Source of the DNA: an uncultured Fidelibacterota bacterium
GTDB taxonomy: Bacteria > Fidelibacterota > Marinisomatia > Marinisomatales > TCS55
NCBI GenBank assembly: GCA_913009735.1
Contig: CAJVYU010000001.1
Location: forward strand, 1-64,000
Length of the DNA: 64,000 bases
Direction of reading: 5' to 3'
The notes under the pieces: model-generated
The model's input: only the letters and a program-made list of their open reading frames with translations
Told to the model about the DNA's origin: nothing
The model's database searches: none
Part shown: positions 1 to 64,000 of the stretch, one piece after another
Numbering within the stretch: the first letter of the stretch is position 1
How the letters are laid out: each line of letters starts with the position of its first letter
Made by a program: the position numbers and the translations under genes

Positions 1-2
1 AT

Positions 3-2093
3 GCAATCCGCATCTTTGACCCTTACAATACATTGATAGATTCGCTTATTTATTCAAATGACTGGGGGTACAACAGAGGGCAATCCATGGAAAAGATATT
101 TCCAAATTTAAACTCTTCTGACTCCTCAAGTTGGCTGCCCTCAATCGAACCGATTGGACAGTCGCCGGGACGGCGAAATTCTGTTATGCCCTGGCCCATA
201 GATGGTGCAATTTATTTTTCCGGATTGATCAATACACCCAATATTCCGGCAAATACCGATTCTATACATATTCAAATTCCGGTTGTGAACCTTGGACAAA
301 ATCCACTCAATGGTGATATTTACATAGAATACAATGAGGAAGAATTGGCCAGTCAATCGATTGCAATACCCGCTTCAGGTGATACTCTTTTATCAACATT
401 AATCATACCGCCTCTCCCTTCCGGTGAACATGAATTATTCCTGGCGCTCGATGTAATAAATGACGGAAATATTCTTAATAATTCTAATACCATTACGCTG
501 AAAATTCGCTTCCCTTTTGGTTCAATAAAATTGAATGAATTCATGGCCAGGCCCAATAATAATCAAACTGAATTTATTGAAGTGGTTAGTTTTGATAACC
601 TGACACTATCTTCATGGTCTATCAGCGATAACAGCAAACAGAAAAAGCTCTTGCCTGATTTAATTTTAGAAGAAGGGGACTATGTCGTTTTTGCTTCTGA
701 TTCAACTCTTTATCCTCTTCAAAATGAGCAAGCTTATTTTATTGTACCCAATAACGGTTGGTCATCATTAAACAATTCCGGAGATGCTATTTATATCTAT
801 GATCTGACCGGAAGCATTATTGATTCTTTGTATTATACAAATGATTGGTCTGTTTCAGATGAAATCTCCACAGAAAAACAACGACCGGAATTTGATTCAC
901 ATATTCAATCTAATTGGTCCGTAAGTATCGATTCTTCCGGATATACTCCGGGGTTTTCTAACTCTATTGCTCTATTTGATCTGGATGGAAAAATTGTTGC
1001 TGATTCAACCTGGCACAATCCATTCTATCCCAAAAATAATGAATCAATTATATCATTTGTTATGGTTACTAATGCAGGAGTAACACCGTTTTTTGGAACG
1101 ATTGTATTAAAAATCGATGGGGATGAATACGGGGCTGCTAATTTTGATAATATACAACCGGGAGATACACTAATACATGCTCTTGAATTTGGACCACTTA
1201 TTTCCGGTTACCACAAAGCTGAATTTCAACTTTCTATTCAAAATGATGAAAATTCCTCAAACGATATTGCTTATGACAGTATTTTTGTCAGCTATGAATT
1301 TGGAGATGTTGCGTTAAATGAATTCCTCCCCATCCCGGATTCAACCCAAACAGAATTTGTGGAGTTGGTTCCAATGGACAATCTGACCATGAATCGTTGG
1401 TGGATCAGTGATAACAGTTTAGATAAAAGAGAAATTTCTTTTGGAGAGGTCGAGCCTGAGACTTATCTGGTTGTTGCTGCAGATTCACTGATTATCAACC
1501 ATATTAGTGAAGAATCTCTTTGGTCAATTCCGAAGAGAGGTTTACCGAATTTGAACAATTCTGCTGATGGTATTTTCTTATATGATATGACGGGAATAGT
1601 TATTGATTCTCTGACTTACACTGAAAGCTGGGAAATAATTGACTATCGTTCCATGGAAAAATATCGGCCGGAGTTTGTTTCATCAGATTCTTCCAGGTGG
1701 GCCGTAGCCGTAAATAATTCAAGGCAAACCCCGGGAGATAAAAACAGTATCTTTTATGATGAATTACCAAAAAATGGATCCGTTGTATTTGAGCCAAATC
1801 CCTTTTCTCCTGATGGAGACGGCTTTGACGATCTTCTCTATATTAAATATAAACTTCCTTTCGAATATGGCTTGATCTCCATACAGATATTCGACGTGAT
1901 CGGACGCACCATTGCAACACTATACTGGAACACATACACTGCACAGGAGAATGTGTTAACCTGGAATGGAAGAAACAAGAATGGTAAGCCGGCTCGTATT
2001 GGAATGTACATTATTAAGGTAAAAGCAACGGATGTTTCCAGCAGCAAAACGTGGGAAGATGTACAGCGGGTCATTTTAGCAAAAAAGCTATAA
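3..2093 (+). CDS. Secreted lamin-tail-domain repeat protein (5' end outside window)
   Basis: The reading frame is open to the left edge of the window, so the N-terminus is missing; the TTG at 33 is not a real start. Three copies of a lamin-tail-like domain (LNEF...EFIEV, later a D-(L/M)-TG-x-(I/V)-IDSL-x-YT strand, then an SxEK(Q/Y)RPEF turn) can be read. The first is partial, the second starts near position 520 and the third near 1305. CARDB/Ig-like spacers separate them, giving a period of about 260 residues. The last 90 residues begin PNPFSPDGDGFDD and continue as a FlgD-like/CHU_C-type C-terminal domain, a hallmark of cell-surface or type IX-secreted proteins in FCB bacteria. Role inferred: large extracellular surface or adhesive protein. 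No catalytic residues were recognised. Confidence 0.85.
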   Translation, partial: AIRIFDPYNTLIDSLIYSNDWGYNRGQSMEKIFPNLNSSDSSSWLPSIEPIGQSPGRRNSVMPWPIDGAIYFSGLINTPNIPANTDSIHIQIPVVNLGQNPLNGDIYIEYNEEELASQSIAIPASGDTLLSTLIIPPLPSGEHELFLALDVINDGNILNNSNTITLKIRFPFGSIKLNEFMARPNNNQTEFIEVVSFDNLTLSSWSISDNSKQKKLLPDLILEEGDYVVFASDSTLYPLQNEQAYFIVPNNGWSSLNNSGDAIYIYDLTGSIIDSLYYTNDWSVSDEISTEKQRPEFDSHIQSNWSVSIDSSGYTPGFSNSIALFDLDGKIVADSTWHNPFYPKNNESIISFVMVTNAGVTPFFGTIVLKIDGDEYGAANFDNIQPGDTLIHALEFGPLISGYHKAEFQLSIQNDENSSNDIAYDSIFVSYEFGDVALNEFLPIPDSTQTEFVELVPMDNLTMNRWWISDNSLDKREISFGEVEPETYLVVAADSLIINHISEESLWSIPKRGLPNLNNSADGIFLYDMTGIVIDSLTYTESWEIIDYRSMEKYRPEFVSSDSSRWAVAVNNSRQTPGDKNSIFYDELPKNGSVVFEPNPFSPDGDGFDDLLYIKYKLPFEYGLISIQIFDVIGRTIATLYWNTYTAQENVLTWNGRNKNGKPARIGMYIIKVKATDVSSSKTWEDVQRVILAKKL

Positions 2094-2112
2094 ATTGCCG
2101 CTTTTACAGAAT

Positions 2113-2148
2113 AATGATATTACAGGACGCTTAATTGAAACATTATGA
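2113..2148 (+). pseudogene. Scrap of a type IX-type C-terminal sorting domain
   Basis: Just after the preceding stop, one frame reads N-DITGRLIETL-stop. That is the core strand of the sorting domain that in the penicillin-acylase gene of this window reads DITGRLVDTL. No upstream start and no PNPFNP motif remain, so this looks like the residue of a deleted or recombined secreted-protein gene. The rest of 2149-2279 holds nothing I recognise. Confidence 0.5.
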
Positions 2149-2279
2149 GTGCAGTTTGGAAATGGATTTTTGGCCATCCCTAACGGGACGGCAGACAGAA
2201 ATCCTCTCGATTATTGTATTTTTGTATTATATGATTTAATTATGTTCCATGCAATATCATATATACTATTTGATATTAC

Positions 2280-3452
2280 ATGGTAGAAATTATATATTCC
2301 AGCATGAAATTCATAAAAAGAAATACTGATTTAAAAAAAATACAGCATTATTTAGAAACATTTCCTGCTGTTGCTATTTTGGGTGCGAGACAATGCGGAA
2401 AAACAACGATCGCTCGAGAATTTGAATTCGATCATTATTTTGATTTAGAAAACCCTGTGGATATTAGCCGGTTAGAAAACCCAAAATTAGCTTTAGAAAA
2501 TATAACCGGACTGATTGTCATTGATGAAATACAACTAAAACCTGATTTATTTCCATTGTTACGATATTTGATTGATAACCACCCCAAGCAAAAATATCTG
2601 ATTCTTGGAAGTGCCTCCAGAGATTTAATTCGTCAAAGCTCTGAATCTCTTGCCGGCAGAATTGCCCATTATGAATTAGGAGGATTCCGTATTCATGATT
2701 TTACTATGAAAAATAATAGGGCATTATGGATACGGGGTGGTTATCCAAAATCTGTTTTGGCACATTCCGAAACTGAAAGTACCGAGTGGCGTGAACAATA
2801 TATAAAAACTTTTTTAGAACGGGATATACCTATGTTAGGAATCAGAATTCCTGCTCATACCCTTCGCAGATTTTGGACTATGATTTCACATTATCACGGT
2901 CAATTACTCAACTATGCGGAGCTGGGTAGATCCTTTGGAATTTCTGACATGACTGTTCGAAAATATTTGGATATTTTAGAATCCACGTTTATGATTCGCA
3001 TTTTGCAGCCATGGCATATAAATATTGGTAAACGGCTCATAAAACGGCCCAAAATTTATCTTCGCGATTCTGGGATTTTCCACACATTAACATCTATTGA
3101 AAATGTTGATCAGTTGTATTCCAATCCAAAATTAGGGGTTTCGTGGGAAGGTTTCGCTTTGGAAGCTGTGTGCCGATCTATCGGTAAACAACCCAATTCC
3201 GTGTATTTTTGGCGAACAAGCAATGGGGCAGAATTGGATTTGTATTGGCAGGCAAAAGGACAGCATTGGGGCGTGGAGTTTAAATACGCCGATGCGCCAA
3301 AATTAACCAAGTCTATGAAAATTGCTAATGAAGATTTGAATTTATCACATTTATGGGTCGTCTACCCTGGGACTGATTGTTATTCTTTAACAAAAAATAT
3401 ATCAGTATTACCATTTGAGAATATTTCATCTACTTGGGATTATTCTCATTAA
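2280..3452 (+). CDS. ATP-binding protein, AAA_14 + DUF4143 family
   Basis: A 390-residue P-loop ATPase. Walker A is GARQCGKTT (about residues 36-44) and Walker B is LIVIDEIQ (about 79-86). A GSASRDL sensor-like segment follows, and the C-terminal half is DUF4143-like, with a late nuclease-like patch (F-W-R-T-x-x-G-A-E-L-D-L, then G-V-E-F-K) typical of these proteins. The in-frame ATG at 2304 may be the real start; neither start has a clear ribosome binding site. These genes are scattered, often mobile, single-gene units of unknown biological role. It stands alone here between a sorting-domain scrap and a transposon-end-like 15-mer, which fits recent acquisition. Confidence 0.85.
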   Translation: MVEIIYSSMKFIKRNTDLKKIQHYLETFPAVAILGARQCGKTTIAREFEFDHYFDLENPVDISRLENPKLALENITGLIVIDEIQLKPDLFPLLRYLIDNHPKQKYLILGSASRDLIRQSSESLAGRIAHYELGGFRIHDFTMKNNRALWIRGGYPKSVLAHSETESTEWREQYIKTFLERDIPMLGIRIPAHTLRRFWTMISHYHGQLLNYAELGRSFGISDMTVRKYLDILESTFMIRILQPWHINIGKRLIKRPKIYLRDSGIFHTLTSIENVDQLYSNPKLGVSWEGFALEAVCRSIGKQPNSVYFWRTSNGAELDLYWQAKGQHWGVEFKYADAPKLTKSMKIANEDLNLSHLWVVYPGTDCYSLTKNISVLPFENISSTWDYSH

Positions 3453-3459
3453 TGTCTGT

Positions 3460-3474
3460 GAGACCTTTGCAAAA
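3460..3474 (+). repeat. Solo copy of the MITE terminal repeat
   Basis: GAGACCTTTGCAAAA is identical over 15 bases to the left terminus of the 168-bp element at 38880-39047 and near-identical to the ends of the copy at 11631-11798. No partner end was seen nearby, so this is a solo end or a remnant, 8 bases after the DUF4143 ATPase stop. Confidence 0.5.
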
Positions 3475-3571
3475 GATATATCCAGGAAAAATTTTTGCGG
3501 GAAGATGACCAACAGGTTGTCTTATCAAAAAAGTGGTAAATTTACCGTATGATTTCAATTATGAGGGAAGT

Positions 3572-5683
3572 ATGCGAAACTTATTAATCATTGTGATCTT
3601 TTTGACGTTCATTTTTGGGGAGACAAAACATCTTATTGCCCCGGATGGCTCAATTGTCGTTATCGATAGAGATGAGTACGGTGTGCCCCACATCAAAGCG
3701 GATAATGAGACTGCCCTATTTTTTGGCCAGGGGTTTGCCGAGGCCTATGATCGACTTTATCAAATTGATTATAACCGCCGCGCCGCCACCGGCCGTATGA
3801 GTGAATGGCTTGGAAGTTATGCCCTAAATTTTGACAAAGGAATTCGTGCAACCGGCTATACCAAGGCAGAATTGAATTTTATGTTTTCAGAACAATCCCA
3901 AGAAGCACAATCCGGGGCATTAGCATACCTTGCAGGAATTAATTCATACGTGGATTCCATGAACGCGAATCCGGAAATGTATAAGCCTTTTCAATATTCT
4001 AATATGGAGTTTGACCTTTATACTGTAACAGACCTGATTGCATTTACTACTTACATGGTAAGAGATTTTGGTGCATTCGGGGGAGCTGAGCTTTCACGCC
4101 TGGTTGAATTACAAAATTATGGGATGGACTGGCTCGACGAACATTATCCGGTTAATGATCCCGGGTGTGAAACAACGATCCAAGATACAACCCTGGCGGC
4201 GGGCCCGGTATGGAATTATTCCGGATTGATTGTACCGGAAGAAGCGGCAATTGAAATTGAAGAACACAATGCATTCATGGAACAATTCAAAATTGACCAT
4301 GGTCTCATTTACAAATTTGGAAGTTTTGCAACATTGGTTTCACCGGGATTTTCATCTAACGGGAATGTCCTTCTGCTTGGCTGTCCGCAAATGGGATCCC
4401 CCGAATATGACAATCCCACCGTCACAATGGAAATGGAACTTGAATGCCCGACCCTCCATGTAGGCGGCATGACTGTCCCCGGTCTGCCTTTTGTCATTTT
4501 GGGGCATAATGAACATATTGGCTGGACTTGGACCAGTGGTGTCAGCGATAATATTGATATTTATATTGATTCAACCCAAAGTTCGAATTATAGCGACGGT
4601 TATTGGTATAATGGCGGATGGCAGGATTTTGAAGTGATTGTGGATACGATTAAAATGATTGTCGGTGAAGAAATTTTCACGCATTACAGAACCATACATG
4701 GCCCGGTGGTCGGGGCATATTTACCTTCAAACCAAGTGTATTCAGCTAAAATGACTTTTTGGTTAAGCGAAATGCTCATGGCGGATTATATATATAATAT
4801 CGGTAAATCAACAAACATTGCAGAATACGAAGAAGCCTTGAGCACTGCGCCGATGTCTTTTAATGCATTTGCTATTGATCAGGATCAAAACATTGCTTTC
4901 TGGCATTCCGGGAGATTTCAAGACCGGACAGATGGCATTGATCCGCGCCTGCCACATAAAGGAGATGGTTCCGAAGAGTGGGGTGGTTTTATTCCATTTG
5001 AAGATCTTCCGCAAATGATAAATCCTGATTGGGGATATTTTACGAATTGGAATAATAAACCGGCGCCCTGGTGGAACAATGGCGATTTCGGCCCGTGGAT
5101 TTCCGGATCCGGCATTTGTGAGCGCGTGGAATATATTACGAATTATGTTTCATCTTTCTCATCCATGACGTTAGAAGATGTAAAAGCAGTACCAAACAAT
5201 ATTCAGTCACACGGCACATACCAGGCGGCTTATGAATTCACAGGAACGGACATTATAGATTATAACATTAATCCACCCGGGCAGAGCGACTTAGTCTATT
5301 TAGACGGAACGCCCAGCCCTCATAAACAAGACCAGTGGCCTCTTCACCAAGCATGGGAATTTAAAGACCAGCATTTTGGGGAAGAAATCGCCGGGACGGG
5401 ATCAGAAAATCTGCCTGATAAATTCAAACTGTTTGCACCTTACCCCAATCCGTTTAATCCCGTTACCACAATACGGTTTTTGGCAGTAGAGACGTTATAT
5501 GCAACGTCTCTACAAATTTATGACATCACCGGACGGTTAGTGGATACACTAATGAATGAAAAACGGGAAACGGGTGAACATGAAATTGTATGGGATGCTA
5601 AAGGATTAGCCAGCGGGGTGTATTTTATCAAACTGAAAAGCGGTCAGTTTCAAGACATTAAAAAAATTATTTTACTGAAATAA
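3572..5683 (+). CDS. Penicillin acylase (S45) family hydrolase with type IX sorting domain
   Basis: N-terminal-nucleophile hydrolase. I start it at the ATG at 3572, which follows GAGGGA at good spacing and opens a signal peptide (MRNLLIIVIFLTFIFG); the frame is open from 3533. The conserved DEYGVPHIKADN segment leads the alpha chain. The predicted autoproteolytic junction and nucleophile Ser is in KFGSFATLV (about residue 251). The beta chain has HNEHIGWTWT and the strand NAFAIDQDQNIAFWHSG. The protein ends with a sorting domain (PYPNPFNP, YDITGRLVDTL, GVYFIKL), so it is probably exported across the outer membrane. The family cleaves amides such as acyl-homoserine lactones, N-acyl amino acids or beta-lactam side chains; the substrate here is unknown. 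A perfect inverted repeat lies inside the sorting domain. Confidence 0.88.
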   Translation: MRNLLIIVIFLTFIFGETKHLIAPDGSIVVIDRDEYGVPHIKADNETALFFGQGFAEAYDRLYQIDYNRRAATGRMSEWLGSYALNFDKGIRATGYTKAELNFMFSEQSQEAQSGALAYLAGINSYVDSMNANPEMYKPFQYSNMEFDLYTVTDLIAFTTYMVRDFGAFGGAELSRLVELQNYGMDWLDEHYPVNDPGCETTIQDTTLAAGPVWNYSGLIVPEEAAIEIEEHNAFMEQFKIDHGLIYKFGSFATLVSPGFSSNGNVLLLGCPQMGSPEYDNPTVTMEMELECPTLHVGGMTVPGLPFVILGHNEHIGWTWTSGVSDNIDIYIDSTQSSNYSDGYWYNGGWQDFEVIVDTIKMIVGEEIFTHYRTIHGPVVGAYLPSNQVYSAKMTFWLSEMLMADYIYNIGKSTNIAEYEEALSTAPMSFNAFAIDQDQNIAFWHSGRFQDRTDGIDPRLPHKGDGSEEWGGFIPFEDLPQMINPDWGYFTNWNNKPAPWWNNGDFGPWISGSGICERVEYITNYVSSFSSMTLEDVKAVPNNIQSHGTYQAAYEFTGTDIIDYNINPPGQSDLVYLDGTPSPHKQDQWPLHQAWEFKDQHFGEEIAGTGSENLPDKFKLFAPYPNPFNPVTTIRFLAVETLYATSLQIYDITGRLVDTLMNEKRETGEHEIVWDAKGLASGVYFIKLKSGQFQDIKKIILLK
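5486..5513. repeat. Palindromic repeat inside a coding sequence
   Basis: Two perfect 11-base inverted arms (GTAGAGACGTT and its complement) are separated by ATATGC. They lie within the sorting-domain coding sequence of the penicillin-acylase gene, where they encode AVETLYATSL in place of the usual variable strand before IYDITG. From memory it resembles short palindromes found repeatedly in some cyanobacterial and Bacteroidota-like genomes. Confidence 0.6.
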
Positions 5684-5684
5684 A

Positions 5685-5707
5685 GAAGGGGCATTTTCTG
5701 CCCCTTC
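5685..5707. terminator. Bidirectional hairpin terminator between convergent genes
   Basis: A 9-bp stem GAAGGGGCA/TGCCCCTTC with a 5-base loop starts 2 bases after the penicillin-acylase stop. On the reverse strand it is followed by a T-rich tail (TTTATTT); on the forward strand by only TTC. It probably serves the reverse-strand outer-membrane gene best and the forward gene partly. Confidence 0.7.
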
Positions 5708-5730
5708 TTCACAAGATATCTTCAAGTATG

Positions 5731-6423
5731 TTAAATACCAATTCCAATTCGCAAATTCAATGAACTAAATCCGCTTGCGCCCGGAATGACATCTTCAACG
5801 ATAGTATAGCGATAATTCAAAAATGTATCCAGCATTAACAATTTGAATTGAAGACCTGCCTGTACGTGGAAGCCGGAAGCGTCGATATAATTATCTTTAT
5901 TAGTCAGGAAATCTTCTAAATTTTTATCCAGATTATCCACACTACCATTTTCTAAGTCTCCACCCAGTAGTTCTTCAATCATTCCAATACTGGCAATCGG
6001 CGTTGTCAGATGGGTGTTGTACCCTCCTCCTGCGTGGATTTTTGCTCCACCAAGTAACGGAATGGAAAGACCAAATATTTTTTTCCGAAGAGTGAAATAC
6101 ATATCAGTGCTTAACCAACCAAATTTAATTGGATCCATTGGACCGACAACATTTTCAAAATTAATATCATATGTATTACCCCTAACGTTTAAATCTACCT
6201 CAAGATCAACAAACGGTATTGCATCAATATAAAGATAGCCTCCAAAAGCATATGCTCCATCAAAACTGCTGTTTGTTAAGGTCACATATGGGGAACCCGT
6301 AGCGGGGCTTGATTCTGCCACATTGAACATGCTTTGACCCAATTGCAGGCCAAACCCGCCAATGGCAAACAGGCTTGATGAAACAAGAATACTTACGAAT
6401 AAAATAAATTTTATATTTTTCAT
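5731..6423 (-). CDS. Predicted outer-membrane beta-barrel protein
   Basis: 230 residues with a clear signal peptide (MKNIKFILFVSILVSSSLFAIGG) and alternating polar/hydrophobic strands, ending in a short strand LNLRIGIGI. This layout fits a small outer-membrane barrel. The central segment (E-D-F-L-T-N-K-D-N-Y-I-D-A-S-G-F-H-V-Q) resembles annotated hypothetical outer-membrane proteins of FCB bacteria, but I cannot name a family. It stands alone, is transcribed divergently from the PDZ gene, and ends at the shared hairpin terminator. The function is unknown. Confidence 0.7.
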   Translation of the reverse strand: MKNIKFILFVSILVSSSLFAIGGFGLQLGQSMFNVAESSPATGSPYVTLTNSSFDGAYAFGGYLYIDAIPFVDLEVDLNVRGNTYDINFENVVGPMDPIKFGWLSTDMYFTLRKKIFGLSIPLLGGAKIHAGGGYNTHLTTPIASIGMIEELLGGDLENGSVDNLDKNLEDFLTNKDNYIDASGFHVQAGLQFKLLMLDTFLNYRYTIVEDVIPGASGFSSLNLRIGIGI

Positions 6424-6563
6424 GGATAACTCCCAGTGGTTTGTAGTTTAACGGTCAATAAGTTAAAAGAACTTATGTGAATTAGAAAAGTTTTATAAAC
6501 GGAACTAATTTTAGCTTAAAATCGTAGATGAGGAGTATATCCTATTAGCAATCGAGGTAAATC

Positions 6564-7469
6564 ATGAAACAATTGTTATTATCATTTTTCATAATTTTTT
6601 CTATCAGTCTTTTGCGCGCCAATGACCATAACGTCATTGTCAAGAAAGTAATCGTCCAGTCAGATCAGGATGAAAAAAATATAGATGTAATCGTTGAAGT
6701 GGAAAATGACCAGCTGACTTTAACCATCAAAAAAGATGGTAATGAAAATGTTTACAAAGTAAATCTAAAAGATAAAGGAGCTTTTGAAGCATTAGTAGAA
6801 GAATTAGAAAATTTAAATATTGATGTAAATCTTTTGGCTCAAACGGGACGCGATAATGATAATCAAATGAAGTTCTTAAGCGATGATAAACATCACGGTG
6901 TTTATTTTGATAAAGAAAGTGGCGGATATTTAGGCGTTCAAATTCAAGATATTACTGATCAACTCCGTGATTATTTTAAAGTGGCCGGTGATGGCGGCGT
7001 CCTTATAACTGAAATCGTTAAAGACAGTCCTGCAGAAAAAGCCGGCCTTGAAGCGGGTGATATTATTACAAAAGTCAATGATGTTCGTATTAGTGACGCT
7101 CCAGAATTAACACGCACAATCCGTAAAGAAAAACCTGAAACTGAAGTTGAAATAACCGTCATAAGAAAAGGCCGGGAAAAATTATTCAAAGCCGTATTGG
7201 GCTCAAGTGGTGATTCTATTTCCTGGTTTGGAGATATGGGCGCCTATCATAAGAAAAACATGAAAAAGTATAAAAGTGATGATGGTTCGCCAGGTTGCCG
7301 TTTGAAGGATGGTTATCGTTTCGATTTTGATGGTGTAATACCGGATGATGCTTCTGGTTTGAAGAAAAATAAAATCTTTATGCAGAAATTGAATTCGGAC
7401 AATGAATTTGAAAAATTGAAAAAGGAAATTGAAGAACTCCGTGAGGAAATTCAAAAACTTAAAGAATAA
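6564..7469 (+). CDS. Secreted PDZ-domain protein with C-terminal coiled coil
   Basis: 301 residues, with a GAGG ribosome binding site 7 bases before the ATG. A signal peptide (MKQLLLSFFIIFSISLLRA) is followed by a charged region. One PDZ domain covers about residues 118-213: GGYLGVQI at its start, the (D/E)SPAEKAGLEAGDIITKVN turn in the middle. The C-terminal 35 residues are a Lys/Glu heptad-rich coiled coil. The PDZ domain is of the HtrA/DegP type, but no trypsin-like protease domain precedes it, so this is a periplasmic binding or scaffold protein rather than a protease. A partner for the coiled coil is not evident from the neighbours. Confidence 0.8.
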   Translation: MKQLLLSFFIIFSISLLRANDHNVIVKKVIVQSDQDEKNIDVIVEVENDQLTLTIKKDGNENVYKVNLKDKGAFEALVEELENLNIDVNLLAQTGRDNDNQMKFLSDDKHHGVYFDKESGGYLGVQIQDITDQLRDYFKVAGDGGVLITEIVKDSPAEKAGLEAGDIITKVNDVRISDAPELTRTIRKEKPETEVEITVIRKGREKLFKAVLGSSGDSISWFGDMGAYHKKNMKKYKSDDGSPGCRLKDGYRFDFDGVIPDDASGLKKNKIFMQKLNSDNEFEKLKKEIEELREEIQKLKE

Positions 7470-7506
7470 TAAATATAACTATTTAGACATTGTACGAAAT
7501 GCTTCC

Positions 7507-7608
7507 TAGTTTATCGTAAATGCATTTGTATAAATCTATACGAAAACTAAACAAGTTACGCCAAAAGGCTTGTGCGCCGTGGCATGCAGGCAAGCAAAGA
7601 TGCTTGTC
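7507..7608. repeat. Two hairpin-forming inverted repeats in an intergenic region
   Basis: In the 269-base gap before the M23 gene, TAGTTT-A-TCGTA (7507-7518) pairs with TACGAAAACTA (7539-7549) with one bulge. GGCAAGCA (7589-7596) then pairs with TGCTTGTC (7601-7608) with one mismatch and a 4-base loop. No ORF of note is present. They could be transcript-end structures or a decayed repeat. Confidence 0.4.
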
Positions 7609-7659
7609 GTACACACAAAAAACCTGAATAGTGACAAAAAAATTAACTGCTTATTTTTT

Positions 7660-7690
7660 AAAAAGGCTCCTTTGGCAGCCTTTTTCTTTT
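7660..7690 (+). terminator. Rho-independent terminator
   Basis: AAAAAGGCT and AGCCTTTTT form a 9-bp stem around CCTTTGGC, and the run continues TTTTTCTTTT. It lies 190 bases after the PDZ gene and 50 bases before the M23 gene, so it ends the PDZ transcript and isolates the next operon. Confidence 0.75.
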
Positions 7691-7738
7691 CTATAGAATA
7701 ATCTATATCCATAAATTGACCCTATCCCGTCATTATAT

Positions 7739-9982
7739 ATGAATCGTATAATAATCTGCATAATTGGTTTTCTGGCTGTCGTTACTGCCCAAGATTACCT
7801 TTGGCCTACCGATGCCGGAAAGTCATTAAAGTCTAACTTTGGTGAGTTCAGAGATCGTCATTTCCACATGGGGCTGGATATAAAAACACACGGGAAAGAA
7901 GGCGCTTCTGTTTTCGCAGTTGAAGAAGGATACATTTCAAGAATGGTAACAAATTTCAAGGGGTACGGCAAGGCTGTATATGTAACCCATCCTGACGGCA
8001 ATACAAGTGTTTATGCCCATTTACTCCGTTTTAATCCAAAACTCGAAGGATTATTAAAGTACTATCAGAATAAAAACGAATCTTATATTTTGAATCATTA
8101 CTTTAAACCAAATGAAATCAATGTAAAAAGGGGTGAATTAATTGGTTATAGCGGGGATACCGGTTATTCATTTGGGCCCCATTTGCACTTTGAAATTCGG
8201 AATAACCTCGAACAACCTTTAAATCCTCAAGACAATGGGTTTGTCGTTGATGACCGTACCCCTCCGGTAATTGAAGAATTGGCTGTAATTCCTCTGTCGG
8301 AAGAATCTCGGGTTAATGGGAGTATGCTGCCTGTTCAGATTCCATTTTTCAGAAACCGTAAGGGGGGATACGAATTAGCTGATACACTAAATATTTTTGG
8401 CCCAACCGGATTTGCCCTCAAAACAAAAGATAAACGGCAGGGGTTTACAGAAACATATCAGATTAACACCATTGAATTGATTGTAAGCGGTATTAAAGAA
8501 TATTCGTTGAACTACGAGTTTTTAGATTACAGTACTTCCGATAGAGTGCAGCTGGTACGAAATCATAATTTGGAACGTTTGAATCTGGGCTCCTTTCATA
8601 ATTTGTTCAATATGAACAAAGAAATCACATCAGTCGTTCAACCAAAAACTTCTGATGGACATCTTCAATTATCACCGGGGTATCATCCGCTTTTGGTCAA
8701 AGTAACTGATGCAAATGGAAATTTAGCGATAGGAACAGGAATCGTTTTTAATCATCCTCCGATTGATCTTGTTTTGCAAAATGTAAATCAAAAAGGATAT
8801 GATATCATATTTAATATTCAGTCAAAGTCCATCAATATTCCTTTAACACAAGTTACATGTTATTCATTTTCGTCATCGGGTTTTGCTGACAGGCTGATTA
8901 AACCAAAATCGGTCGTTAAACAAGATGGGGGGTTATTAGTCACCATTGACAGTAGAATGATTCGCGACCGCTCTTTACAATTCATCGCTAAAAACAAAAT
9001 GGGTGCTTATTCAACTCCTTTGAATTGGCATCCAAAAAATGTGTTTATTGATTATAACGCTAAGCCGGAAATAGATATTACCCAAGCAGCTGCCGGTATT
9101 ATGATTCAGGTGGAAACGGGTAACCTTGGGACCGCAGAACCGAAGCTGTCCCTCGAGTTCGATAACGAATTAATAAATGTTCCTCTGTTTCAAATTCAGC
9201 CATTTGTATTTCTATCATTACCCATAAAGGTTGAATCGTTTGCAGAAATTAACAGCATCAATACTACTTTAAACATTGGAACTGAATACATATATAAGTA
9301 TGATTTTTCACCCTCACTGGCTGTCCCGGGGGAATCTACCGTCGTATTATCCAAAGATAAAATGTGCTCGCTTCAGTCTTTAAAATCAACTCTTTATTCA
9401 CCGACGCTTTTGTGGATTGAAGCAGTTGAAAATTCAACTTTACCGCCGCACGGGAGCTTTTTATCAAATGTTTATCAGCTCCAACCTTTCAATATTCCCC
9501 TTCAGGATACGGTTAAAATTGGTATTCGGTATAATAATCAAGTTGCTGAAATGGATAAAATCAGTCTTTACTATTATGATCAGAATGACGGTTGGACTTA
9601 CATCTACTCCAAAAATTCAAGAAAGCGCAAAGTGCTAACAGGTGGTTTGCAAAGTTTGGAAGCCGTATGTATTCTGCAAGATGATGTGCCTCCACTGATT
9701 AAATCAACTTTCCCCGCTGATGGTGGGCAATATTATACTGAAGATGTGACCAGGCTCTGGGCAGATGTTAGTGATTTACTGTCCGGCATTGAACCTGCGG
9801 AATCAGAAATGAAAATGATACTGGATGGAAAACGGATGTTATATACTTTTCAACCGATTAAACAAAGAATGTATTATGATTTACTAGATCCACTTGATAG
9901 AGACGATCATACTTTGGAGGTATGGGTAAAAGATCGTACAGGTAATGAAACTGAAAAACGTATTAATTTTAAGATTAAATAA
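7739..9982 (+). CDS. M23-family peptidoglycan metallopeptidase with Ig-like C-terminal region
   Basis: 747 residues with a short signal peptide (residues 1-17, ending VVTAQ). The LytM/M23 domain covers about residues 20-165: HFHMGLDI supplies His43 and Asp47 as zinc ligands, VYAHL and GPHLHFEI (about residues 147-154) supply the remaining histidines, and GYSGDTG is the conserved glycine loop. The remaining 580 residues are beta-rich, Ig-like segments without a recognised catalytic motif; late in the protein a DGGQYYTED / SDLLSGIEP pattern resembles other secreted FCB proteins. It is probably periplasmic and trims peptide cross-links or activates other hydrolases. Its stop overlaps the rhomboid ATG (TAATG), so the two are translationally coupled. 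Confidence 0.85.
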   Translation: MNRIIICIIGFLAVVTAQDYLWPTDAGKSLKSNFGEFRDRHFHMGLDIKTHGKEGASVFAVEEGYISRMVTNFKGYGKAVYVTHPDGNTSVYAHLLRFNPKLEGLLKYYQNKNESYILNHYFKPNEINVKRGELIGYSGDTGYSFGPHLHFEIRNNLEQPLNPQDNGFVVDDRTPPVIEELAVIPLSEESRVNGSMLPVQIPFFRNRKGGYELADTLNIFGPTGFALKTKDKRQGFTETYQINTIELIVSGIKEYSLNYEFLDYSTSDRVQLVRNHNLERLNLGSFHNLFNMNKEITSVVQPKTSDGHLQLSPGYHPLLVKVTDANGNLAIGTGIVFNHPPIDLVLQNVNQKGYDIIFNIQSKSINIPLTQVTCYSFSSSGFADRLIKPKSVVKQDGGLLVTIDSRMIRDRSLQFIAKNKMGAYSTPLNWHPKNVFIDYNAKPEIDITQAAAGIMIQVETGNLGTAEPKLSLEFDNELINVPLFQIQPFVFLSLPIKVESFAEINSINTTLNIGTEYIYKYDFSPSLAVPGESTVVLSKDKMCSLQSLKSTLYSPTLLWIEAVENSTLPPHGSFLSNVYQLQPFNIPLQDTVKIGIRYNNQVAEMDKISLYYYDQNDGWTYIYSKNSRKRKVLTGGLQSLEAVCILQDDVPPLIKSTFPADGGQYYTEDVTRLWADVSDLLSGIEPAESEMKMILDGKRMLYTFQPIKQRMYYDLLDPLDRDDHTLEVWVKDRTGNETEKRINFKIK

Positions 9983-10638
9983 TGTTTTTTCCGTACAAAG
10001 ACGATAACCCCCGCATCCTTGTCCCTGTAGTGAACAATGGTATCATTGCCCTAAATATCTTTGTTTATTTATATCAAATAATATTGACCTCTTCCGGTGG
10101 GGATGCTGATGTACGGTTTATTTATATGTTTGGATTGGTTCCTGCACAGTTTCATATTATTTCTCTGTTCACTTCTATGTTTCTCCATGGAGGCCTTGCC
10201 CATATCCTTGGCAATATGTGGTTCTTATGGATTTTTGGTGATAATATAGAAAGTGCATTGGGACATTTTCGATATGCTGTTTTTTATATTTTATGCGGAT
10301 TGGCAGCCGGTCTTGCACAAGTTATTATTAACACGGATTCATTAATCCCAATGGTTGGAGCCAGCGGCGCCATTGCCGGTGTTTTGGGGGCATATTTAAT
10401 GCGTTATCCCCATGCTCAAGTTCATGTATTTGTATTTATTTTCTTTTTCTTTACAACCATAAAGGTTCCGGCGATCATTGTTCTGGGGATCTGGTTTTTG
10501 CTTCAACTGACAAATGGATTAGGAACATTGAGTCTTGACAGCGCCGGCGGCGTGGCTTGGTTTGCCCATATTGGTGGATTTATTGCCGGTGTAGGATTTA
10601 ATTACATTTTTCAACATATTAAAATAAAAGAGTATTGA
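9982..10638 (+). CDS. Rhomboid-family intramembrane serine protease
   Basis: 218 residues with six hydrophobic segments. The catalytic dyad is visible: Ser128 in GASGAIAG and His196 in AHIGGF. The HGGLAHILGNMWFLWIFGDNIE signature of loop L1/TM2 is split between H-G-G-L-A-H and G-N-M-W-F-L-W-I-F-G-D. This matches the bacterial GlpG-like/rhomboid family that cleaves transmembrane substrates within the bilayer. The start codon overlaps the M23 stop by one base. The coupling to an M23 peptidase suggests control of an envelope protein, but that is inference. Confidence 0.92.
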   Translation: MFFPYKDDNPRILVPVVNNGIIALNIFVYLYQIILTSSGGDADVRFIYMFGLVPAQFHIISLFTSMFLHGGLAHILGNMWFLWIFGDNIESALGHFRYAVFYILCGLAAGLAQVIINTDSLIPMVGASGAIAGVLGAYLMRYPHAQVHVFVFIFFFFTTIKVPAIIVLGIWFLLQLTNGLGTLSLDSAGGVAWFAHIGGFIAGVGFNYIFQHIKIKEY

Positions 10639-10639
10639 T

Positions 10640-11020
10640 ATGAAAAAACTCATCGAACACGCTCAAGAAATGAGGTCTTTTGCCCTCGCTCCTTATTCCG
10701 GATATACAGTTGGCGCTTCGGTGTTAACTGAAGATGGAACCATCGTCGGCGGCTGCAATGTGGAATCCAGCAGTTATAGTTTGACATGCTGCGCCGAACG
10801 GGTGGCTCTTTTCAGGGCAATATCGCAGGGGCACCGCTCTTTTAAAGGCCTTGCTGTTGCAACTGAAAATGGTGGTTCATTGTGCGGTGCGTGCCGACAA
10901 GTAGTGTGGGACTTATGCGGAGACATTCCTATTTTCATCACTGATAAAAACGGAAAAATCGATGAAACAACATCAGCTGAACTTCTTCCTGGCGCATTTG
11001 ACCAATCAATGCTTAAATGA
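10640..11020 (+). CDS. cdd: Cytidine deaminase
   Basis: 126 residues, the usual size of a homotetrameric cytidine deaminase. The zinc site is intact: CAE (in C-C-A-E-R-V-A) with the catalytic Glu, and CGACRQ with the paired cysteines; the substrate motif GCNVESSSYSLT is also present. It converts cytidine or deoxycytidine to uridine or deoxyuridine. It follows the rhomboid gene by 1 base and overlaps udk by 4 bases (ATGA), so cdd-udk-tdk-CNT reads as a pyrimidine-nucleoside salvage operon. Confidence 0.95.
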   Translation: MKKLIEHAQEMRSFALAPYSGYTVGASVLTEDGTIVGGCNVESSSYSLTCCAERVALFRAISQGHRSFKGLAVATENGGSLCGACRQVVWDLCGDIPIFITDKNGKIDETTSAELLPGAFDQSMLK

Positions 11021-11652
11021 AAAATAACGTAATTTTAATCGGTATTGCCGGCGGAACGGGTTCCGGTAAAACATCCATCGCTTTTGAAATACTAAAAGAA
11101 TTTTTGACAGGCGAAGTTGCTGTTATTCAGCTTGATTCATATTATAAAAATTTGGAGCATATTGATATTGAAGAACGTCATAAGCAAAATTTTGATCACC
11201 CCGATGCCATGGATTTCGATTTACTTCTTAAACATTTATCGAAGTTGTTAAATTGGGAAACGGTTCACATTCCCCGTTATGATTTTGAGACTCACACCCG
11301 CAAAGAAGAGGATGAAACGGTAAAACCACATCATGTGATCGTTGTGGAAGGCATTTTGACTTTATGGGATAAACATCTTCGGGATTTAATGGATATTAAA
11401 TTGTATGTTGAGACACCAATGGATATACGTTTTATACGCCGATTAAGCAGGGACATAAAAGAGCGCGGAAGAACAACCCAATCAGTTATGGATCAATATT
11501 TACACACAGTTCGTCCTATGCATGAACAATTTGTAGAACCAACAAAAGTGTTTGCCGACCTCATTATTCCCGAGGGTGGTCATAATGAAGTGGCTATTGA
11601 TCTTATTCGAACAAAAATCAAATCAATATTAGGGACCTTTGCGAAACCTTAA
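11017..11652 (+). CDS. udk: Uridine kinase, C-terminus supplied by a MITE
   Basis: 211 residues. The P-loop GIAGGTGSGKTSIA opens the protein; QLDSYYK, FDHPDAMDFDLL and VVEGILTL are family motifs of uridine/cytidine kinase, which makes UMP and CMP from nucleosides. The start overlaps cdd by 4 bases. The 168-bp element inserted at 11631 supplies the final codons: the last residues LGTFAKP and the TAA stop are read from element sequence, so the native extreme C-terminus has been replaced. Catalytic parts are intact, so the enzyme is probably still active. Confidence 0.93.
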   Translation: MKNNVILIGIAGGTGSGKTSIAFEILKEFLTGEVAVIQLDSYYKNLEHIDIEERHKQNFDHPDAMDFDLLLKHLSKLLNWETVHIPRYDFETHTRKEEDETVKPHHVIVVEGILTLWDKHLRDLMDIKLYVETPMDIRFIRRLSRDIKERGRTTQSVMDQYLHTVRPMHEQFVEPTKVFADLIIPEGGHNEVAIDLIRTKIKSILGTFAKP

Positions 11653-11798
11653 GTGTAAAGAAAAAAGAGTTAAAATCTGTCTGATTAAGGCGGAAAATGC
11701 AATTAATAGCACAGCTATGAATAAGTTTTCCAATCCGCCGGCTGGCGGACGGAATTTTAGACTTTTTAATTTGTGCTTTAGGTTTTGCAAAAGTCTCT
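11631..11798. mobile_element. 168-bp MITE-like element, copy A
   Basis: It aligns, in inverted orientation and without gaps, to 38880-39047 with about 20 differences in 168 by eye. The terminal inverted repeats are AGGGACCTTTGCGAAACCT on the left and the complement of AGAGACTTTTGCAAAACCT on the right. ATT lies directly outside both ends, a likely 3-bp target duplication. Inside are two short hairpins, one around CCGCC/GGCGG and one around an ATAGC/GCTAT-type arm. There is no coding capacity. It lies between udk and tdk and overlaps the last 22 bases of udk. Confidence 0.85.
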
Positions 11799-11820
11799 AT
11801 TAAAAACATAGAAGGCGAAC

Positions 11821-12387
11821 ATGACACTCACACCTCATAATAGTGGCTGGATAGAAGTGATATGCGGACCGATGTTTTGCGGTAAAACCGAAGAACTTAT
11901 CCGCAGATTAAGGCGTGCGCAAATTGCAAAAATGAAAACAGCAATATTTAAACCCAAGATTGATAATCGATACAGTGAAGAACATATTGTCTCTCACAAT
12001 CAAATGAAATTGGTCTCTTTTTTAATTGATGACGCGGAAGAAATTCTCAAAATGGCGAAAGATGCTGAAGTGGTTGGTATTGACGAAGCACAATTTTTTG
12101 GCAATAATCTCGTTTCAGTTTGTCGGGAGTTATCTGCCGCTAATAAGCGTGTCCTTGTCGCCGGGCTTGATAAGGATTTCCGCGCCAAACCTTTTGGTCC
12201 AATGCCGGAAATTATGTGTGAAGCCGATTATTTGGATAAACTTCGTGCAATTTGTGTAAAATGCGGAAATCCGGCCGCTTACACTCAACGGCTCTCAAGC
12301 GATTCCAGTCAGGTCATTATTGGTGAAACGAACCTTTATGAAGCCCGTTGTCGAAACTGCTATGAAGATCCAAAAGAGGAGGAATAA
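11821..12387 (+). CDS. tdk: Thymidine kinase
   Basis: 188 residues, type II (TK1-like) thymidine kinase. The P-loop is GPMFCGKTEELI, VVGIDEAQFF carries the Walker-B Asp-Glu, and the lasso/zinc domain has CVKCGNPA and a later CRNC pair. It phosphorylates thymidine and deoxyuridine. A GAAGG ribosome binding site lies just upstream, between the right end of the MITE (11798) and the ATG. Its TAA overlaps the ATG of the transporter by one base. It belongs to the salvage operon; the MITE now separates it from udk by 168 bases and could affect coupling. Confidence 0.95.
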   Translation: MTLTPHNSGWIEVICGPMFCGKTEELIRRLRRAQIAKMKTAIFKPKIDNRYSEEHIVSHNQMKLVSFLIDDAEEILKMAKDAEVVGIDEAQFFGNNLVSVCRELSAANKRVLVAGLDKDFRAKPFGPMPEIMCEADYLDKLRAICVKCGNPAAYTQRLSSDSSQVIIGETNLYEARCRNCYEDPKEEE

Positions 12388-14021
12388 TGAACTTTATAAG
12401 TATTTTAGGTCTGCTTGCACTTCTTGGTATCGCCTGGATTTTATCATACCATCATAAACAAGTTCGTTTAAGACCTGTTGTCTGGGGACTTTCATTGCAG
12501 TTCCTGTTTGCTCTTATCATTCTTCGTGAAGATTATTGGAGCTATGTAGGAATGGGCATTTTAGGTTTACTGCTGATCACTTACATTCTTCAACATGTAG
12601 ATAACATACGGGGTGGTGGAATAAAATCAACGGTGATTGTCAGTTTGATCAGTCTTGGAGTTGTTTGGGTTTTATCATTGATCCCAGGTTTCATTTCATG
12701 GATATTGTTTGCCTCGTTGGCGTTATTAATTCTTAATGCCTGGAAAAAATTGTACCAGCCGGCACAACGTTATATCAGTGCTTTTTTTGTGATTGCAGGA
12801 GTTGCATATTTAGTTTCACACGGTCTTCATGGACAACTCATTTTTCAATCTTTCAGTGATAAGGTTGCCCGCTTCTTAAATCTGTCTGATTATGGAGCCA
12901 AATTTCTTTTTTCACACCTTGCAGATGAATCATTTTATGGCCCTTGGTCTAACAATTTCCCTAACTTGGGGACCTGGCCTGGTTTTGGTTTCCAGTTTGC
13001 TTTCAAGGTTTTACCAACCATTATTTTCTTTGGCGGATTTATGAGTGTCCTGTACCACCTTGGGATTATGCAGAAAGCTATCGAAGCGATGAGCCGGTTC
13101 ATGCGCTGGACAATTGGAACCAGCGGCGCCGAAACCTTATCCTGCAGCGCCAATATTTTTGTCGGACAAACCGAGGCGCCCTTATTAATAAAACCATTCT
13201 TAAACACAATGACGAAATCAGAGCTTCTGACAGTCATGGTTGGTGGATTTGCCACCATCGCCGGAGGGGTACTGGCCGGGTACATCGCCATGGGGGTTCC
13301 TGCCGGGCATCTTATTGCCGCAAGTGTGATGTCGGCTCCTGCCGCATTGGTAATTGGTAAAATTATTTATCCCGAACTTGAACATTCAGAGACCGCCGGA
13401 GACACTAAAATGCCTGATATTAAAGTCGGCGGGAACGTAATAGAGGCAGCGTCAAACGGTATATCCGACGGGCTGAAGCTGGCCGTTAATGTCGGTGCGA
13501 TGCTTATCGGATTTATTGCTTTAATCGCTGTGGTTGATTCCTTATTAAACTGGGTGGATATGATCATTGACGGAAGACTGCTGGCAGGTAAGTATTATGC
13601 ATACAATGTGACCGGGTTATCTCCCGCAACCGGAGAATACGCCGGATATTTCCCCGGCTCACTCCAAACATTTTTCGGTACAATCCTTCGACCTCTGGCA
13701 TGGCTAATGGGGGTACCGTGGGCACAGGCTGATAAAGTCGGCAACCTGTTAGGAATAAAACTTTCCTTGAACGAGTTTGTCGCTTATGGAACGTTGGGGA
13801 ATTACATTCAAAACAATGTTTTAGACCAGAGAGCAATAATTATTTCTACGTATGCACTGTGCGGATTCGCTAATTTTGCATCAATTGGTATTCAGATTGG
13901 CGGTATTAGCGCACTTGCGCCTAAACGGAAATCAGACTTGGCGAAAGTCGGGCTCAAAGCCATGTTCGGCGGCGCTTTAGCTTCATGGCTGACGGCTACA
14001 ATTGCCGGTATATTAGTCTAA
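12387..14021 (+). CDS. Concentrative nucleoside transporter (NupC/CNT family)
   Basis: 544 residues, longer than E. coli NupC because of extra N-terminal membrane segments and a central cytoplasmic insert. Recognisable CNT parts are the gate region GWVAETLSCSANIFVGQTEAPLL-like segment (here S-G-A-E-T-L-S-C-S-A-N-I-F-V-G-Q-T-E-A-P), the MTKSELLTVMVGGFATIAGGVL helix, and the late GFANFASIGIQIGG segment. It imports nucleosides with Na+ or H+ symport across the inner membrane and supplies substrate for Cdd, Udk and Tdk encoded just upstream. The start overlaps the tdk stop. It is the last gene of the salvage operon. Confidence 0.93.
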   Translation: MNFISILGLLALLGIAWILSYHHKQVRLRPVVWGLSLQFLFALIILREDYWSYVGMGILGLLLITYILQHVDNIRGGGIKSTVIVSLISLGVVWVLSLIPGFISWILFASLALLILNAWKKLYQPAQRYISAFFVIAGVAYLVSHGLHGQLIFQSFSDKVARFLNLSDYGAKFLFSHLADESFYGPWSNNFPNLGTWPGFGFQFAFKVLPTIIFFGGFMSVLYHLGIMQKAIEAMSRFMRWTIGTSGAETLSCSANIFVGQTEAPLLIKPFLNTMTKSELLTVMVGGFATIAGGVLAGYIAMGVPAGHLIAASVMSAPAALVIGKIIYPELEHSETAGDTKMPDIKVGGNVIEAASNGISDGLKLAVNVGAMLIGFIALIAVVDSLLNWVDMIIDGRLLAGKYYAYNVTGLSPATGEYAGYFPGSLQTFFGTILRPLAWLMGVPWAQADKVGNLLGIKLSLNEFVAYGTLGNYIQNNVLDQRAIIISTYALCGFANFASIGIQIGGISALAPKRKSDLAKVGLKAMFGGALASWLTATIAGILV

Positions 14022-14089
14022 CGAATGAATCTTTATTCAAAATAATACATATTCTTTAATAATGAATATACATTATGCCAATTGGAAAA

Positions 14090-14107
14090 TAAGATCAATT
14101 GGTCTTA
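14090..14107. promoter_or_regulatory. Palindrome upstream of the OFOR operon
   Basis: An 18-base near-perfect palindrome (TAAGATCAATTGGTCTTA, one G-T pair) lies 27 bases before the ATG at 14135. A second CCAATTGG palindrome is at 14078-14085, so the two CAATTG cores are 17 bases apart. Candidate operator or leader hairpin; no regulator can be assigned. Confidence 0.4.
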
Positions 14108-14134
14108 TATTATCCTTTGAAAGGAAGCTATCAT

Positions 14135-14422
14135 ATGGCGAAAGTTAGGGGATATATAACCATTGATATTGAAAAATGTAAAGGGTGTGAACTTTGTATT
14201 TCAGAATGTCCTCAGCTCTCTCTGAGATTGAGTTCTCAAATTAATCAATCAGGTTATCAATTTGCTGTATTGGCAGAAGATACTTGTACCGGTTGTATAA
14301 ATTGTGCTTTGGTCTGCCCTGAGGCTATTATTACTGTATTTAGGGAAAATAAAAAATTGGCTTATAATAGAACACCTTCTCTTAAAAAACCTGAAAAAAT
14401 AGTTCGTGATCCAATCAGTTAG
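14135..14422 (+). CDS. 2-oxoacid:ferredoxin oxidoreductase, ferredoxin-like (delta) subunit
   Basis: A 95-residue protein with two 4Fe-4S motifs, CKGCELCISECP and CTGCINCALVCP. It passes electrons from the TPP subunit to ferredoxin. The chosen ATG at 14135 has AAAGGA upstream and begins MAKVRGYITIDIEKCKGC as in the family; the ATG-less extension back to 14099 lacks a binding site. It is the first gene of a compact operon (delta-alpha-beta-gamma, 12-base and overlapping junctions). Confidence 0.9.
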   Translation: MAKVRGYITIDIEKCKGCELCISECPQLSLRLSSQINQSGYQFAVLAEDTCTGCINCALVCPEAIITVFRENKKLAYNRTPSLKKPEKIVRDPIS

Positions 14423-14434
14423 GCTATTATAATT

Positions 14435-15511
14435 ATGAAAAGACTTATGAAAGGAAACGAAGCACTGGCTGAAGCAGCCATTCGCGCCGGTATCAAAGGG
14501 TATTTCGGTTATCCCATCACTCCTCAATCAGAATTATTGGAATATATGTCCGTCCACTTAAAGAACCGGGGCGGTGTTTTTATCCAGGCGGAAAGTGAAC
14601 TGGCTGCCATCAATATGGTTTATGGGGCTGCCGGATGCGGTGTCCGCGTCATGACCAGCACCAGCTCTCCCGGGTTTAGTTTGATGCAAGAGGGAATATC
14701 ATACATTGCCTGCGCTGAGTTACCGTGTTTACTGGTTAATGTTGTCCGCGGAGGACCGGGGCTTGGCACTATTCAACCGTCCCAGGGGGATTATTTTCAA
14801 GCGGTGAAAGGCGGTGGTCATGGCGATTACAAGATGATTGTATTAGCCCCGAACAGCGTTCAGGAAATGGCTGATCATGTATATTTAGGTGCGGATCTGG
14901 CTGATATCTACAGAATTCCCGTAACCATTCTTGCCGATGGCGCATTGGGGCAAATGATGGAACCAATTGAATTTCCGGAATATGATATTGAAAAACATAC
15001 GATTGATCATTCGGCTTGGGCTACCCGCGGGCGCATCAACGGAAAACGACACGTCATTACTTCTTTGTATATGAAACCTGAAGAAATGGAGGAAATCAAC
15101 AAAGGACTTCAGAAAAAATATAGAGATATTGAAGAAAAAGAAATACGGTTTGAATCCATTCAAACAAAAGATGCCGATATAATTATTGTTGCCTTTGGAT
15201 TGGTTTCCCGGATTGCCCATAAAACTATTGAATTAGCACGGGAGGAAGGAATTAAAGTCGGGCTGTTTAGGCCCATTACATTATTCCCGTTCCCCAGTCG
15301 TCAACTCCAGGCACTCTCAAAAAAGACTGATTTGATACTAACGGTCGAAATGAATTCAGGTCAGATGCTGGAAGATGTAAAGCTCGCAGTGAATGGACAA
15401 ACACCTGTTGCGTTTTATGGTCGTATGGGAGGTGTTATACCTCAACCGGAAGAAATCCTTAAAGTATTAAAAGAAAAACAAAATCAATTATCTTTAAGAA
15501 AGAAAGTGTAA
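14435..15511 (+). CDS. vorB: 2-oxoacid:ferredoxin oxidoreductase alpha subunit (VorB-like)
   Basis: 358 residues. The pyrimidine-binding domain begins KGNEALAEAAIRAG, with the GYPITPQSELLEYM motif and the conserved TSTSSPGFSLMQEG loop. A C-terminal domain II carries the glycine-rich FGLVSRIA segment. Closest by recall to VorB, the 2-oxoisovalerate (branched-chain) ferredoxin oxidoreductase alpha subunit, but 2-oxoglutarate enzymes (KorA) share these motifs. Presence of Ptb and Buk downstream favours branched-chain or short-chain acyl-CoA products. Its TAA overlaps the beta-subunit ATG by one base. Confidence 0.9.
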   Translation: MKRLMKGNEALAEAAIRAGIKGYFGYPITPQSELLEYMSVHLKNRGGVFIQAESELAAINMVYGAAGCGVRVMTSTSSPGFSLMQEGISYIACAELPCLLVNVVRGGPGLGTIQPSQGDYFQAVKGGGHGDYKMIVLAPNSVQEMADHVYLGADLADIYRIPVTILADGALGQMMEPIEFPEYDIEKHTIDHSAWATRGRINGKRHVITSLYMKPEEMEEINKGLQKKYRDIEEKEIRFESIQTKDADIIIVAFGLVSRIAHKTIELAREEGIKVGLFRPITLFPFPSRQLQALSKKTDLILTVEMNSGQMLEDVKLAVNGQTPVAFYGRMGGVIPQPEEILKVLKEKQNQLSLRKKV

Positions 15512-16302
15512 TGAAAGATTTTACAGAAGGAATTCAATGTGATTATTTAGACACAATGGACATGGTTTGGGAGCGTCCACCTACGCTGTTAGATACACCA
15601 ATGCACTATTGCCCGGGGTGTAGTCATTCCGTTGTACACAGACTCCTTTTGGAAGTCATTCAAGAACTTGATATTCAGGATAAAACCATCGGTGTTGCCC
15701 CCGTGGGTTGTTCTGTATTTGCCTATAATTATATGGATATTGATATGCAGCAAGCCGCTCACGGACGAGCCACGGCGGTTGCTACCGGTATAAAACGGGT
15801 ACTTCCCGATCGAATTGTTTTTACATACCAGGGGGATGGCGATTTAGCCGCTATAGGGACAGCGGAGACTATTCATACCGTCAATCGCGGCGAAAATATC
15901 GTTATCATTTTTATAAACAATGGAATTTACGGAATGACCGGTGGTCAAATGGCCCCGACAACTCTTGAAGGGTCTGTTACTTCCACAACCTCCGAAGGAA
16001 GAAATATATCCCTCCATGGTTTTCCCATTAAAATTGCCGATATGATCGCATTATTACCTGGTGCATATTACGTTACCCGGCAATCCGTAACCTCTGCCAA
16101 AGCAGTACGTAAAACAAAAAAAGCACTACAAAAAGCTTTTACAAATCAAATTGAAAATAAAGGCGGAGTTAGTTTTGTAGAAGTTGTCAGCAATTGTCCG
16201 TCGGGATGGAAAATGACGCCTCTTGCTTCCAATGAATGGATTGACGAAACAATCATAAAATATTACCCGCTTGGAGACATTAAGGTCCCGGAAAAAGGTT
16301 AA
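15511..16302 (+). CDS. 2-oxoacid:ferredoxin oxidoreductase beta subunit (TPP-binding)
   Basis: 263 residues. The thiamine-pyrophosphate motif GDGDLAAIG...NN is present (GDGDLAAIGTAETIH, then NNGIYGMTGGQ). YCPGCSHSVVHRLL supplies two cysteines and VGCSVFAYNY a further one; these plus a late NCPSGW are the usual 4Fe-4S ligands near TPP. This is the catalytic subunit that decarboxylates the 2-oxoacid. The N-terminal 30 residues before YCPGC extend slightly beyond typical Kor/Vor proteins. It is coupled to both neighbours (1-base overlap upstream, ATG of the gamma subunit 1 base after its stop). Confidence 0.92.
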   Translation: MKDFTEGIQCDYLDTMDMVWERPPTLLDTPMHYCPGCSHSVVHRLLLEVIQELDIQDKTIGVAPVGCSVFAYNYMDIDMQQAAHGRATAVATGIKRVLPDRIVFTYQGDGDLAAIGTAETIHTVNRGENIVIIFINNGIYGMTGGQMAPTTLEGSVTSTTSEGRNISLHGFPIKIADMIALLPGAYYVTRQSVTSAKAVRKTKKALQKAFTNQIENKGGVSFVEVVSNCPSGWKMTPLASNEWIDETIIKYYPLGDIKVPEKG

Positions 16303-16303
16303 T

Positions 16304-16855
16304 ATGAAAAGGGAAACTCTCATAGCAGGTTTTGGCGGACAAGGTGTTTTATCCATGGGGATGACATTAGCTTATGCCGGCATGATTGAAGGGAAAAATG
16401 TTTCTTGGATGCCAAGCTATGGTCCGGAGATACGCGGAGGCACAGCCAACTGCACTATTATTATTTCTGATGAAAAAATCAGTTCACCTATTATTAATGT
16501 GTTTGATTCAATTATCATTTTGAACCAACCCTCAATGGACAAATTTGAATCAGCTGTTAAAACGAATGGTCAAATTTTATACGAAGCAAACAATGTTATC
16601 AATCCGCCTACACGCGATGATGTGAATATTATAAGCATTCCGGCAAACAAAGAAGCTCTTAAAATGGGACAAAAAAAAGTGATGAACATGATTGTCCTCG
16701 GTGCATATTTAGGACTGAATCCTGTGTTGAAACCTGAATCAATCATGGAAGGAATTAAAAAAGTTTTACCCGAAAGGCATCATAACCTTTTACCCGTTAA
16801 TAAGAAAGCTCTTGAATTCGGATTATCTTTAATTCATTCAAAATCACTTTCATAA
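16304..16855 (+). CDS. 2-oxoacid:ferredoxin oxidoreductase gamma subunit
   Basis: 183 residues. GFGGQGVLSMGMTLAYAG is the conserved glycine-rich start of the gamma (CoA-binding-side) domain, and SWMPSYGPEIRGGTANC is the family signature. I start it at the ATG at 16304 (AAGG upstream), not the upstream in-frame ATG at 16271 that runs inside the beta subunit. With the preceding three genes it makes the complete four-subunit OFOR. It is followed after 12 bases by the half-ferritin gene. Confidence 0.92.
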   Translation: MKRETLIAGFGGQGVLSMGMTLAYAGMIEGKNVSWMPSYGPEIRGGTANCTIIISDEKISSPIINVFDSIIILNQPSMDKFESAVKTNGQILYEANNVINPPTRDDVNIISIPANKEALKMGQKKVMNMIVLGAYLGLNPVLKPESIMEGIKKVLPERHHNLLPVNKKALEFGLSLIHSKSLS

Positions 16856-16867
16856 AAGGCAATAAGG

Positions 16868-17125
16868 ATGGGAACAAACAATCAAAATCAATTTGATACT
16901 ATTGAAGACATTTTGAATTATGCCATTGCTGAAGAGAAGGATGCTTACTTCTTCTATAAAAATTCAGCCAATAAAATGACAGATCCTGATTTGAAAAAGT
17001 TTCTTCTGGCCTTAGCTAAAATGGAAATGGAACACTATAACATTCTCAAAAAAAAGTTAGAAGAATGTAAAGCTAATTCATTCTGCTGTCATGCTATTAT
17101 GTCTTCATTTCATGAAGAAGAATAA
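16868..17125 (+). CDS. Half-ferritin (rubrerythrin-like, two-helix) protein
   Basis: Only 85 residues. The helix E-D-I-L-N-Y-A-I-A-E-E-K-D-A-Y-F-F-Y and a second helix with EMEHYNIL (ExxH iron ligands) form one half of a rubrerythrin/ferritin-like four-helix bundle; a full bundle would need dimerisation. The tail carries CCH and then acidic residues. There is no rubredoxin domain. It sits 12 bases after the OFOR gamma gene and just before butyrate kinase, so it is co-transcribed. A role in protecting the oxygen-sensitive OFOR clusters (peroxide or iron handling) is an inference. Encapsulated-ferritin-type proteins have a similar two-helix size, but no encapsulin gene is in the window. Confidence 0.75.
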   Translation: MGTNNQNQFDTIEDILNYAIAEEKDAYFFYKNSANKMTDPDLKKFLLALAKMEMEHYNILKKKLEECKANSFCCHAIMSSFHEEE

Positions 17126-17145
17126 CCGGGAGGTGTGGATTCTTT

Positions 17146-18180
17146 ATTCTTACGATAAATCCCGGTTCTACTTCAACCGAGATTGGATATTTCAAAAACA
17201 ATACATGTCTCATCCAAGAGACCTTCCCCCATTCTATTCATAATTCCCGGATGAGCTTTCAACAGCAAGTAACGTCACTGCATAATGACATTAAACCGTT
17301 TTTGGGTCAACTGAATACTTTTGACGCAATCGCATCCCGGGGAGGGCCGCTTAAACCTTTACCCGGAGGTGTATACAAAATAAATAAAGCCATGATTAGA
17401 GATTACCAAAATCAAACATATTCAAAACATCCCTCTAACCTTGGTGCTATATTGGCAAATAAATTATCAAAAGAATTCTCTGTTCCGGCCTATATCGTTG
17501 ATCCGGTTTCCGTAGATGAAATGATTCCAAAAGCAAAAATTTCCGGAGTGCCAACCATTGAAAGAAAAAGTCGCAGTCATGCCCTGAATATCAAATTCTG
17601 TGTCTACAAAGCTTCTACAGAAAATAATATCCCGATTGAAAAATCAAATTTTATTGTAGCTCATTTGGGAGGTGGATTTTCAATTGCAGCTGTTAAACGT
17701 GGACGTATTATAGATGTAAATGATGCCTTGCTGGGAATGGGTCCGTTTTCAATCGAGAGAGCGGGTGCCTTACCCTTGTCAGGTTTAATCGATTTAATAT
17801 ATGATAATAGTATATCTAAGGAAGAGCTGACAGAATTATTATCAAAAAACAGCGGACTGAAAGGATATCTTGGAACTAATAATTTTAAAGAAATTGAAAA
17901 GAGGCTGAACGAGAAAGATGTTCAACTAATTTATGAAGCGATGATTTATCAAATCCAAAAAGAAATCGGTGCCATGTTTGCCGCTTTAAATGGTTGTGTT
18001 GATGCGTGTATTTTCACCGGCGGCCTGGCTAAATCCCATCGGCTGATAAATAATTTATTATCAAATTTATGTTTTATTGATCAAATTATAATTTATCCCG
18101 GAAGTTTTGAACTTGACGCTTTGGCCAATGGGGTTTATCGCGTTATGTCTGGACAATTAAACCAAAAGGAATATACATGA
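17146..18180 (+). CDS. buk: Butyrate kinase, apparent ATT start
   Basis: Acetokinase-family enzyme making carboxylate plus ATP from acyl phosphate. In frame upstream of the first ATG (17251) the sequence reads ILTINPGSTSTEIGYF, the conserved phosphate-binding strand of butyrate kinases, and the frame is open back to 17116. No ATG, GTG or TTG occurs there. The best start is ATT at 17146, 12 bases after GGGAGG. That gives 344 residues, near the usual 355; starting at 17251 would delete the nucleotide-binding motif. Further motifs are SRGGPLKP, HLGGGFSIAAV, GMGPFSIERAG and FTGGLA. It overlaps ptb by 4 bases (ATGA). Confidence 0.88.
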   Translation: MLTINPGSTSTEIGYFKNNTCLIQETFPHSIHNSRMSFQQQVTSLHNDIKPFLGQLNTFDAIASRGGPLKPLPGGVYKINKAMIRDYQNQTYSKHPSNLGAILANKLSKEFSVPAYIVDPVSVDEMIPKAKISGVPTIERKSRSHALNIKFCVYKASTENNIPIEKSNFIVAHLGGGFSIAAVKRGRIIDVNDALLGMGPFSIERAGALPLSGLIDLIYDNSISKEELTELLSKNSGLKGYLGTNNFKEIEKRLNEKDVQLIYEAMIYQIQKEIGAMFAALNGCVDACIFTGGLAKSHRLINNLLSNLCFIDQIIIYPGSFELDALANGVYRVMSGQLNQKEYT

Positions 18181-19007
18181 TTAAACATTTTCGAGAAATT
18201 TACACAATGATGAGAGGTTTTGGACCGGCAAGAATGGCCGTTGTCAATCCTCAACAAGAATATTTACAATATGTCCTGGACAAAACAGAACAAAAAGAAA
18301 TAATTGAACCTCTTGTATTTCTAAATGATGATCCTGTTATTGCTGCTATAGAGGCCGTTGAAGCTGTTGCATCAGGAAAAGCCGATCTGCTGATGAAGGG
18401 GGATATTGATACGGCACAATTACTCAGTATAATCCTGAATAAAGATTATGGTTTACGCACTGACAAGCTTTTATCCCACGTTGCAGTGGTCGAAACGCCT
18501 TTTTACAATCGGCTTATGTTATGTTCTGATGGTGGTATAAACATCAAATTAAATGAGGAGACAGTACCCGCCATTGTAGAAAATGCATTATCATTAGCTT
18601 CATCTTTAGATATTCAACAACCCAACGTGGCTTTTTTGTCATTGGTAGAAACGATTACGCCCAAATTACCTTCTACAAAATTATGGGACAAGATGACAAA
18701 AAAGTATAAGTCTGATGAACGATTAATCGCAGAGGGTCCGCTGGCTCTGGATGTTGCATTGTCAACCAGAGCAGCAGAGAAAAAAGCTATCAAATCAAAC
18801 GTCTCCGGGAAAGCTGATATTTTTATCGGACCAACTATTACATCCACAAATATGATGGTAAAAGCGCTTATGATCGTTGGAGGCGCAAAAGGCGGCGGTC
18901 TTATTCTGGGCGCAAAATGCCCAATCGTTCTTTTGTCCCGCTCTGATTCCAGGCGCACTAAAATGAATTCCATTTCACTAGGTTTACTGGCTTTAAACAG
19001 GAAATAA
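18177..19007 (+). CDS. ptb: Phosphate butyryltransferase
   Basis: 276 residues, phosphate acetyl/butyryl transferase family. It converts acyl-CoA plus phosphate into acyl phosphate for butyrate kinase. Visible family segments: ADLLMKGDIDTAQLLSIIL, LLSHVAVVETP, SDGGINI and IFIGPTITSTNMMVKAL. It starts within the buk stop (ATGA overlap). Together with the upstream OFOR it completes a route from 2-oxoacid to free acid with one ATP by substrate-level phosphorylation. Branched-chain substrates are plausible because the OFOR is VorB-like; true butyrate formation would need other genes not in view. Confidence 0.93.
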   Translation: MIKHFREIYTMMRGFGPARMAVVNPQQEYLQYVLDKTEQKEIIEPLVFLNDDPVIAAIEAVEAVASGKADLLMKGDIDTAQLLSIILNKDYGLRTDKLLSHVAVVETPFYNRLMLCSDGGINIKLNEETVPAIVENALSLASSLDIQQPNVAFLSLVETITPKLPSTKLWDKMTKKYKSDERLIAEGPLALDVALSTRAAEKKAIKSNVSGKADIFIGPTITSTNMMVKALMIVGGAKGGGLILGAKCPIVLLSRSDSRRTKMNSISLGLLALNRK

Positions 19008-19009
19008 AA

Positions 19010-20716
19010 TTGGATATTGAAAAGAAAAAAATCCTGATACTCGGAGGCTGGGGACTGGTCGGTTCTGCGATCATTCGCAAACTTGTCCAGTTCAACCCCG
19101 ACACAATTGTAATATTATCATTAAAAGAAATCGAAGCGGTAGACGTTTGTAACGAACTTATGAGCGAATACTCACAGATAAAGTTTTTACCTGAATGGGG
19201 GAATATTTTTGTTCGCAATTCCCTGAAAGATTTAAGTAGAAATGAACTTCTTAACAACAGAAAATACCGTCAGGCGTTAATGGTGGACACGATGGAAGCT
19301 TTCGATGATCAAAGTATCCAAGCATCTTTTCTCAATCAGGTTATTTCCCGCCATAAACCAAATATTATAATTGATACAGTCAATACTGCAACAGCTCTCG
19401 CATATCAGGATCTGTACAGCGGTTATTATAACCTAAAACGTGAGATGAAAAAAAGTCTGGACAACAACAATTCGTACACAGAAGAATTTCATGCTGAAGT
19501 CGAAAAAACAATGACAACGCTCTATATACCGCAAATAATTCGTCATATTCAAATACTTCATAAAAGTATGGTGGACAATAAAACTGGCGTCTATATAAAA
19601 ATTGGTACAACAGGTACCGGCGGAATGGGTCTTAATATTCCTTACACACACAGCGAAGAACAGCCCTCAAGAATACTTTTGAGCAAATCTGCGCTCGCCG
19701 GAGCGCATACTATGCTATTATTTTTAATGGGGCGGACTCCGGGCGGACCGATCATTAAAGAAATCAAGCCAGCGGCGGCAATAGCCTGGAAGGCAATACA
19801 ATTTGGAGAAATTAATAAACACGGTAAACCCATTCAACTTTATGACTGCACTCCGGAAAATGCAATTCAACTCAATAACAAATTTTATTTTTCTGATTCC
19901 GGCGGTTGGAAAGACTTAAATGAAACATTAAAATCCGTATACATTGATACAGGGGAAAATGGTATATTTTCTCAAGGCGAGTTTGAAACTATCACGTCTA
20001 TTGGACAAATGGAATTTGTAACGCCTGAAGAAATCGCTGATAATGTCATTTTAGAAATATTAGGCGATAGCACCGGACATGATATTATTAATGCCTTGAA
20101 TAATTCAATCATGGGGCCTACATACCGTGCCGGTTATTTGCGGCACAAGGCAATGGAATCTATGATCAAATTGCAGGAACAGCATAACGCTGACAGTGTC
20201 GCTTTTGAAATATTGGGTCCACCTCGACTTTCTAAAATCCTTTATGAAGCGCATCTCTTGAAATCGGTTTCGAAATCATTTATGGATATAACCAATTTTT
20301 CAGCAACTGCATTATCAGAAAAAACTCAGGAAATACTTTTAGCAAATAAAGAGCTCCGATCAAAAATCATATCAATCGGTATACCCATATTGTTAAATGA
20401 TGGAAAAAGGTTGCTTCGGGGACCGGCAATTAAAATTCCGGTTCCTTTAGGAAAGGTGTCGATTGAAATGAATGATGAAAACATAAACGAATGGGCTTAT
20501 GCCGGTTGGGTAGATTTACGAATACAAAATATGGAAGTGTGGATTCAGCGTTTCAATGAAATCTATTCTTTCATTAAGACACAGGAGGAGGAAGATACCA
20601 GCTCCCGCTTTCACCATGGACAGCTATATTGGAAAATAAATGAACCAATAAACATCGGGAAATTAGCAGCTTGGATTTTCATTAATGAAGATAAGGGTTT
20701 AAGAATCAAGGGCTAA
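19010..20716 (+). CDS. Large Rossmann-fold (SDR/epimerase-like) protein of unknown role
   Basis: 568 residues with a TTG start, an AGGAA site 9 bases before it, 2 bases after the ptb stop. The N-terminus KILILGGWGLVGSAIIRKL is an NAD(P)-binding GGxGxxG motif. IIIDTVNTATAL, KIGTTGTGGMG and SKSALAGAHTMLLFLMG follow. I see no YxxxK catalytic motif. The C-terminal 200 residues match nothing I recognise. It is clearly linked to the OFOR-Buk-Ptb operon. An acyl-substrate dehydrogenase or redox-balancing enzyme is possible, but the function is unknown. It is followed by a T-rich stretch (20720-20735) without a hairpin. Confidence 0.8.
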   Translation: MDIEKKKILILGGWGLVGSAIIRKLVQFNPDTIVILSLKEIEAVDVCNELMSEYSQIKFLPEWGNIFVRNSLKDLSRNELLNNRKYRQALMVDTMEAFDDQSIQASFLNQVISRHKPNIIIDTVNTATALAYQDLYSGYYNLKREMKKSLDNNNSYTEEFHAEVEKTMTTLYIPQIIRHIQILHKSMVDNKTGVYIKIGTTGTGGMGLNIPYTHSEEQPSRILLSKSALAGAHTMLLFLMGRTPGGPIIKEIKPAAAIAWKAIQFGEINKHGKPIQLYDCTPENAIQLNNKFYFSDSGGWKDLNETLKSVYIDTGENGIFSQGEFETITSIGQMEFVTPEEIADNVILEILGDSTGHDIINALNNSIMGPTYRAGYLRHKAMESMIKLQEQHNADSVAFEILGPPRLSKILYEAHLLKSVSKSFMDITNFSATALSEKTQEILLANKELRSKIISIGIPILLNDGKRLLRGPAIKIPVPLGKVSIEMNDENINEWAYAGWVDLRIQNMEVWIQRFNEIYSFIKTQEEEDTSSRFHHGQLYWKINEPINIGKLAAWIFINEDKGLRIKG

Positions 20717-20746
20717 TAATTTTTTCTCTTTTTTTAAACACTCATC

Positions 20747-20776
20747 TTGCCTAAGTACTGAACAAATCCTTATAAT
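20747..20776 (+). promoter_or_regulatory. Candidate sigma-70-type promoter for adk-coaE
   Basis: TTGCCT at 20747-20752 and a perfect TATAAT at 20771-20776 are separated by 18 bases. A start near 20783 would give a leader of about 10 bases before the adk ATG. Confidence 0.5.
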
Positions 20777-20793
20777 TCATATAGGTTATTCTT

Positions 20794-21354
20794 ATGCGTT
20801 TAATATTTATTGGCCCCCCCGGCGTTGGGAAAGGTACCCAAGCAAAACAAATTTGTGATCAATTTGGCATTTTACATTTATCCACCGGGGATATTCTTCG
20901 GGAAGAAATTTCTCAAAATTCACTCATCGGTCAAGCGGCAAAACGGTTCATAGATAAAGGTGAATTAGTCCCGGATAAACTTTTATTGGATATGATGTCC
21001 ATTCGCTTAAACCAAAAAGATTGTAAAAACGGATATTGCCTTGACGGGTTTCCAAGAACTATCCCGCAAGCAGAAGGATTAGAACTCATTCTTCAAAATC
21101 TTCAGCAATCAATTGATGCTGTTATCAGCATTGATGCTGATGAAAAAGAATTAATTCAACGACTGGTTTTACGTGGTCAAAATTCAGGCAGGACGGATGA
21201 TACTTCAGATGTCGTTAAACAAAGACTCGATGTTTACAGGAAGCAAACGGCTCCACTAATAGAATTTTATTCCAAAAGAAATCTTTTACATAGTATAGAT
21301 GGGTTAGGAGAAATTTCAGAGATTACACAACGAATTTTAAACAGTTTAAGCTAA
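20794..21354 (+). CDS. adk: Adenylate kinase
   Basis: 186 residues. GPPGVGKGTQA P-loop, STGDILREEI, and CLDGFPRTIPQA. The LID region (GRTDDTSDVVKQRL) is the short type without the zinc-finger insert, as expected for an enzyme under 200 residues. It catalyses ATP + AMP to 2 ADP in the cytoplasm. It is followed after 1 base by coaE. It is not in the usual secY-map ribosomal context. Confidence 0.95.
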   Translation: MRLIFIGPPGVGKGTQAKQICDQFGILHLSTGDILREEISQNSLIGQAAKRFIDKGELVPDKLLLDMMSIRLNQKDCKNGYCLDGFPRTIPQAEGLELILQNLQQSIDAVISIDADEKELIQRLVLRGQNSGRTDDTSDVVKQRLDVYRKQTAPLIEFYSKRNLLHSIDGLGEISEITQRILNSLS

Positions 21355-21355
21355 T

Positions 21356-21949
21356 ATGCTAAAAGTTGGACTTACAGGCGGCCTCGGGTGCGGGAAAAGT
21401 AAAGCCAGTGCATTTTTAAAAGAAATGGGTGCCTACATTTTTGATGCCGATACGGAAGCAAAAAAATTATTAATTAATAATCCCGTTGTTCAAAATGAAT
21501 TAGTCGCCGAATTCGGGACTGATATTATGGGTCCTGAAAATACTATTTCAAATAAGAAACTTGCCCGCATTGCTTTTCAGGATGAAGATCACCAAACGCG
21601 TTTGAATTTAGTTGTTCATCCATATATATATGATTTGATCGACGAACACTTTCAAAAAATACAAAAGAAGAATACCCATTCTATGTTCATCGTAGATGGT
21701 GCAATGATTTTTGAATCAGGGTATGATCAACATTTGGATTACGTCATTGTCATTACGGCAATGTTGAAAAACAGAATGGAGCGCTCTATATCCAGGGGAA
21801 CGCTCACCCGGCAACAAATTCTACAACGAATGGAATTTCAATGGTCTGAAGAAGTAAAAACCGGGCTAGCTGATTTTGTTATCCATAATGACGGTACAGA
21901 AGAAGATCTAAAAAAAGAAATCGCTGACGTTTTTCAGAAATTAGCTTAA
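21356..21949 (+). CDS. coaE: Dephospho-CoA kinase
   Basis: 197 residues. P-loop GLTGGLGCGKSKA, then FDADTEAK with the catalytic Asp of the DPCK family, and late FVIHNDGTEEDL. It performs the last step of coenzyme A synthesis. Its last 4 bases overlap the convergent reverse-strand gene, so no terminator lies between them. Confidence 0.94.
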   Translation: MLKVGLTGGLGCGKSKASAFLKEMGAYIFDADTEAKKLLINNPVVQNELVAEFGTDIMGPENTISNKKLARIAFQDEDHQTRLNLVVHPYIYDLIDEHFQKIQKKNTHSMFIVDGAMIFESGYDQHLDYVIVITAMLKNRMERSISRGTLTRQQILQRMEFQWSEEVKTGLADFVIHNDGTEEDLKKEIADVFQKLA

Positions 21950-22422
21950 CGAAACCGCCTCCTTAGTGCTCTCGGTTTATCTAATATTTCTTTGTAAATC
22001 ACAGCCATTTTCAGATCCTGCGGGCTTTTTAAAAACGATGTTTTTAATATTTCATTTTTAAGCGATGGTTTCTTGATTCTCTTGATCTCTTTATGATCTT
22101 CTATTGATGATAAATCTTTATAGATCATATTGACTTCTTCTAATGGAACATCACGTTCGTATTCCAAGCTCGGCTTAACATCAACATCATTTTTTACTAC
22201 TTTAACAACGGGTTGGAAAATTTCATCATTTTCATCATCCTCTGTTTCAACCAAATCAGGAAGAAATTCTTTTATAAAACCAGGTGTTTCCCAACCCTTT
22301 TCATTCTCAGCTATTTCATCTTCTTCTATTTTGCGATATGCCTGCTGCTGCTTTTTCTTCTTCATAAAAGCTGAAAGCAAATACAATATCAACAGAAATA
22401 TCCAATAGCCGTAGTCTCCCAT
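21946..22422 (-). CDS. Unknown membrane-anchored protein in a FloA/NfeD operon
   Basis: 158 residues. One N-terminal membrane helix (YWIFLLILYLLSAFM) is followed by a lysine/glutamine run, a long acidic low-complexity region, and a C-terminal motif SPQDLKMAVIYKEILDKPRA then arginines. I recall that motif as a conserved tail in hypothetical proteins of FCB bacteria, but no function is known to me. The ATG overlaps the floA stop by one base (TAATG), so it is the third, translationally coupled gene after nfeD and floA. Role at membrane microdomains is an inference from position only. It ends tail-to-tail inside coaE. Confidence 0.8.
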   Translation of the reverse strand: MGDYGYWIFLLILYLLSAFMKKKKQQQAYRKIEEDEIAENEKGWETPGFIKEFLPDLVETEDDENDEIFQPVVKVVKNDVDVKPSLEYERDVPLEEVNMIYKDLSSIEDHKEIKRIKKPSLKNEILKTSFLKSPQDLKMAVIYKEILDKPRALRRRFR

Positions 22423-23429
22423 TAATCGTCCTTCTCAAATGTTTTTGTTTCTCCCTCACCCGCATCGGATATGGATTGTCTCATCCCGGTATCTGCTTTG
22501 ATATTTTGCATATTGTAATAATCAAAAATTCCAAGATTACCTTCCCTGAACGCCTGAGCCATGGCCTTTGGAACTTCCGCCTCTGCTTCCACTACCTTGG
22601 CTTGCATTTCCTGGGTGCGTGCATGCATTTCCTGCTCTTCAGCTACAGCCATTGCCCTGCGGGTTTCCGCTCTTGCCTGGGCAACCCGCAAATCAGCTTC
22701 AGCTTGATCGGCTTGCAGACTCGCGCCGATATTTTTACCTACATCAAGATCTGCAATATCAATGGATAGAATTTCATAGGCTGTACCGGCATCTAATCCT
22801 TTTTGTAACACAGCCTTGGAAATACTATCCGGATTTTCCAGCACAGCTGAATAATTATTTGAAGAACCTATTGCGCTTACAATTCCTTCGCCAACTCTGG
22901 CAATGATTGTTTCATCCGTAGCTCCACCAACCAGCCCGGGAATGTTCGTTCTTACGGTCACACGCGCACGAGCTTTTAGTTCAATGCCGTCTCTTGCTAC
23001 TGCCGATAAATAACCTTCTTTCGGAGCATCAATCACTTTTGGATAAACACTGGTAGCGACAGCTGACTGTACATCCCGACCTGCCAAGTCAATAGCAGTG
23101 GTCGTTTCGAATGTTAATGGAATATTTGCTTTTGCTGCCGCAATGAGTGCCACCACAATATTTTGGACATGCCCTCCTGCAAGGAAATGTGTTTCCAGCA
23201 TATCTGTGGAAATGTTTTGCAGTCCTGCTTTGTTAAGGTTGATTACACCGTCCACAATTAATCGTGGAGGAATTTTTCTCAATCTCATACGGATCAAATC
23301 TATGATTGAAATGGGTCCTAAACCCAGGCTTACTATAGATTGTACCCACAACCCCAGGGGGACAAAATAAAAAAACAGTACTATAAAAAATAGTACGAAC
23401 CCTAATAATACAAGAGATGCAATAGTCAT
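22422..23429 (-). CDS. floA: Flotillin-like protein FloA (UPF0365)
   Basis: 335 residues. The membrane hairpin at the N-terminus (hydrophobic residues about 3-40), the SPFH/band-7-like domain ([33 protein letters not shown]) and the Ala/Glu/Arg-rich coiled coil ([19 protein letters not shown]) identify FloA. Family role: scaffold of lipid-ordered membrane domains, working with an NfeD protein. The nfeD gene lies 11 bases upstream in the same operon. Confidence 0.95.
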
Positions 23430-23440
23430 AATTTTATTCC

Positions 23441-24796
23441 TTATTTATGATTTATTTTTCTGACGACAACTCTGTTCCCGTCTACGGTCATAATTTTAAT
23501 GGTTTCATTTTTATCGATATACGATCCTTCAGTAACTACAAAAATTCGTTTTTCACCCACATGAACCCAGCCGGAGGGGCGGAGGTCGGTTTCAGAGACG
23601 CCTTCCTCTCCAAGGAGATTCTCAAGCCCAATGGATGAATTATAACCTTCTTCCTTTAGTTCAGCAGTAGGCGAACTTAATTTTTTCCAAAAGTCTGTTT
23701 TGGTCATAAGTTTAAACAAAAGTATTAAACCAATGATTCCACCTAATATTCCAATGGTTAATCCAGTTAAAGCCATGGTCTGAATTTCCTGACCTATGGG
23801 TACATCAGGCAAGAGTAATTCATAAAACCCCCAAATAATAATGCCTATGCCGGATATCCCAGCAATACCAAATCCCGGTATTAACAATATTTCAACCGTC
23901 AACAAAGCAATACCAACCAAAACAATCAAGAAATCAGTCATTGTTGCTAATTGGGCAATGTATGATGCTCCTAAGGATAAAGCTAAGCAAATAGCGCCAA
24001 AGGTTCCCGGGAGACCCCACCCCGGACTTTGCAATTCAAATAATATTCCAAGAAATCCAAATGTAGTCAGAAGAGAGGCGACGACTGGATTGGTTAAAAA
24101 CCGCACAAGATTTTCAGACCAGTTTTCTTTAGCAGAGCGAATTGTAGCATGAGACAAGCCTAATTCTGCCAGGACGTCGTCAATTGTTTCATTTTCTCCG
24201 TCAGCCATTTTGTATTTAATAGCAGATTCTGTTGTGAGCGTTATTAACTTACCTTCCTTACGGCCTTCGAGGTCGGTCACTTCAACGGAATCACCGTCAA
24301 TAACTAAATGAGTGAATGTTAATTCTTCATCAACCATGCCTTTGGCAATATCTGTGTTACGACCGCGCTTTTCTGCCGTTGACGCCATCTCTTCCCGCAT
24401 GTAGCTAATAACTTTTTCACTGGCTTTCTTCCCTTGCATATCTACAGCTGTTGCAGCGCCAATCGTACCTCCTCCTGTCATATAAATCTTTTCACAGGAT
24501 AGCGATATTAATGCTCCTGCAGAAATCGCCCTTCGATTGATGAACGCAACTGTTAAAACATCCGAATCAAGTATGGCATCCTTGATTTGCGTTGCGGCAT
24601 CCACACGCCCGCCAAATGTATCAATATCAAAAATAATAGCCTTTGCTCCGGCCTCTTCTGCTGTTGCAATAGCGCGTTCGATAAAAGGTGGAAGACCCAA
24701 ATCAATAGTCCCTTGTATCGGCACTCGATAAACAATCGTTTCAGCAGAAACGGTTGATAAACATAAATAAATAAATAATAATATTCGCATTTTCAT
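23441..24796 (-). CDS. NfeD-family membrane serine protease (ClpP class)
   Basis: 451 residues. A signal peptide ([18 protein letters not shown]) is followed by a ClpP/SppA-like protease domain (about 20-215), where [12 protein letters not shown] contains the nucleophile Ser. About six membrane helices (residues 230-370) and a C-terminal OB-fold NfeD domain ([19 protein letters not shown]) follow. It is long-form NfeD/NfeD1b. The partner FloA is directly downstream. It is divergent from the lysophospholipid acyltransferase gene, with an 89-base gap that must hold both promoters. Confidence 0.93.
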
Positions 24797-24885
24797 AATG
24801 TTACTTCAAATCAATGTTAATTTTAATACTGTCATCAGGGAAATTATTTTATATTTAGCAATTATGCAGAACATATTACGTACAA

Positions 24886-25749
24886 ATGCGCTTTAATCAT
24901 AAAATATCATATTATGCCTTAATCCTTTTTTCAGGTTGGTTACGCAGTCTGTCTGAGGTAGAACGCGACCGTCTTGGGTTCCGAATTGCACATCTTATGT
25001 ATTATGTACTCGCGTTAAGGAAAAAAGATTCAGCAAAAAATATTGCTATTGCTTTTCCAAACAAACGTAATCAAACCCAAAACAAAATATTGAAAAATAC
25101 TTATGTTTTTTTTGCAAAATCTTTCTTACAGTTTCTGGCATTACCAAAATCGTATCGATTTGTCAAATTCGATGTTGAAGGGAAAAATTTACTGGATAAT
25201 GCTATTAAAAACGGAAATGGTGTTATTCTTGCCACCGGTCATTTCGGAAAGTGGGAAATAATGAGTTCTTGGTTAGGTTATACTGGTTATGAGTCTTTCG
25301 CTGTGGCTCAACATCAAGGAAATAGAGGCGCTGATTTATTTTTCAGAAATCTCAGGGAAAAAACCGGAATGGCTATTCTATATCGTAAATCTTCTCTGAA
25401 AAACATGTATCGAATTCTCGAAGAAAATAAAATATTAATTCTTGCCAGCGATCAAGATTCAAAGTCTCGTGGAGTTTTTGTAAACTTCTTTAATAAACCG
25501 GCTTCTACTCCTAAAGGCGTTGCTCGTTTTCATTTAGAAACACAATCTCCTATATTATTTATCACATGTCATCTTGGGAAAAACGGTCGGTATACAATAC
25601 ATATTCAACCTGTCATACCAAACGGAGAATCAACCGTTGAATCCATTACACAGGCATTCACTGTTTTATTGGAAGAAAAAATCCGTCAGTTTCCTGAACA
25701 ATATTTCTGGTTTCACAGACGCTGGAAATCAGAACCACCTGTTTCATAA
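24886..25749 (+). CDS. Lysophospholipid/lipid A acyltransferase (LpxL/HtrB-like)
   Basis: 287 residues. The acyltransferase motif is HFGKWE (H-x4-E); a second block is LASDQDSKSRGVFVNFF, then FWFHRRWK near the end, the common LpxL/LpxM-family tail. Inner-membrane enzyme expected to add the secondary acyl chain to lipid A, which fits the lipid A genes 5-8 kb downstream. It shares one base with the next gene. Confidence 0.88.
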   Translation: MRFNHKISYYALILFSGWLRSLSEVERDRLGFRIAHLMYYVLALRKKDSAKNIAIAFPNKRNQTQNKILKNTYVFFAKSFLQFLALPKSYRFVKFDVEGKNLLDNAIKNGNGVILATGHFGKWEIMSSWLGYTGYESFAVAQHQGNRGADLFFRNLREKTGMAILYRKSSLKNMYRILEENKILILASDQDSKSRGVFVNFFNKPASTPKGVARFHLETQSPILFITCHLGKNGRYTIHIQPVIPNGESTVESITQAFTVLLEEKIRQFPEQYFWFHRRWKSEPPVS

Positions 25750-26318
25750 TGAATATTATTAACATTGAATCTGCTGACGCGGTTATGAAGGCCTTTGATA
25801 TTCTTGAAAGTGGTGGAGTGATTGTTTACCCAACAGACACAATTTACGGTTTTGGCGTTGATGCTAAAAACGATGCAGCAATAAACAAATTAAATCTTAT
25901 TAAAGGCCGCCAACAATCAATCAGCGTCTTGGCTCCCGATAAAAAAACAGCTCTTTCATGGGCAAATATTTCTGCTGAAGAAAAAGAATCAATTGAGGAT
26001 AAACTTGGAGGAAATACGACAGTGATCTTTCCTGTAAAAAACGGTATCGTGAGTTCAATAATTTTAGGGAAAGACCATACTCTTGGAGTAAGAATCCCTC
26101 ATCATAAATTTTGCAATACGCTTTCATCAATTGCTTCAAACCCTTTCACAACCACCAGTGTAAATAAACACGGCTCTTTTCCATTGAATGATCCGGATAT
26201 AATTATTAATATATTTGGACATGATATTGATTTATTAATAGATGGAGGAAATTTAGAGGGTAATCAGAGCTCTGTTGTGTTTAAACTAGATCGTGGCGAA
26301 CTTATCCAAATAAGATAA
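25749..26318 (+). CDS. Threonylcarbamoyl-AMP synthase (Sua5/YrdC family)
   Basis: 189 residues. The family opening GGVIVYPTDTIYGFGVDA is followed by an IKGR substrate loop, VRIPHHKFC and TTSVNKHGSFP. It makes the L-threonylcarbamoyl adenylate used for t6A37 tRNA modification. Its ATG overlaps the stop of the acyltransferase gene. YciO-type paralogues share the fold, so TsaC function is likely but not proven. Confidence 0.87.
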   Translation: MNIINIESADAVMKAFDILESGGVIVYPTDTIYGFGVDAKNDAAINKLNLIKGRQQSISVLAPDKKTALSWANISAEEKESIEDKLGGNTTVIFPVKNGIVSSIILGKDHTLGVRIPHHKFCNTLSSIASNPFTTTSVNKHGSFPLNDPDIIINIFGHDIDLLIDGGNLEGNQSSVVFKLDRGELIQIR

Positions 26319-26322
26319 TACA

Positions 26323-27030
26323 ATGAGGATTTTCTTTATATTTATTTCAATACTGTCTATTTCATTTGGGCAAGATTTCCCCTTTAAGGTTGGAGAAAAA
26401 CTTGTTTATAATGTAAAATTCAATATTATTCCGTCAGGAGTAGCGTCTCTGGAAGTCTTATCTCGTGATTCAATCAACGGAAATGGCGTATACCATGCGC
26501 GTTTTACGGCAAAAACAAATTTAACATTCGATCCCTTATTTAAAATCAGAGATCAAATCGATATTTGGATGGATGAGCAAACCCTCTATACTCATCAATT
26601 AATTAAAACAATTCGAGAAGGAAAATACCGCAAAAAAATCTCTACAACGATTTATTATCAAGATTCACTAGCGGTCATTAATTCGGATTCAATAAAAATT
26701 CATGATGTGGTCCGTGATCCATATTCATTGTTCTATTATTTGAGATCTATACCATTAGAAATTGGTGAAGTATTAGAATTCAAGACATTTGAAAATAAAA
26801 ACACGACTTTGTTTAAATTATCTGTAACCGGGACAGAAAACATCTCTACTAAAGCGGGAACATTTTCATGTATTATTGTCCGTCCTTATCGTAAAGGGAA
26901 AACGCTTTTGAAAAATAAAGGCGATATGCAAATATGGTTCAGTAATGACGAAAGGCGATTACCGGTACAAATACAGATTAAAATGAAATTCGGTTCTATG
27001 CTGTTGAAACTAAAGAAAATTACTGAGTAA
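26323..27030 (+). CDS. DUF3108 domain protein, secreted
   Basis: 235 residues with a signal peptide (MRIFFIFISILSISFGQ). The mature part begins FPFKVGEKLVYNVKF and includes FDPLFKIRDQIDIWMDEQTL, typical of DUF3108 proteins. It is beta-rich and probably periplasmic or attached to the outer membrane. The function is unknown; the DUF is widespread in Gram-negative bacteria. The last 11 bases overlap the 3' end of rseP on the other strand. Confidence 0.85.
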   Translation: MRIFFIFISILSISFGQDFPFKVGEKLVYNVKFNIIPSGVASLEVLSRDSINGNGVYHARFTAKTNLTFDPLFKIRDQIDIWMDEQTLYTHQLIKTIREGKYRKKISTTIYYQDSLAVINSDSIKIHDVVRDPYSLFYYLRSIPLEIGEVLEFKTFENKNTTLFKLSVTGTENISTKAGTFSCIIVRPYRKGKTLLKNKGDMQIWFSNDERRLPVQIQIKMKFGSMLLKLKKITE

Positions 27031-28195
27031 TAAGCCGGCCAATATCATTTACAATTACTGTCGCAACAAGTAAGAGTAAAAACGCCATTCCAACTTGTTG
27101 AATAACCATCCTAACCTTTATAGAAAGTTTTCTGCGTATGATTCCCTCAATGATTAATATTAGAAGATGTCCGCCATCCAATCCGGGAATTGGCAAAATA
27201 TTAATAAATGCCAGGTTACAGCTTATTAGAGCCATAAACGTTAAGAGCGCCGTCCAGCCGGCTTTTGCCGTTTCACCGGCTAATTGAGCAATCATAATAG
27301 GACCGCCGAGATCTTTCAATGATGCATCTCCATTTGCCAACATTGATAACGACATAATAATCAGACCAAATCCATTCATGGTTGCAATGGAACCGGCTTG
27401 AATCGCTTCAACAAATCCTATGGGTCTAAAGTTATATTTTTGAATAATTCCTATTGCTCCAAGAGTATCTACTTTTCCATCAATAACAGCGACTTGGTAT
27501 TTTGTTTTCAAATCAATATTAAATTGTTCGACATCTCTTTCGATTATTAATGAAATTTCAGTGTTTGGCAGCGCATGAATTTTTGATGACATATCCGACC
27601 ATGTTTCTATTTCCTCACCGTTCACTGATAAAATACGATCACCCACCTGTAAGCCGGTATTTTCAGCCGGCATATTAGGGACCAATTGCGCTATAACGGG
27701 TTCATTGCTGAATTCAGGAACACCGGTATATTTAACAACACCTGCGAATAAAACAAAAGCCAGCAATATATTCATCATTACCCCGGCGCTCATGACCCAA
27801 GCTTGAGCCAGGGGCGATTTACTCATAAGTTCATCATCTGTATGGGAGAAATTTTCATCCAGGCTTTCATCTATGGAGCCTGCCATTCTTACGTAGCCTC
27901 CAAGCGGAATAAGGGCTAAACAATATTCCGTCTTTTTTCCTATCTTACCGGGTATATTGATTGTTTTTTCTATAATCGGTCCCCAGACAAGTTTTCTATC
28001 TTCACTAAAATAATAAAAATACACCTTGAATAACCACCCGTTATCCATCGAAGTGAACGTAATTAATCGTGGTGGAAACCCAATAGAAAAACGATCAACC
28101 CGTACGCCAACCGAACGAGCGGCTAAAAAATGCCCGAGCTCGTGTACGGTTACCAGAACGCCTAAAACAACAATTGTAGCCCAAAGTGTGGTCAT
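27020..28195 (-). CDS. rseP: Site-2 protease RseP
   Basis: 391 residues. HELGH at residues 18-22 supplies the zinc ligands; the third ligand is the Asp of PIPGLDGGHL near residue 345. A PDZ domain lies in the middle (AENTGLQVGDRILSVNGEEI). Inner-membrane metalloprotease that cleaves anti-sigma factors or signal-peptide remnants. It is the last gene of the long reverse-strand envelope cluster, directly after dxr, an arrangement shared with many bacteria. Confidence 0.95.
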   Translation of the reverse strand: MTTLWATIVVLGVLVTVHELGHFLAARSVGVRVDRFSIGFPPRLITFTSMDNGWLFKVYFYYFSEDRKLVWGPIIEKTINIPGKIGKKTEYCLALIPLGGYVRMAGSIDESLDENFSHTDDELMSKSPLAQAWVMSAGVMMNILLAFVLFAGVVKYTGVPEFSNEPVIAQLVPNMPAENTGLQVGDRILSVNGEEIETWSDMSSKIHALPNTEISLIIERDVEQFNIDLKTKYQVAVIDGKVDTLGAIGIIQKYNFRPIGFVEAIQAGSIATMNGFGLIIMSLSMLANGDASLKDLGGPIMIAQLAGETAKAGWTALLTFMALISCNLAFINILPIPGLDGGHLLILIIEGIIRRKLSIKVRMVIQQVGMAFLLLLVATVIVNDIGRLITQ

Positions 28196-28217
28196 CAGAA
28201 AAATTTACCTCATTTGA

Positions 28218-29363
28218 TTAATTAAATTCATTAACAAAATCCGTCGTCCAGAGTTCCAATTCTAATATTTCATCTAAAGTGGGTTCTGCTATCCATTGAT
28301 GAACAGCACATGTTTTTTCTATTACTTTTGGAATATCAATAAACTTGATACGGCCATTTAAAAATTGATATACGGCTTGTTCGTTGGCAACATTCAGAAC
28401 CACGGGTGTCGATCCACCGCTTTTCAGCGCATCATATGCTAACTTTATACAAGGAAATTTATCAAAATTGGGTGCTTCAAATGTAAGGTTCTTTATCTTT
28501 ACAAGATCAAGCGTTTCCCAGTTGGCTTCAACGTGCCGCGGAAATGACAACGAATATTGAATAGGTATTTTCATATCAGGGACACCTAATTGTGCTTTTA
28601 CCGAACCATCAAAAAATTCAATCATGGAATGAATGATAGATTCGGGATGAATGACGATCTCTATCTGATTTGCTTCCAGACCAAAAAGCCATTTTGCTTC
28701 TATCACTTCAAGCCCTTTGTTCATCATCGTTGCCGAATCAATGGTGATTTTATTCCCCATATTCCAGTTTGGGTGATTAAGGGCTTCTTTAGGCGTAATT
28801 TCGGAAAATGTATTGATATCTCTTGTTCTGAAAGGTCCGCCGCTTCCGGTCAATATAATTTTTTTAACATCGGACAAATCTTCTCCCGTTAAGCACTGCC
28901 AAATAGCAGAATGTTCGCTATCGACAGGAAATATTTTTGCGCCGGTTTTCTTTTTTACAGATTCTATTACGGAACCGGCCATGACGAGACTTTCCTTATT
29001 ACTTAATGCCACATTAACCCCGGCCTCAAGTGAGCGGATGGTTGGTTCCATCCCGGCGCTGCCAACCAAACCGTTCATTACAATATCAACATCATTTCTC
29101 CCGGCAATTTCTAATAATCCAGTTCGTCCCACTAAAACATCAATCGATTCAGGAATATTTTCCTTAACATATTCAACGAACGATTCTTCAATAATAACGA
29201 CTGCTTTTGGGTGAAACACATTGGCTTGTTTAATAAGTTTATCTGCATTTTTATTGGCAGTAAGATACACGATTTCTATTTCATCACCAAGATTATGACA
29301 TACCTTGAGTGTGTTTTCACCAATAGAACCTGTTGACCCAAGTATAGATAGTCGTTTTGACAT
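28218..29363 (-). CDS. dxr: 1-deoxy-D-xylulose 5-phosphate reductoisomerase
   Basis: 381 residues. NADPH motif GSTGSIGENTL, substrate motifs SNKESLVMAG, PVDSEHSAIWQ, TGSGGPFR, and DSATMMNKGLEVIEAKWLF. It is the second step of the MEP isoprenoid pathway, supplying undecaprenyl precursors along with uppS at the other end of the cluster. The start overlaps the stop of the preceding unknown outer-membrane gene by one base. Confidence 0.96.
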   Translation of the reverse strand: MSKRLSILGSTGSIGENTLKVCHNLGDEIEIVYLTANKNADKLIKQANVFHPKAVVIIEESFVEYVKENIPESIDVLVGRTGLLEIAGRNDVDIVMNGLVGSAGMEPTIRSLEAGVNVALSNKESLVMAGSVIESVKKKTGAKIFPVDSEHSAIWQCLTGEDLSDVKKIILTGSGGPFRTRDINTFSEITPKEALNHPNWNMGNKITIDSATMMNKGLEVIEAKWLFGLEANQIEIVIHPESIIHSMIEFFDGSVKAQLGVPDMKIPIQYSLSFPRHVEANWETLDLVKIKNLTFEAPNFDKFPCIKLAYDALKSGGSTPVVLNVANEQAVYQFLNGRIKFIDIPKVIEKTCAVHQWIAEPTLDEILELELWTTDFVNEFN

Positions 29364-30064
29364 TAGAAAAATGACCTCAAAAGTTGGAGGTTAAATTGGA
29401 TAAATTTATAATGTATTTGTGTTTGAATATTGATATCAAACATTTTTAAATGATATTGTGTTCCCAAAATGAAATATGTTAGAGAATTTTCACGATTAGA
29501 TGGAATATTTTCATCATCAAAATTGCGAAAACTTGCGCGATAATTATTGTGACCTATCCCAAGGTTAATCGGGATTTCAGAAAGGGTTCTTCTCCATAAT
29601 AAACTGAAATCAATCATTCGCACTCTTAGATGTGAAGGTCCTTCCAGCCACCCCATACTAACTGATGCTGCCCAGGTCTGTTCATAATATTCCATCCCAT
29701 ATCCTGCTGCGTTTACGGATTCATCTTTTGGTGACAGCAAATTCATTTTTCCCTTTAACGCTAAATTATTTGTTACGAGTACTTGCCCTTCTATTATTGG
29801 TAAGAAAACGTGAGGATTTGTTTGTATTGATGTATTGGTCACATCCCAACCTAAAGGAAACGATATGGCAAGACCAAACCGTTTGGCTTCTGATAAATCC
29901 ATAAGGGTTGGTTGTCCAAGTGCTAAAACACTTGATCTTACAATGGGTTCAGTTTGTTTTAAAAAAATATTGCTGTTTGCTTCAGAAAGATCAAATGAAA
30001 GCCATTGGGCGGATACTGAAACCACGATTGTCGAAAAATATATTGCTATAAGCCGAATCCGCAT
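29363..30064 (-). CDS. Unknown secreted or outer-membrane protein between lpxA and dxr
   Basis: 233 residues with a signal peptide (MRIRLIAIYFSTIVVSVSAQ). The mature part shows alternating strands consistent with a small barrel and ends in L-R-S-F-F. I recognise no family. It is tightly packed: 17 bases after the lpxA stop and one base overlapping dxr, so it is co-transcribed with lipid A and isoprenoid genes. The placement suggests envelope biogenesis; nothing else supports a function. Confidence 0.75.
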   Translation of the reverse strand: MRIRLIAIYFSTIVVSVSAQWLSFDLSEANSNIFLKQTEPIVRSSVLALGQPTLMDLSEAKRFGLAISFPLGWDVTNTSIQTNPHVFLPIIEGQVLVTNNLALKGKMNLLSPKDESVNAAGYGMEYYEQTWAASVSMGWLEGPSHLRVRMIDFSLLWRRTLSEIPINLGIGHNNYRASFRNFDDENIPSNRENSLTYFILGTQYHLKMFDINIQTQIHYKFIQFNLQLLRSFF

Positions 30065-30081
30065 CTAAAACATACTCCATT

Positions 30082-30858
30082 TCAAATGATGCCCCGCTTG
30101 CTGGTTTCAATAAAATTCACAATTGTATTTATTTCATCAATATTTTCAAAATCGGATTTGATTTTATTCAGCGCTTCTTTCCTGTTCAAATCTTCTGATC
30201 TGAAATACAACCGATACGCTTCCTTTATTACACTGCGTGTTTTCTTATCAAAACCACGTCTGCGAAGGCCTATTTGGTTTACACCTGCAAATTTCAACGG
30301 TTCACCTGCTCCTAAAATATATGGTGGAACATCCTGAACCGCTCTAAATCCACCACCAATGAATACGTGATCTCCAATTTTAGTAAATTGATGTACAAGT
30401 ACACCGCCACCTAACGAAACATACTCACCCAATTCAACATGCCCGCCCAGGGTGGCCAAATTGGCCATGACGACATTATTTCCCACCACACAATCATGAG
30501 CGACATGTGTACATGTCATTAACAATACATCATTACCAACTTTGGTTATTCCTTTTTCTGCTGTTCCACGATTGATCGTAACCGATTCTCGTATGATAAC
30601 ATTATTTCCAATATGAGTGGCTGTTATTTCACCGGAAAATTTTAAATCTTGTGGAATTTCGCCAATGGAACAATTGTGAAAAATTTTTCCATTACTTCCT
30701 ATGGTTGTTTCGGCTTTTATGGTTGTGTGATTACCAATACTTGTATTGTCGCCAATGCAAACATTTTCCTCAATAATGCTAAACGGTCCTATGGAAACAT
30801 TCGTGCCCAGCTCTGCTTTGGATGAAACCAAGGCAGTTGTATGTATATTGGTTGAGAT
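30082..30858 (-). CDS. lpxA: UDP-N-acetylglucosamine acyltransferase LpxA, apparent ATC start
   Basis: Left-handed beta-helix hexapeptide repeats, catalytic His in CTHVAHDCVVG, and the C-terminal helical domain. First step of lipid A synthesis. The only ATG/GTG/TTG-type start near the N-terminus is a TTG at 30831, which would give 249 residues and cut the first coil. In frame upstream the sequence reads STNIHTTALVSSKAELG, matching the usual N-terminus. The frame is open back past the fabZ stop, and ATC at 30858-30856 has GGAG 7 bases upstream. That gives 258 residues, close to the 262 of E. coli. The fabZ TAA ends 2 bases before it. Confidence 0.9.
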   Translation of the reverse strand: MSTNIHTTALVSSKAELGTNVSIGPFSIIEENVCIGDNTSIGNHTTIKAETTIGSNGKIFHNCSIGEIPQDLKFSGEITATHIGNNVIIRESVTINRGTAEKGITKVGNDVLLMTCTHVAHDCVVGNNVVMANLATLGGHVELGEYVSLGGGVLVHQFTKIGDHVFIGGGFRAVQDVPPYILGAGEPLKFAGVNQIGLRRRGFDKKTRSVIKEAYRLYFRSEDLNRKEALNKIKSDFENIDEINTIVNFIETSKRGII

Positions 30859-30860
30859 AG

Positions 30861-31301
30861 TTACACTCCGGCTCGATCAACAATATTGGCCATAATAATA
30901 CCCTCGGCGACTTTTGTATCTTCTACGTAAGCTACTCCACCCAGTTTTACCGCATTCATGCGAATTTTAATTAATTCCATTTCGATACGAACTTGATCTC
31001 CCGGAACAATAGGTTTTCTAAACTTTGATTTTTCAACCGCGGAAAACCACATATTTTTTTTCATGGGATCTTCCACTGAATTAAGGACTAAAAAAGCACC
31101 TGCTTGTGCCATTGATTCCAAGATAAGGACGCCGGGCATTACCGGTTGTCCCGGGAAATGTCCCTGAAAGAATGGTTCATTTATTGTTACATTTTTCAAG
31201 GCTGTACAGCGTTTTCCGGGAACCAACTCAATAATTCTATCGATTAAAATGAATGGGTACCGGTGGGGTATGAGCTTCATGATCTCATCAATAGACAACA
31301 T
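30861..31301 (-). CDS. fabZ: 3-hydroxyacyl-ACP dehydratase FabZ
   Basis: 146 residues. IPHRYPFILIDRI and HFPGQPVMPGVLILE, containing the catalytic His and Glu. It dehydrates 3-hydroxyacyl-ACP in fatty-acid synthesis and competes with LpxA and LpxD for the same acyl donors, which explains the cluster. In many Bacteroidota FabZ is fused to LpxC; here the two genes are separate. Confidence 0.96.
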   Translation of the reverse strand: MLSIDEIMKLIPHRYPFILIDRIIELVPGKRCTALKNVTINEPFFQGHFPGQPVMPGVLILESMAQAGAFLVLNSVEDPMKKNMWFSAVEKSKFRKPIVPGDQVRIEMELIKIRMNAVKLGGVAYVEDTKVAEGIIMANIVDRAGV

Positions 31302-31319
31302 ATTTATTTCCCTCGTTGA

Positions 31320-32279
31320 TCAAATATTTAGTTTTGAAAAAAAGTCGGCATATTCCCGTCTCACCAACTTTACAAATTCCACATTACTGGCATGGCCGCT
31401 TCTGACCGCTGTAACATGACCTTTTATTGGAACACCCAACAACGCCAAATCGCCTATCAAGTCCAATGTTTTATGCCTTACCGGCTCATTTTTAAAACGT
31501 AATGTTTTGCCATTTAGGATTCCGTTAGCGCCGGAAATAATTGTTTCTTCTATGCCAAATAAATCCTGAAGACGATCCATTTCGCCCCGGGCAATTTTCT
31601 TATCAATAATAACTACTGCATTCTCCAGACTGCCGCCTTTGATTAATCCCTGTTCTTTCAGCATTTCAACTTCACTTAAAAAGCAAAATGTCCGTGCCGG
31701 GGCGACTTCTTTAGCAAAATCTTCTTTCATATTGTAGATTGCTTCATACTGTATTCCTAATTGGGGCAGGGGATAATCAACGGTGAAGGTTACTCGAAAA
31801 CGGTCTGCCGGTGTAACATGAATATCAATTTCTTTGACCGGATCAGAATACGCAACTGCATTACTGATAGGCAGAACTTTTCTTTCTGCATTTTGAGCTA
31901 CTTGGCCGGATTGTTTTAACACATCAACAAAATCTTTTGCGCTTCCATCCAACACGGGGGTTTCCTTGCTCGTCAGTTCAATAAGAATATTATCAATTCG
32001 CAAACCTGACACTGCCGCTAATGCATGCTCGACGGTATGAACCTTAACTCCATTTTGTTTAATAGTTGTTCCCCTGGAAATATCGACAACATGGTCAATA
32101 TCCGCTTTGATTGCTGCACTGCCTTTTATATCCGATCTTTTAAATTGTATGCCGTAGTTTTCGGGGGCGGGCTTAAATGTAATTTTACTTTCAACACCTG
32201 TATGAAGTCCCACGCCGGTACATGACACAGCATGTTTAATTGTCCGTTGACGGCGGTGACGTTTAAACGTCATTTTCAA
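31320..32279 (-). CDS. lpxC: UDP-3-O-acyl-N-acetylglucosamine deacetylase LpxC
   Basis: 319 residues. Zinc ligands are in HTVEHALAA and in RHKTLDLIGD; SGHASNVEFVK is the late family motif. The committed step of lipid A synthesis. It is unfused. The start overlaps the lpxD end by 17 bases. Confidence 0.96.
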   Translation of the reverse strand: MKMTFKRHRRQRTIKHAVSCTGVGLHTGVESKITFKPAPENYGIQFKRSDIKGSAAIKADIDHVVDISRGTTIKQNGVKVHTVEHALAAVSGLRIDNILIELTSKETPVLDGSAKDFVDVLKQSGQVAQNAERKVLPISNAVAYSDPVKEIDIHVTPADRFRVTFTVDYPLPQLGIQYEAIYNMKEDFAKEVAPARTFCFLSEVEMLKEQGLIKGGSLENAVVIIDKKIARGEMDRLQDLFGIEETIISGANGILNGKTLRFKNEPVRHKTLDLIGDLALLGVPIKGHVTAVRSGHASNVEFVKLVRREYADFFSKLNI

Positions 32280-33264
32280 TCTTTGAAATACGTTTTTTTA
32301 ATATGTCAATTTCTGACAAAACAGCATCTTTTTTGTTTTGTTCTCTTATCTCTCGGGCAGGCATCCCGGCATAAACTTTACCGCCGGAAAGCGATTTTGT
32401 TGCTCCGCTTCTGACTGCAAAAACTGCTCTATTGCCTATTTTTACATGAGGAACAACTCCTGATTGCCCTGCGAATATACAAAAGTCTCCTATTTCAACG
32501 CTCCCTGCAATCGCAACGCCTGCAGCGAACAAACATCCCCTGCCTGTTTTCACATTGTGAGCAATATGAACCAGGTTATCCATCTTGCTTCCAGGTCCAA
32601 TAAACGTGTCCCCGATTGTACCCCTATCGATTGAACAATTAGCGCCAATATCTACATTATCACTAATAACAACCGATCCTGTCTGCGGTGTTTTATGGTG
32701 AATTCCGTCCAATTCCACATAACCAAATCCATCACTACCGATGACTGTACCGCTAAAAATGGTACAACTGTTTCCAATTGTACAAGAATGGTAAACATGA
32801 ATGTTGCAATGCAAGTTACTATTTGCTCCCACAACAACGTTTCTTCCCAATACAGTATTGGCTCCGATCACCGTATTCTCCCCAATTCGTACACCCTCAT
32901 CAACAACGCAATTTGGTCCAATGCTTACATGACCGGAAATATTGGTGTTGTCCGAAATTGTGGCTGTCGGATGAATTCCCCAAACAATTTTTGGTTTATC
33001 CTGAAAGTATTCCAAGACTTTAGCAAACACCAATTGGGGATTATCAACAAGTATTCCATCAAAATTTGTTAATACGCTTTCATCGGCTGTGAGAATTGCA
33101 GATGCTGCAGTATCCTTTACATACTTCTTATATTTGGGATTGCTTAAAAAGGTGATCGTTCCGGATCGTCCTCTCTGAATCTCCGAAACACCATTTATTT
33201 CCAGTTTCGGATTACCCATGACCTTACCTCCGGTGAGGTCGGCCAATTTCCGCAATGAAGCCAA
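32263..33264 (-). CDS. lpxD: UDP-3-O-acylglucosamine N-acyltransferase LpxD
   Basis: 333 residues. The N-terminal uridine-binding domain (LADLTGGKVMGNPKLEINGV) precedes many hexapeptide repeats, the HIAHNVKTGRGC catalytic His, and a C-terminal helix. The start is TTG with no clear ribosome site; the family pattern MxxLxxLA supports it. It is the third step of lipid A synthesis. Confidence 0.95.
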   Translation of the reverse strand: MASLRKLADLTGGKVMGNPKLEINGVSEIQRGRSGTITFLSNPKYKKYVKDTAASAILTADESVLTNFDGILVDNPQLVFAKVLEYFQDKPKIVWGIHPTATISDNTNISGHVSIGPNCVVDEGVRIGENTVIGANTVLGRNVVVGANSNLHCNIHVYHSCTIGNSCTIFSGTVIGSDGFGYVELDGIHHKTPQTGSVVISDNVDIGANCSIDRGTIGDTFIGPGSKMDNLVHIAHNVKTGRGCLFAAGVAIAGSVEIGDFCIFAGQSGVVPHVKIGNRAVFAVRSGATKSLSGGKVYAGMPAREIREQNKKDAVLSEIDILKKRISKIENDV

Positions 33265-33272
33265 ATGAAATG

Positions 33273-33806
33273 TTATTTATCTTTTTCGGAAATATTATAC
33301 TTCCGTAGTTCGTAAAGAATCTCGTCAGTTACATCATACGAAGGATTACCATAGAGCAACGAAACAGACCCATCAATAATATAATCATATCCTTTCTCTG
33401 CAGCCACTTTATCAACTGCCCTTTTTACTTTTGAAAGAATCTCAAATTCCATCTGGGCTTGTTTTTGGTATAGCTCTCCTTCTGGTCCTACTTTTTCAGC
33501 TTGAAATATTTGCAATCCACGTTCTTTTTCACCAATCTCCTGTTCTTTTTCCCGGCGCCATTCCGGAGAACTCATTAATCGTTGCGTTTCATAAGCATTT
33601 TTCAAGCTGTCCAATGCCATCAGTTGTATTTGATATTCCATTTGCACATCTCGGAATTCTGACTGAAGCTGCGCTTCTGCATCTTTGAATTCTTCGTATT
33701 CGGATCGTATACGATCCGATTGGACAAAACCGATTTTTATTTCTGCAAGCAATGCTGATGTTAGCAAACCTGCCATGATTGTAACATACATGATTGTTTT
33801 TCGCAC
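33273..33806 (-). CDS. OmpH/Skp-family periplasmic chaperone
   Basis: 177 residues with a signal peptide (MRKTIMYVTIMAGLLTSALLA). IKIGFVQSDRI is the family start; a long Glu/Gln-rich coiled coil (about 35-125) follows, then a globular YDYIIDGSVSLLYG strand. Skp proteins are trimers that hold unfolded outer-membrane proteins for BamA, encoded just upstream. Confidence 0.93.
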   Translation of the reverse strand: MRKTIMYVTIMAGLLTSALLAEIKIGFVQSDRIRSEYEEFKDAEAQLQSEFRDVQMEYQIQLMALDSLKNAYETQRLMSSPEWRREKEQEIGEKERGLQIFQAEKVGPEGELYQKQAQMEFEILSKVKRAVDKVAAEKGYDYIIDGSVSLLYGNPSYDVTDEILYELRKYNISEKDK

Positions 33807-33828
33807 AAGTACTCCTTGATTCAGTTAT

Positions 33829-36222
33829 TTAAAATGTTTGACCAAATATAATTGTATAATTCCAACCTTCGGGTAACGTATCTCCATCATTATCATCAAA
33901 TCCATATCCCATATCAAATCCCAACATTCCGATCATCGGCATGAAAAAACGTATTCCAAACCCTGCAGAAGTCTTCAAACTCAATGGACCTGAACGAGGC
34001 ATATTAAACGGCTCTGTCATTGACGTTGAATCCCATACATTACCTGCTTCAGCAAATAATAATCCATAAATCACGGGATTTTCCGAGAATGGAAATCGTA
34101 ATTCAGTAACAAATTTTAACATAGACGTTCCATACGTTGTGTTTCCACTTGAAGATTTAGGTCCGATAGAATTTTCAGGATATCCTCTCAACATGTTACC
34201 ATATGGGATACCATTTCCGCCCATAATAAATTTCTCATCCCACGGAACAATTGATCGTTCTTCATGAGACTTTAAAGGTTCAATTACACCTATCTTCAAT
34301 GAACTCATCAATACCAATTTCCAGAATGTAGGTGTATACCATTCCAAATTCAACACATGTTTAAGAAAGTCTTCATTGCCTCCCAGACGGCTTCCAGATA
34401 CAGTCGTTGCCCATGTAAAACGTGATCCACTACTGGTAAATTCCTGCCTGTCGCGGCTGTCGCGGGAAATGACTTGAGTAATGGATCTTCCCTTGGATTC
34501 GTTTAGCCCGCCGGCATAAGAATTAATATTTGCCTGAGTACCATCATATTTTTTCAATGATACATTCATTACCCAATAGCCATTGAAATAATCGTCTGGC
34601 CACTTAAAACGACGACCCCATTGAACGGATCCTCCTAACACTTTCGTGTCCAACTGTATACCATATCCCGTTGCGGCGCCTCTGAAAGAATTGTAAAATG
34701 AAAAACCAACACGGTTGGGGGTATCAAATATCTGTGGGTCAACAAATCGTACGCTGAATGATTCATATTTCGCTCCCGATTGACTGCTGTAATAATTTAA
34801 TGATTGTTGAGCGCCAACGTTATAGCTAATGGTCAACTGCTGGCCCAGTCCCCTGAAATTTGAGAACTCAACCCCGCCGCCGCCCATCAGGCCATATACA
34901 CCACTATAACCAACATTCATATTGGCGCGATCAGACGATTTTTCTTCTACAGTGATTTCCAGATCAATCTCATCTTCATCCACAGGAACAACATCGGGAA
35001 CGACATTGCTGAAATAATTTAAAATAAAGAGTTCCCGGGCGCTGCGCTGCAATTGCTGCCGGTTAAATACATCTCCGGGAAAAACACGTAATTGGCGCCG
35101 AATAACATTCTCTCTGGTTTTGTCATTTCCCTGAACATATATATTTCGTATGTATACCTTATGATTTTCCATTATTTCAAAATGAATATCTAAAGAGTCT
35201 AATCCAACGGGGGTGAAGCGCGGTTGAACGTTACTGTAGATATATCCCCTGTCCATGTATAATCCATGCATACGCTCGTAAACGGCGATATTGAACTCTT
35301 CTTCGTTGTATTGTTCTCCTTTTTTAAGATCCAGCGCTTGAGCCAATTGATCATCTGAATACAACGAATTACCTTCCCATGAAAAATTTCTATAATGATA
35401 TTGGGGGCCTTCTACCAGTGTAATATGAATAAACATTGACTTTTTGTTTTTATTATAAGAAATGGAATCTGTAACAATGGTTACGTCACGATACCCTTCT
35501 TTCCGATAAAAATTGATAAGGTTTATTTTATCTTCATCGTACTTCTTTTTATCATAGTGTGATCTCCAGAATAAATACCAACGCTGCCGTTTGGTCTCTT
35601 TCATCACTCTGCGCAGTCGAAAAGATGAAAAATTTTCGTTCCCTTCAAAAATGATATTGCGCAGTTTTACTTTTTTATTCTCCTTAATATTGAAAACAAT
35701 ATCCCGTGTTTGTTTCTTTTTTACGTCACTGGATTCAGATACTTCTTTTAACTCCTTCAATTCACCCTTTATATCAACTAATAAATAACCATCTTCAGCA
35801 TAAAGGGCTTTCATATCATTGATAATAGACATAATCATGTTTGGTCTGATTCGCATACCTGATCGAAGTTCTAATTCTTCATCAAACTTTTTATCTTTTA
35901 TTTTTTTATTACCTTTATATTTTATCTTGCCTAATATATAATTTTCTTTGACAACGATTGTGATATCAATTCCTTCGTCATTTTCATTGTCTATTCTAAT
36001 TTGAATATCACTAAACAATCCCAACCGCCAGAGACGTTTTACGGCTCTGGAAAAATCCCCCGGAGCAATGCTTTTACTTTCCATGAGCCCTGCCGTATAG
36101 CGAATCATGGTTTCAGAAGTTAGAGTATTTCCCTCGATGTTTACTTTACCCAATTTTATTTCTTTTTGCTGGGCAACAAGTGCGCCGGCAATAAAAAGGG
36201 CGATAATAAAATTTTTTGACAT
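33829..36222 (-). CDS. bamA: Outer membrane assembly factor BamA
   Basis: 797 residues: signal peptide, then POTRA domains (about 20-430), then a Bac_surface_Ag beta-barrel (about 440-797). Visible POTRA landmarks are KLGKVNIEGNT and VRNIYVQGNDKTRENVIRRQL-like segments (here I-R-N-I-Y-V-Q-G-N-D-K-T). The barrel ends GWNYTIIFGQTF with the terminal Phe of the beta-signal. It inserts outer-membrane proteins. It lies between uppS and skp. Confidence 0.96.
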   Translation of the reverse strand: MSKNFIIALFIAGALVAQQKEIKLGKVNIEGNTLTSETMIRYTAGLMESKSIAPGDFSRAVKRLWRLGLFSDIQIRIDNENDEGIDITIVVKENYILGKIKYKGNKKIKDKKFDEELELRSGMRIRPNMIMSIINDMKALYAEDGYLLVDIKGELKELKEVSESSDVKKKQTRDIVFNIKENKKVKLRNIIFEGNENFSSFRLRRVMKETKRQRWYLFWRSHYDKKKYDEDKINLINFYRKEGYRDVTIVTDSISYNKNKKSMFIHITLVEGPQYHYRNFSWEGNSLYSDDQLAQALDLKKGEQYNEEEFNIAVYERMHGLYMDRGYIYSNVQPRFTPVGLDSLDIHFEIMENHKVYIRNIYVQGNDKTRENVIRRQLRVFPGDVFNRQQLQRSARELFILNYFSNVVPDVVPVDEDEIDLEITVEEKSSDRANMNVGYSGVYGLMGGGGVEFSNFRGLGQQLTISYNVGAQQSLNYYSSQSGAKYESFSVRFVDPQIFDTPNRVGFSFYNSFRGAATGYGIQLDTKVLGGSVQWGRRFKWPDDYFNGYWVMNVSLKKYDGTQANINSYAGGLNESKGRSITQVISRDSRDRQEFTSSGSRFTWATTVSGSRLGGNEDFLKHVLNLEWYTPTFWKLVLMSSLKIGVIEPLKSHEERSIVPWDEKFIMGGNGIPYGNMLRGYPENSIGPKSSSGNTTYGTSMLKFVTELRFPFSENPVIYGLLFAEAGNVWDSTSMTEPFNMPRSGPLSLKTSAGFGIRFFMPMIGMLGFDMGYGFDDNDGDTLPEGWNYTIIFGQTF

Positions 36223-36225
36223 TAT

Positions 36226-36990
36226 TTAATTATTTTCTTTCCGCAGTTGTTCGCTCACTTTTCCAAAGCGCCGTTCGCGTTCCTGGTAATCCTTGATGGC
36301 CAGGTATAACTCTTTATCTCTGAATTTTGGCCAATACACATCCGTAATATATATTTCTGAATAAGCAATTTGCCAAAGCAGGAAATTGCTGAGCCTTCTT
36401 TCCCCACCGGTTCTAATCAACAGTTCGGGGTCGGGGACATTTGATGTATATAAATACGATTTAAATATTTCTTCAGAGATAGATTCTGCTTTGAGCTTAC
36501 CGGATTCAAGGTCCTTATATATTGCTTTAATAGCGTACAAAATTTCCTGCCTTCCTCCATAGCTCAAAGCTAAAATTAAATTGAGCCCGGTATTCAATTT
36601 GGTCTGTTCAATTCCATCAACTAGTGCCCGGCGAGCTTCGGACGGTAAATCCTCAAGGGATCCGATGGTGGTTAGTTTTACATTCTTTTTATCTAATTCT
36701 GTGACTTCTTTCCGGATGGTTTTGAGTAATAGTTGCATTAAAGCGGATACTTCTTTTTTCGGGCGGGACCAGTTTTCAGAAGAAAAGGTGTACATGGTCA
36801 GGTACTTTACTCCCAACTCGCCGCAGACGCGTGTAATTTCACGAACGGAGTTAATTCCTTCACTATGACCGGCAAAACGGGGTAATCTTCTTTCTTTTGC
36901 CCAGCGTCCGTTGCCATCCATAATAATGGCAATATGACTGGGGATATTTCCGTTGGAGATGATTTGCTCTATTAGTGTTTCCGTTGACAT
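36226..36990 (-). CDS. uppS: Undecaprenyl diphosphate synthase
   Basis: 254 residues. IIMDGNGRWA with the catalytic Asp, RFAGHSEGI, SSENWSRP, and late LLIRTGGERRLSNFLLWQ. It makes C55-PP, the carrier for peptidoglycan and O-antigen. It is the first gene of the envelope cluster; the 108 bases before it should hold the promoter. Confidence 0.95.
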   Translation of the reverse strand: MSTETLIEQIISNGNIPSHIAIIMDGNGRWAKERRLPRFAGHSEGINSVREITRVCGELGVKYLTMYTFSSENWSRPKKEVSALMQLLLKTIRKEVTELDKKNVKLTTIGSLEDLPSEARRALVDGIEQTKLNTGLNLILALSYGGRQEILYAIKAIYKDLESGKLKAESISEEIFKSYLYTSNVPDPELLIRTGGERRLSNFLLWQIAYSEIYITDVYWPKFRDKELYLAIKDYQERERRFGKVSEQLRKENN

Positions 36991-37098
36991 TATTTTTCGT
37001 AAGCCGTCAAAAATCGCGGGCGAAATTACCTTGTACCTTGTCTATATACAACTTGTTGTGTCCAGTATAACGAACCTTAATCAATCCAGTTCCTCATA

Positions 37099-37323
37099 TC
37101 ATTCAGCAAAATAATGATCATGAACCTTCATTATATTGGGAATTTGAACATTATTTTTACAAACTGCCCGGCATTTATAATACATAGCTTTATCCGGTCC
37201 CCGCATGTAATAAAAACCCGTCAGGGATCGCCCAAACAAGGGGCTTAATCCAGACGTAAATGGAACCAGGACAACAAAGCTGAAAAAGGTATAAATGAAC
37301 ATGTCTGCAAAGTGGGCTGTCAT
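37099..37323 (-). CDS. Small protein with one hydrophobic segment, uncertain
   Basis: 74 residues, 15 bases after the mrp stop on the same strand. The N-terminal third is hydrophobic (MFIYTFFSFVVLVPFTSGL); the rest has two cysteines and basic residues. Codon use looks like neighbouring coding sequence, but no ribosome site or family is recognised. It could be a real small membrane protein or the tail of a lost gene. Confidence 0.4.
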   Translation of the reverse strand: MTAHFADMFIYTFFSFVVLVPFTSGLSPLFGRSLTGFYYMRGPDKAMYYKCRAVCKNNVQIPNIMKVHDHYFAE

Positions 37324-37338
37324 GATACCCGATTGAAA

Positions 37339-38463
37339 CTAATTTTGTAAAATTGTATCAATACTATCAGCAATTTTTATAAATACTTTCGAGACAAACG
37401 AATCCGGATCACTCAATACCAGGGGTTCACCTTTATCGGTTGCTGCCATCAATTCCTGTGAAATAGGAATTTCGCCTAAGAAAGGTACACCCAACCGGTC
37501 GCTTTCCTGCAATCCTCCCCCTTTTTTGAACAGATCCAATTGAAATTCAAAATGACCATTTTCATCAACAACTACTTCATCCAAACCAGCAATAGTTAAG
37601 CGTTGATCTCCTGTGCTATGTGTCATCTGGCCTTTAATAACCAAACCGGACATGTTTTCTACAACACCCAAGACAGGTGTTTGTACTTTCCTGAACATAT
37701 CTGCACCTTTACGCACATCTGTCAGGGCTATGTCCTGAGGCGTCGTGACAATAATGGCTCCGCTGATGCGGATCTTCTGTGTCAGAGTTAATTGAACATC
37801 TCCTGTCCCCGGTGGTAAATCTAAAATTAAATAATCCAATTCTCCCCATAGGACATCCTGGAAAAATTGCTCTGTCATACGGCTCACCATGGGGCCTCGC
37901 CAAATAGTGGGTGTATTGTTTCCGCTGATAAACCCAAAGGACATGACCTTCATGCCGTATCGCTCCAGGGGCACCAGTTTTTTGTCCTGGGTTAAATGCG
38001 GAGAATCATTTATACCTAAAATGGTTGGCAGGGAGGGCCCATAGATATCCAAATCCAGTAATCCAACTTTATATTCTTTTTGAATCAGTGCCGCAGCCAA
38101 GTTGGCGGCAACGGTTGATTTACCAACGCCTCCCTTTCCGCTGGCCACAGCTACAATATGGCTCACGTTATCCAACGGCACCGGTCCGGCTAGTTCCGGT
38201 TGGCTAATGGGGACTGCCTGGCTTTGCTCCTTTATTTGAACTTGAATATTATCAAATGTATCCGTTGATAATAAAATATCTTTTACTGCATTCTCTACAG
38301 CCTGTTTTTTGTCATCTTTTTGAGTGGATATTTTTAACGTAATCGAAACGGATTTTCCATCCACTTCTACATCCTCCACCATACCAAACGATACGATATC
38401 CCGACTGAAACCGGGATACTTAATTTGCTTTAAAAGCTCTAATATATCTTGTTTATTCATCAT
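37339..38463 (-). CDS. Mrp/NBP35-family Fe-S cluster carrier ATPase
   Basis: 374 residues. The N-terminal DUF59/MIP18 domain (residues 1-85) is followed by a deviant P-loop AVASGKGGVGKSTVAANLA, then LDLDIYGPS, WRGPMVSRM and LDLPPGTGD. Cytoplasmic scaffold that loads iron-sulfur clusters into target proteins. The late CXXC of many Mrp proteins is not obvious. It follows the ferredoxin gene on the same strand, but a strong terminator separates them. Confidence 0.92.
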   Translation of the reverse strand: MMNKQDILELLKQIKYPGFSRDIVSFGMVEDVEVDGKSVSITLKISTQKDDKKQAVENAVKDILLSTDTFDNIQVQIKEQSQAVPISQPELAGPVPLDNVSHIVAVASGKGGVGKSTVAANLAAALIQKEYKVGLLDLDIYGPSLPTILGINDSPHLTQDKKLVPLERYGMKVMSFGFISGNNTPTIWRGPMVSRMTEQFFQDVLWGELDYLILDLPPGTGDVQLTLTQKIRISGAIIVTTPQDIALTDVRKGADMFRKVQTPVLGVVENMSGLVIKGQMTHSTGDQRLTIAGLDEVVVDENGHFEFQLDLFKKGGGLQESDRLGVPFLGEIPISQELMAATDKGEPLVLSDPDSFVSKVFIKIADSIDTILQN

Positions 38464-38470
38464 GGTTAAA

Positions 38471-38500
38471 AAGAGAAAAAACGGCTGTTAAAAACAGCCG
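38471..38500 (-). terminator. Rho-independent terminator of the ferredoxin gene
   Basis: Read on the reverse strand: stem CGGCTGTT/AACAGCCG with a 3-base loop, followed by TTTTTTCTCTT. It lies between the ferredoxin stop and the mrp start. Confidence 0.85.
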
Positions 38501-38533
38501 CTTTATGAGTAATGATGATTTCAAGGAGCGATA

Positions 38534-38836
38534 TTACCCGCTGAAATCGCGTCCAAACCAATCGTAATTAATTTTAATGTATTCGTTCCATTCTTCCGGA
38601 ACCTCACTCTCCTCAAAGATAGCTTCTACCGGACATTCCGGTTCACAAGCGCCGCAATCAATACATTCTTCTGGATCAATGTAGAGTTGTTTTCCTTCGG
38701 GATCAAAATCCGGTTCTTTGGCTTCGGCTCCAGCTCCTGTTTTGTCTTCGGGTCCATGGATACAATCCACCGGACACACTTCTACACAGGCAGTGTCGCA
38801 CACACCAACACAAGGTTCTGCAATAATGTAAGCCAT
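38534..38836 (-). CDS. 7Fe/8Fe-type ferredoxin
   Basis: 100 residues. First cluster region: EPCVGVCDTACVEVCPVDCI. Second: CIDCGACEPECPVEAI. This is the FdxA-like pattern with a 3Fe-4S plus a 4Fe-4S site. There is an acidic insert between the clusters and an aromatic C-terminus (YDWFGRDFSG). Likely electron acceptor or donor for the OFOR and perhaps for GltB in this window, but that is inference. It has its own terminator. Confidence 0.93.
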   Translation of the reverse strand: MAYIIAEPCVGVCDTACVEVCPVDCIHGPEDKTGAGAEAKEPDFDPEGKQLYIDPEECIDCGACEPECPVEAIFEESEVPEEWNEYIKINYDWFGRDFSG

Positions 38837-38879
38837 TTTATTCTCCTAAGTGCTGTTTGGTTAATTTTTTCTTATTATA

Positions 38880-39047
38880 AGAGACCTTTGCAAAACCTAT
38901 TGCACAAATTAAAAAGTTTAAAATTCCGTCCGCCAGCCGGCGGATTGGAAAACTTATCAATAGCTACGCTATTAATTGCCTTTCCCGCCTAAATCAGACA
39001 AATTTTAACTCTTTTTTCTTCACACTATAAATTTTGTAAAGGTCTCT
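38880..39047. mobile_element. 168-bp MITE-like element, copy B
   Basis: Same length as the copy at 11631-11798 and in the opposite orientation. Terminal inverted repeats AGAGACCTTTGCAAAA and the complement of AGAGACCTTTACAAAA agree at 15 of 16 positions. ATA flanks both ends as a possible 3-bp target duplication. A GC-rich hairpin (CCGCC/GGCGG) is central. It has no ORF. It fills most of the gap between the ferredoxin and MFS genes. Confidence 0.85.
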
Positions 39048-39144
39048 ATAAATAGTATTAATACAGGACCAAAATTTAGGTGTGTTTTTTAAAAGGTGGA
39101 AAGGATTTTAGACATTAACTTTCAAAAGCATTTATCAAATTATT

Positions 39145-40332
39145 ATGTGGAATCGTAACATAACCATTCTTTGGCTGACGCAGCTCATTTCTTATATGGG
39201 CGATGCAGTATACCAAATAGCGCTCATCTGGCTCATTTTTGATATAACCGGTTCTTCTGTTATAACCGGATTGGTAGCCATGAGTGCTTATTTACCGGCA
39301 ATGTTCTTTGGACTGTTAGGCGGCGTGTTTGCTGATAGATATGATCGTTTGCATATTATGCATATCGCAAACATTAGTCAGTCGTTGACCGTCATGTTGA
39401 TTCCTGTCACACTTTATTACGGCGTAGCCGACGCCATGCTCATTGGTCTGCTGGCGTTTGCGCGAACCGGTTTTGGCACTTTGTTCCCGCCGGCGCTTAA
39501 TGCCTTTATTCCTGAAGTTGTGGAAAAAGACGCCCTGACAAAAGTGAACTCCATCAATGCAACCAGTATGCAATTGGCTTATTTACTAGGCCCAGCTTTT
39601 GCCGGCGTTTTATTAGGCATAATGTCTATAAGTACATTATTCATTTTTGACGCTGTTTCATTTCTTGCAGCCACCATATTACTTCTTTTTATAATTAAAA
39701 AGAGAAAACCCCTCCACCCGGAAACGCACGCAACATTACAGCAGCTCAAATCCGGATTGAAGTATATTATGCAGCACCGGAGCATTGGCTATCTGATTTT
39801 GTTGACTATTATAAATAATATTTTCATTATGGGCCCGGCCATTGTTGGGATGCCTATTTTAGTTAAATCCATATTGGGGGGAACTGCTTCCGATTTCGCT
39901 TTTGTGGAAGCAGGTATGGCCGGCGGAATGCTCATGGGGTCATGGCTGGTTTACAGATTTAGCTATCGGCTTAACAATGGACTTTTGCTTCTCATTGGAT
40001 TGCTGTGGGATGGAATTACGTATACCTTTTTTTACTGGGTACCTTCAATCCCAATGGCAATTATAATGATTATTATTCATGGTGTGGGGATTCCCGTTAT
40101 TACCATAACCCGAACAGCCATTATCCAGCGCAATACACCCAATGAATATCATGGACGATTATTTTCTATGGTACATCTGGCTGTGGTGGGCATGACTGCT
40201 TTGTCATCAGCATTAGTGGGGATTCTCGCTTCATTAATGCCCGTTTCTGCAGTGTTTTTAATTTTCGGAATAGGTGCGTTTGTCAGCGGGTTGATCGGGC
40301 TCATGTCTTCCGATCTGCGTAAGTTGAATTAG
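39145..40332 (+). CDS. MFS transporter
   Basis: 395 residues with about 12 hydrophobic helices; the MFS loop signature GGVFADRYDR lies after helix 2. By sequence style it is the enterobactin-exporter-like/DHA3 type of efflux proteins (MFS_3). Inner-membrane transporter; substrate unknown. It is a single gene with no regulator next to it, between the MITE and a phage-type small gene. Confidence 0.88.
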   Translation: MWNRNITILWLTQLISYMGDAVYQIALIWLIFDITGSSVITGLVAMSAYLPAMFFGLLGGVFADRYDRLHIMHIANISQSLTVMLIPVTLYYGVADAMLIGLLAFARTGFGTLFPPALNAFIPEVVEKDALTKVNSINATSMQLAYLLGPAFAGVLLGIMSISTLFIFDAVSFLAATILLLFIIKKRKPLHPETHATLQQLKSGLKYIMQHRSIGYLILLTIINNIFIMGPAIVGMPILVKSILGGTASDFAFVEAGMAGGMLMGSWLVYRFSYRLNNGLLLLIGLLWDGITYTFFYWVPSIPMAIIMIIIHGVGIPVITITRTAIIQRNTPNEYHGRLFSMVHLAVVGMTALSSALVGILASLMPVSAVFLIFGIGAFVSGLIGLMSSDLRKLN

Positions 40333-40383
40333 GGATAGTCCATTCAAAAATCATAATTACTTATATAATCATCGAGGACAAAA

Positions 40384-40809
40384 ATGGAATACATATTTTA
40401 TAAAAAAGGGTATAAGTACCAGCTGGCTGAGGAATATTCTACTGAAATTCCTATAAAGCCCGACAACGATATTGAATCCGAATATATCGTTTTAAGCAAT
40501 GAAGGGAACATAATAATAAAGAAAGGATACGCGTGGGACGGCCCGTCTGGTCCAACAATAGATACGTTAAATTTTATGCGGGGCTCTTTGGTTCATGATG
40601 CTTTGTATCAATTGATGAGAGAGGAAATGCTTGACAATAATACGTACAGAGAGTCCGCTGATAAATTACTTCAGCAAATGTGCAAAGCAGATGGTATGAA
40701 TTCAATCAGAGCATGGTGGGTTTACCAAGGTGTCAGATTTGGCGGTAACCCGGCATCCAACCCGGCAAACAAAAAGTCTATTGTAATGGCTCCAAAATCA
40801 AGTGAATAA
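40384..40809 (+). CDS. DUF1353-like protein
   Basis: 141 residues, with GAGG 7 bases before the ATG. The central motif GYAWDGPSGPTIDT followed by SLVHDALYQLMR and a WWVYQGVRFGG tail is DUF1353-like, a family common in phages and prophages and of unknown role. It is isolated and is the left boundary of the toxin-antitoxin region. Confidence 0.75.
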   Translation: MEYIFYKKGYKYQLAEEYSTEIPIKPDNDIESEYIVLSNEGNIIIKKGYAWDGPSGPTIDTLNFMRGSLVHDALYQLMREEMLDNNTYRESADKLLQQMCKADGMNSIRAWWVYQGVRFGGNPASNPANKKSIVMAPKSSE

Positions 40810-40921
40810 ATACCCAAACATCCACCGGACAGCTTATCCGTTGAGTGTTATTTTAGTCAACAACAAAAATCATTTATGAAATTATTTTTTATAAGATGTA
40901 ATTTACTTGTTTCTTTTTTGT

Positions 40922-41004
40922 GTTAACCCGCGCAGTTAAGGTTAACATATGTTAACCTTTGTATAACTAGTTAACTTATGTTAACTTACAAACGATAGGT
41001 TAAC
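40922..41004. promoter_or_regulatory. Phased array of six GTTAAC sites upstream of a toxin-antitoxin pair
   Basis: GTTAAC occurs at 40922, 40941, 40951, 40970, 40980 and 40999, with steps of 19, 10, 19, 10 and 19 bases, so a 29-base period carries a 10-base doublet. The doublets read GGTTAACATATGTTAACC (perfect palindrome) and AGTTAACTTATGTTAACTT. The array ends 20 bases before the HTH antitoxin ATG and is most simply its autoregulatory operator. Confidence 0.8.
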
Positions 41005-41023
41005 ATCATTGCAGGTAAGAATT

Positions 41024-41281
41024 ATGATTAACAAAAAATACATCACTATTCCTGAACTGGCAAAGCTTCTCGGGGTCAGCCGCATCGCGATCTACAAACG
41101 GGTCAAGAAAGGACAGATCCCTGCCACAAAAATAGGCAGGACTTATGTTATTACAGACCAGACAATAGCAAATATCCTTGGCAAGAATGTAACAAAAAGT
41201 AGAGAGAAACAGATAGATGCCGCTGTTCGCAAAATTGTGCTGGAATATGGAGAAGTCCTGAAACAATTGGGCAAAGAATAG
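41024..41281 (+). CDS. HTH (excisionase-type) antitoxin
   Basis: 85 residues from the ATG at 41024. The N-terminus YITIPELAKLLGVSRIAIYK is a MerR/excisionase-like helix-turn-helix, followed by the wing KKGQIPATKIGRTYVI. The C-terminal helical half would bind the toxin. The following toxin gene starts within its stop (TAG/GTG overlap). The phased GTTAAC sites upstream are likely its binding sites. Confidence 0.85.
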   Translation: MINKKYITIPELAKLLGVSRIAIYKRVKKGQIPATKIGRTYVITDQTIANILGKNVTKSREKQIDAAVRKIVLEYGEVLKQLGKE

Positions 41282-41691
41282 TGATTATCATAACCATAGC
41301 AGATGTAGAATATCTTGCATTCCGGCTTGCCAAAGAGCATCTTTCTTTTAATGAACCAATACCTGACTTCTCTACCCGTTTTCCAAATGTGCTTGAGAGT
41401 TGTGTATTGACCCCATTTCAGAAATTTTCTGGAAAGGCTTTGTATCCAACACTAATCGGTAAGGCCAGTATTCTTTTCTATCTTATGATCAAAAACCATC
41501 CTTTCCAGAATGGTAACAAAAGAATCGCCATAACCGCCTTACTCACGTTCTTGTATAGCAACGATAAATGGCTGAAGGCTGATACCCAGGAATTGTATAA
41601 TTTCACAGTCTGGGTAGCACAGAGCCCATCACAGTTCAAAGAACAAGTCGTTTCAGCTATACAGATGTTCCTTCGAGACCATACCTGTTAG
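41281..41691 (+). CDS. Doc/Fic-family toxin
   Basis: 136 residues, GTG start overlapping the antitoxin stop by one base. The Fic/Doc core is HPFQNGNKRIA; the family consensus has Asp or Glu at the fifth position (HPFx[D/E]GNxR), which is Asn here. The fold segments before it (LIGKASILFYLMIKNHPF) and after (ITALLTFLYSND) match death-on-curing toxins. Doc kinases and Fic AMP-transferases modify EF-Tu or other targets; the acidic residue holds Mg2+, so activity here is uncertain. Confidence 0.85.
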   Translation: MIIITIADVEYLAFRLAKEHLSFNEPIPDFSTRFPNVLESCVLTPFQKFSGKALYPTLIGKASILFYLMIKNHPFQNGNKRIAITALLTFLYSNDKWLKADTQELYNFTVWVAQSPSQFKEQVVSAIQMFLRDHTC

Positions 41692-41732
41692 ACCAACAAT
41701 GGTGATTTGAATCAAAAGTTTTTGTGTATTGA

Positions 41733-42023
41733 CACAGTATAGCTTTAACACATCAAATAGAAAAAAATAAAAAGCGCATTTTTAGAAAAAAGAATCCAAC
41801 CTCCCTGAAATCAGATATTGATTCGATTGATTCGATTGGGTCGATTCTTGAACTATTTTATTCAAATTTAAACATTCGGCTTGATGGAGTTCCCCCACAT
41901 TTATTATTACGATCATTGTTTTTTTCATATGGCGTTATTCTTTTTGTTGGCATTTTTTTGATAGATGCAACTAAAAATAATTTAAAAAGCGCCAATCAAT
42001 TCGACTTTATGTTTTTAGTATAG
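41733..42023 (+). pseudogene. Possible decayed membrane-protein gene
   Basis: A 96-codon frame without a usable start (open after TGA at 41730) reads protein-like: basic stretch, D-I-D-S-I-D-S-I-G-S-I repeat, then a helix LLLRSLFFSYGVILFVGIFL, ending FDFMFLV. The adjacent frame continues FSIGAFFVTSPGLNRWKRFN after the stop, suggesting a frameshift. I recognise no family, so this may be random. Confidence 0.3.
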
Positions 42024-42377
42024 GTGCATTTTTTGTAACCTCGCCAGGATTAAATCGCTGGAAAAGATTCAATATGCATGCTGGGTTATGAGCAAGAATA
42101 TTAAAAAGCCTGAAAGACACTCAAAGAAACAAGCAAAACGCGGACTTACCGTTGCTTCTATCAATACCCGGTTGTTGTTTACAGAAAATTAGAATTTTAT
42201 ATATTTAGTTTATTTATTAAAGTGCATAACCAATCGCTTCACGCCGACCCTAAACGGGTACAATGATTTTGAGCTTGGCCTAACCCGATGAGTTTCATTA
42301 GCTCATAAACTGTTGTAACCGATAAAATCTGGGCAAATTAACTCATCATTATATATAGAAATACAATAACGGCTTTC
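42024..42377. other. Intergenic stretch without a recognised gene
   Basis: The first 60 bases carry the second frame of the decayed sequence. A 34-codon ORF starting at 42088 is basic and has no binding site or family. The remainder is AT-rich with GC-rich words near 42240-42300. I see no RNA gene or terminator. Confidence 0.4.
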
Positions 42378-43352
42378 ATGAAAGCTGTCTGCGGAACGCT
42401 TCTGTGCATTGTTATTGGAGTATGTGCATTATTCTTTTCAGAATACATTCCCATCGGCGCCGTTGTTATTGCAATTCTTTTGGGAATGATTGTTGGCAAT
42501 ACCATCGAACTTGGCGAAATAGTGACAAAAGGAGTTACCTTCAGCGAGAGACATATTTTATCGTTCGCAATAGCATTGTTGGGTGTTGATTTAAATTTTG
42601 TCATTTTGAGAGAATTGGGTTATAAGTCAATCCTAATAATCATTGCTGCAATGGCAGTAACTATATTTTCATCTATTGTATTTGCCAAAATATTCAAGTT
42701 CAAAAAAAGATTTGCTCTTCTGCTTGGCATTGGCAATGGTATTTGTGGAAGTTCGGCAATTGCCGCAACGAAACAAATAATAGGCGCCAATGAAGAAGAA
42801 GTCGGGCTGTCAATAGCTATTGTGAATTTTTTAGGTACAATCGGCATTTTTCTGCTCCCATTTATTGGTACTGTTCTCTTGGGCTTTTCAGAAATAAACT
42901 CCGGCATTCTTATTGGGAATACTTTGGCAGCTGTTGGACAGGTGATAGCAGCAGGCTTTTCAGTAAGTGAAGCTTCCGGACAAACAGCAACTATTATAAA
43001 AATGGTAAGAATTCTAATGATAAGCCCTGTTGTCTTCATTCTTATTCTTACTTTTTCAAGAAAATTTTTAAAACATGGTAGTGGGATAAAATCAAATGGT
43101 ATCCCATTATTTATTGTTGGATTTATTTTATTTTCTTTTATTCCTAATTTTGAGTTGCTGCCCGAAGTATACATAAGAACTATAAGCAAAATAAGCCGCT
43201 ATGCTCTTATTGTTGCAATGGCTGGAATTGGATTGAAAATAACGATTGGAAGTGTTTTAAAAAATGGAAAGTCGGCTTTATTAATCGGGGGCTTGATATT
43301 CCTTCTGCAAATAGTATTCAGCAGCAGCATGATATTCCTTTTTTGGAAATAG
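42378..43352 (+). CDS. YeiH/UPF0324-family membrane transporter
   Basis: 324 residues with nine or ten hydrophobic helices. Family segments: AVVIAILLGMIVGN, LSFAIALLGVDLNF, ALLLGIGNGICGSSAIAA and NTLAAVGQVIAAGF. Predicted sulfate or organosulfonate-type exporter (PSE family), though substrate evidence is thin. No binding site is evident before the ATG. It stands alone in the accessory region. Confidence 0.85.
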   Translation: MKAVCGTLLCIVIGVCALFFSEYIPIGAVVIAILLGMIVGNTIELGEIVTKGVTFSERHILSFAIALLGVDLNFVILRELGYKSILIIIAAMAVTIFSSIVFAKIFKFKKRFALLLGIGNGICGSSAIAATKQIIGANEEEVGLSIAIVNFLGTIGIFLLPFIGTVLLGFSEINSGILIGNTLAAVGQVIAAGFSVSEASGQTATIIKMVRILMISPVVFILILTFSRKFLKHGSGIKSNGIPLFIVGFILFSFIPNFELLPEVYIRTISKISRYALIVAMAGIGLKITIGSVLKNGKSALLIGGLIFLLQIVFSSSMIFLFWK

Positions 43353-43487
43353 AACAGAAATAAACATATAACAAATTGTTTTACGAAACAGTAAACTGCC
43401 GACGAGTTTCAACGTTATTTTTCATAAAACAAATTTGTAGTATAAAGCTAAAAAAGTATAATTTCCCGTCTCACTTCCTTAATCAAA

Positions 43488-43618
43488 ATGGCTGACACGT
43501 ATAAATACGATTATTCAAAACCTATACCCGGGTATGCACAAAACTCGCTTGGGATAGTATTTTTATGCTGCCAACCGAAGAATTTAAAACGCTGTACAAA
43601 TATACAGTCGCAGATTGA
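43488..43618 (+). pseudogene. Possible frame-shifted remnant before the FGGY kinase
   Basis: One frame reads MADTYKYDYSKPIPGYAQN, and the +1 frame then reads DSIFMLPTEEFKTLYKY to a TGA at 43616. Joined, these look like one interrupted short protein, but neither half matches a family I know. The remaining bases of 43353-43614 hold no other signal. Confidence 0.25.
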
Positions 43619-45072
43619 TTGTGCCGGTTTCTTCCGGTAATACCTATTTTCTTGTCATTGATCAAGGCACTTCATCCACGAAGTGCTTTTTGTTTGATTC
43701 GAACAATGATGTTGTGTTTACCCGCCGAATCAAGCATCAACTTTTCCGGCCAAAACCGCATCATGTAGAATGTGATGCGCTGGAAATTGCAGACGCCTGC
43801 AATACTCTGATTCGGGAATGCGTACAATATGTTGAAGAAAACGCAGCCATTATTCACAGCGCCGGTTTAGCTGTACAGCGCTCTACGTTCTTATTTTGGG
43901 ATAAGAAAACCGCAAAGCCAATTACGCCTGCATTAAGTTGGCAGGATGGCCGGGCTCAAGATATTGTTAGAGAATTTCAGGATGATGCTGAATGGATTTT
44001 TGAAAAAACCGGCACGCCATTGAGCGCCCATTTTGGCGGAGCGAAATTCCTCCACCTCGTTAGAAAAAATTCCAAATTGCAACGGGGGGTGAATGAAGGC
44101 AATCTCTGGTTTGGATCCTTAAGCGCTTTTCTCACTCACGCCCTCACCGGAACAGCCGCCATAGATCATTCCATTGCTTGCCGATCCCAATTATTGGATT
44201 TGAAATCACGGATTTGGGATGAACAATTGTGTAATTTATTCCAGATTCCGTTATCCTCATTACCGCCACTCGTGCCCTCTTTCCATTCTTTTGGTGCCAT
44301 AACTATAGAGAATACAACGATTCCCCTAAAAATTGTTATGGGCGACCAACAAGCAGCATTAATCGGACAAGGGGGGTGGGAGACCAATACTCTTGCGCTC
44401 AATTTCGGTACGTCCGGTTCTGTGCAATACAATACAGGGCAAACTGCCTTAATGGTAGACGGTTTGATCAGTAGTGTCTTATTTTCAGATGATCAGCATT
44501 CCCTCTATATGGTAGAGGGAACTATTAATGCTTGTAATTCGCTTTTTTACTGGCTGGAAGATGAGCTGAATATTTCCCACAAAGATATGCACTGGCATAA
44601 ACGCTGTGTTGCCACGGAAACAACCGGTGTATTCATTCCCGGTTTTATGGGAATAGCGGCGCCCTATTGGAAAAGCGCCGTGGACACACAGCGAATAGGT
44701 TTGGATAGCGCGAGCAATAATGAGATAATCCGCGCTGCAATGGAATCTATAGGATTTCTTACATTAGATATTATTGAACGGTTGGATATTCATAATCATA
44801 TGCCCGATCTATTAACAGCAAGCGGTGGGGGCGGCAGACCTCCGCTTCTTCAGTTCATTGCAGATTTATTGGGTATTCCCGTAGGCCATTCATCCATGAA
44901 AGACCGTACAGCTTTTGGGGTCTATTATCTTCTTAAAAAATATACCGGTGAAACCGTTGAAATTTCCGGTACGGATTGTGATATGATTTTCGAACCGGCG
45001 ATGGAGGATGAATTGAAAAAAGAAAAAATAAGGTGCTGGCGGTCAGCGCTAAAAATTATTGGTTTATCTTAA
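43615..45072 (+). CDS. FGGY-family carbohydrate kinase (glycerol-kinase-like)
   Basis: 485 residues. FLVIDQGTSSTKCFLF is the phosphate-1 strand; ALSWQDGRAQ and GDQQAALIGQGG are glycerol-kinase-like, LNFGTSGSVQYNTG is phosphate-2, and TASGGGGRPPLLQF the adenosine loop. The N-terminal start is TTG at 43615 or GTG at 43621, both close to the motif. Substrate is a polyol or ketose; glycerol itself is not assured. It is not next to a transporter or dehydrogenase. It overlaps the convergent ydeI-like gene by 9 bases. Confidence 0.88.
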   Translation: MIVPVSSGNTYFLVIDQGTSSTKCFLFDSNNDVVFTRRIKHQLFRPKPHHVECDALEIADACNTLIRECVQYVEENAAIIHSAGLAVQRSTFLFWDKKTAKPITPALSWQDGRAQDIVREFQDDAEWIFEKTGTPLSAHFGGAKFLHLVRKNSKLQRGVNEGNLWFGSLSAFLTHALTGTAAIDHSIACRSQLLDLKSRIWDEQLCNLFQIPLSSLPPLVPSFHSFGAITIENTTIPLKIVMGDQQAALIGQGGWETNTLALNFGTSGSVQYNTGQTALMVDGLISSVLFSDDQHSLYMVEGTINACNSLFYWLEDELNISHKDMHWHKRCVATETTGVFIPGFMGIAAPYWKSAVDTQRIGLDSASNNEIIRAAMESIGFLTLDIIERLDIHNHMPDLLTASGGGGRPPLLQFIADLLGIPVGHSSMKDRTAFGVYYLLKKYTGETVEISGTDCDMIFEPAMEDELKKEKIRCWRSALKIIGLS

Positions 45073-45627
45073 ACCAAGCTTTTTTCCCTTTTCCAAAAGT
45101 TGAATAGACTCACTGATTCGATTTTCTATAGTCTCTTGCCGTTTTGCAACTCTTATCCAACCAATGAATTGTTTCTGATAGGTAGGCGCTAATTGCGCGA
45201 AGAATTCTTTTGCTTTTCTGTTATCATTCAGTGCTTTCTTAAAATCTTCTGGTAAGTCATAATTTATTGTGGGTCTATCGATTTCGTCCCAAAACCCGTT
45301 TTTTTGAGCGGCTTTTATTTTTAAAAGTCCAACATTAGTCATTCGACCACTTTTTATTAATCTCTCAACCCGTTTTTTATTTGATGGTGACCATTTACTA
45401 CGATTCTTCCTGGGAGTAAATTTTCTGACGAATCTCTTTTCATCGATTTTTTTAATGATGCTATCGATCCAACCAAAACACAGGGCTTCTTCAACAGCGG
45501 ATTTGTAATCCAATGTAGATCTTATATTATTTTTGTAGAATATTAACCAAAGTTCCGTTTCTTTATCATGGTTTGATTTTAACCATGTTCTCCATTCCTG
45601 TGGAGTTTTGAAATAAAGCGATTTCAC
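45064..45627 (-). CDS. YdeI/OmpD-associated family protein
   Basis: 187 residues. Recognised by ELWLIFYKN, the AVEEALCFGWIDSIIKKID block and KFTPRKNRSKWS, then PEDFKKALNDNRKAKEFFAQL near the C-terminus. This family (bacteriocin-resistance YdeI-like, DUF1801-related) has no settled biochemical role. It is a compact, mobile-looking single gene in an accessory region, 15 bases after the GNAT gene. Confidence 0.85.
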   Translation of the reverse strand: MKSLYFKTPQEWRTWLKSNHDKETELWLIFYKNNIRSTLDYKSAVEEALCFGWIDSIIKKIDEKRFVRKFTPRKNRSKWSPSNKKRVERLIKSGRMTNVGLLKIKAAQKNGFWDEIDRPTINYDLPEDFKKALNDNRKAKEFFAQLAPTYQKQFIGWIRVAKRQETIENRISESIQLLEKGKKLGLR

Positions 45628-45642
45628 GTAATCATCTTTTAC

Positions 45643-46137
45643 TTACAAGCTTGCGACCATTGTCCAAGAAGTACCAGATATACCGATTTTTTCAAAACCA
45701 AGTTTTTCATAAAGTTTTCGAGAAGGATTTTCTGGTTCAACACTTAAACTGATTTTTCTTATTCTCAATTTTTTAGCATGCATCATAGTTCTCTTCATTA
45801 ATTCTGTACCAATACCTTGACTTCTCATTTCTGGTATCAATGCTATTCCAATCTCAGGCGTTTTTTCGTTAATAAAACCATATGAATGATTTTCATTTGT
45901 CCAGAACCTATACCAGATTGCTCCAATGAGTTGATTGTGTTCATTTATAGCAATTAGAGAAAAATCTCCATTTTGATTATCCCATTCTTTGAATATTTTT
46001 GATATATCCGGATTCAAAAACAGTTCATTTAAAGAAGGTCTAATTTTAGGTTGATTCCAAAAAACAGCTTCGTAAAGCATTTCTTCCAAAAAAGGTACAT
46101 CTTTTAAATCTCCCAATCTATATTGAATTTTACTCAT
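45643..46137 (-). CDS. GNAT N-acetyltransferase
   Basis: 164 residues. The acetyl-CoA loop is EMRSQGIGTELMKR (R-x-x-G-x-G/A), and the C-terminal SVEPENPSRKLYEKLGFEKIG motif is standard for GNAT. It may act on an amino acid, antibiotic or protein; no substrate can be read. The start overlaps the end of the truncated aminotransferase by 4 bases. Confidence 0.9.
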   Translation of the reverse strand: MSKIQYRLGDLKDVPFLEEMLYEAVFWNQPKIRPSLNELFLNPDISKIFKEWDNQNGDFSLIAINEHNQLIGAIWYRFWTNENHSYGFINEKTPEIGIALIPEMRSQGIGTELMKRTMMHAKKLRIRKISLSVEPENPSRKLYEKLGFEKIGISGTSWTMVASL

Positions 46138-46373
46138 TCAATTTCTATTGCCTTATAACTGTTTATATGTTTACAAATATATTTTTCAATGCCCAGAGCA
46201 TCCCGGGCTTCCTTTAAATATTTGTACACGTCCCGCGTCATGAATTCAACGAGCTGACGTTCCAATTTTTCCTGCCAGCGTTGATATTCCTCAAATACCG
46301 GTTTCGGACAGGCGCCAAAAGAGCCGTGGTTGAGAAAAGTAATTGCAGGATTTAAAAGATAAAGGTCTTTCAC
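46134..46373 (-). pseudogene. Truncated class V aminotransferase N-terminus
   Basis: 79 codons. The first 62 residues match the start of isopenicillin-N-epimerase-like class V aminotransferases (ITFLNHGSFGACPKPVFEEY, then QWQEKLERQ and EARDALG). Homology stops there and a short unrelated tail follows. The PLP lysine and the rest of the 380-residue enzyme are missing, so this is a deletion remnant. Confidence 0.75.
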
Positions 46374-46435
46374 AAACTACTTTGCCAATGCGGCATAAGT
46401 AGAGCAGGAATCCACTTTCGAAGGACACTCATTTA

Positions 46436-47776
46436 TTATTTCGCCAGAGCCCCCATGGGGTCCCAAGGAGGCAGTACAACGGGTTCTTTTTGATATACAG
46501 AAAATTCGTCTTTGGTGATATAATTTTTATGAACCACCACTTCATAATTATATTCATCAAACCAGGAATCAGTCATAATATCGTAGCCTTTGTCTCCGCG
46601 TTTGTCTCCCCAACTATTTTCAACCCGCCATTTCCCGGGACGCCCCTTCCTGTCCAGATCGACACCTGTAAACAGCATAGCATGTGTCATTTGGCTGTCT
46701 CCAAATTCCAATCGATCAGCCTTTGTCATGGGAAAATCCGTACTGTAAAATAATTCGTAATCGAAAATGTCCATGTCCATAACACCCAGATTGCGATGAA
46801 AATGCTTTCCCACGTCACACCCAAACCATACAGGATGATCATCTTTAATGGATGAAGCAGCCGTCTCTTTCAAACGTTCTGAGGGCAGGTTAAGATAGCG
46901 AACGATTTCACCTCCAACTACATTGCCTAAATAATCCACCGTGTAGACTTCATTAAACGTTTTATTCGACATGGGACAATTAATCAGACACACATAATCC
47001 TTTAGATTTAATCCAACATGATCTTCGAAAAATATCTTCGGTGTTAAATTCTCAAAGCGATGGAACTTTTTGTCTTTATCACGTATCTGCCAGTCAAATT
47101 TTTCCGGCGGCGTTCCCAGACTAATGGTTAACATTTGGTATACGGTGCGCAGCATATTATCTTTCATCGCCCTGAGTTCTTTGATATTTGCCCTTTTTTC
47201 ATGAGCCGTGCGCAAGTCTTTTGCGAACCCCCGGAGTTTACGCGTGATCATTCGATTCATGCGCATCGACTGACTGGACTGGTAACTTTCCGGCATTTCT
47301 GATTGGGGAAGCACTCCGTATTTTTCGATTAAATTGGTAAACATGTGCCACTGGCCGCCATCCTGTACAGGATCCGTAAGCAGATGCATAATGAGACGTC
47401 CGTCTTTGGGTTCATTGACTGTTTTGATGATATTTTCCAGAAAGTAATTGGATTTCTCCAGTTTATCACAAAACATGAAATAATTCTGACTGAATTCGAA
47501 CTGCTTAATATTATATTTACGCCCAAGGTAGATCCGAAATAGATTCAGTCCCGCAAACCCCCAGCAGCGACCACTTGATTTTTGGCTGGTCACTTTCATC
47601 TGACCTGAAACCATTTCAGAGAAAGTGTGATCAATTTTGCGAAAGGCTTCCCAATCCATCGCCAGGTCCATCACGTCCCCCCGGACTGCAGCATTTCGCG
47701 CCAGACGAATATGGGGATTCCCGTTAGCAAATTTGCGATAGGCTTTGATGTTTTTAAATAGAATATTTGAATTCAT
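46436..47776 (-). CDS. C1-family aminopeptidase (bleomycin hydrolase/PepC)
   Basis: 446 residues. The catalytic Cys is in SSGRCWGFAGL, the His in HAMLFTGVD and the Asn in RVENSWGDKRGDKG. The family forms a hexameric cytoplasmic aminopeptidase that clears peptides. The size agrees with PepC. It is followed on the same strand, upstream, by the DJ-1 gene (16-base gap), so both may be co-transcribed. Confidence 0.93.
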   Translation of the reverse strand: MNSNILFKNIKAYRKFANGNPHIRLARNAAVRGDVMDLAMDWEAFRKIDHTFSEMVSGQMKVTSQKSSGRCWGFAGLNLFRIYLGRKYNIKQFEFSQNYFMFCDKLEKSNYFLENIIKTVNEPKDGRLIMHLLTDPVQDGGQWHMFTNLIEKYGVLPQSEMPESYQSSQSMRMNRMITRKLRGFAKDLRTAHEKRANIKELRAMKDNMLRTVYQMLTISLGTPPEKFDWQIRDKDKKFHRFENLTPKIFFEDHVGLNLKDYVCLINCPMSNKTFNEVYTVDYLGNVVGGEIVRYLNLPSERLKETAASSIKDDHPVWFGCDVGKHFHRNLGVMDMDIFDYELFYSTDFPMTKADRLEFGDSQMTHAMLFTGVDLDRKGRPGKWRVENSWGDKRGDKGYDIMTDSWFDEYNYEVVVHKNYITKDEFSVYQKEPVVLPPWDPMGALAK

Positions 47777-47792
47777 TTCTTCATCCTTTCGT

Positions 47793-48353
47793 TCATGATT
47801 TTATACAATTAAATAATATACCTTGATTTATTTCCTCTATTTTCTTTGATCCAAATAATGCGGCGACAAGTTCATAAGCAAACTCCATAGCAGAACCGCA
47901 CGCCTGGCCTGTAATGATTTTGCCGTCTACGATTACCCGAGATCCTTGATGATCTGCTGAAATAATTTTATGAGCTGATGATGGGTGTGAAGTCACTTTT
48001 CTTTTTGAAATTACTCCAGCTTTTTCCAAAACAATCGGAGCAGCGCAGATTGCCGCTATGAACTTTTCCCGGTTTGCAGCTTTTTGGATCACTTTTACTA
48101 CATATTTATTTTCAGAAAGATTCGATGCGCCCGGCATTCCTCCGGGTAGGGCAATCATATCCCAATCTTTATTTACTTCATCTTCCATAACGCTGTCAGT
48201 AACCATCGGAATTCCATGAGAACCGGTAACATTACGTTTTATTATACCGGCGGTTGTGACGCTTGCTCCGGCTCTGCGTAAAATATCTATAATAGTGACT
48301 GCTTCAATTTCTTCAAAACCTTCCGCTAATGGAACCAGAACGTGTTTAGACAT
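47793..48353 (-). CDS. DJ-1/PfpI-family protein
   Basis: 186 residues. The nucleophile elbow is AAICAAPIVLE with the reactive Cys, and the Glu of GFEEIEAV is the usual partner. It resembles YajL/DJ-1-type chaperone and deglycase proteins. A GGAG site lies within the micro-ORF just upstream. The biochemical role is debated for the family. Confidence 0.92.
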   Translation of the reverse strand: MSKHVLVPLAEGFEEIEAVTIIDILRRAGASVTTAGIIKRNVTGSHGIPMVTDSVMEDEVNKDWDMIALPGGMPGASNLSENKYVVKVIQKAANREKFIAAICAAPIVLEKAGVISKRKVTSHPSSAHKIISADHQGSRVIVDGKIITGQACGSAMEFAYELVAALFGSKKIEEINQGILFNCIKS

Positions 48354-48356
48354 GGA

Positions 48357-48437
48357 TCATTTCTCCTGTTCGATCACACATAATTCAACCGATGTCAGAT
48401 CTACATTTTCTTTTATTCCTGAAATAATACAATTCAT
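48357..48437 (-). CDS. Possible 26-codon ORF between plsC and the DJ-1 gene
   Basis: It begins 16 bases after the plsC stop and ends 3 bases before the DJ-1 ATG; the DJ-1 ribosome site lies within it. Its translation (MNCIISGIKENVDLTSVELC...) is ordinary in composition. It may be a coupling leader or chance. It has only a weak binding site. Confidence 0.3.
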   Translation of the reverse strand: MNCIISGIKENVDLTSVELCVIEQEK

Positions 48438-48452
48438 AATTTTATTGTTCCA

Positions 48453-49175
48453 TTATTGATAAATCAAATCAGTGATTTTGTTTCGTACCAGTTCCCTTAA
48501 CGAATCCAAATCCATATCTTTATATTCTTCCCAGGTTATTAACTCTCCAAATCTTATTGTTAGAATCCCAGGTCTTAGTCTCCAGTCCATTTTCTTTTTT
48601 GCTTTATATGCTCCTATTAAACCCACGGGTACAATCGTGACGCCTGTATTCATCGCAACATGAAACGCCCCTTTTTTAAATGGCCCCATTTTTCCTGAAA
48701 GCGTGCGGGTTCCTTCCGGGGATATGATAAATGAAATGCCGTTGCGAATTGCTTCTTCAGCCATATCAAGGCTATGGATAGCATCATCCAGTTTCTTTCT
48801 TTTAATCGGGATAGCGCCATATCGCTTAATTAAAAATCCCCAGACTGGATATGAAAATTGAAAATTGGCTCCAACCGCTGTGATATAATGTTTAACCGAA
48901 CCCGCAAGCATAAATGGATCAAACATTGATTCATGATTAAATAAATAAAGGTATGGCTGACCTTTTTTATTAGGAATATTGCCTTCTATTTGCAACCATT
49001 GTCCTGCAGTGACCATCATGATACGGCATGCAACGCGAACGAATGGAAACAGGGTAATGGGATTTATAAATAATCTTAATAATAAATAGATACCAACCAA
49101 TAATAGAAATACCAGAATAGCCAGTGGCCACAGTATTAAGGATATGATTGTTTTAAACACACCAACTCTTTTCAT
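48453..49175 (-). CDS. plsC: 1-acylglycerol-3-phosphate acyltransferase
   Basis: 240 residues. NHESMFDPFML is the HX4D motif, and SPEGTRTLSGKMGPFKKG the EGTR block. There is an N-terminal membrane helix (residues 10-35). Makes phosphatidic acid. It overlaps mutY by 23 bases. Confidence 0.92.
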   Translation of the reverse strand: MKRVGVFKTIISLILWPLAILVFLLLVGIYLLLRLFINPITLFPFVRVACRIMMVTAGQWLQIEGNIPNKKGQPYLYLFNHESMFDPFMLAGSVKHYITAVGANFQFSYPVWGFLIKRYGAIPIKRKKLDDAIHSLDMAEEAIRNGISFIISPEGTRTLSGKMGPFKKGAFHVAMNTGVTIVPVGLIGAYKAKKKMDWRLRPGILTIRFGELITWEEYKDMDLDSLRELVRNKITDLIYQ

Positions 49176-50232
49176 TTAATATTGAAAAAATCTTATGATT
49201 TGCCTTTGGAAAAGCATAATCATTTATTTGAGAAGGATCAATCCAGTGATATTCCTGCTGAGTTTTTACTTGAGAACCATTTGCGACAGTGCAGTGAAAG
49301 GAAGACATATTAATTGAAAAATGACTATAAATATGTTTAAAACTGCCAATTTTATTTTCAATATTTGCATTTAATCCACACTCTTCAAAAATTTCTCTTT
49401 TTAAAGCATCCTTGAAGTTTTCTCCATTTTTGATTTTACCTCCTGGGAATTCCCACAATCCCCCCAGATGTTTTTTATTTTCCCTGAGCATAATCAGAAA
49501 TTTGTCGTTTTTCCATATAATACCTGTAACAACATTATATTCAGGTATCTTTTTTTTAGATAAACGTTTTGGGTAGGCTTCAGGAACGCCCGTTTGATAA
49601 GCGCCGCAACTATTGACGAATGGACATTGATAACAATGAGCCTGATTTGGTCTGCAAAGCATACTTCCTAAATCCATAAGCGCTTCATTTATATCTCCCC
49701 CATGTCCGTATTTCATCCATCGCAGCATATGATTATAAATAATTTTCCTGTTGTATGGAGATACTTTCTTTTTTTTCAACACTCTGGACAACACTCTAAT
49801 AATATTTCCATCCAAAGCAGGAAGATTTTGTCCATAGGATATGGATAAAACCGCTGATGCTATGTAATCGCCAACACCCGTTAATTTTATAAACTCGTTT
49901 AATACATCCGGAATTTTTCCATTATAATCATTTGCAACTTTGTCTACGGCTTTATAAAAATTTTTACAGCGATTGTAGTAGCCCAATCCTTCCCACAATT
50001 TTAAAAGTTCGCTTTCTTTTGCTTTCATTACATCAGTAAAACCCGGGTATTTTTTTATCCATCGATTATAATAAGGAATGACGGTCTCAACTTGTGTTTG
50101 TTGCAACATGACTTCTGACAGCCATATTTTATATGGATCTTTCGTCTTTCGCCACGGCATATCGCGTTTATTCGTCCCATACCAATTTAACAGTGTTTTG
50201 ACAATACTATTTGTATTATACAATTTATTCAT
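49153..50232 (-). CDS. mutY: A/G-specific adenine glycosylase
   Basis: 359 residues. The catalytic Glu is in SEVMLQQTQVETV, the Asp in PALDGNIIRVLSRV; LTGVGDYIASAV is the helix-hairpin-helix. The 4Fe-4S cluster cysteines are C-x6-C-x2-C-x5-C (CRPNQAHCYQCPFVNSC). A C-terminal NUDIX-like domain (ENKKHLGGLWEFPGGKI) reads 8-oxoG. It removes A opposite 8-oxoG. The start overlaps the marR stop by 8 bases. Confidence 0.95.
   Translation of the reverse strand: MNKLYNTNSIVKTLLNWYGTNKRDMPWRKTKDPYKIWLSEVMLQQTQVETVIPYYNRWIKKYPGFTDVMKAKESELLKLWEGLGYYNRCKNFYKAVDKVANDYNGKIPDVLNEFIKLTGVGDYIASAVLSISYGQNLPALDGNIIRVLSRVLKKKKVSPYNRKIIYNHMLRWMKYGHGGDINEALMDLGSMLCRPNQAHCYQCPFVNSCGAYQTGVPEAYPKRLSKKKIPEYNVVTGIIWKNDKFLIMLRENKKHLGGLWEFPGGKIKNGENFKDALKREIFEECGLNANIENKIGSFKHIYSHFSINMSSFHCTVANGSQVKTQQEYHWIDPSQINDYAFPKANHKIFSILNEKSWCV
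50211..50223. promoter_or_regulatory. Second copy of the MarR-type palindrome, at the mutY 5' end
   Basis: TTGTATTATACAA is the exact complement-palindrome of the site in front of marR. It lies just inside the mutY coding start, near the end of marR. Probable second MarR operator. Confidence 0.5.
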
Positions 50233-50650
50233 TTTTCAAAAGCATTTTTGATAGTGACCAGTGAAATGCAGATAGAATTTCTTTTACTTCATCTCTATCC
50301 TCCATGGGAATAGCATTATGAACCTGCATTCCAAGACGATCCAGTTTGTTTTCAATAATATCCTGGATAGCTTCGCCCTTATCGGATAAACGAAGTAACG
50401 TAATGCGTTTATCCTGCTCATCTTTTGTTTTAAACACCCATCCACGTTTTAGGATAACATCAACGACTCTCGTTAGTGTACTATTATCAACCCCAAGCCG
50501 TTGAGCCAGGGATGTCATATCAAGACCATTATCCGGGATACAGGAAATAAGCAGGATTTGCGGAAGAGTTAAATCCCCGTCTGTCATCCTGGATCTGAAT
50601 AACCGTTGCAGGTCAAGAAGAAATTGTTTTAATAGTTCGCCAAATTCCAT
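50225..50650 (-). CDS. MarR-family transcriptional regulator
   Basis: 141 residues from the ATG at 50650 (a TTG 15 bases earlier also is in frame). The winged helix is SLAQRLGVDNSTLTRVVDVI with KTKDEQDKRITLLRLSDKG. It likely binds the TTGTATAATACAA palindromes before its own gene and at the mutY start. No SD site lies before the ATG, because the inverted repeat ends 2 bases from it. Ligand unknown. Confidence 0.9.
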   Translation of the reverse strand: MEFGELLKQFLLDLQRLFRSRMTDGDLTLPQILLISCIPDNGLDMTSLAQRLGVDNSTLTRVVDVILKRGWVFKTKDEQDKRITLLRLSDKGEAIQDIIENKLDRLGMQVHNAIPMEDRDEVKEILSAFHWSLSKMLLKNE

Positions 50651-50651
50651 A

Positions 50652-50677
50652 ATTGTATAATACAACTATTATACAAT
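50652..50677. promoter_or_regulatory. MarR operator/promoter with overlapping -10
   Basis: Perfect 10-base inverted arms (ATTGTATAAT, ATTATACAAT) separated by 6 bases. The nested 13-mer TTGTATAATACAA at 50653-50665 recurs at 50211-50223. On the reverse strand TATAAT within it could be the -10 box, giving a very short or leaderless mRNA. Confidence 0.65.
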
Positions 50678-50812
50678 ATAATACTCTAAAAAAACCTTTT
50701 TAACACAGATTGGCTTATAGATTATTTACGTCTTCCGATTAAATGAAGCATCTGGGCTTCGCGCGAGAAAAAACATTACACCAGGCTTATGACCCTCTTC
50801 AAAAATAAGATG

Positions 50813-51142
50813 TTAACTTATTTTTGTTCCATTTTGCATTGGTTTATCCAATTCCAGTAAAACAATGCCCCCATCTTTTCCTTCGGCGCCCAGAACGAGA
50901 ACCTCCGAAGTAAACGATGCAATTTTCATCGGCGCGAAATTTACGACAGCAATGACTTGTTTATTCACCAGCTCGTCCGCTGTATAATGATCTGTAATCT
51001 GTGCGCTGGATTTACGAATACCGAATCCGCCAAAATCAATTTCAAGCTTATAAGCGGGCGTGTCTGCCTCCTGAAAAGCTTCTGCTTTGATTATTATACC
51101 AATACGTAGTTCAACATTTTTAAAATCATCTATTGTAATCAT
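50813..51142 (-). CDS. CsaA-like tRNA-binding-domain chaperone
   Basis: 109 residues. A single EMAP/tRNA-binding OB-fold: FKNVELRIGIIIKAEAF, then KSSAQIT, VVNFAPMKIASFTSEVLVLGA. This is the CsaA family, a dimer linked to protein export. It is 5 bases after the S9 peptidase stop, in one operon. Confidence 0.92.
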   Translation of the reverse strand: MITIDDFKNVELRIGIIIKAEAFQEADTPAYKLEIDFGGFGIRKSSAQITDHYTADELVNKQVIAVVNFAPMKIASFTSEVLVLGAEGKDGGIVLLELDKPMQNGTKIS

Positions 51143-51147
51143 GATGG

Positions 51148-53136
51148 CTATTTTAGATATTTATCAAACCATTCAACAATGAATTTTAATCGTGCTTCGC
51201 GGCGGTCAGGTCGGCCATGTCTTGATAAACCGTGAGGTTCTTCCGGGAACCGGATGTACTCAACATCGCGCTTTAGATATTTCAAAGCTGTAAACATTTG
51301 ATCGCCCTGCTCAATATTACAACGCAGATCAAATTCACTATGGATAATTAACAGGGGAGTAGTGCATTGTTCAATATAAGTCATGGGTGACCATTTAAGA
51401 TAGGTGTCACGATTTTCCCATGGAGCGCCGCCGAATTCCCACGACATATCCCAACCCACATCAGAATTCCCAAACATACTAGACAGATCTGAAACACATC
51501 GTTGCGTCACCGCTGCGTTGAAACGATTCGTATGTGTAACAATCCAATTGGTCATGTAACCACCGTAACTTCCGCCGGTAACACCCAATTTATTTTTATT
51601 CACATAACCAAGGGATATTGCATAATCCACTGCGGCCATAAGATCACCCATGGCGGGTTCTGCCCATTTCCCCTCGATGGTCTTAGCAAATTTTTCTCCG
51701 TAGCCCTGGCTGCCTCTCGGGTTCGTGTACATCACGACATAGCCGGCTTGTGCCAAGACGAGCATTTCATGGTAAAATGTGCGACCATACTGACCGCGGG
51801 GACCTCCGTGTATATTTAGAATAAATGGATATAAAGTTTTTGGGTTAAAGTTCGGAGGTTTTACTAGCCAGCCCATAAGCTTTTGCCGGCTATTATTAAA
51901 CTCAACTTCTTCAGCAACAGAATAAGTACGACTGTTTATATAGCGTCTATTTAAACGAGTAATCTGTTTTGTTTCTTCAGTACATAAGTTAAGTGTATAC
52001 AATTCATCGGGCGATTCAAGGCTGGCGCCGTTATATACTATGATTGTTTGATCGTTGTCCAAAGACCACGAACATGCTACAGCATTTTCTTCTGTAATAA
52101 TTTTAGCTTTGCTCGTTTTAAGGTCTGTTTTTACAATATATTGGCGGCCTTCACTGGATACGCCATAATTGATTGATGCTCCATCGTTACTCCAAATTGG
52201 GGAGGTCACTACAAATGAGGGGGTAATATCACCTAATGTTAACATCACTGCCGTCCGATCAAGGTTTGTTCCTTGCGTTCGATGATTTTTTCCTGTAATA
52301 CTTACTGTATTCAAAATAAAATTGACCACCCCCCAGCCTTTATAAGGTTGATCATGACCGATATATGCTATTGTTTTACCGTCCGGGGAATAGGATATCC
52401 CGCCTTCTTTTGGTCCAGCCGGTGTGTTGACTTTTCTCAGTTTCCCACTGTTCACTGATGCCCGGTAAATATCGTGTTCTTCCGTTCGAATGCGCCAATC
52501 CTTCTCTCGAAAAGAAACAAAAGCAATCTCTTTCCCGTTTGGCGACCAGCAAGGAAACATATCATCATAATCACCAAAGACAAATTGCTTTACTGATCCG
52601 GTTTTAGCATTGGCCAGCCATACATGCGTGTTTTCACTATCAAAATAGCCTTGTCCATCCAATCGATACCAGATTTCCTTGATATGCCTATAAACAGGTG
52701 TTTCTATTTTTCCTTCCTTATTGACCTTTACCTCTTTTCCTAAAGGATGGAACAGGAACAGAATCTTTTTCCCATCCGGTGACCATTGAATATTGTTGAT
52801 AGTTCCTCTGGGCAGTTTCGTAAGCGCACTGGCTTCACCGCCATCCATGGGTAATAGCCATATTTGACCGGCAGTCTCCCGTTTACTGATAAAGGCAATT
52901 TTATTCCCATCCGGTGACCATACCGGAGAATGATCGTTTCGTTTACCAAAGGTTAATTGTTTTTGACCTCTGCCATTCGTGCCGGTTAAATAAAGATTCG
53001 TATAATAGGTCTTATCTGTTTTATCCATCCTTTCAACAGTAAAACAAACCAGCTTTCCGTCCGGACTAACGCTGGGCTCTGATGGAATTTTGAATTTGTA
53101 CAGGTCATTAATTTGAATCGGAATTTTTTTAGACAT
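51148..53136 (-). CDS. S9-family prolyl oligopeptidase
   Basis: 662 residues. The N-terminal beta-propeller has repeated WSPDGKKI-type blades (residues 20-390), and the C-terminal alpha/beta-hydrolase domain (410-662) has Ser in GVTGGSYGGYM, Asp in SEFDLRC and His in EPHGLSRHG. No signal peptide, so cytoplasmic acylaminoacyl-peptidase or dipeptidyl peptidase type. It is followed by csaA. Confidence 0.94.
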   Translation of the reverse strand: MSKKIPIQINDLYKFKIPSEPSVSPDGKLVCFTVERMDKTDKTYYTNLYLTGTNGRGQKQLTFGKRNDHSPVWSPDGNKIAFISKRETAGQIWLLPMDGGEASALTKLPRGTINNIQWSPDGKKILFLFHPLGKEVKVNKEGKIETPVYRHIKEIWYRLDGQGYFDSENTHVWLANAKTGSVKQFVFGDYDDMFPCWSPNGKEIAFVSFREKDWRIRTEEHDIYRASVNSGKLRKVNTPAGPKEGGISYSPDGKTIAYIGHDQPYKGWGVVNFILNTVSITGKNHRTQGTNLDRTAVMLTLGDITPSFVVTSPIWSNDGASINYGVSSEGRQYIVKTDLKTSKAKIITEENAVACSWSLDNDQTIIVYNGASLESPDELYTLNLCTEETKQITRLNRRYINSRTYSVAEEVEFNNSRQKLMGWLVKPPNFNPKTLYPFILNIHGGPRGQYGRTFYHEMLVLAQAGYVVMYTNPRGSQGYGEKFAKTIEGKWAEPAMGDLMAAVDYAISLGYVNKNKLGVTGGSYGGYMTNWIVTHTNRFNAAVTQRCVSDLSSMFGNSDVGWDMSWEFGGAPWENRDTYLKWSPMTYIEQCTTPLLIIHSEFDLRCNIEQGDQMFTALKYLKRDVEYIRFPEEPHGLSRHGRPDRREARLKFIVEWFDKYLK

Positions 53137-53148
53137 ATAAATAAGTTT

Positions 53149-54369
53149 CTATTCAGGTAACGACCATAACAAAGAACAGTGAGTCGAAAATAGAGTCAAT
53201 ACTGAATCCACTTCTTCATCTTTTAAGCCATGTCCTACAAGTGCTTTATGATCCATATGTATTGTTGGGAAATGATACCATTGTCCCGGAATCAGCAGTT
53301 CCCCCGGACGATATTCCGCAATGGGGTCGGGGCCGTTCAGTCCGGTTGTGGGGCCATATTGAGAAACCGTATTGACGATCCCATCATTTTCATACCAGGT
53401 GGAATCTGTTGAACTGCCGTCTGCCCAATAAGCCTTATTTCTGCCCATTGCTCGGGCATTTGCCCTTAAAATCATACTCATGGATTCATTGGGAACATGA
53501 TACCCGCTGGCGCTGTCCAATCGCGTATTGGATGTTGAGTATGAAAAATAATATATATTGGGATTTGCGGGTGCTAACGTATTCAAATGCCGAGCACCTT
53601 CAATACTCACATCCCATGCGCACATGTTTTTTGTGCCCCAGGCAGGATGTTCCCGCATGCGTCTGAAATACGAAGACCACGTTTCCTGATCTTTTTTTGC
53701 GAATCCCCATTGCTGAAGATCGAAGTTATAAAAATCGTTTCCAACTACAGCCGCTAATCCAATAAAATCCTGTAAAAACGGCATTGTTTTACTGACAATA
53801 TCAGATAACGTGGTGCCATTATGCGGCGTGGAAATGGATGTAATCGATTTTATCCAATGGTCATTTGCTTGGCCCAAAAGTAAGCTTTCTTCGGGGGATG
53901 TTTCCGCAGAATCACTATAAATTACATTTTCCAATAAATATTGCAGCATACGGGCTGTTTGTCCGCCCATGCTATGGCCGATAATATGAACTGGGTGAGA
54001 TTCATCCCATTGAGGGTATAATCCAGTATAGTTTTTTTCTGATGGTTTTTGTATCAACCCATAGGTTTCGGAATGCATTAGCCCGTAATCAACTTGACCG
54101 CCTTTTATTTGATAAAATAATTCAACAGCGCGATCCCAGTTGGATGACACCGGCCCCACAGAAGCTGTGTACACTTCAAAACCTCGTTCGCGTAGAGAAT
54201 CTGCAAAATCGTATTTACCTCCCCAATATTTATAGCTGGACATTTCATCTGTTCCCCAACCCATAAAACCGTGCACAAGTATAATGGGATACTGATTTTC
54301 AGCTAAAAGCGTGGAAAAAAGAGATGCAAATATTAGCCAATTACGGAAAATCCGTTTGAATAATATCAT
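53149..54369 (-). CDS. Secreted lipase (Staphylococcus/Geobacillus-like I.5/I.6 family)
   Basis: 406 residues with a signal peptide. The catalytic Ser is in IIGHSMGGQTARML; HGFMGWG and KYWGGKYDF (the zinc-region segment) match family I.5/I.6 lipases, and the late HMDHKALVGHG region supplies the His. Secreted triacylglycerol lipase, outside the cytoplasm. It overlaps nothing and is 12 bases from the S9 gene, so one transcript is likely. Confidence 0.9.
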   Translation of the reverse strand: MILFKRIFRNWLIFASLFSTLLAENQYPIILVHGFMGWGTDEMSSYKYWGGKYDFADSLRERGFEVYTASVGPVSSNWDRAVELFYQIKGGQVDYGLMHSETYGLIQKPSEKNYTGLYPQWDESHPVHIIGHSMGGQTARMLQYLLENVIYSDSAETSPEESLLLGQANDHWIKSITSISTPHNGTTLSDIVSKTMPFLQDFIGLAAVVGNDFYNFDLQQWGFAKKDQETWSSYFRRMREHPAWGTKNMCAWDVSIEGARHLNTLAPANPNIYYFSYSTSNTRLDSASGYHVPNESMSMILRANARAMGRNKAYWADGSSTDSTWYENDGIVNTVSQYGPTTGLNGPDPIAEYRPGELLIPGQWYHFPTIHMDHKALVGHGLKDEEVDSVLTLFSTHCSLLWSLPE

Positions 54370-54532
54370 TGTGGATTAAATCGTACGATAATTTCTAGAG
54401 GGGATAATTATTTTTAACAACTGTAAAATTATTCCATAAGAAAAGGAAATAATATTTTTCTCATCTTCTTATGATAGTGAGCATAAATATTTTAACCCAC
54501 TTTTCCAAGTGGAATGGGGTAAATAATCAAAA

Positions 54533-54551
54533 CCCTCAAATAATTTGAGGG
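54533..54551 (-). terminator. Rho-independent terminator of the amt-glnB-glnA transcript
   Basis: CCCTCAAA (54533-54540) pairs with TTTGAGGG (54544-54551) around TAA. On the reverse strand it is followed by TTTTGATTATTT. It lies 28 bases downstream of the glnA stop. Confidence 0.75.
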
Positions 54552-54579
54552 CTTTGTTATTGGCAAGTGTTAGATGAAA

Positions 54580-55590
54580 TTAAGCGCAACAGGTCTCGAT
54601 CAGTGCCGTGCAGACCAGATATGGATCCATATTCGCAGACGGACGGCGATCTTCCAAATAGCCATGACCATCTTTTACAATCGCCATGGGTATACGAACT
54701 GAAGCACCCCGATCGGCTAATCCGTACCGAAATTCGTGGATGGAACAGGTTTCATGAAGTCCGGTCAACCTTTCTTCATTGTGGGCGCCATACACAGCTA
54801 TATGTTCTTCATGTTTTTTACTCAGGGCTTCACAGGCTGCCTCAATGACACTTATGCCTCCCTTTTCACGCATGGCTTTTGTGCTGAAATTGGTATGGGC
54901 GCCGGCACCGTTCCAGTCTCCTGAAACCGGCTTGGGATGTAGGGTGGCATTCACGCCATAATCTTCAGCAATTCGATATAATAACCAACGGGCTAGCCAT
55001 AATTGATCAGCGACATCTGTCGCCCCAACGGGGCCAACTTGAAATTCCCACTGACCGGGCATAACTTCTGCATTTATTCCCGAAAGAGCAATACCGGCAT
55101 CTAAACAGGCAGCCATATGTTCTTCAACAATATCTCTCCCAAACACTTCATCTGCACCAACGCCACAATAGAAAGGTCCTTGTGGTGCAGGATACCCGCC
55201 TTCGGGCCAACCTAAGGGTGAACGGCCTACAAAAAAGGTATATTCCTGTTCAATTCCAAACCATGGATCATGTTCTTTATACTTTTCAGCGACTTCTGCC
55301 AATTTCGCCCGTGTATTGGATTCATGAGCAGACCCATCCGGAAGGCGTACTTCATTGAGAACCAATATATTGTCTTCTCCCCGAATAGGATCAGGAACAA
55401 AATAAACAGGCTTCAACATACGGTCACTGTCATGTCCCTCAGCCTGCATGGTGCTGGATCCGTCAAAGCCCCATCCGGGAATATCGTCAAGACTAGAAAC
55501 AGGACCATCGATAATTTTTGTTTTCGAACGTAGTTTTGCAGTAGGTTTATGACCGTCTATCCAGATGTATTCTGCTTTGATTTTACTCAT
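54580..55590 (-). CDS. glnA: Glutamine synthetase type II (eukaryote-like GSII)
   Basis: 336 residues; bacterial GSI is about 470 and GSIII about 720, so this is the short GSII. The ribosome site AAAGGA precedes the ATG. Motifs: GFDGSSTMQAEGHDSD, FGIEQEYTFF, PAPQGPFYCGVGAD, AEVMPGQWEFQVGP, NWNGAGAHTNFSTKAM and EDRRPSANMDP. These match plant/rhizobial/Streptomyces GlnII. GSII is not adenylylated. Its gene is downstream of amt and glnB. It is the sole GS here. Confidence 0.95.
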   Translation of the reverse strand: MSKIKAEYIWIDGHKPTAKLRSKTKIIDGPVSSLDDIPGWGFDGSSTMQAEGHDSDRMLKPVYFVPDPIRGEDNILVLNEVRLPDGSAHESNTRAKLAEVAEKYKEHDPWFGIEQEYTFFVGRSPLGWPEGGYPAPQGPFYCGVGADEVFGRDIVEEHMAACLDAGIALSGINAEVMPGQWEFQVGPVGATDVADQLWLARWLLYRIAEDYGVNATLHPKPVSGDWNGAGAHTNFSTKAMREKGGISVIEAACEALSKKHEEHIAVYGAHNEERLTGLHETCSIHEFRYGLADRGASVRIPMAIVKDGHGYLEDRRPSANMDPYLVCTALIETCCA

Positions 55591-55701
55591 TGTATTTCCT
55601 TTAATATTAAGTTAATAATTTACGTATTATACTTGATTATCTTATAATTATTAGGAATAATAAAGATTTATCCAAAGAAAATCAAGGTGAAATATATTAT
55701 T

Positions 55702-56046
55702 TTATCCTATAGCGGTGGAACCTTTTTCATTGGTTCGAATACGAATGCATTCTTCAATAGGTAAAATAAATATTTTTCCTCTGCCTCTGTCACCGTCTTT
55801 ACGGGCGACGACCGTAATTGCCTCTATTGCAGATTCTACGTATTCATCATTAACTGCAATTTCAAGCCTGACTTTTTTAAGCAGCGTAATTTCATGAGCA
55901 ATTCCTCTATAAACTTCGTGTACGGGAATTTCCCTTCCCTGTCCAAGAGCGTTGGATACGGTAAATTTATAGATTTTCTTCTTCAACAATTCTTCTTTCA
56001 TTGCTGGAAGCTCTTCCGGTTGTATAATGGCGATAATCAATTTCAT
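55702..56046 (-). CDS. Nitrogen regulatory protein P-II, lacking the usual uridylylation Tyr
   Basis: 114 residues. GRGKIFILPIEECIRIRTNEKG is the C-terminal ATP-binding half, split here as G-R-G-K-I-F-I-L-P. The T-loop is EVYRGIAHEITLLKKVRL; in typical GlnB/GlnK it is YRGAEYxVDF, where the second Tyr is uridylylated. Here that Tyr is Glu. It should still bind ATP/2-oxoglutarate and interact with AmtB, encoded 21 bases upstream. Control by UTase is unlikely. Confidence 0.92.
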   Translation of the reverse strand: MKLIIAIIQPEELPAMKEELLKKKIYKFTVSNALGQGREIPVHEVYRGIAHEITLLKKVRLEIAVNDEYVESAIEAITVVARKDGDRGRGKIFILPIEECIRIRTNEKGSTAIG

Positions 56047-56067
56047 TTTTAAATCTCCTGTTAGATT

Positions 56068-57360
56068 TTATTCTACTGTAAAAATTTGGAATCCGGCGTA
56101 GGCTTCTTCCTGATGCTCAGAAATGTCCAATCCAATAATTTCTTCTTCCTCTGAAACACGAAGTAAATTAAGTGATTTCAATATTGAAAAAAGCAAAAAC
56201 ATTGTTAAGAAAGCCCAAGCGGAAATAGCTAATGACCCAAGGATCTGGATACCTAAATTATATCCACCAAAGATACCCGTGGCTATACCGCCCCAAAGAC
56301 CACAAAGTCCATGCACGGGCCAAGCGCCCACAGGGTCGTCAATTTTTAATTTATCCAGCAACATAATACCACCAATAACCAAAAATCCAGCTACAATACC
56401 AATGATTATTGCTTCAACATTTGTTACGGAATCACAGTTAGCCGTAATCCCGACCAGTCCGGCCAGGGCACCGTTGAGAGCCATAGTCAAGTCGGGCTTT
56501 TTAAACAGGCCCCAAGCCAACAGCATGGCGGCCACGGCTCCGGCTGCAGCGGATAGGGTAGTATTCACCGCGATCAACATAACCGCATTCGTATTATCAG
56601 CGCCTACGATGGCCAATTGGCTTCCGGGGTTAAACCCATACCAACCAACCCAAAGGATAAAAACTCCTAAAGCCGATAGGGCAAGGTTTGATCCTGGCAT
56701 TGGTTTCGAATTACCATTTTTTCTAAACCGGCCTATCCGGGGACCCAGCACAATCGCACCGGCCAGTCCGGCAAAACCACCAACAGCATGCACAACCAAT
56801 GAACCTGCGAAATCATAGAATCCAAGCTGATCAAGCCAGCCTCCGCCCCATTTCCAATAGCCGCTTACCGGATAAATTAATCCTGTAATAATCACTGAGT
56901 AGATGAGATAAGCACCAAATTTAAGTCTTCCGGCAACCGCTCCCGATACGATCGTTGCAGCTGTTGCCGCAAAAGCCACCTGAAAAAGCCAGTCCACCTG
57001 GGGATGCAGCACACCTGCTCCAGGAGTCGCTCCGGTGTTACTAACGCCGAATCCCGCAAAAGCGATCCATCCATTACCACCGCCGGGATACATAAGTCCA
57101 TAACCGACAATGTAATAGAGAATAGCGCCTACGCTTAAGTCCATAATGTTTTTAAACAGAATGTTTACGGTGTTCTTACTGCTGTTTAATCCCGCTTCCA
57201 GCATGGCAAAGCCTGCCTGCATAAACAGAACCAGCACTGCCGAAATGAAGAGAAAAAAGTTATCAATGGCATAGGCATTGATATCGATTGCCAGGCTATC
57301 TTGCGCCATGAGCAACGAGCCCAGGCAGAAGAAAATAAACCAAAATATTTTATTTTTCAT
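56068..57360 (-). CDS. Ammonium transporter Amt
   Basis: 430 residues with a signal peptide (MKNKIFWFIFFCLGSLLMAQ) and 11 helices. The pore twin-His is seen as HAVGGFAGLAG and WPVHGLCGLWGG. The C-terminus EEEEIIGLDISEHQEEAYAG contains the usual GlnK contact region (GxDxxEHxExAY). Paired with glnB downstream, as in the conserved amtB-glnK unit. Confidence 0.95.
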   Translation of the reverse strand: MKNKIFWFIFFCLGSLLMAQDSLAIDINAYAIDNFFLFISAVLVLFMQAGFAMLEAGLNSSKNTVNILFKNIMDLSVGAILYYIVGYGLMYPGGGNGWIAFAGFGVSNTGATPGAGVLHPQVDWLFQVAFAATAATIVSGAVAGRLKFGAYLIYSVIITGLIYPVSGYWKWGGGWLDQLGFYDFAGSLVVHAVGGFAGLAGAIVLGPRIGRFRKNGNSKPMPGSNLALSALGVFILWVGWYGFNPGSQLAIVGADNTNAVMLIAVNTTLSAAAGAVAAMLLAWGLFKKPDLTMALNGALAGLVGITANCDSVTNVEAIIIGIVAGFLVIGGIMLLDKLKIDDPVGAWPVHGLCGLWGGIATGIFGGYNLGIQILGSLAISAWAFLTMFLLFSILKSLNLLRVSEEEEIIGLDISEHQEEAYAGFQIFTVE

Positions 57361-57373
57361 GTTATTAGCTCCA

Positions 57374-57418
57374 ATGAATAATTAGATGATTAAATGATTA
57401 AACGAATAAATGATTAGA
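57374..57418. repeat. Short ATGATTA direct repeats before amt
   Basis: Three near-copies of a 8-11 base unit built on ATGATTA lie in the 53-base gap and run into the end of the preceding gene. They are probably slippage repeats; a regulatory role is possible because they sit in the amt leader. Confidence 0.35.
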
Positions 57419-58079
57419 AACTCATCCCGACGATTAAGAACGTTGTTTCTTGGTTAGGGTTTAAAACCCACGAACAACTAAACAAATCATTACTTGCAGT
57501 AATTCCCAGTTCAATAATATCAAATTTGTCATTACCATTATCCTTGTCAATCGTCGTATACAGCCCATTTCCAAAACCAATCATAAATGGACCATAGGAG
57601 ATATTGGCGTAGAGGGATTTATTTTCAGCGCCTGGTTCAAGGAAAAAATATCCTGCGTATAAACCAACTCCGCGAACTTCACCAGAGACACCGGCTTCAA
57701 TATAATGAGCGCCGGAATCCGGATTAAAATCTAGAAAACTATCACTTGCTCCAGAGTTCGATGGGAAGAAATAATCTGTTACGGTAAGGGATAATGACCC
57801 GGCAGAGTATGATATATAAAGGTCGTTTTCGTTACCGTCGCCACTATACTGCCAAGCGCCCCAGGCCCCAAGTGTTAATGAACCGGCAGAATATTCAATC
57901 CCGGATTGAATGGATGGTGAATTTCCATAATCGGTTCCTCTCCAGACATAACGGTTGAATACATCCAGAGATACGCTCCACGGGCTCGAGGTTAATGTTT
58001 CAAGCTTACCATCAGCTTGTCCATAGCTGATCCCAAAAATTGAAATAAGTATTAATGTTATTTTTTGTGTTTTACTCAT
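57414..58079 (-). CDS. TIGR02001/Gcw_chp-like outer-membrane protein
   Basis: 221 residues with a signal peptide (MSKTQKITLILISIFGISYGQ). Mature protein starts WSVSLDVFNRYVWRGTDYGN, the hallmark of the Gcw_chp family, followed by repeated amphipathic strands and a terminal Phe (IVGMSF). This family is often found next to Amt and PII; role unknown, possibly an outer-membrane channel for nitrogen compounds. It precedes amt by 53 bases. A small hairpin at 58098-58114 lies in its leader. Confidence 0.8.
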   Translation of the reverse strand: MSKTQKITLILISIFGISYGQADGKLETLTSSPWSVSLDVFNRYVWRGTDYGNSPSIQSGIEYSAGSLTLGAWGAWQYSGDGNENDLYISYSAGSLSLTVTDYFFPSNSGASDSFLDFNPDSGAHYIEAGVSGEVRGVGLYAGYFFLEPGAENKSLYANISYGPFMIGFGNGLYTTIDKDNGNDKFDIIELGITASNDLFSCSWVLNPNQETTFLIVGMSF

Positions 58080-58275
58080 TGTGTTTCCTTAATCTTTTTG
58101 TCCAAACAGGACAATAATGTGATTATTTATTAAATTGTGTGTGCCAAATAATAATAAGTATAATTACACAATACAAGTATAAATTAAACTATTTATATAA
58201 TAATCATTAAATATTTAAGTAATAATAGGTATTTAACATAAATTAAATAAGTTGCCATTTATCGGCAAAGCCAAG

Positions 58276-61200
58276 TTATTCGTTGAGGATTATCCCCAAT
58301 CGATCTGCAACGTGAAGGTTGTAAATATTCTGAAAATCCATTATTTCCTGTGCTTTGGGTACTATATTTATAAAATAATCCTTTTGGTTTTCCCAGTCTG
58401 ATATAATTTGAGTTGCTATGCCCGAGCCTGTATGAAAAATATGGTTTTTAAGCAAACGCCTAACCAGGTTTTCATCGCTTAATGACAGTTCTTTTTCTTT
58501 TACAAACTCCTTATTAAGGCGGTAAGATACCGGATTGTTTTTTGAATAAATAAACGCCTGTCCACCCGTCATCCCTGCGCCGAAATTATGTCCGATTTCC
58601 CCCAAAACAATAACCGTTCCTCGCGTCATATATTCACAACCATGATTTCCGATTCCTTCAATCACTGCCGATGCCCCGCTATTTCTAACAGCAATCCGTT
58701 CGCCCCCGCGGCCAGCCACAAAAAGAGTTCCACCTGTTGCGCCGTACAAGGCTACGTTTCCAATTAGAGTGTGCTCTTTTTTCTTACGCCGAACTGCAAT
58801 GGGCATGCGGATGGTAATCAGTCCCCCGGATTGTCCTTTGCCAACATAATCATTTGCGACTCCTTTTAATCGCAATTCAACTCCATCAGAAAGATATGCG
58901 CCAAAACTCTGGCCCACGGTGCCTGACATTTGCACCTGAATACTGCCATTGAAATTTCCTTTTCCGTAGAGAAATGCAATTTCCCCAGATAGACGCGTGC
59001 CAATAGACCTCTGTGTATTATTAACAATTTTTGCAACAACCGCATGGCCATGAGTTAAAATAGCGCTTCTGACTTCATTAATAATTTCTTCATCGAGACT
59101 TGTGGCTTTTTGCCGTTCCTGAAATCTCACTTTAGCAGAAGAAGTAAGGGGTAACCCCTTTTTTGCGTTTGGATTGAATATAAACGAAAAATCTAAACCT
59201 TTTTTATACACATAATTTCGCAGCTTTGCATTGATTGCCAATAAATCAGTTCTGCCCACCAGAGATTGTATGTCTTTAAATCCCAGTTTTGCTATTTCGC
59301 AACGGACTTCTTCACCAATATTTTCCAGGTATAGTTTAACGTTGTTGGCCCTGCCTTTAAATTTTTTCATATAATCGGCATCTTGCGTCGCTATTCCAGC
59401 GGGGCAAGTGTTTAAATGGCATTGTCTTGCCATAACACAGCCAAGAGCAATTAAAATTGCAGTGCCAAAATCAAATTCTTCTGCCCCAAGAATCGTTGCC
59501 ATTATTATATCAGACGCTTTCTTAATCCCCCCATCCACACGAAGCGTTACCTGGTCTCTGAGGTTGTTCGCAACAAGGGTTTGGTGTGTTTCGGCTAAAC
59601 CCAACTCCCAGGGTAATCCTGTATGTTTAAGAGAACCCAGAGGGCTGGCGCCGGTTCCACCGTCTCCGCCGGATATTAAAATAATATCCGCCCCCGCCTT
59701 TACCACGCCGGAGGCCACAGTGCCCACGCCGGGTTGCGCAACAAGCTTTACCGATATCCAGGCTCTGGGATTGACTTCCTTTAAATCATAGATTAGTTGT
59801 TTAATATCTTCAATGCTGTAGATATCATGATGCGGTGGAGGGGAAATAAGAGGCACTCCCGGGGTGGAAGATCTGGAATTTGCAATCTGCGCCGTGACTT
59901 TGTGGCCTGGCAATTGCCCGCCTTCTCCCGGCTTGGCTCCTTGCGCCATTTTGATTTGAATTTCTCTCGCCGCCGCAAGATATTCAACCGCAACCCCAAA
60001 TCGTCCACTGGCTACTTGTTTTATATATGAGTTTACATTTTTATCGGGATTTGTTCTACTATACCTGTCATCTAGTTCGCCCCCTTCACCCGTATTACTT
60101 CGACAGCCGGATAAGGCCATTCCCCTGGCAAGCTCCCTGTGGACTGTTTCAGAAATTGCTCCAAGAGATATTGCCCCTGACCCAAAACGCTTGAGAATTT
60201 TTTCCAGAGATTCGGTTCGATCCACAGCAATAGAGTCCCGTTTACTTTTGTATTGAAAAAGATCGCGCAAATAAATGGGAGAGGTTGGTTCAATGCTCTT
60301 TTTTGCTTTTTTATTTGCAACAAACTGTATGGCTTTGAATTCATCCGGAGAATAACCGTGAAGTTCCCCTCCTTTGCGAAACCTGAAAAATCCATGTTCA
60401 ACAAATGCCGGCTCATTTTTTCCAAAAGCAACGTCGTGTTTGTGTTTTTGTCCATTTAATATGTGCTCTAAACCAATGCCGCTAATATCGCTGGTAATTG
60501 AGGGAAAATACTTCTTTAGAAAAGTCCTGGACAATCCCAGGGCATGAAACAACATACTGCCATGGTAACTGCTGATGGTTGAAATACCCATTTTTGCCAT
60601 AATCTTCAGCAGTCCTTTTTCAAGGGCATAGCGATAATTCCCCATTTTTTCCGGCCAGTTTTTATCGTCAACAAAATGTTCGCGAATCAACTCATAAGCC
60701 ATATATGGATATACGGCGCTGGCTCCCAGTCCAATAAGAACCGCCACATGATGATCTTCCACCACATCGCCGGATAGACAAATTAACGACACGCGGCTTC
60801 TCAATTTTTTTTCAACAAGAAAATGATGGACAGCAGAAACAACCAGGGGCATAGGCAGTGGCAATCGTCCCTCTTTCAGCTCTTCATCGGTTAGAAATAT
60901 AATACGGGAGCCTTGCTCTACTGTTTCCCGGCACTGTTGTTTAATTTTAGAGATGCGGGTTTCCATGTCACCGTTTATTGCACAATGACAAAAAATTCGC
61001 TTATAGGGATATCTGTTTTTCAACCTGTAAAGTTTCAATACTTCATTTGGAGACAAAATTGGACTTTCAATCCGGATCGCCCCGTTAAAGGTGGGCCGTT
61101 CATCCAGCAAGTTGTTTTCTGATCCAAGATATTTAAACAGCGCCATGACCCCCCGCTCTCTTATAGAGTCGATTGGAGGATTGGTTACTTGTGCAAAAGA

Positions 61201-62751
61201 CTGTTTAAAGTAATCGTAAAAACATCGGTCTTGTTTGGATATGACGGCCGGAGGCGTATCGTCGCCCATAGAACCAATGGGCTCTCGTCCGCTGGTGGCC
61301 ATGGGAATCAAATAACGGGTTAAATCTTCTTTTGACCAACCAAAGGCCACTCTTAATCGAGGGTCGAATCCGGTTTCAGGTAACCTAAATATTCCGAATT
61401 CCTGTTGATGATTTTGCCTGGTTATTGTTGTTAAAAATTTCTCCAAAGATGCTGAATATGATTTTTTCCCGGCAACGATTCTTTTTAGATCGTGGTTATG
61501 AATTATGCCGTTTCCTTTTAGAGATACTGCAAATATTTCTCCCGCTCTCATATGGTGATGTACCTCAAGGTTTTTATGGGCCACATCAATTATACCGGCT
61601 TCGGATGCCATTATTACTAATCCATCTTTAGTAATAGTATATCGTAAGGGACGCAAGCCGTTTCGATCCATTTTTGCAGCAACATATTCACCATCTGTAA
61701 ATACGATGGCTGCGGGGCCATCCCACGGCTCCATAAAATTTTCATGGTATATATAAAAGCCTTTTAGTTCTTTGGGTATAAATTGATCATATTCATAAGG
61801 GTCGGGTATCATCATCATGGCGCTGCTGAATAAATCCCTTCCACTTCTTACCAAGAATTCCAAGACATGATCAAAGCTTTCCGAATCGCTTCCTTTTTTA
61901 TTTGTGATTGGCTTCAGCGATTCCAAGTCATCTTTCCAAAATTTTGATTTTATTTCCTGTTCCCGGGCTTTCATCCACAACCGGTTTCCTTTGATTGTAT
62001 TAATTTCACCATTGTGCGCCAACGTTCTAAACGGCTGTGCCATAGACCATGTAGATTGGGTGTTTGTAGAAAATCGTTCATGGAAAACAGCCAGTTTAAC
62101 TATGTATTTTTCATGGGTGAGGTCCTGGTAAAAATGATCAAGCTGGGAAGAGGACATAAGCCCTTTATACACTATCGTTTTTGATGAGAGGGAACAAATG
62201 TATGATTTTTTCTTTTGATTCAGGATCTCTTTTTCTATTTCTTTTCTGAGCAAATATAATCTTGATTCCAGCGGGCGATTGCTTTTTCTGGATTCTGTTA
62301 AAAAGAACTGAACAATGAACGGTTGGATGGATTGAGCCAAGTTCCCCAGCGCATTGGAATTCACTTTTACCTCCCTAAAAGCAATTAACTTAAACCCGCG
62401 CAATTCTACATGTGATTCTACTGTTTTTTTCAGCCATAAAAATTCCCGGGGAGTTGTAAAAACCATTCCGATTGCCAGTGTCCGGCGAAAGGGTACTTTT
62501 ATACCTAATTCTTTATGAAGCACTTCCCGGAAAAACGGTTTGGGAATATCGGTAAGGATTCCGGCGCCGTCTCCTGTTTCCTTATCGGCCGAGATGGCTC
62601 CCCTGTGGGCTAGTCTTTGTAATCCCTTTATCGCTAAGGGAAGAACTCTTTTTTCCGGCTTACCTGAAAGGGTTACAATAAATCCCGTTCCACATGCATC
62701 GTGAAACAATTCAGGGTCGAAAAATGGGTATATGTTTTTCTTATTTTTCAA
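58276..62751 (-). CDS. gltB: Glutamate synthase large subunit, no GltD in window
   Basis: 1491 residues, TTG start. The glutaminase nucleophile is Cys20 (FHDACGTGF). The central FMN domain carries NPGAKPGEGGQLPGHK-like motif (A-K-P-G-E-G-G-Q-L-P-G-H-K), SPPPHHDIYSIEDI and the 3Fe-4S cysteines in CVMARQCHLNTC. The C-terminal GXGXG helix (GGQAFIYSKN) follows. It makes two glutamates from glutamine and 2-oxoglutarate. A small subunit GltD is absent from both flanks, so reduced ferredoxin may be the electron donor. Confidence 0.95.
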   Translation of the reverse strand: MKNKKNIYPFFDPELFHDACGTGFIVTLSGKPEKRVLPLAIKGLQRLAHRGAISADKETGDGAGILTDIPKPFFREVLHKELGIKVPFRRTLAIGMVFTTPREFLWLKKTVESHVELRGFKLIAFREVKVNSNALGNLAQSIQPFIVQFFLTESRKSNRPLESRLYLLRKEIEKEILNQKKKSYICSLSSKTIVYKGLMSSSQLDHFYQDLTHEKYIVKLAVFHERFSTNTQSTWSMAQPFRTLAHNGEINTIKGNRLWMKAREQEIKSKFWKDDLESLKPITNKKGSDSESFDHVLEFLVRSGRDLFSSAMMMIPDPYEYDQFIPKELKGFYIYHENFMEPWDGPAAIVFTDGEYVAAKMDRNGLRPLRYTITKDGLVIMASEAGIIDVAHKNLEVHHHMRAGEIFAVSLKGNGIIHNHDLKRIVAGKKSYSASLEKFLTTITRQNHQQEFGIFRLPETGFDPRLRVAFGWSKEDLTRYLIPMATSGREPIGSMGDDTPPAVISKQDRCFYDYFKQSFAQVTNPPIDSIRERGVMALFKYLGSENNLLDERPTFNGAIRIESPILSPNEVLKLYRLKNRYPYKRIFCHCAINGDMETRISKIKQQCRETVEQGSRIIFLTDEELKEGRLPLPMPLVVSAVHHFLVEKKLRSRVSLICLSGDVVEDHHVAVLIGLGASAVYPYMAYELIREHFVDDKNWPEKMGNYRYALEKGLLKIMAKMGISTISSYHGSMLFHALGLSRTFLKKYFPSITSDISGIGLEHILNGQKHKHDVAFGKNEPAFVEHGFFRFRKGGELHGYSPDEFKAIQFVANKKAKKSIEPTSPIYLRDLFQYKSKRDSIAVDRTESLEKILKRFGSGAISLGAISETVHRELARGMALSGCRSNTGEGGELDDRYSRTNPDKNVNSYIKQVASGRFGVAVEYLAAAREIQIKMAQGAKPGEGGQLPGHKVTAQIANSRSSTPGVPLISPPPHHDIYSIEDIKQLIYDLKEVNPRAWISVKLVAQPGVGTVASGVVKAGADIILISGGDGGTGASPLGSLKHTGLPWELGLAETHQTLVANNLRDQVTLRVDGGIKKASDIIMATILGAEEFDFGTAILIALGCVMARQCHLNTCPAGIATQDADYMKKFKGRANNVKLYLENIGEEVRCEIAKLGFKDIQSLVGRTDLLAINAKLRNYVYKKGLDFSFIFNPNAKKGLPLTSSAKVRFQERQKATSLDEEIINEVRSAILTHGHAVVAKIVNNTQRSIGTRLSGEIAFLYGKGNFNGSIQVQMSGTVGQSFGAYLSDGVELRLKGVANDYVGKGQSGGLITIRMPIAVRRKKKEHTLIGNVALYGATGGTLFVAGRGGERIAVRNSGASAVIEGIGNHGCEYMTRGTVIVLGEIGHNFGAGMTGGQAFIYSKNNPVSYRLNKEFVKEKELSLSDENLVRRLLKNHIFHTGSGIATQIISDWENQKDYFINIVPKAQEIMDFQNIYNLHVADRLGIILNE

Positions 62752-62800
62752 ATGATGTTCAGTGTTAATAAAAAATTTTGGGGGAATATTATCTTAACAA

Positions 62801-62814
62801 ATTGTTGGAACAAT
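62801..62814. promoter_or_regulatory. Inverted repeat upstream of gltB
   Basis: ATTGTT and AACAAT are perfectly inverted with a 2-base spacer, in the 215-base gap between lrp and gltB and about 50 bases upstream of the gltB start. Candidate binding site, perhaps for the Lrp-family regulator encoded upstream. Confidence 0.35.
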
Positions 62815-62966
62815 GAATTGAACTTTAATATTTTGAGATTGAGGCGGTTTTTGCCTTCAATGCCTATACGTTTTGTTTCTTAAATGTTTGGATTTCTTTT
62901 TGCGCCTGCTTTTTACCCCTTATATATTAAACCTTGAAAAACGATAATTCCAACAACCATTATCAA

Positions 62967-63443
62967 TTAAGTAATATTGTGTAATTCTCTTAATGTTTTT
63001 AAGTCATTATTCATGCTTTCCTTATATGTTGAAAGCACAACATTGGATTGTGTTCTGGAAACGCCCGGCCAGTTTTGTATTTCATATAGAAAATCTTCAA
63101 GAGCCTGAGAATTTTTAACACGCACTTTCAAAATATGCGAACCGCCTCCGGTGATAGAATGACATTCTAATACAGCATCAGAGTCATTCGCTTTTCCAAT
63201 AAAGTCACTGTACTGATCAGAATGTTCACTAATAATAAAGACAAAGGCTGTCAAATCAAGGCCAAGTTTTTTATGATCCAAAACAGCGGCAAATCCTGAT
63301 ATTAACCCTTTATCCGTTAATTTTTTTATCCGTTCACCTACTGCTGGAATGGACAGGTCAATTTCTTTGGCGATATCGCTTGCGGTAGAGCGCCCGTCTT
63401 TCTGAAGAATTTCTAATATTTGAATGTCCTTACTATCAAACAT
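62967..63443 (-). CDS. Lrp/AsnC-family transcriptional regulator
   Basis: 158 residues. N-terminal HTH: ILEILQKDGRSTASDIAKEI, then SIPAVGERIKKL. C-terminal RAM/AsnC ligand domain: GLDLTAFVFI, HSITGGGSHILKVRV, and GVSRTQSNVVLST. It is directly upstream of gltB, and Lrp regulates gltB in E. coli; the same link here is inference. Effector likely an amino acid. Confidence 0.92.
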   Translation of the reverse strand: MFDSKDIQILEILQKDGRSTASDIAKEIDLSIPAVGERIKKLTDKGLISGFAAVLDHKKLGLDLTAFVFIISEHSDQYSDFIGKANDSDAVLECHSITGGGSHILKVRVKNSQALEDFLYEIQNWPGVSRTQSNVVLSTYKESMNNDLKTLRELHNIT

Positions 63444-63562
63444 ATGTACTACCTTTTTATTGTTATTGGAACTTATAGCCGAAATATTTTACTGAAAAGA
63501 GGATGTTTACTTATATTTATTTACAATTATACCTATCAATCTTGCAAATAATAACCAATAGT

Positions 63563-64000
63563 TTAAAGATAGAACCCCCATTGCATCAATATCCGTACAG
63601 CAAAATTATTCTCTCCACGAACGGGATGGGAAACCCAGAACGGGAAATATAATCCAATTTCCATCATGGTTTGCGATTCAAGACCAACCCCCGCCGCTAT
63701 AAATATATCCTTACTTTTGTTCAACCGGTCAATGCGTTCAGATAAAGAACCCTTATTGTTGTCTGTAACGGCTCCGTCTATATAAATCATTGGCCAAGCG
63801 ATTGCATTTGTTTCAAACCCCAAGCTGAATCCCGCACTAAAAATATTTTTATTCCAATTTTTTTCATCAACGGTAATCCCGCGGAATAGCGGAATTTGGC
63901 CTTCTCTCTGTTGCCAAACTTTAGGAACAAATAATAATCTATAAGCCAATTCATTACTTTCTCTGTCATCCCAGACAAAGGCCGCTTCACTGTGTAAATT
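63563..64000 (-). CDS. C-terminal part of an outer-membrane protein (5' end outside window)
   Basis: The frame is open to the window edge (no start before 64000); the TTG at 63949 is just an internal codon. About 145 residues are visible, with strong alternating strands and a C-terminal Trp-Gly-Phe-Tyr-Leu. The pattern is that of the last strands of a membrane-associated beta-barrel; family not recognised. Confidence 0.65.
   Translation of the reverse strand, partial: NLHSEAAFVWDDRESNELAYRLLFVPKVWQQREGQIPLFRGITVDEKNWNKNIFSAGFSLGFETNAIAWPMIYIDGAVTDNNKGSLSERIDRLNKSKDIFIAAGVGLESQTMMEIGLYFPFWVSHPVRGENNFAVRILMQWGFYL

Follow-up and report, generated by a model that had tools for sequence, protein, structure and literature searches.

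The butyrate kinase gene (buk) described here lacks any canonical codon from which a complete enzyme could be translated, and comparison across 18 species makes it close to certain that a conserved non-canonical start is used in its place. In the window, by which we mean the whole stretch of 64,000 nucleotides that was analyzed, the leading candidate for this start is a UUC codon at position 17140, to which we give somewhat better than even odds on the basis of codon use and spacing. The fuller reading, in which the ordinary initiator tRNA decodes a natural UUC start that has persisted from the ancestor of the class onward and throttles a metabolic operon (buk and the coupled phosphate butyryltransferase gene, ptb) according to the stringency of initiation factor 3 (IF3), is more tentative, and we put its probability at about 0.45.

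The stop-to-stop frame of buk (17116-18180, forward strand) is open and reads RRITGRCGFFILTINPGSTST.... Its product matches the family profile TIGR02707 with 385.6 bits (cutoff, 289.1) over profile positions 2 to 350 of 351, and the frame is accordingly annotated as encoding a butyrate kinase of predicted activity. Reading of the frame from 17116 to 18180 found no ATG, GTG, or TTG 5' of the ATG at 17251, and the INPGSTST motif lies upstream of that ATG, both of which had been claimed in an earlier, sequence-only reading of this DNA. The same reading had held that only a non-canonical start gives a complete kinase and that a call at 17251 truncates it; this is supported by the alignment, as such a call would cost 37 codons counted from 17140, including N-P-G, which is invariant in all nine aligned sequences. 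A true start at 17251 was rejected because the part of the frame upstream of it is conserved. The buk frames are uninterrupted in relatives, and a plasmid search returned no match. The features of the region are collected in Table 1.

Table 1. Features in and around the buk start region (positions in the window)
Feature	Position	Strand	Basis or remark
2-Oxoacid:ferredoxin oxidoreductase genes (vorB-like, beta and gamma subunits), 5' of buk, same direction	14435..16855	+	Family search
Short ferritin-like protein, 5' of buk	16868..17125	+	Weak family matches, below cutoffs
Shine-Dalgarno (SD) sequence GGGAGGTG	17128..17135	+	Purine-rich SD-like stretch present in 18/18 species
Codon x, GGA; place of ATG in L108, L114, and L116	17137..17139	+	Alignment
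TTC, proposed start, 6 nt behind SD register	17140..17142	+	TTC 16, ATC 1, TTT 1 of 18; putative start role
buk coding sequence on the assumption of a TTC start, M-FILTINPGSTST..., with the TGA stop	17140..18180	+	Family profile, alignment
ATT, start codon of the sequence-only reading	17146..17148	+	ATT 9, ATA 8, TTT 1 (G182) of 18
First in-frame ATG of buk	17251..17253	+	Begin point for a gene caller limited to ATG/GTG/TTG
Phosphate butyryltransferase (ptb), 3' of buk; buk stop and ptb ATG overlap within ATGA	18177..19007	+	Family search

The products of buk and ptb are a pair of enzymes through which ATP is generated from acyl-CoA. The overlap between the buk stop codon and the ATG of the next gene is found in all 18 species that lack a canonical buk start, and the identity of this next gene as ptb was checked in five cases, in the window by family search and in four others by cross-hits. 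In a genome of the same genus (G001, locus L012, about 1417-1713), buk is present only as a remnant, its N-terminal part and middle missing right behind the ferritin-like gene, where an assembly fault is possible; ptb, 3' of this remnant, is an open frame of similar length.

The closest buk genes, as found by scanning genome contigs, belong to Candidatus Neomarinimicrobiota. At a threshold of E ≤ 1e-60, buk matches were obtained in 16 of 130 genomes of the order and in 82 of 245 genomes of the phylum. Start regions were read in 33 of the 82 matching genomes and at 80 loci kept of the 105 from the contig scan; a set of 113 loci yielded 109 placed frames (L050, L054, L069, and L073 were not placed) and, from them, 91 distinct rows, 18 without a canonical start and 73 with one. 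The 18 are the species of one Candidatus Neomarinimicrobiota clade, 13 in the order and 5 in another family of the class, and none of them has an in-frame ATG, GTG, or TTG between the SD sequence and NPG; in one (G042), a TTG occurs 26 codons before the N, 5' of the SD sequence. A canonical start is present in all 73 other placed distinct genes, 6 to 17 codons before the N of NPG (69 at 6 to 14 codons, four at 16 to 17).

In a tree of the 91 rows calculated with the N-terminal residues left out, the 18 start-less genes form one branch with 100/100 support, and they are under purifying selection, the dN/dS values of five pairs within the clade being 0.143, 0.131, 0.151, 0.154, and 0.208. One branch combined with purifying selection shows that the canonical start was lost once, in a common ancestor, and that the loss has persisted for long enough to saturate most synonymous sites. 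The sequence-only reading had proposed a look at the start codon in relatives and had named a sequencing error or indel as the alternative; because 18 species show the same layout, such an error is excluded, and the observation proves to have been correct and more general than its reader could know.

The start regions of the 18 species follow a single layout, SD - x - 17140 - 17143 - 17146 - Leu - x - Ile - NPG. Codon x, directly before 17140, is GGA, GCG, ATT, GAT, GTC, GCT, GTT, GCC, GAA, GAG, or ACT; it opens with a purine, three positions ahead of TTC, in all 18 (G in 15, A in 3), and the codon is otherwise free. Codon 17143 is TTT in 16 species and TTC in 2. Measured from the SD sequence, x lies at 2 to 4 nt, 17140 at 5 to 7 nt (17 species by script; G048 by eye, at 6 nt), and 17146 at 11 to 13 nt; the proposed codon thus lies at a usual distance behind a strong SD sequence. 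As a yardstick for spacing, we used 21 genes from these genomes that begin at a canonical ATG and have an SD match at least 5 nt long. Their spacing is 4 to 7 nt in 12 and 11 to 12 nt in 5, which favors 17140 over 17146, although not decisively. The distance to the N of NPG is 6 codons from 17140 and 4 codons from the ATT at 17146.

Codon use tells more than spacing about which codon starts. At 17140, 16 of 17 Phe codons are TTC, compared with 29 of 130 in eight other alignment columns with at least 14 Phe; with rows treated as independent, this excess gives a Fisher P value of 9e-9, and a binomial value of 1.4e-7 without three close relatives. Phe codons in the buk gene bodies are 185 TTT and 61 TTC, and the third base of 17140 is C in 17 of 18 species against a background of 1,077 of 6,141 (17.5%). 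The codons that follow vary like coding sequence (TTT/TTC, ATT/ATA, YTN), the choice between TTT and TTC at 17143 being ordinary. At 17146, ATC is never seen in the 18 and ATA is common, a weaker oddity than that of TTC at 17140. If 17140 is the start, the codon used would be near-cognate with U in second place throughout the clade (TTC 16, ATC 1, TTT 1).

Rare starts are not general in this lineage, yet buk is not alone. We inspected by eye 206 open reading frames (ORFs) with homologs in other stretches, together with 705 nonoverlapping ORFs from the window and 40 stretches, leaving aside unplaced frames (e.g., L154, L157, and L241); only buk, lpxA, and infC were plainly incomplete from canonical starts. 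In infC (L168-L186), the frame 5' of the anchor is devoid of a canonical codon in 17 of 19 genomes, and ATC or ATA, mostly ATC, stands 5 to 7 nt behind an SD sequence in 16 of the 19. In lpxA, ATG, GTG, and TTG are all absent 5' of IHPTA in 14 of 19 genomes; four genomes carry such a codon no nearer than 11 codons upstream, and G178 has a TTG close by; the start codon in most genomes is ATT or ATC. The lpxA frame of the window (30876-30085, minus strand) offers no canonical codon that could serve as its start and apparently begins at an ATC (30858-30856).

The second-best candidate is the ATT at 17146, which the sequence-only reading had taken as the start of buk. The GGGAGG (17128-17133) that it described, followed after 12 bases by ATT (17146-17148), is present, and its call of a non-canonical start holds, but the ATT itself, with its spacing of 11 to 13 nt and its replacement by TTT in G182, is probably not the codon used. 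Translation from ATT, or ATA in relatives, would be a rare start of a type already known, unusually far from its SD sequence, with TTCTTT serving as a fixed spacer; ATT or ATA occupies 17146 in 17 of the 18 species, AUH starts serve infC and lpxA in these same genomes, and the 5 of 21 canonical genes with spacing of 11 to 12 nt set a precedent for the distance. However, ATC is never found at 17146 although infC uses mostly ATC, the spacing exceeds the 5 to 7 nt of infC, and only three codons would remain between the start and the N of NPG, where all 73 canonical relatives have at least five. Since the fixation of TTC TTT would also be left without a reason, we consider a start at 17146 unlikely. 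Less probable again is initiation at codon x (GGA at 17137), a nearly codon-independent start after which Phe-Phe-Ile-Leu would be ordinary coding sequence. Three relatives (L108, L114, and L116) do carry ATG at x with similar SD spacing, the purine at its first base is shared by all 18 species, and residue 2 of Thermotoga maritima butyrate kinase 2 (Buk2) is Phe; against this, x is filled by eleven different codons, none of them common to the whole clade, it lies only 2 to 4 nt behind the SD sequence, and the start would have to be indifferent to its codon while the TTC bias at 17140 went unexplained.

It is very improbable that ribosomes begin at a canonical codon elsewhere, out of frame or within the upstream gene, and reach the kinase frame by a frameshift or by stop readthrough. 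Although a GTG or TTG in another frame lies 5 nt before 17140 in 8 of 18 species, another 8-of-18 count, that of species with no ATG, GTG, or TTG in any frame from -24 to +9, speaks against a frameshift; similarly, the upstream stop is a TAG in the kinase frame in four species, but upstream stops fall in differing frames between species, and in G059 the upstream gene and buk are some 75 nt apart. Neither event is favored by RNA structure, as no conserved fold was found at the buk start (z scores of -1.7 to 1.3 against shuffles of single letters). An artifact, whether a sequencing error, a pseudogene, or a true start at 17251, has a negligible chance of explaining the data. The buk remnant in G001, of the same genus, would fit it, but the layout common to 18 species, the dN/dS values of 0.13 to 0.21, the invariant N-P-G, and the uninterrupted frames do not, and the 18 species and dN/dS rule out a sequencing error or pseudogene.

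Initiation at the UUC of 17140 (AUC or UUU in two species), the reading that we prefer, would give a product beginning M-F-I-L-T-I-N-P-G-S-T-S-T. The strong SD sequence 5 to 7 nt upstream would position the 30S subunit so that its P site holds codon 17140, which the ordinary initiator tRNA would read while pairing poorly. A special initiator tRNA was considered and rejected: all 35 tRNA genes found in G000, a genome 91% complete, were examined, and only one is of the initiator type, with anticodon CAU. As proposed by analogy with infC and sigR, IF3 would discard most initiation complexes formed at 17140 and the few that pass would yield the kinase, so that the codon would act like a throttle. 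Both enzymes may be throttled in this way, since the next ATG (in the window, the ptb start) shares bases with the buk stop; ribosomes that terminate on buk would reinitiate at the overlapping ATG, and weak initiation at buk would set the levels of the pair.

We know of no natural UUC start, and a literature search for UUC and UUU start codons found UUC in vitro only. Also against UUC, T. maritima Buk2 has Phe aligned with 17140; together with the ATG at x in L108, L114, and L116, this makes a start at x, with Phe kept for its side chain, conceivable. In E. coli in vitro experiments (PMC7907450), no 30S complex formed on UUC when IF3 was present, and UUC is in that setting a very poor start, which weighs against it here; without IF3, 70S complexes formed on UUC at 22.9 per s, versus 25.6 per s for AUG. 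A rate this near to that of AUG in the absence of IF3 suggests that a UUC start would be almost wholly governed by IF3.

A metabolic gene with a conserved non-canonical start across a class would widen the rule for such starts and would suggest that start-codon stringency is a means of adjusting how much enzyme is made; a UUC codon, if it is the one used, would also add to the starts known in nature. For annotation, gene callers limited to ATG, GTG, and TTG would truncate the butyrate kinase in this clade's genomes and here probably LpxA and IF3 as well.

To our knowledge, conserved starts beyond AUG, GUG, and UUG are few, with infC and sigR as examples. The infC start is AUU in E. coli and AUC in Streptomyces. 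It resembles that of buk in being non-canonical, preceded by a strong SD sequence, and long kept; it differs in that its codon is AUH and its product represses its own start, whereas buk, with UUC as its proposed codon, encodes a metabolic kinase. In Streptomyces sigR, according to PMC5472188, the start is GTC in 32 of the 34 species counted and GTT in the remaining 2, behind the ribosome-binding site AGGAGGTG, and this GUC start is repressed by IF3 and coupled to rsrA. On that account, sigR shares with buk an NUC (rarely NUU) codon, a strong ribosome-binding site, conservation, and overlap coupling to the next gene; sigR, however, is a sigma factor of one genus with a start proven by mutation, whereas buk is metabolic and class-wide, its start being deduced by comparison only. 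Within its own family, the gene can be compared with T. maritima Buk2 (PDB 1saz and 1x9j), likewise a full-length member of TIGR02707 with the ASKHA motif NPGSTST, and it departs from the family in its start, which in the 73 placed canonical relatives is ATG, GTG, or TTG.
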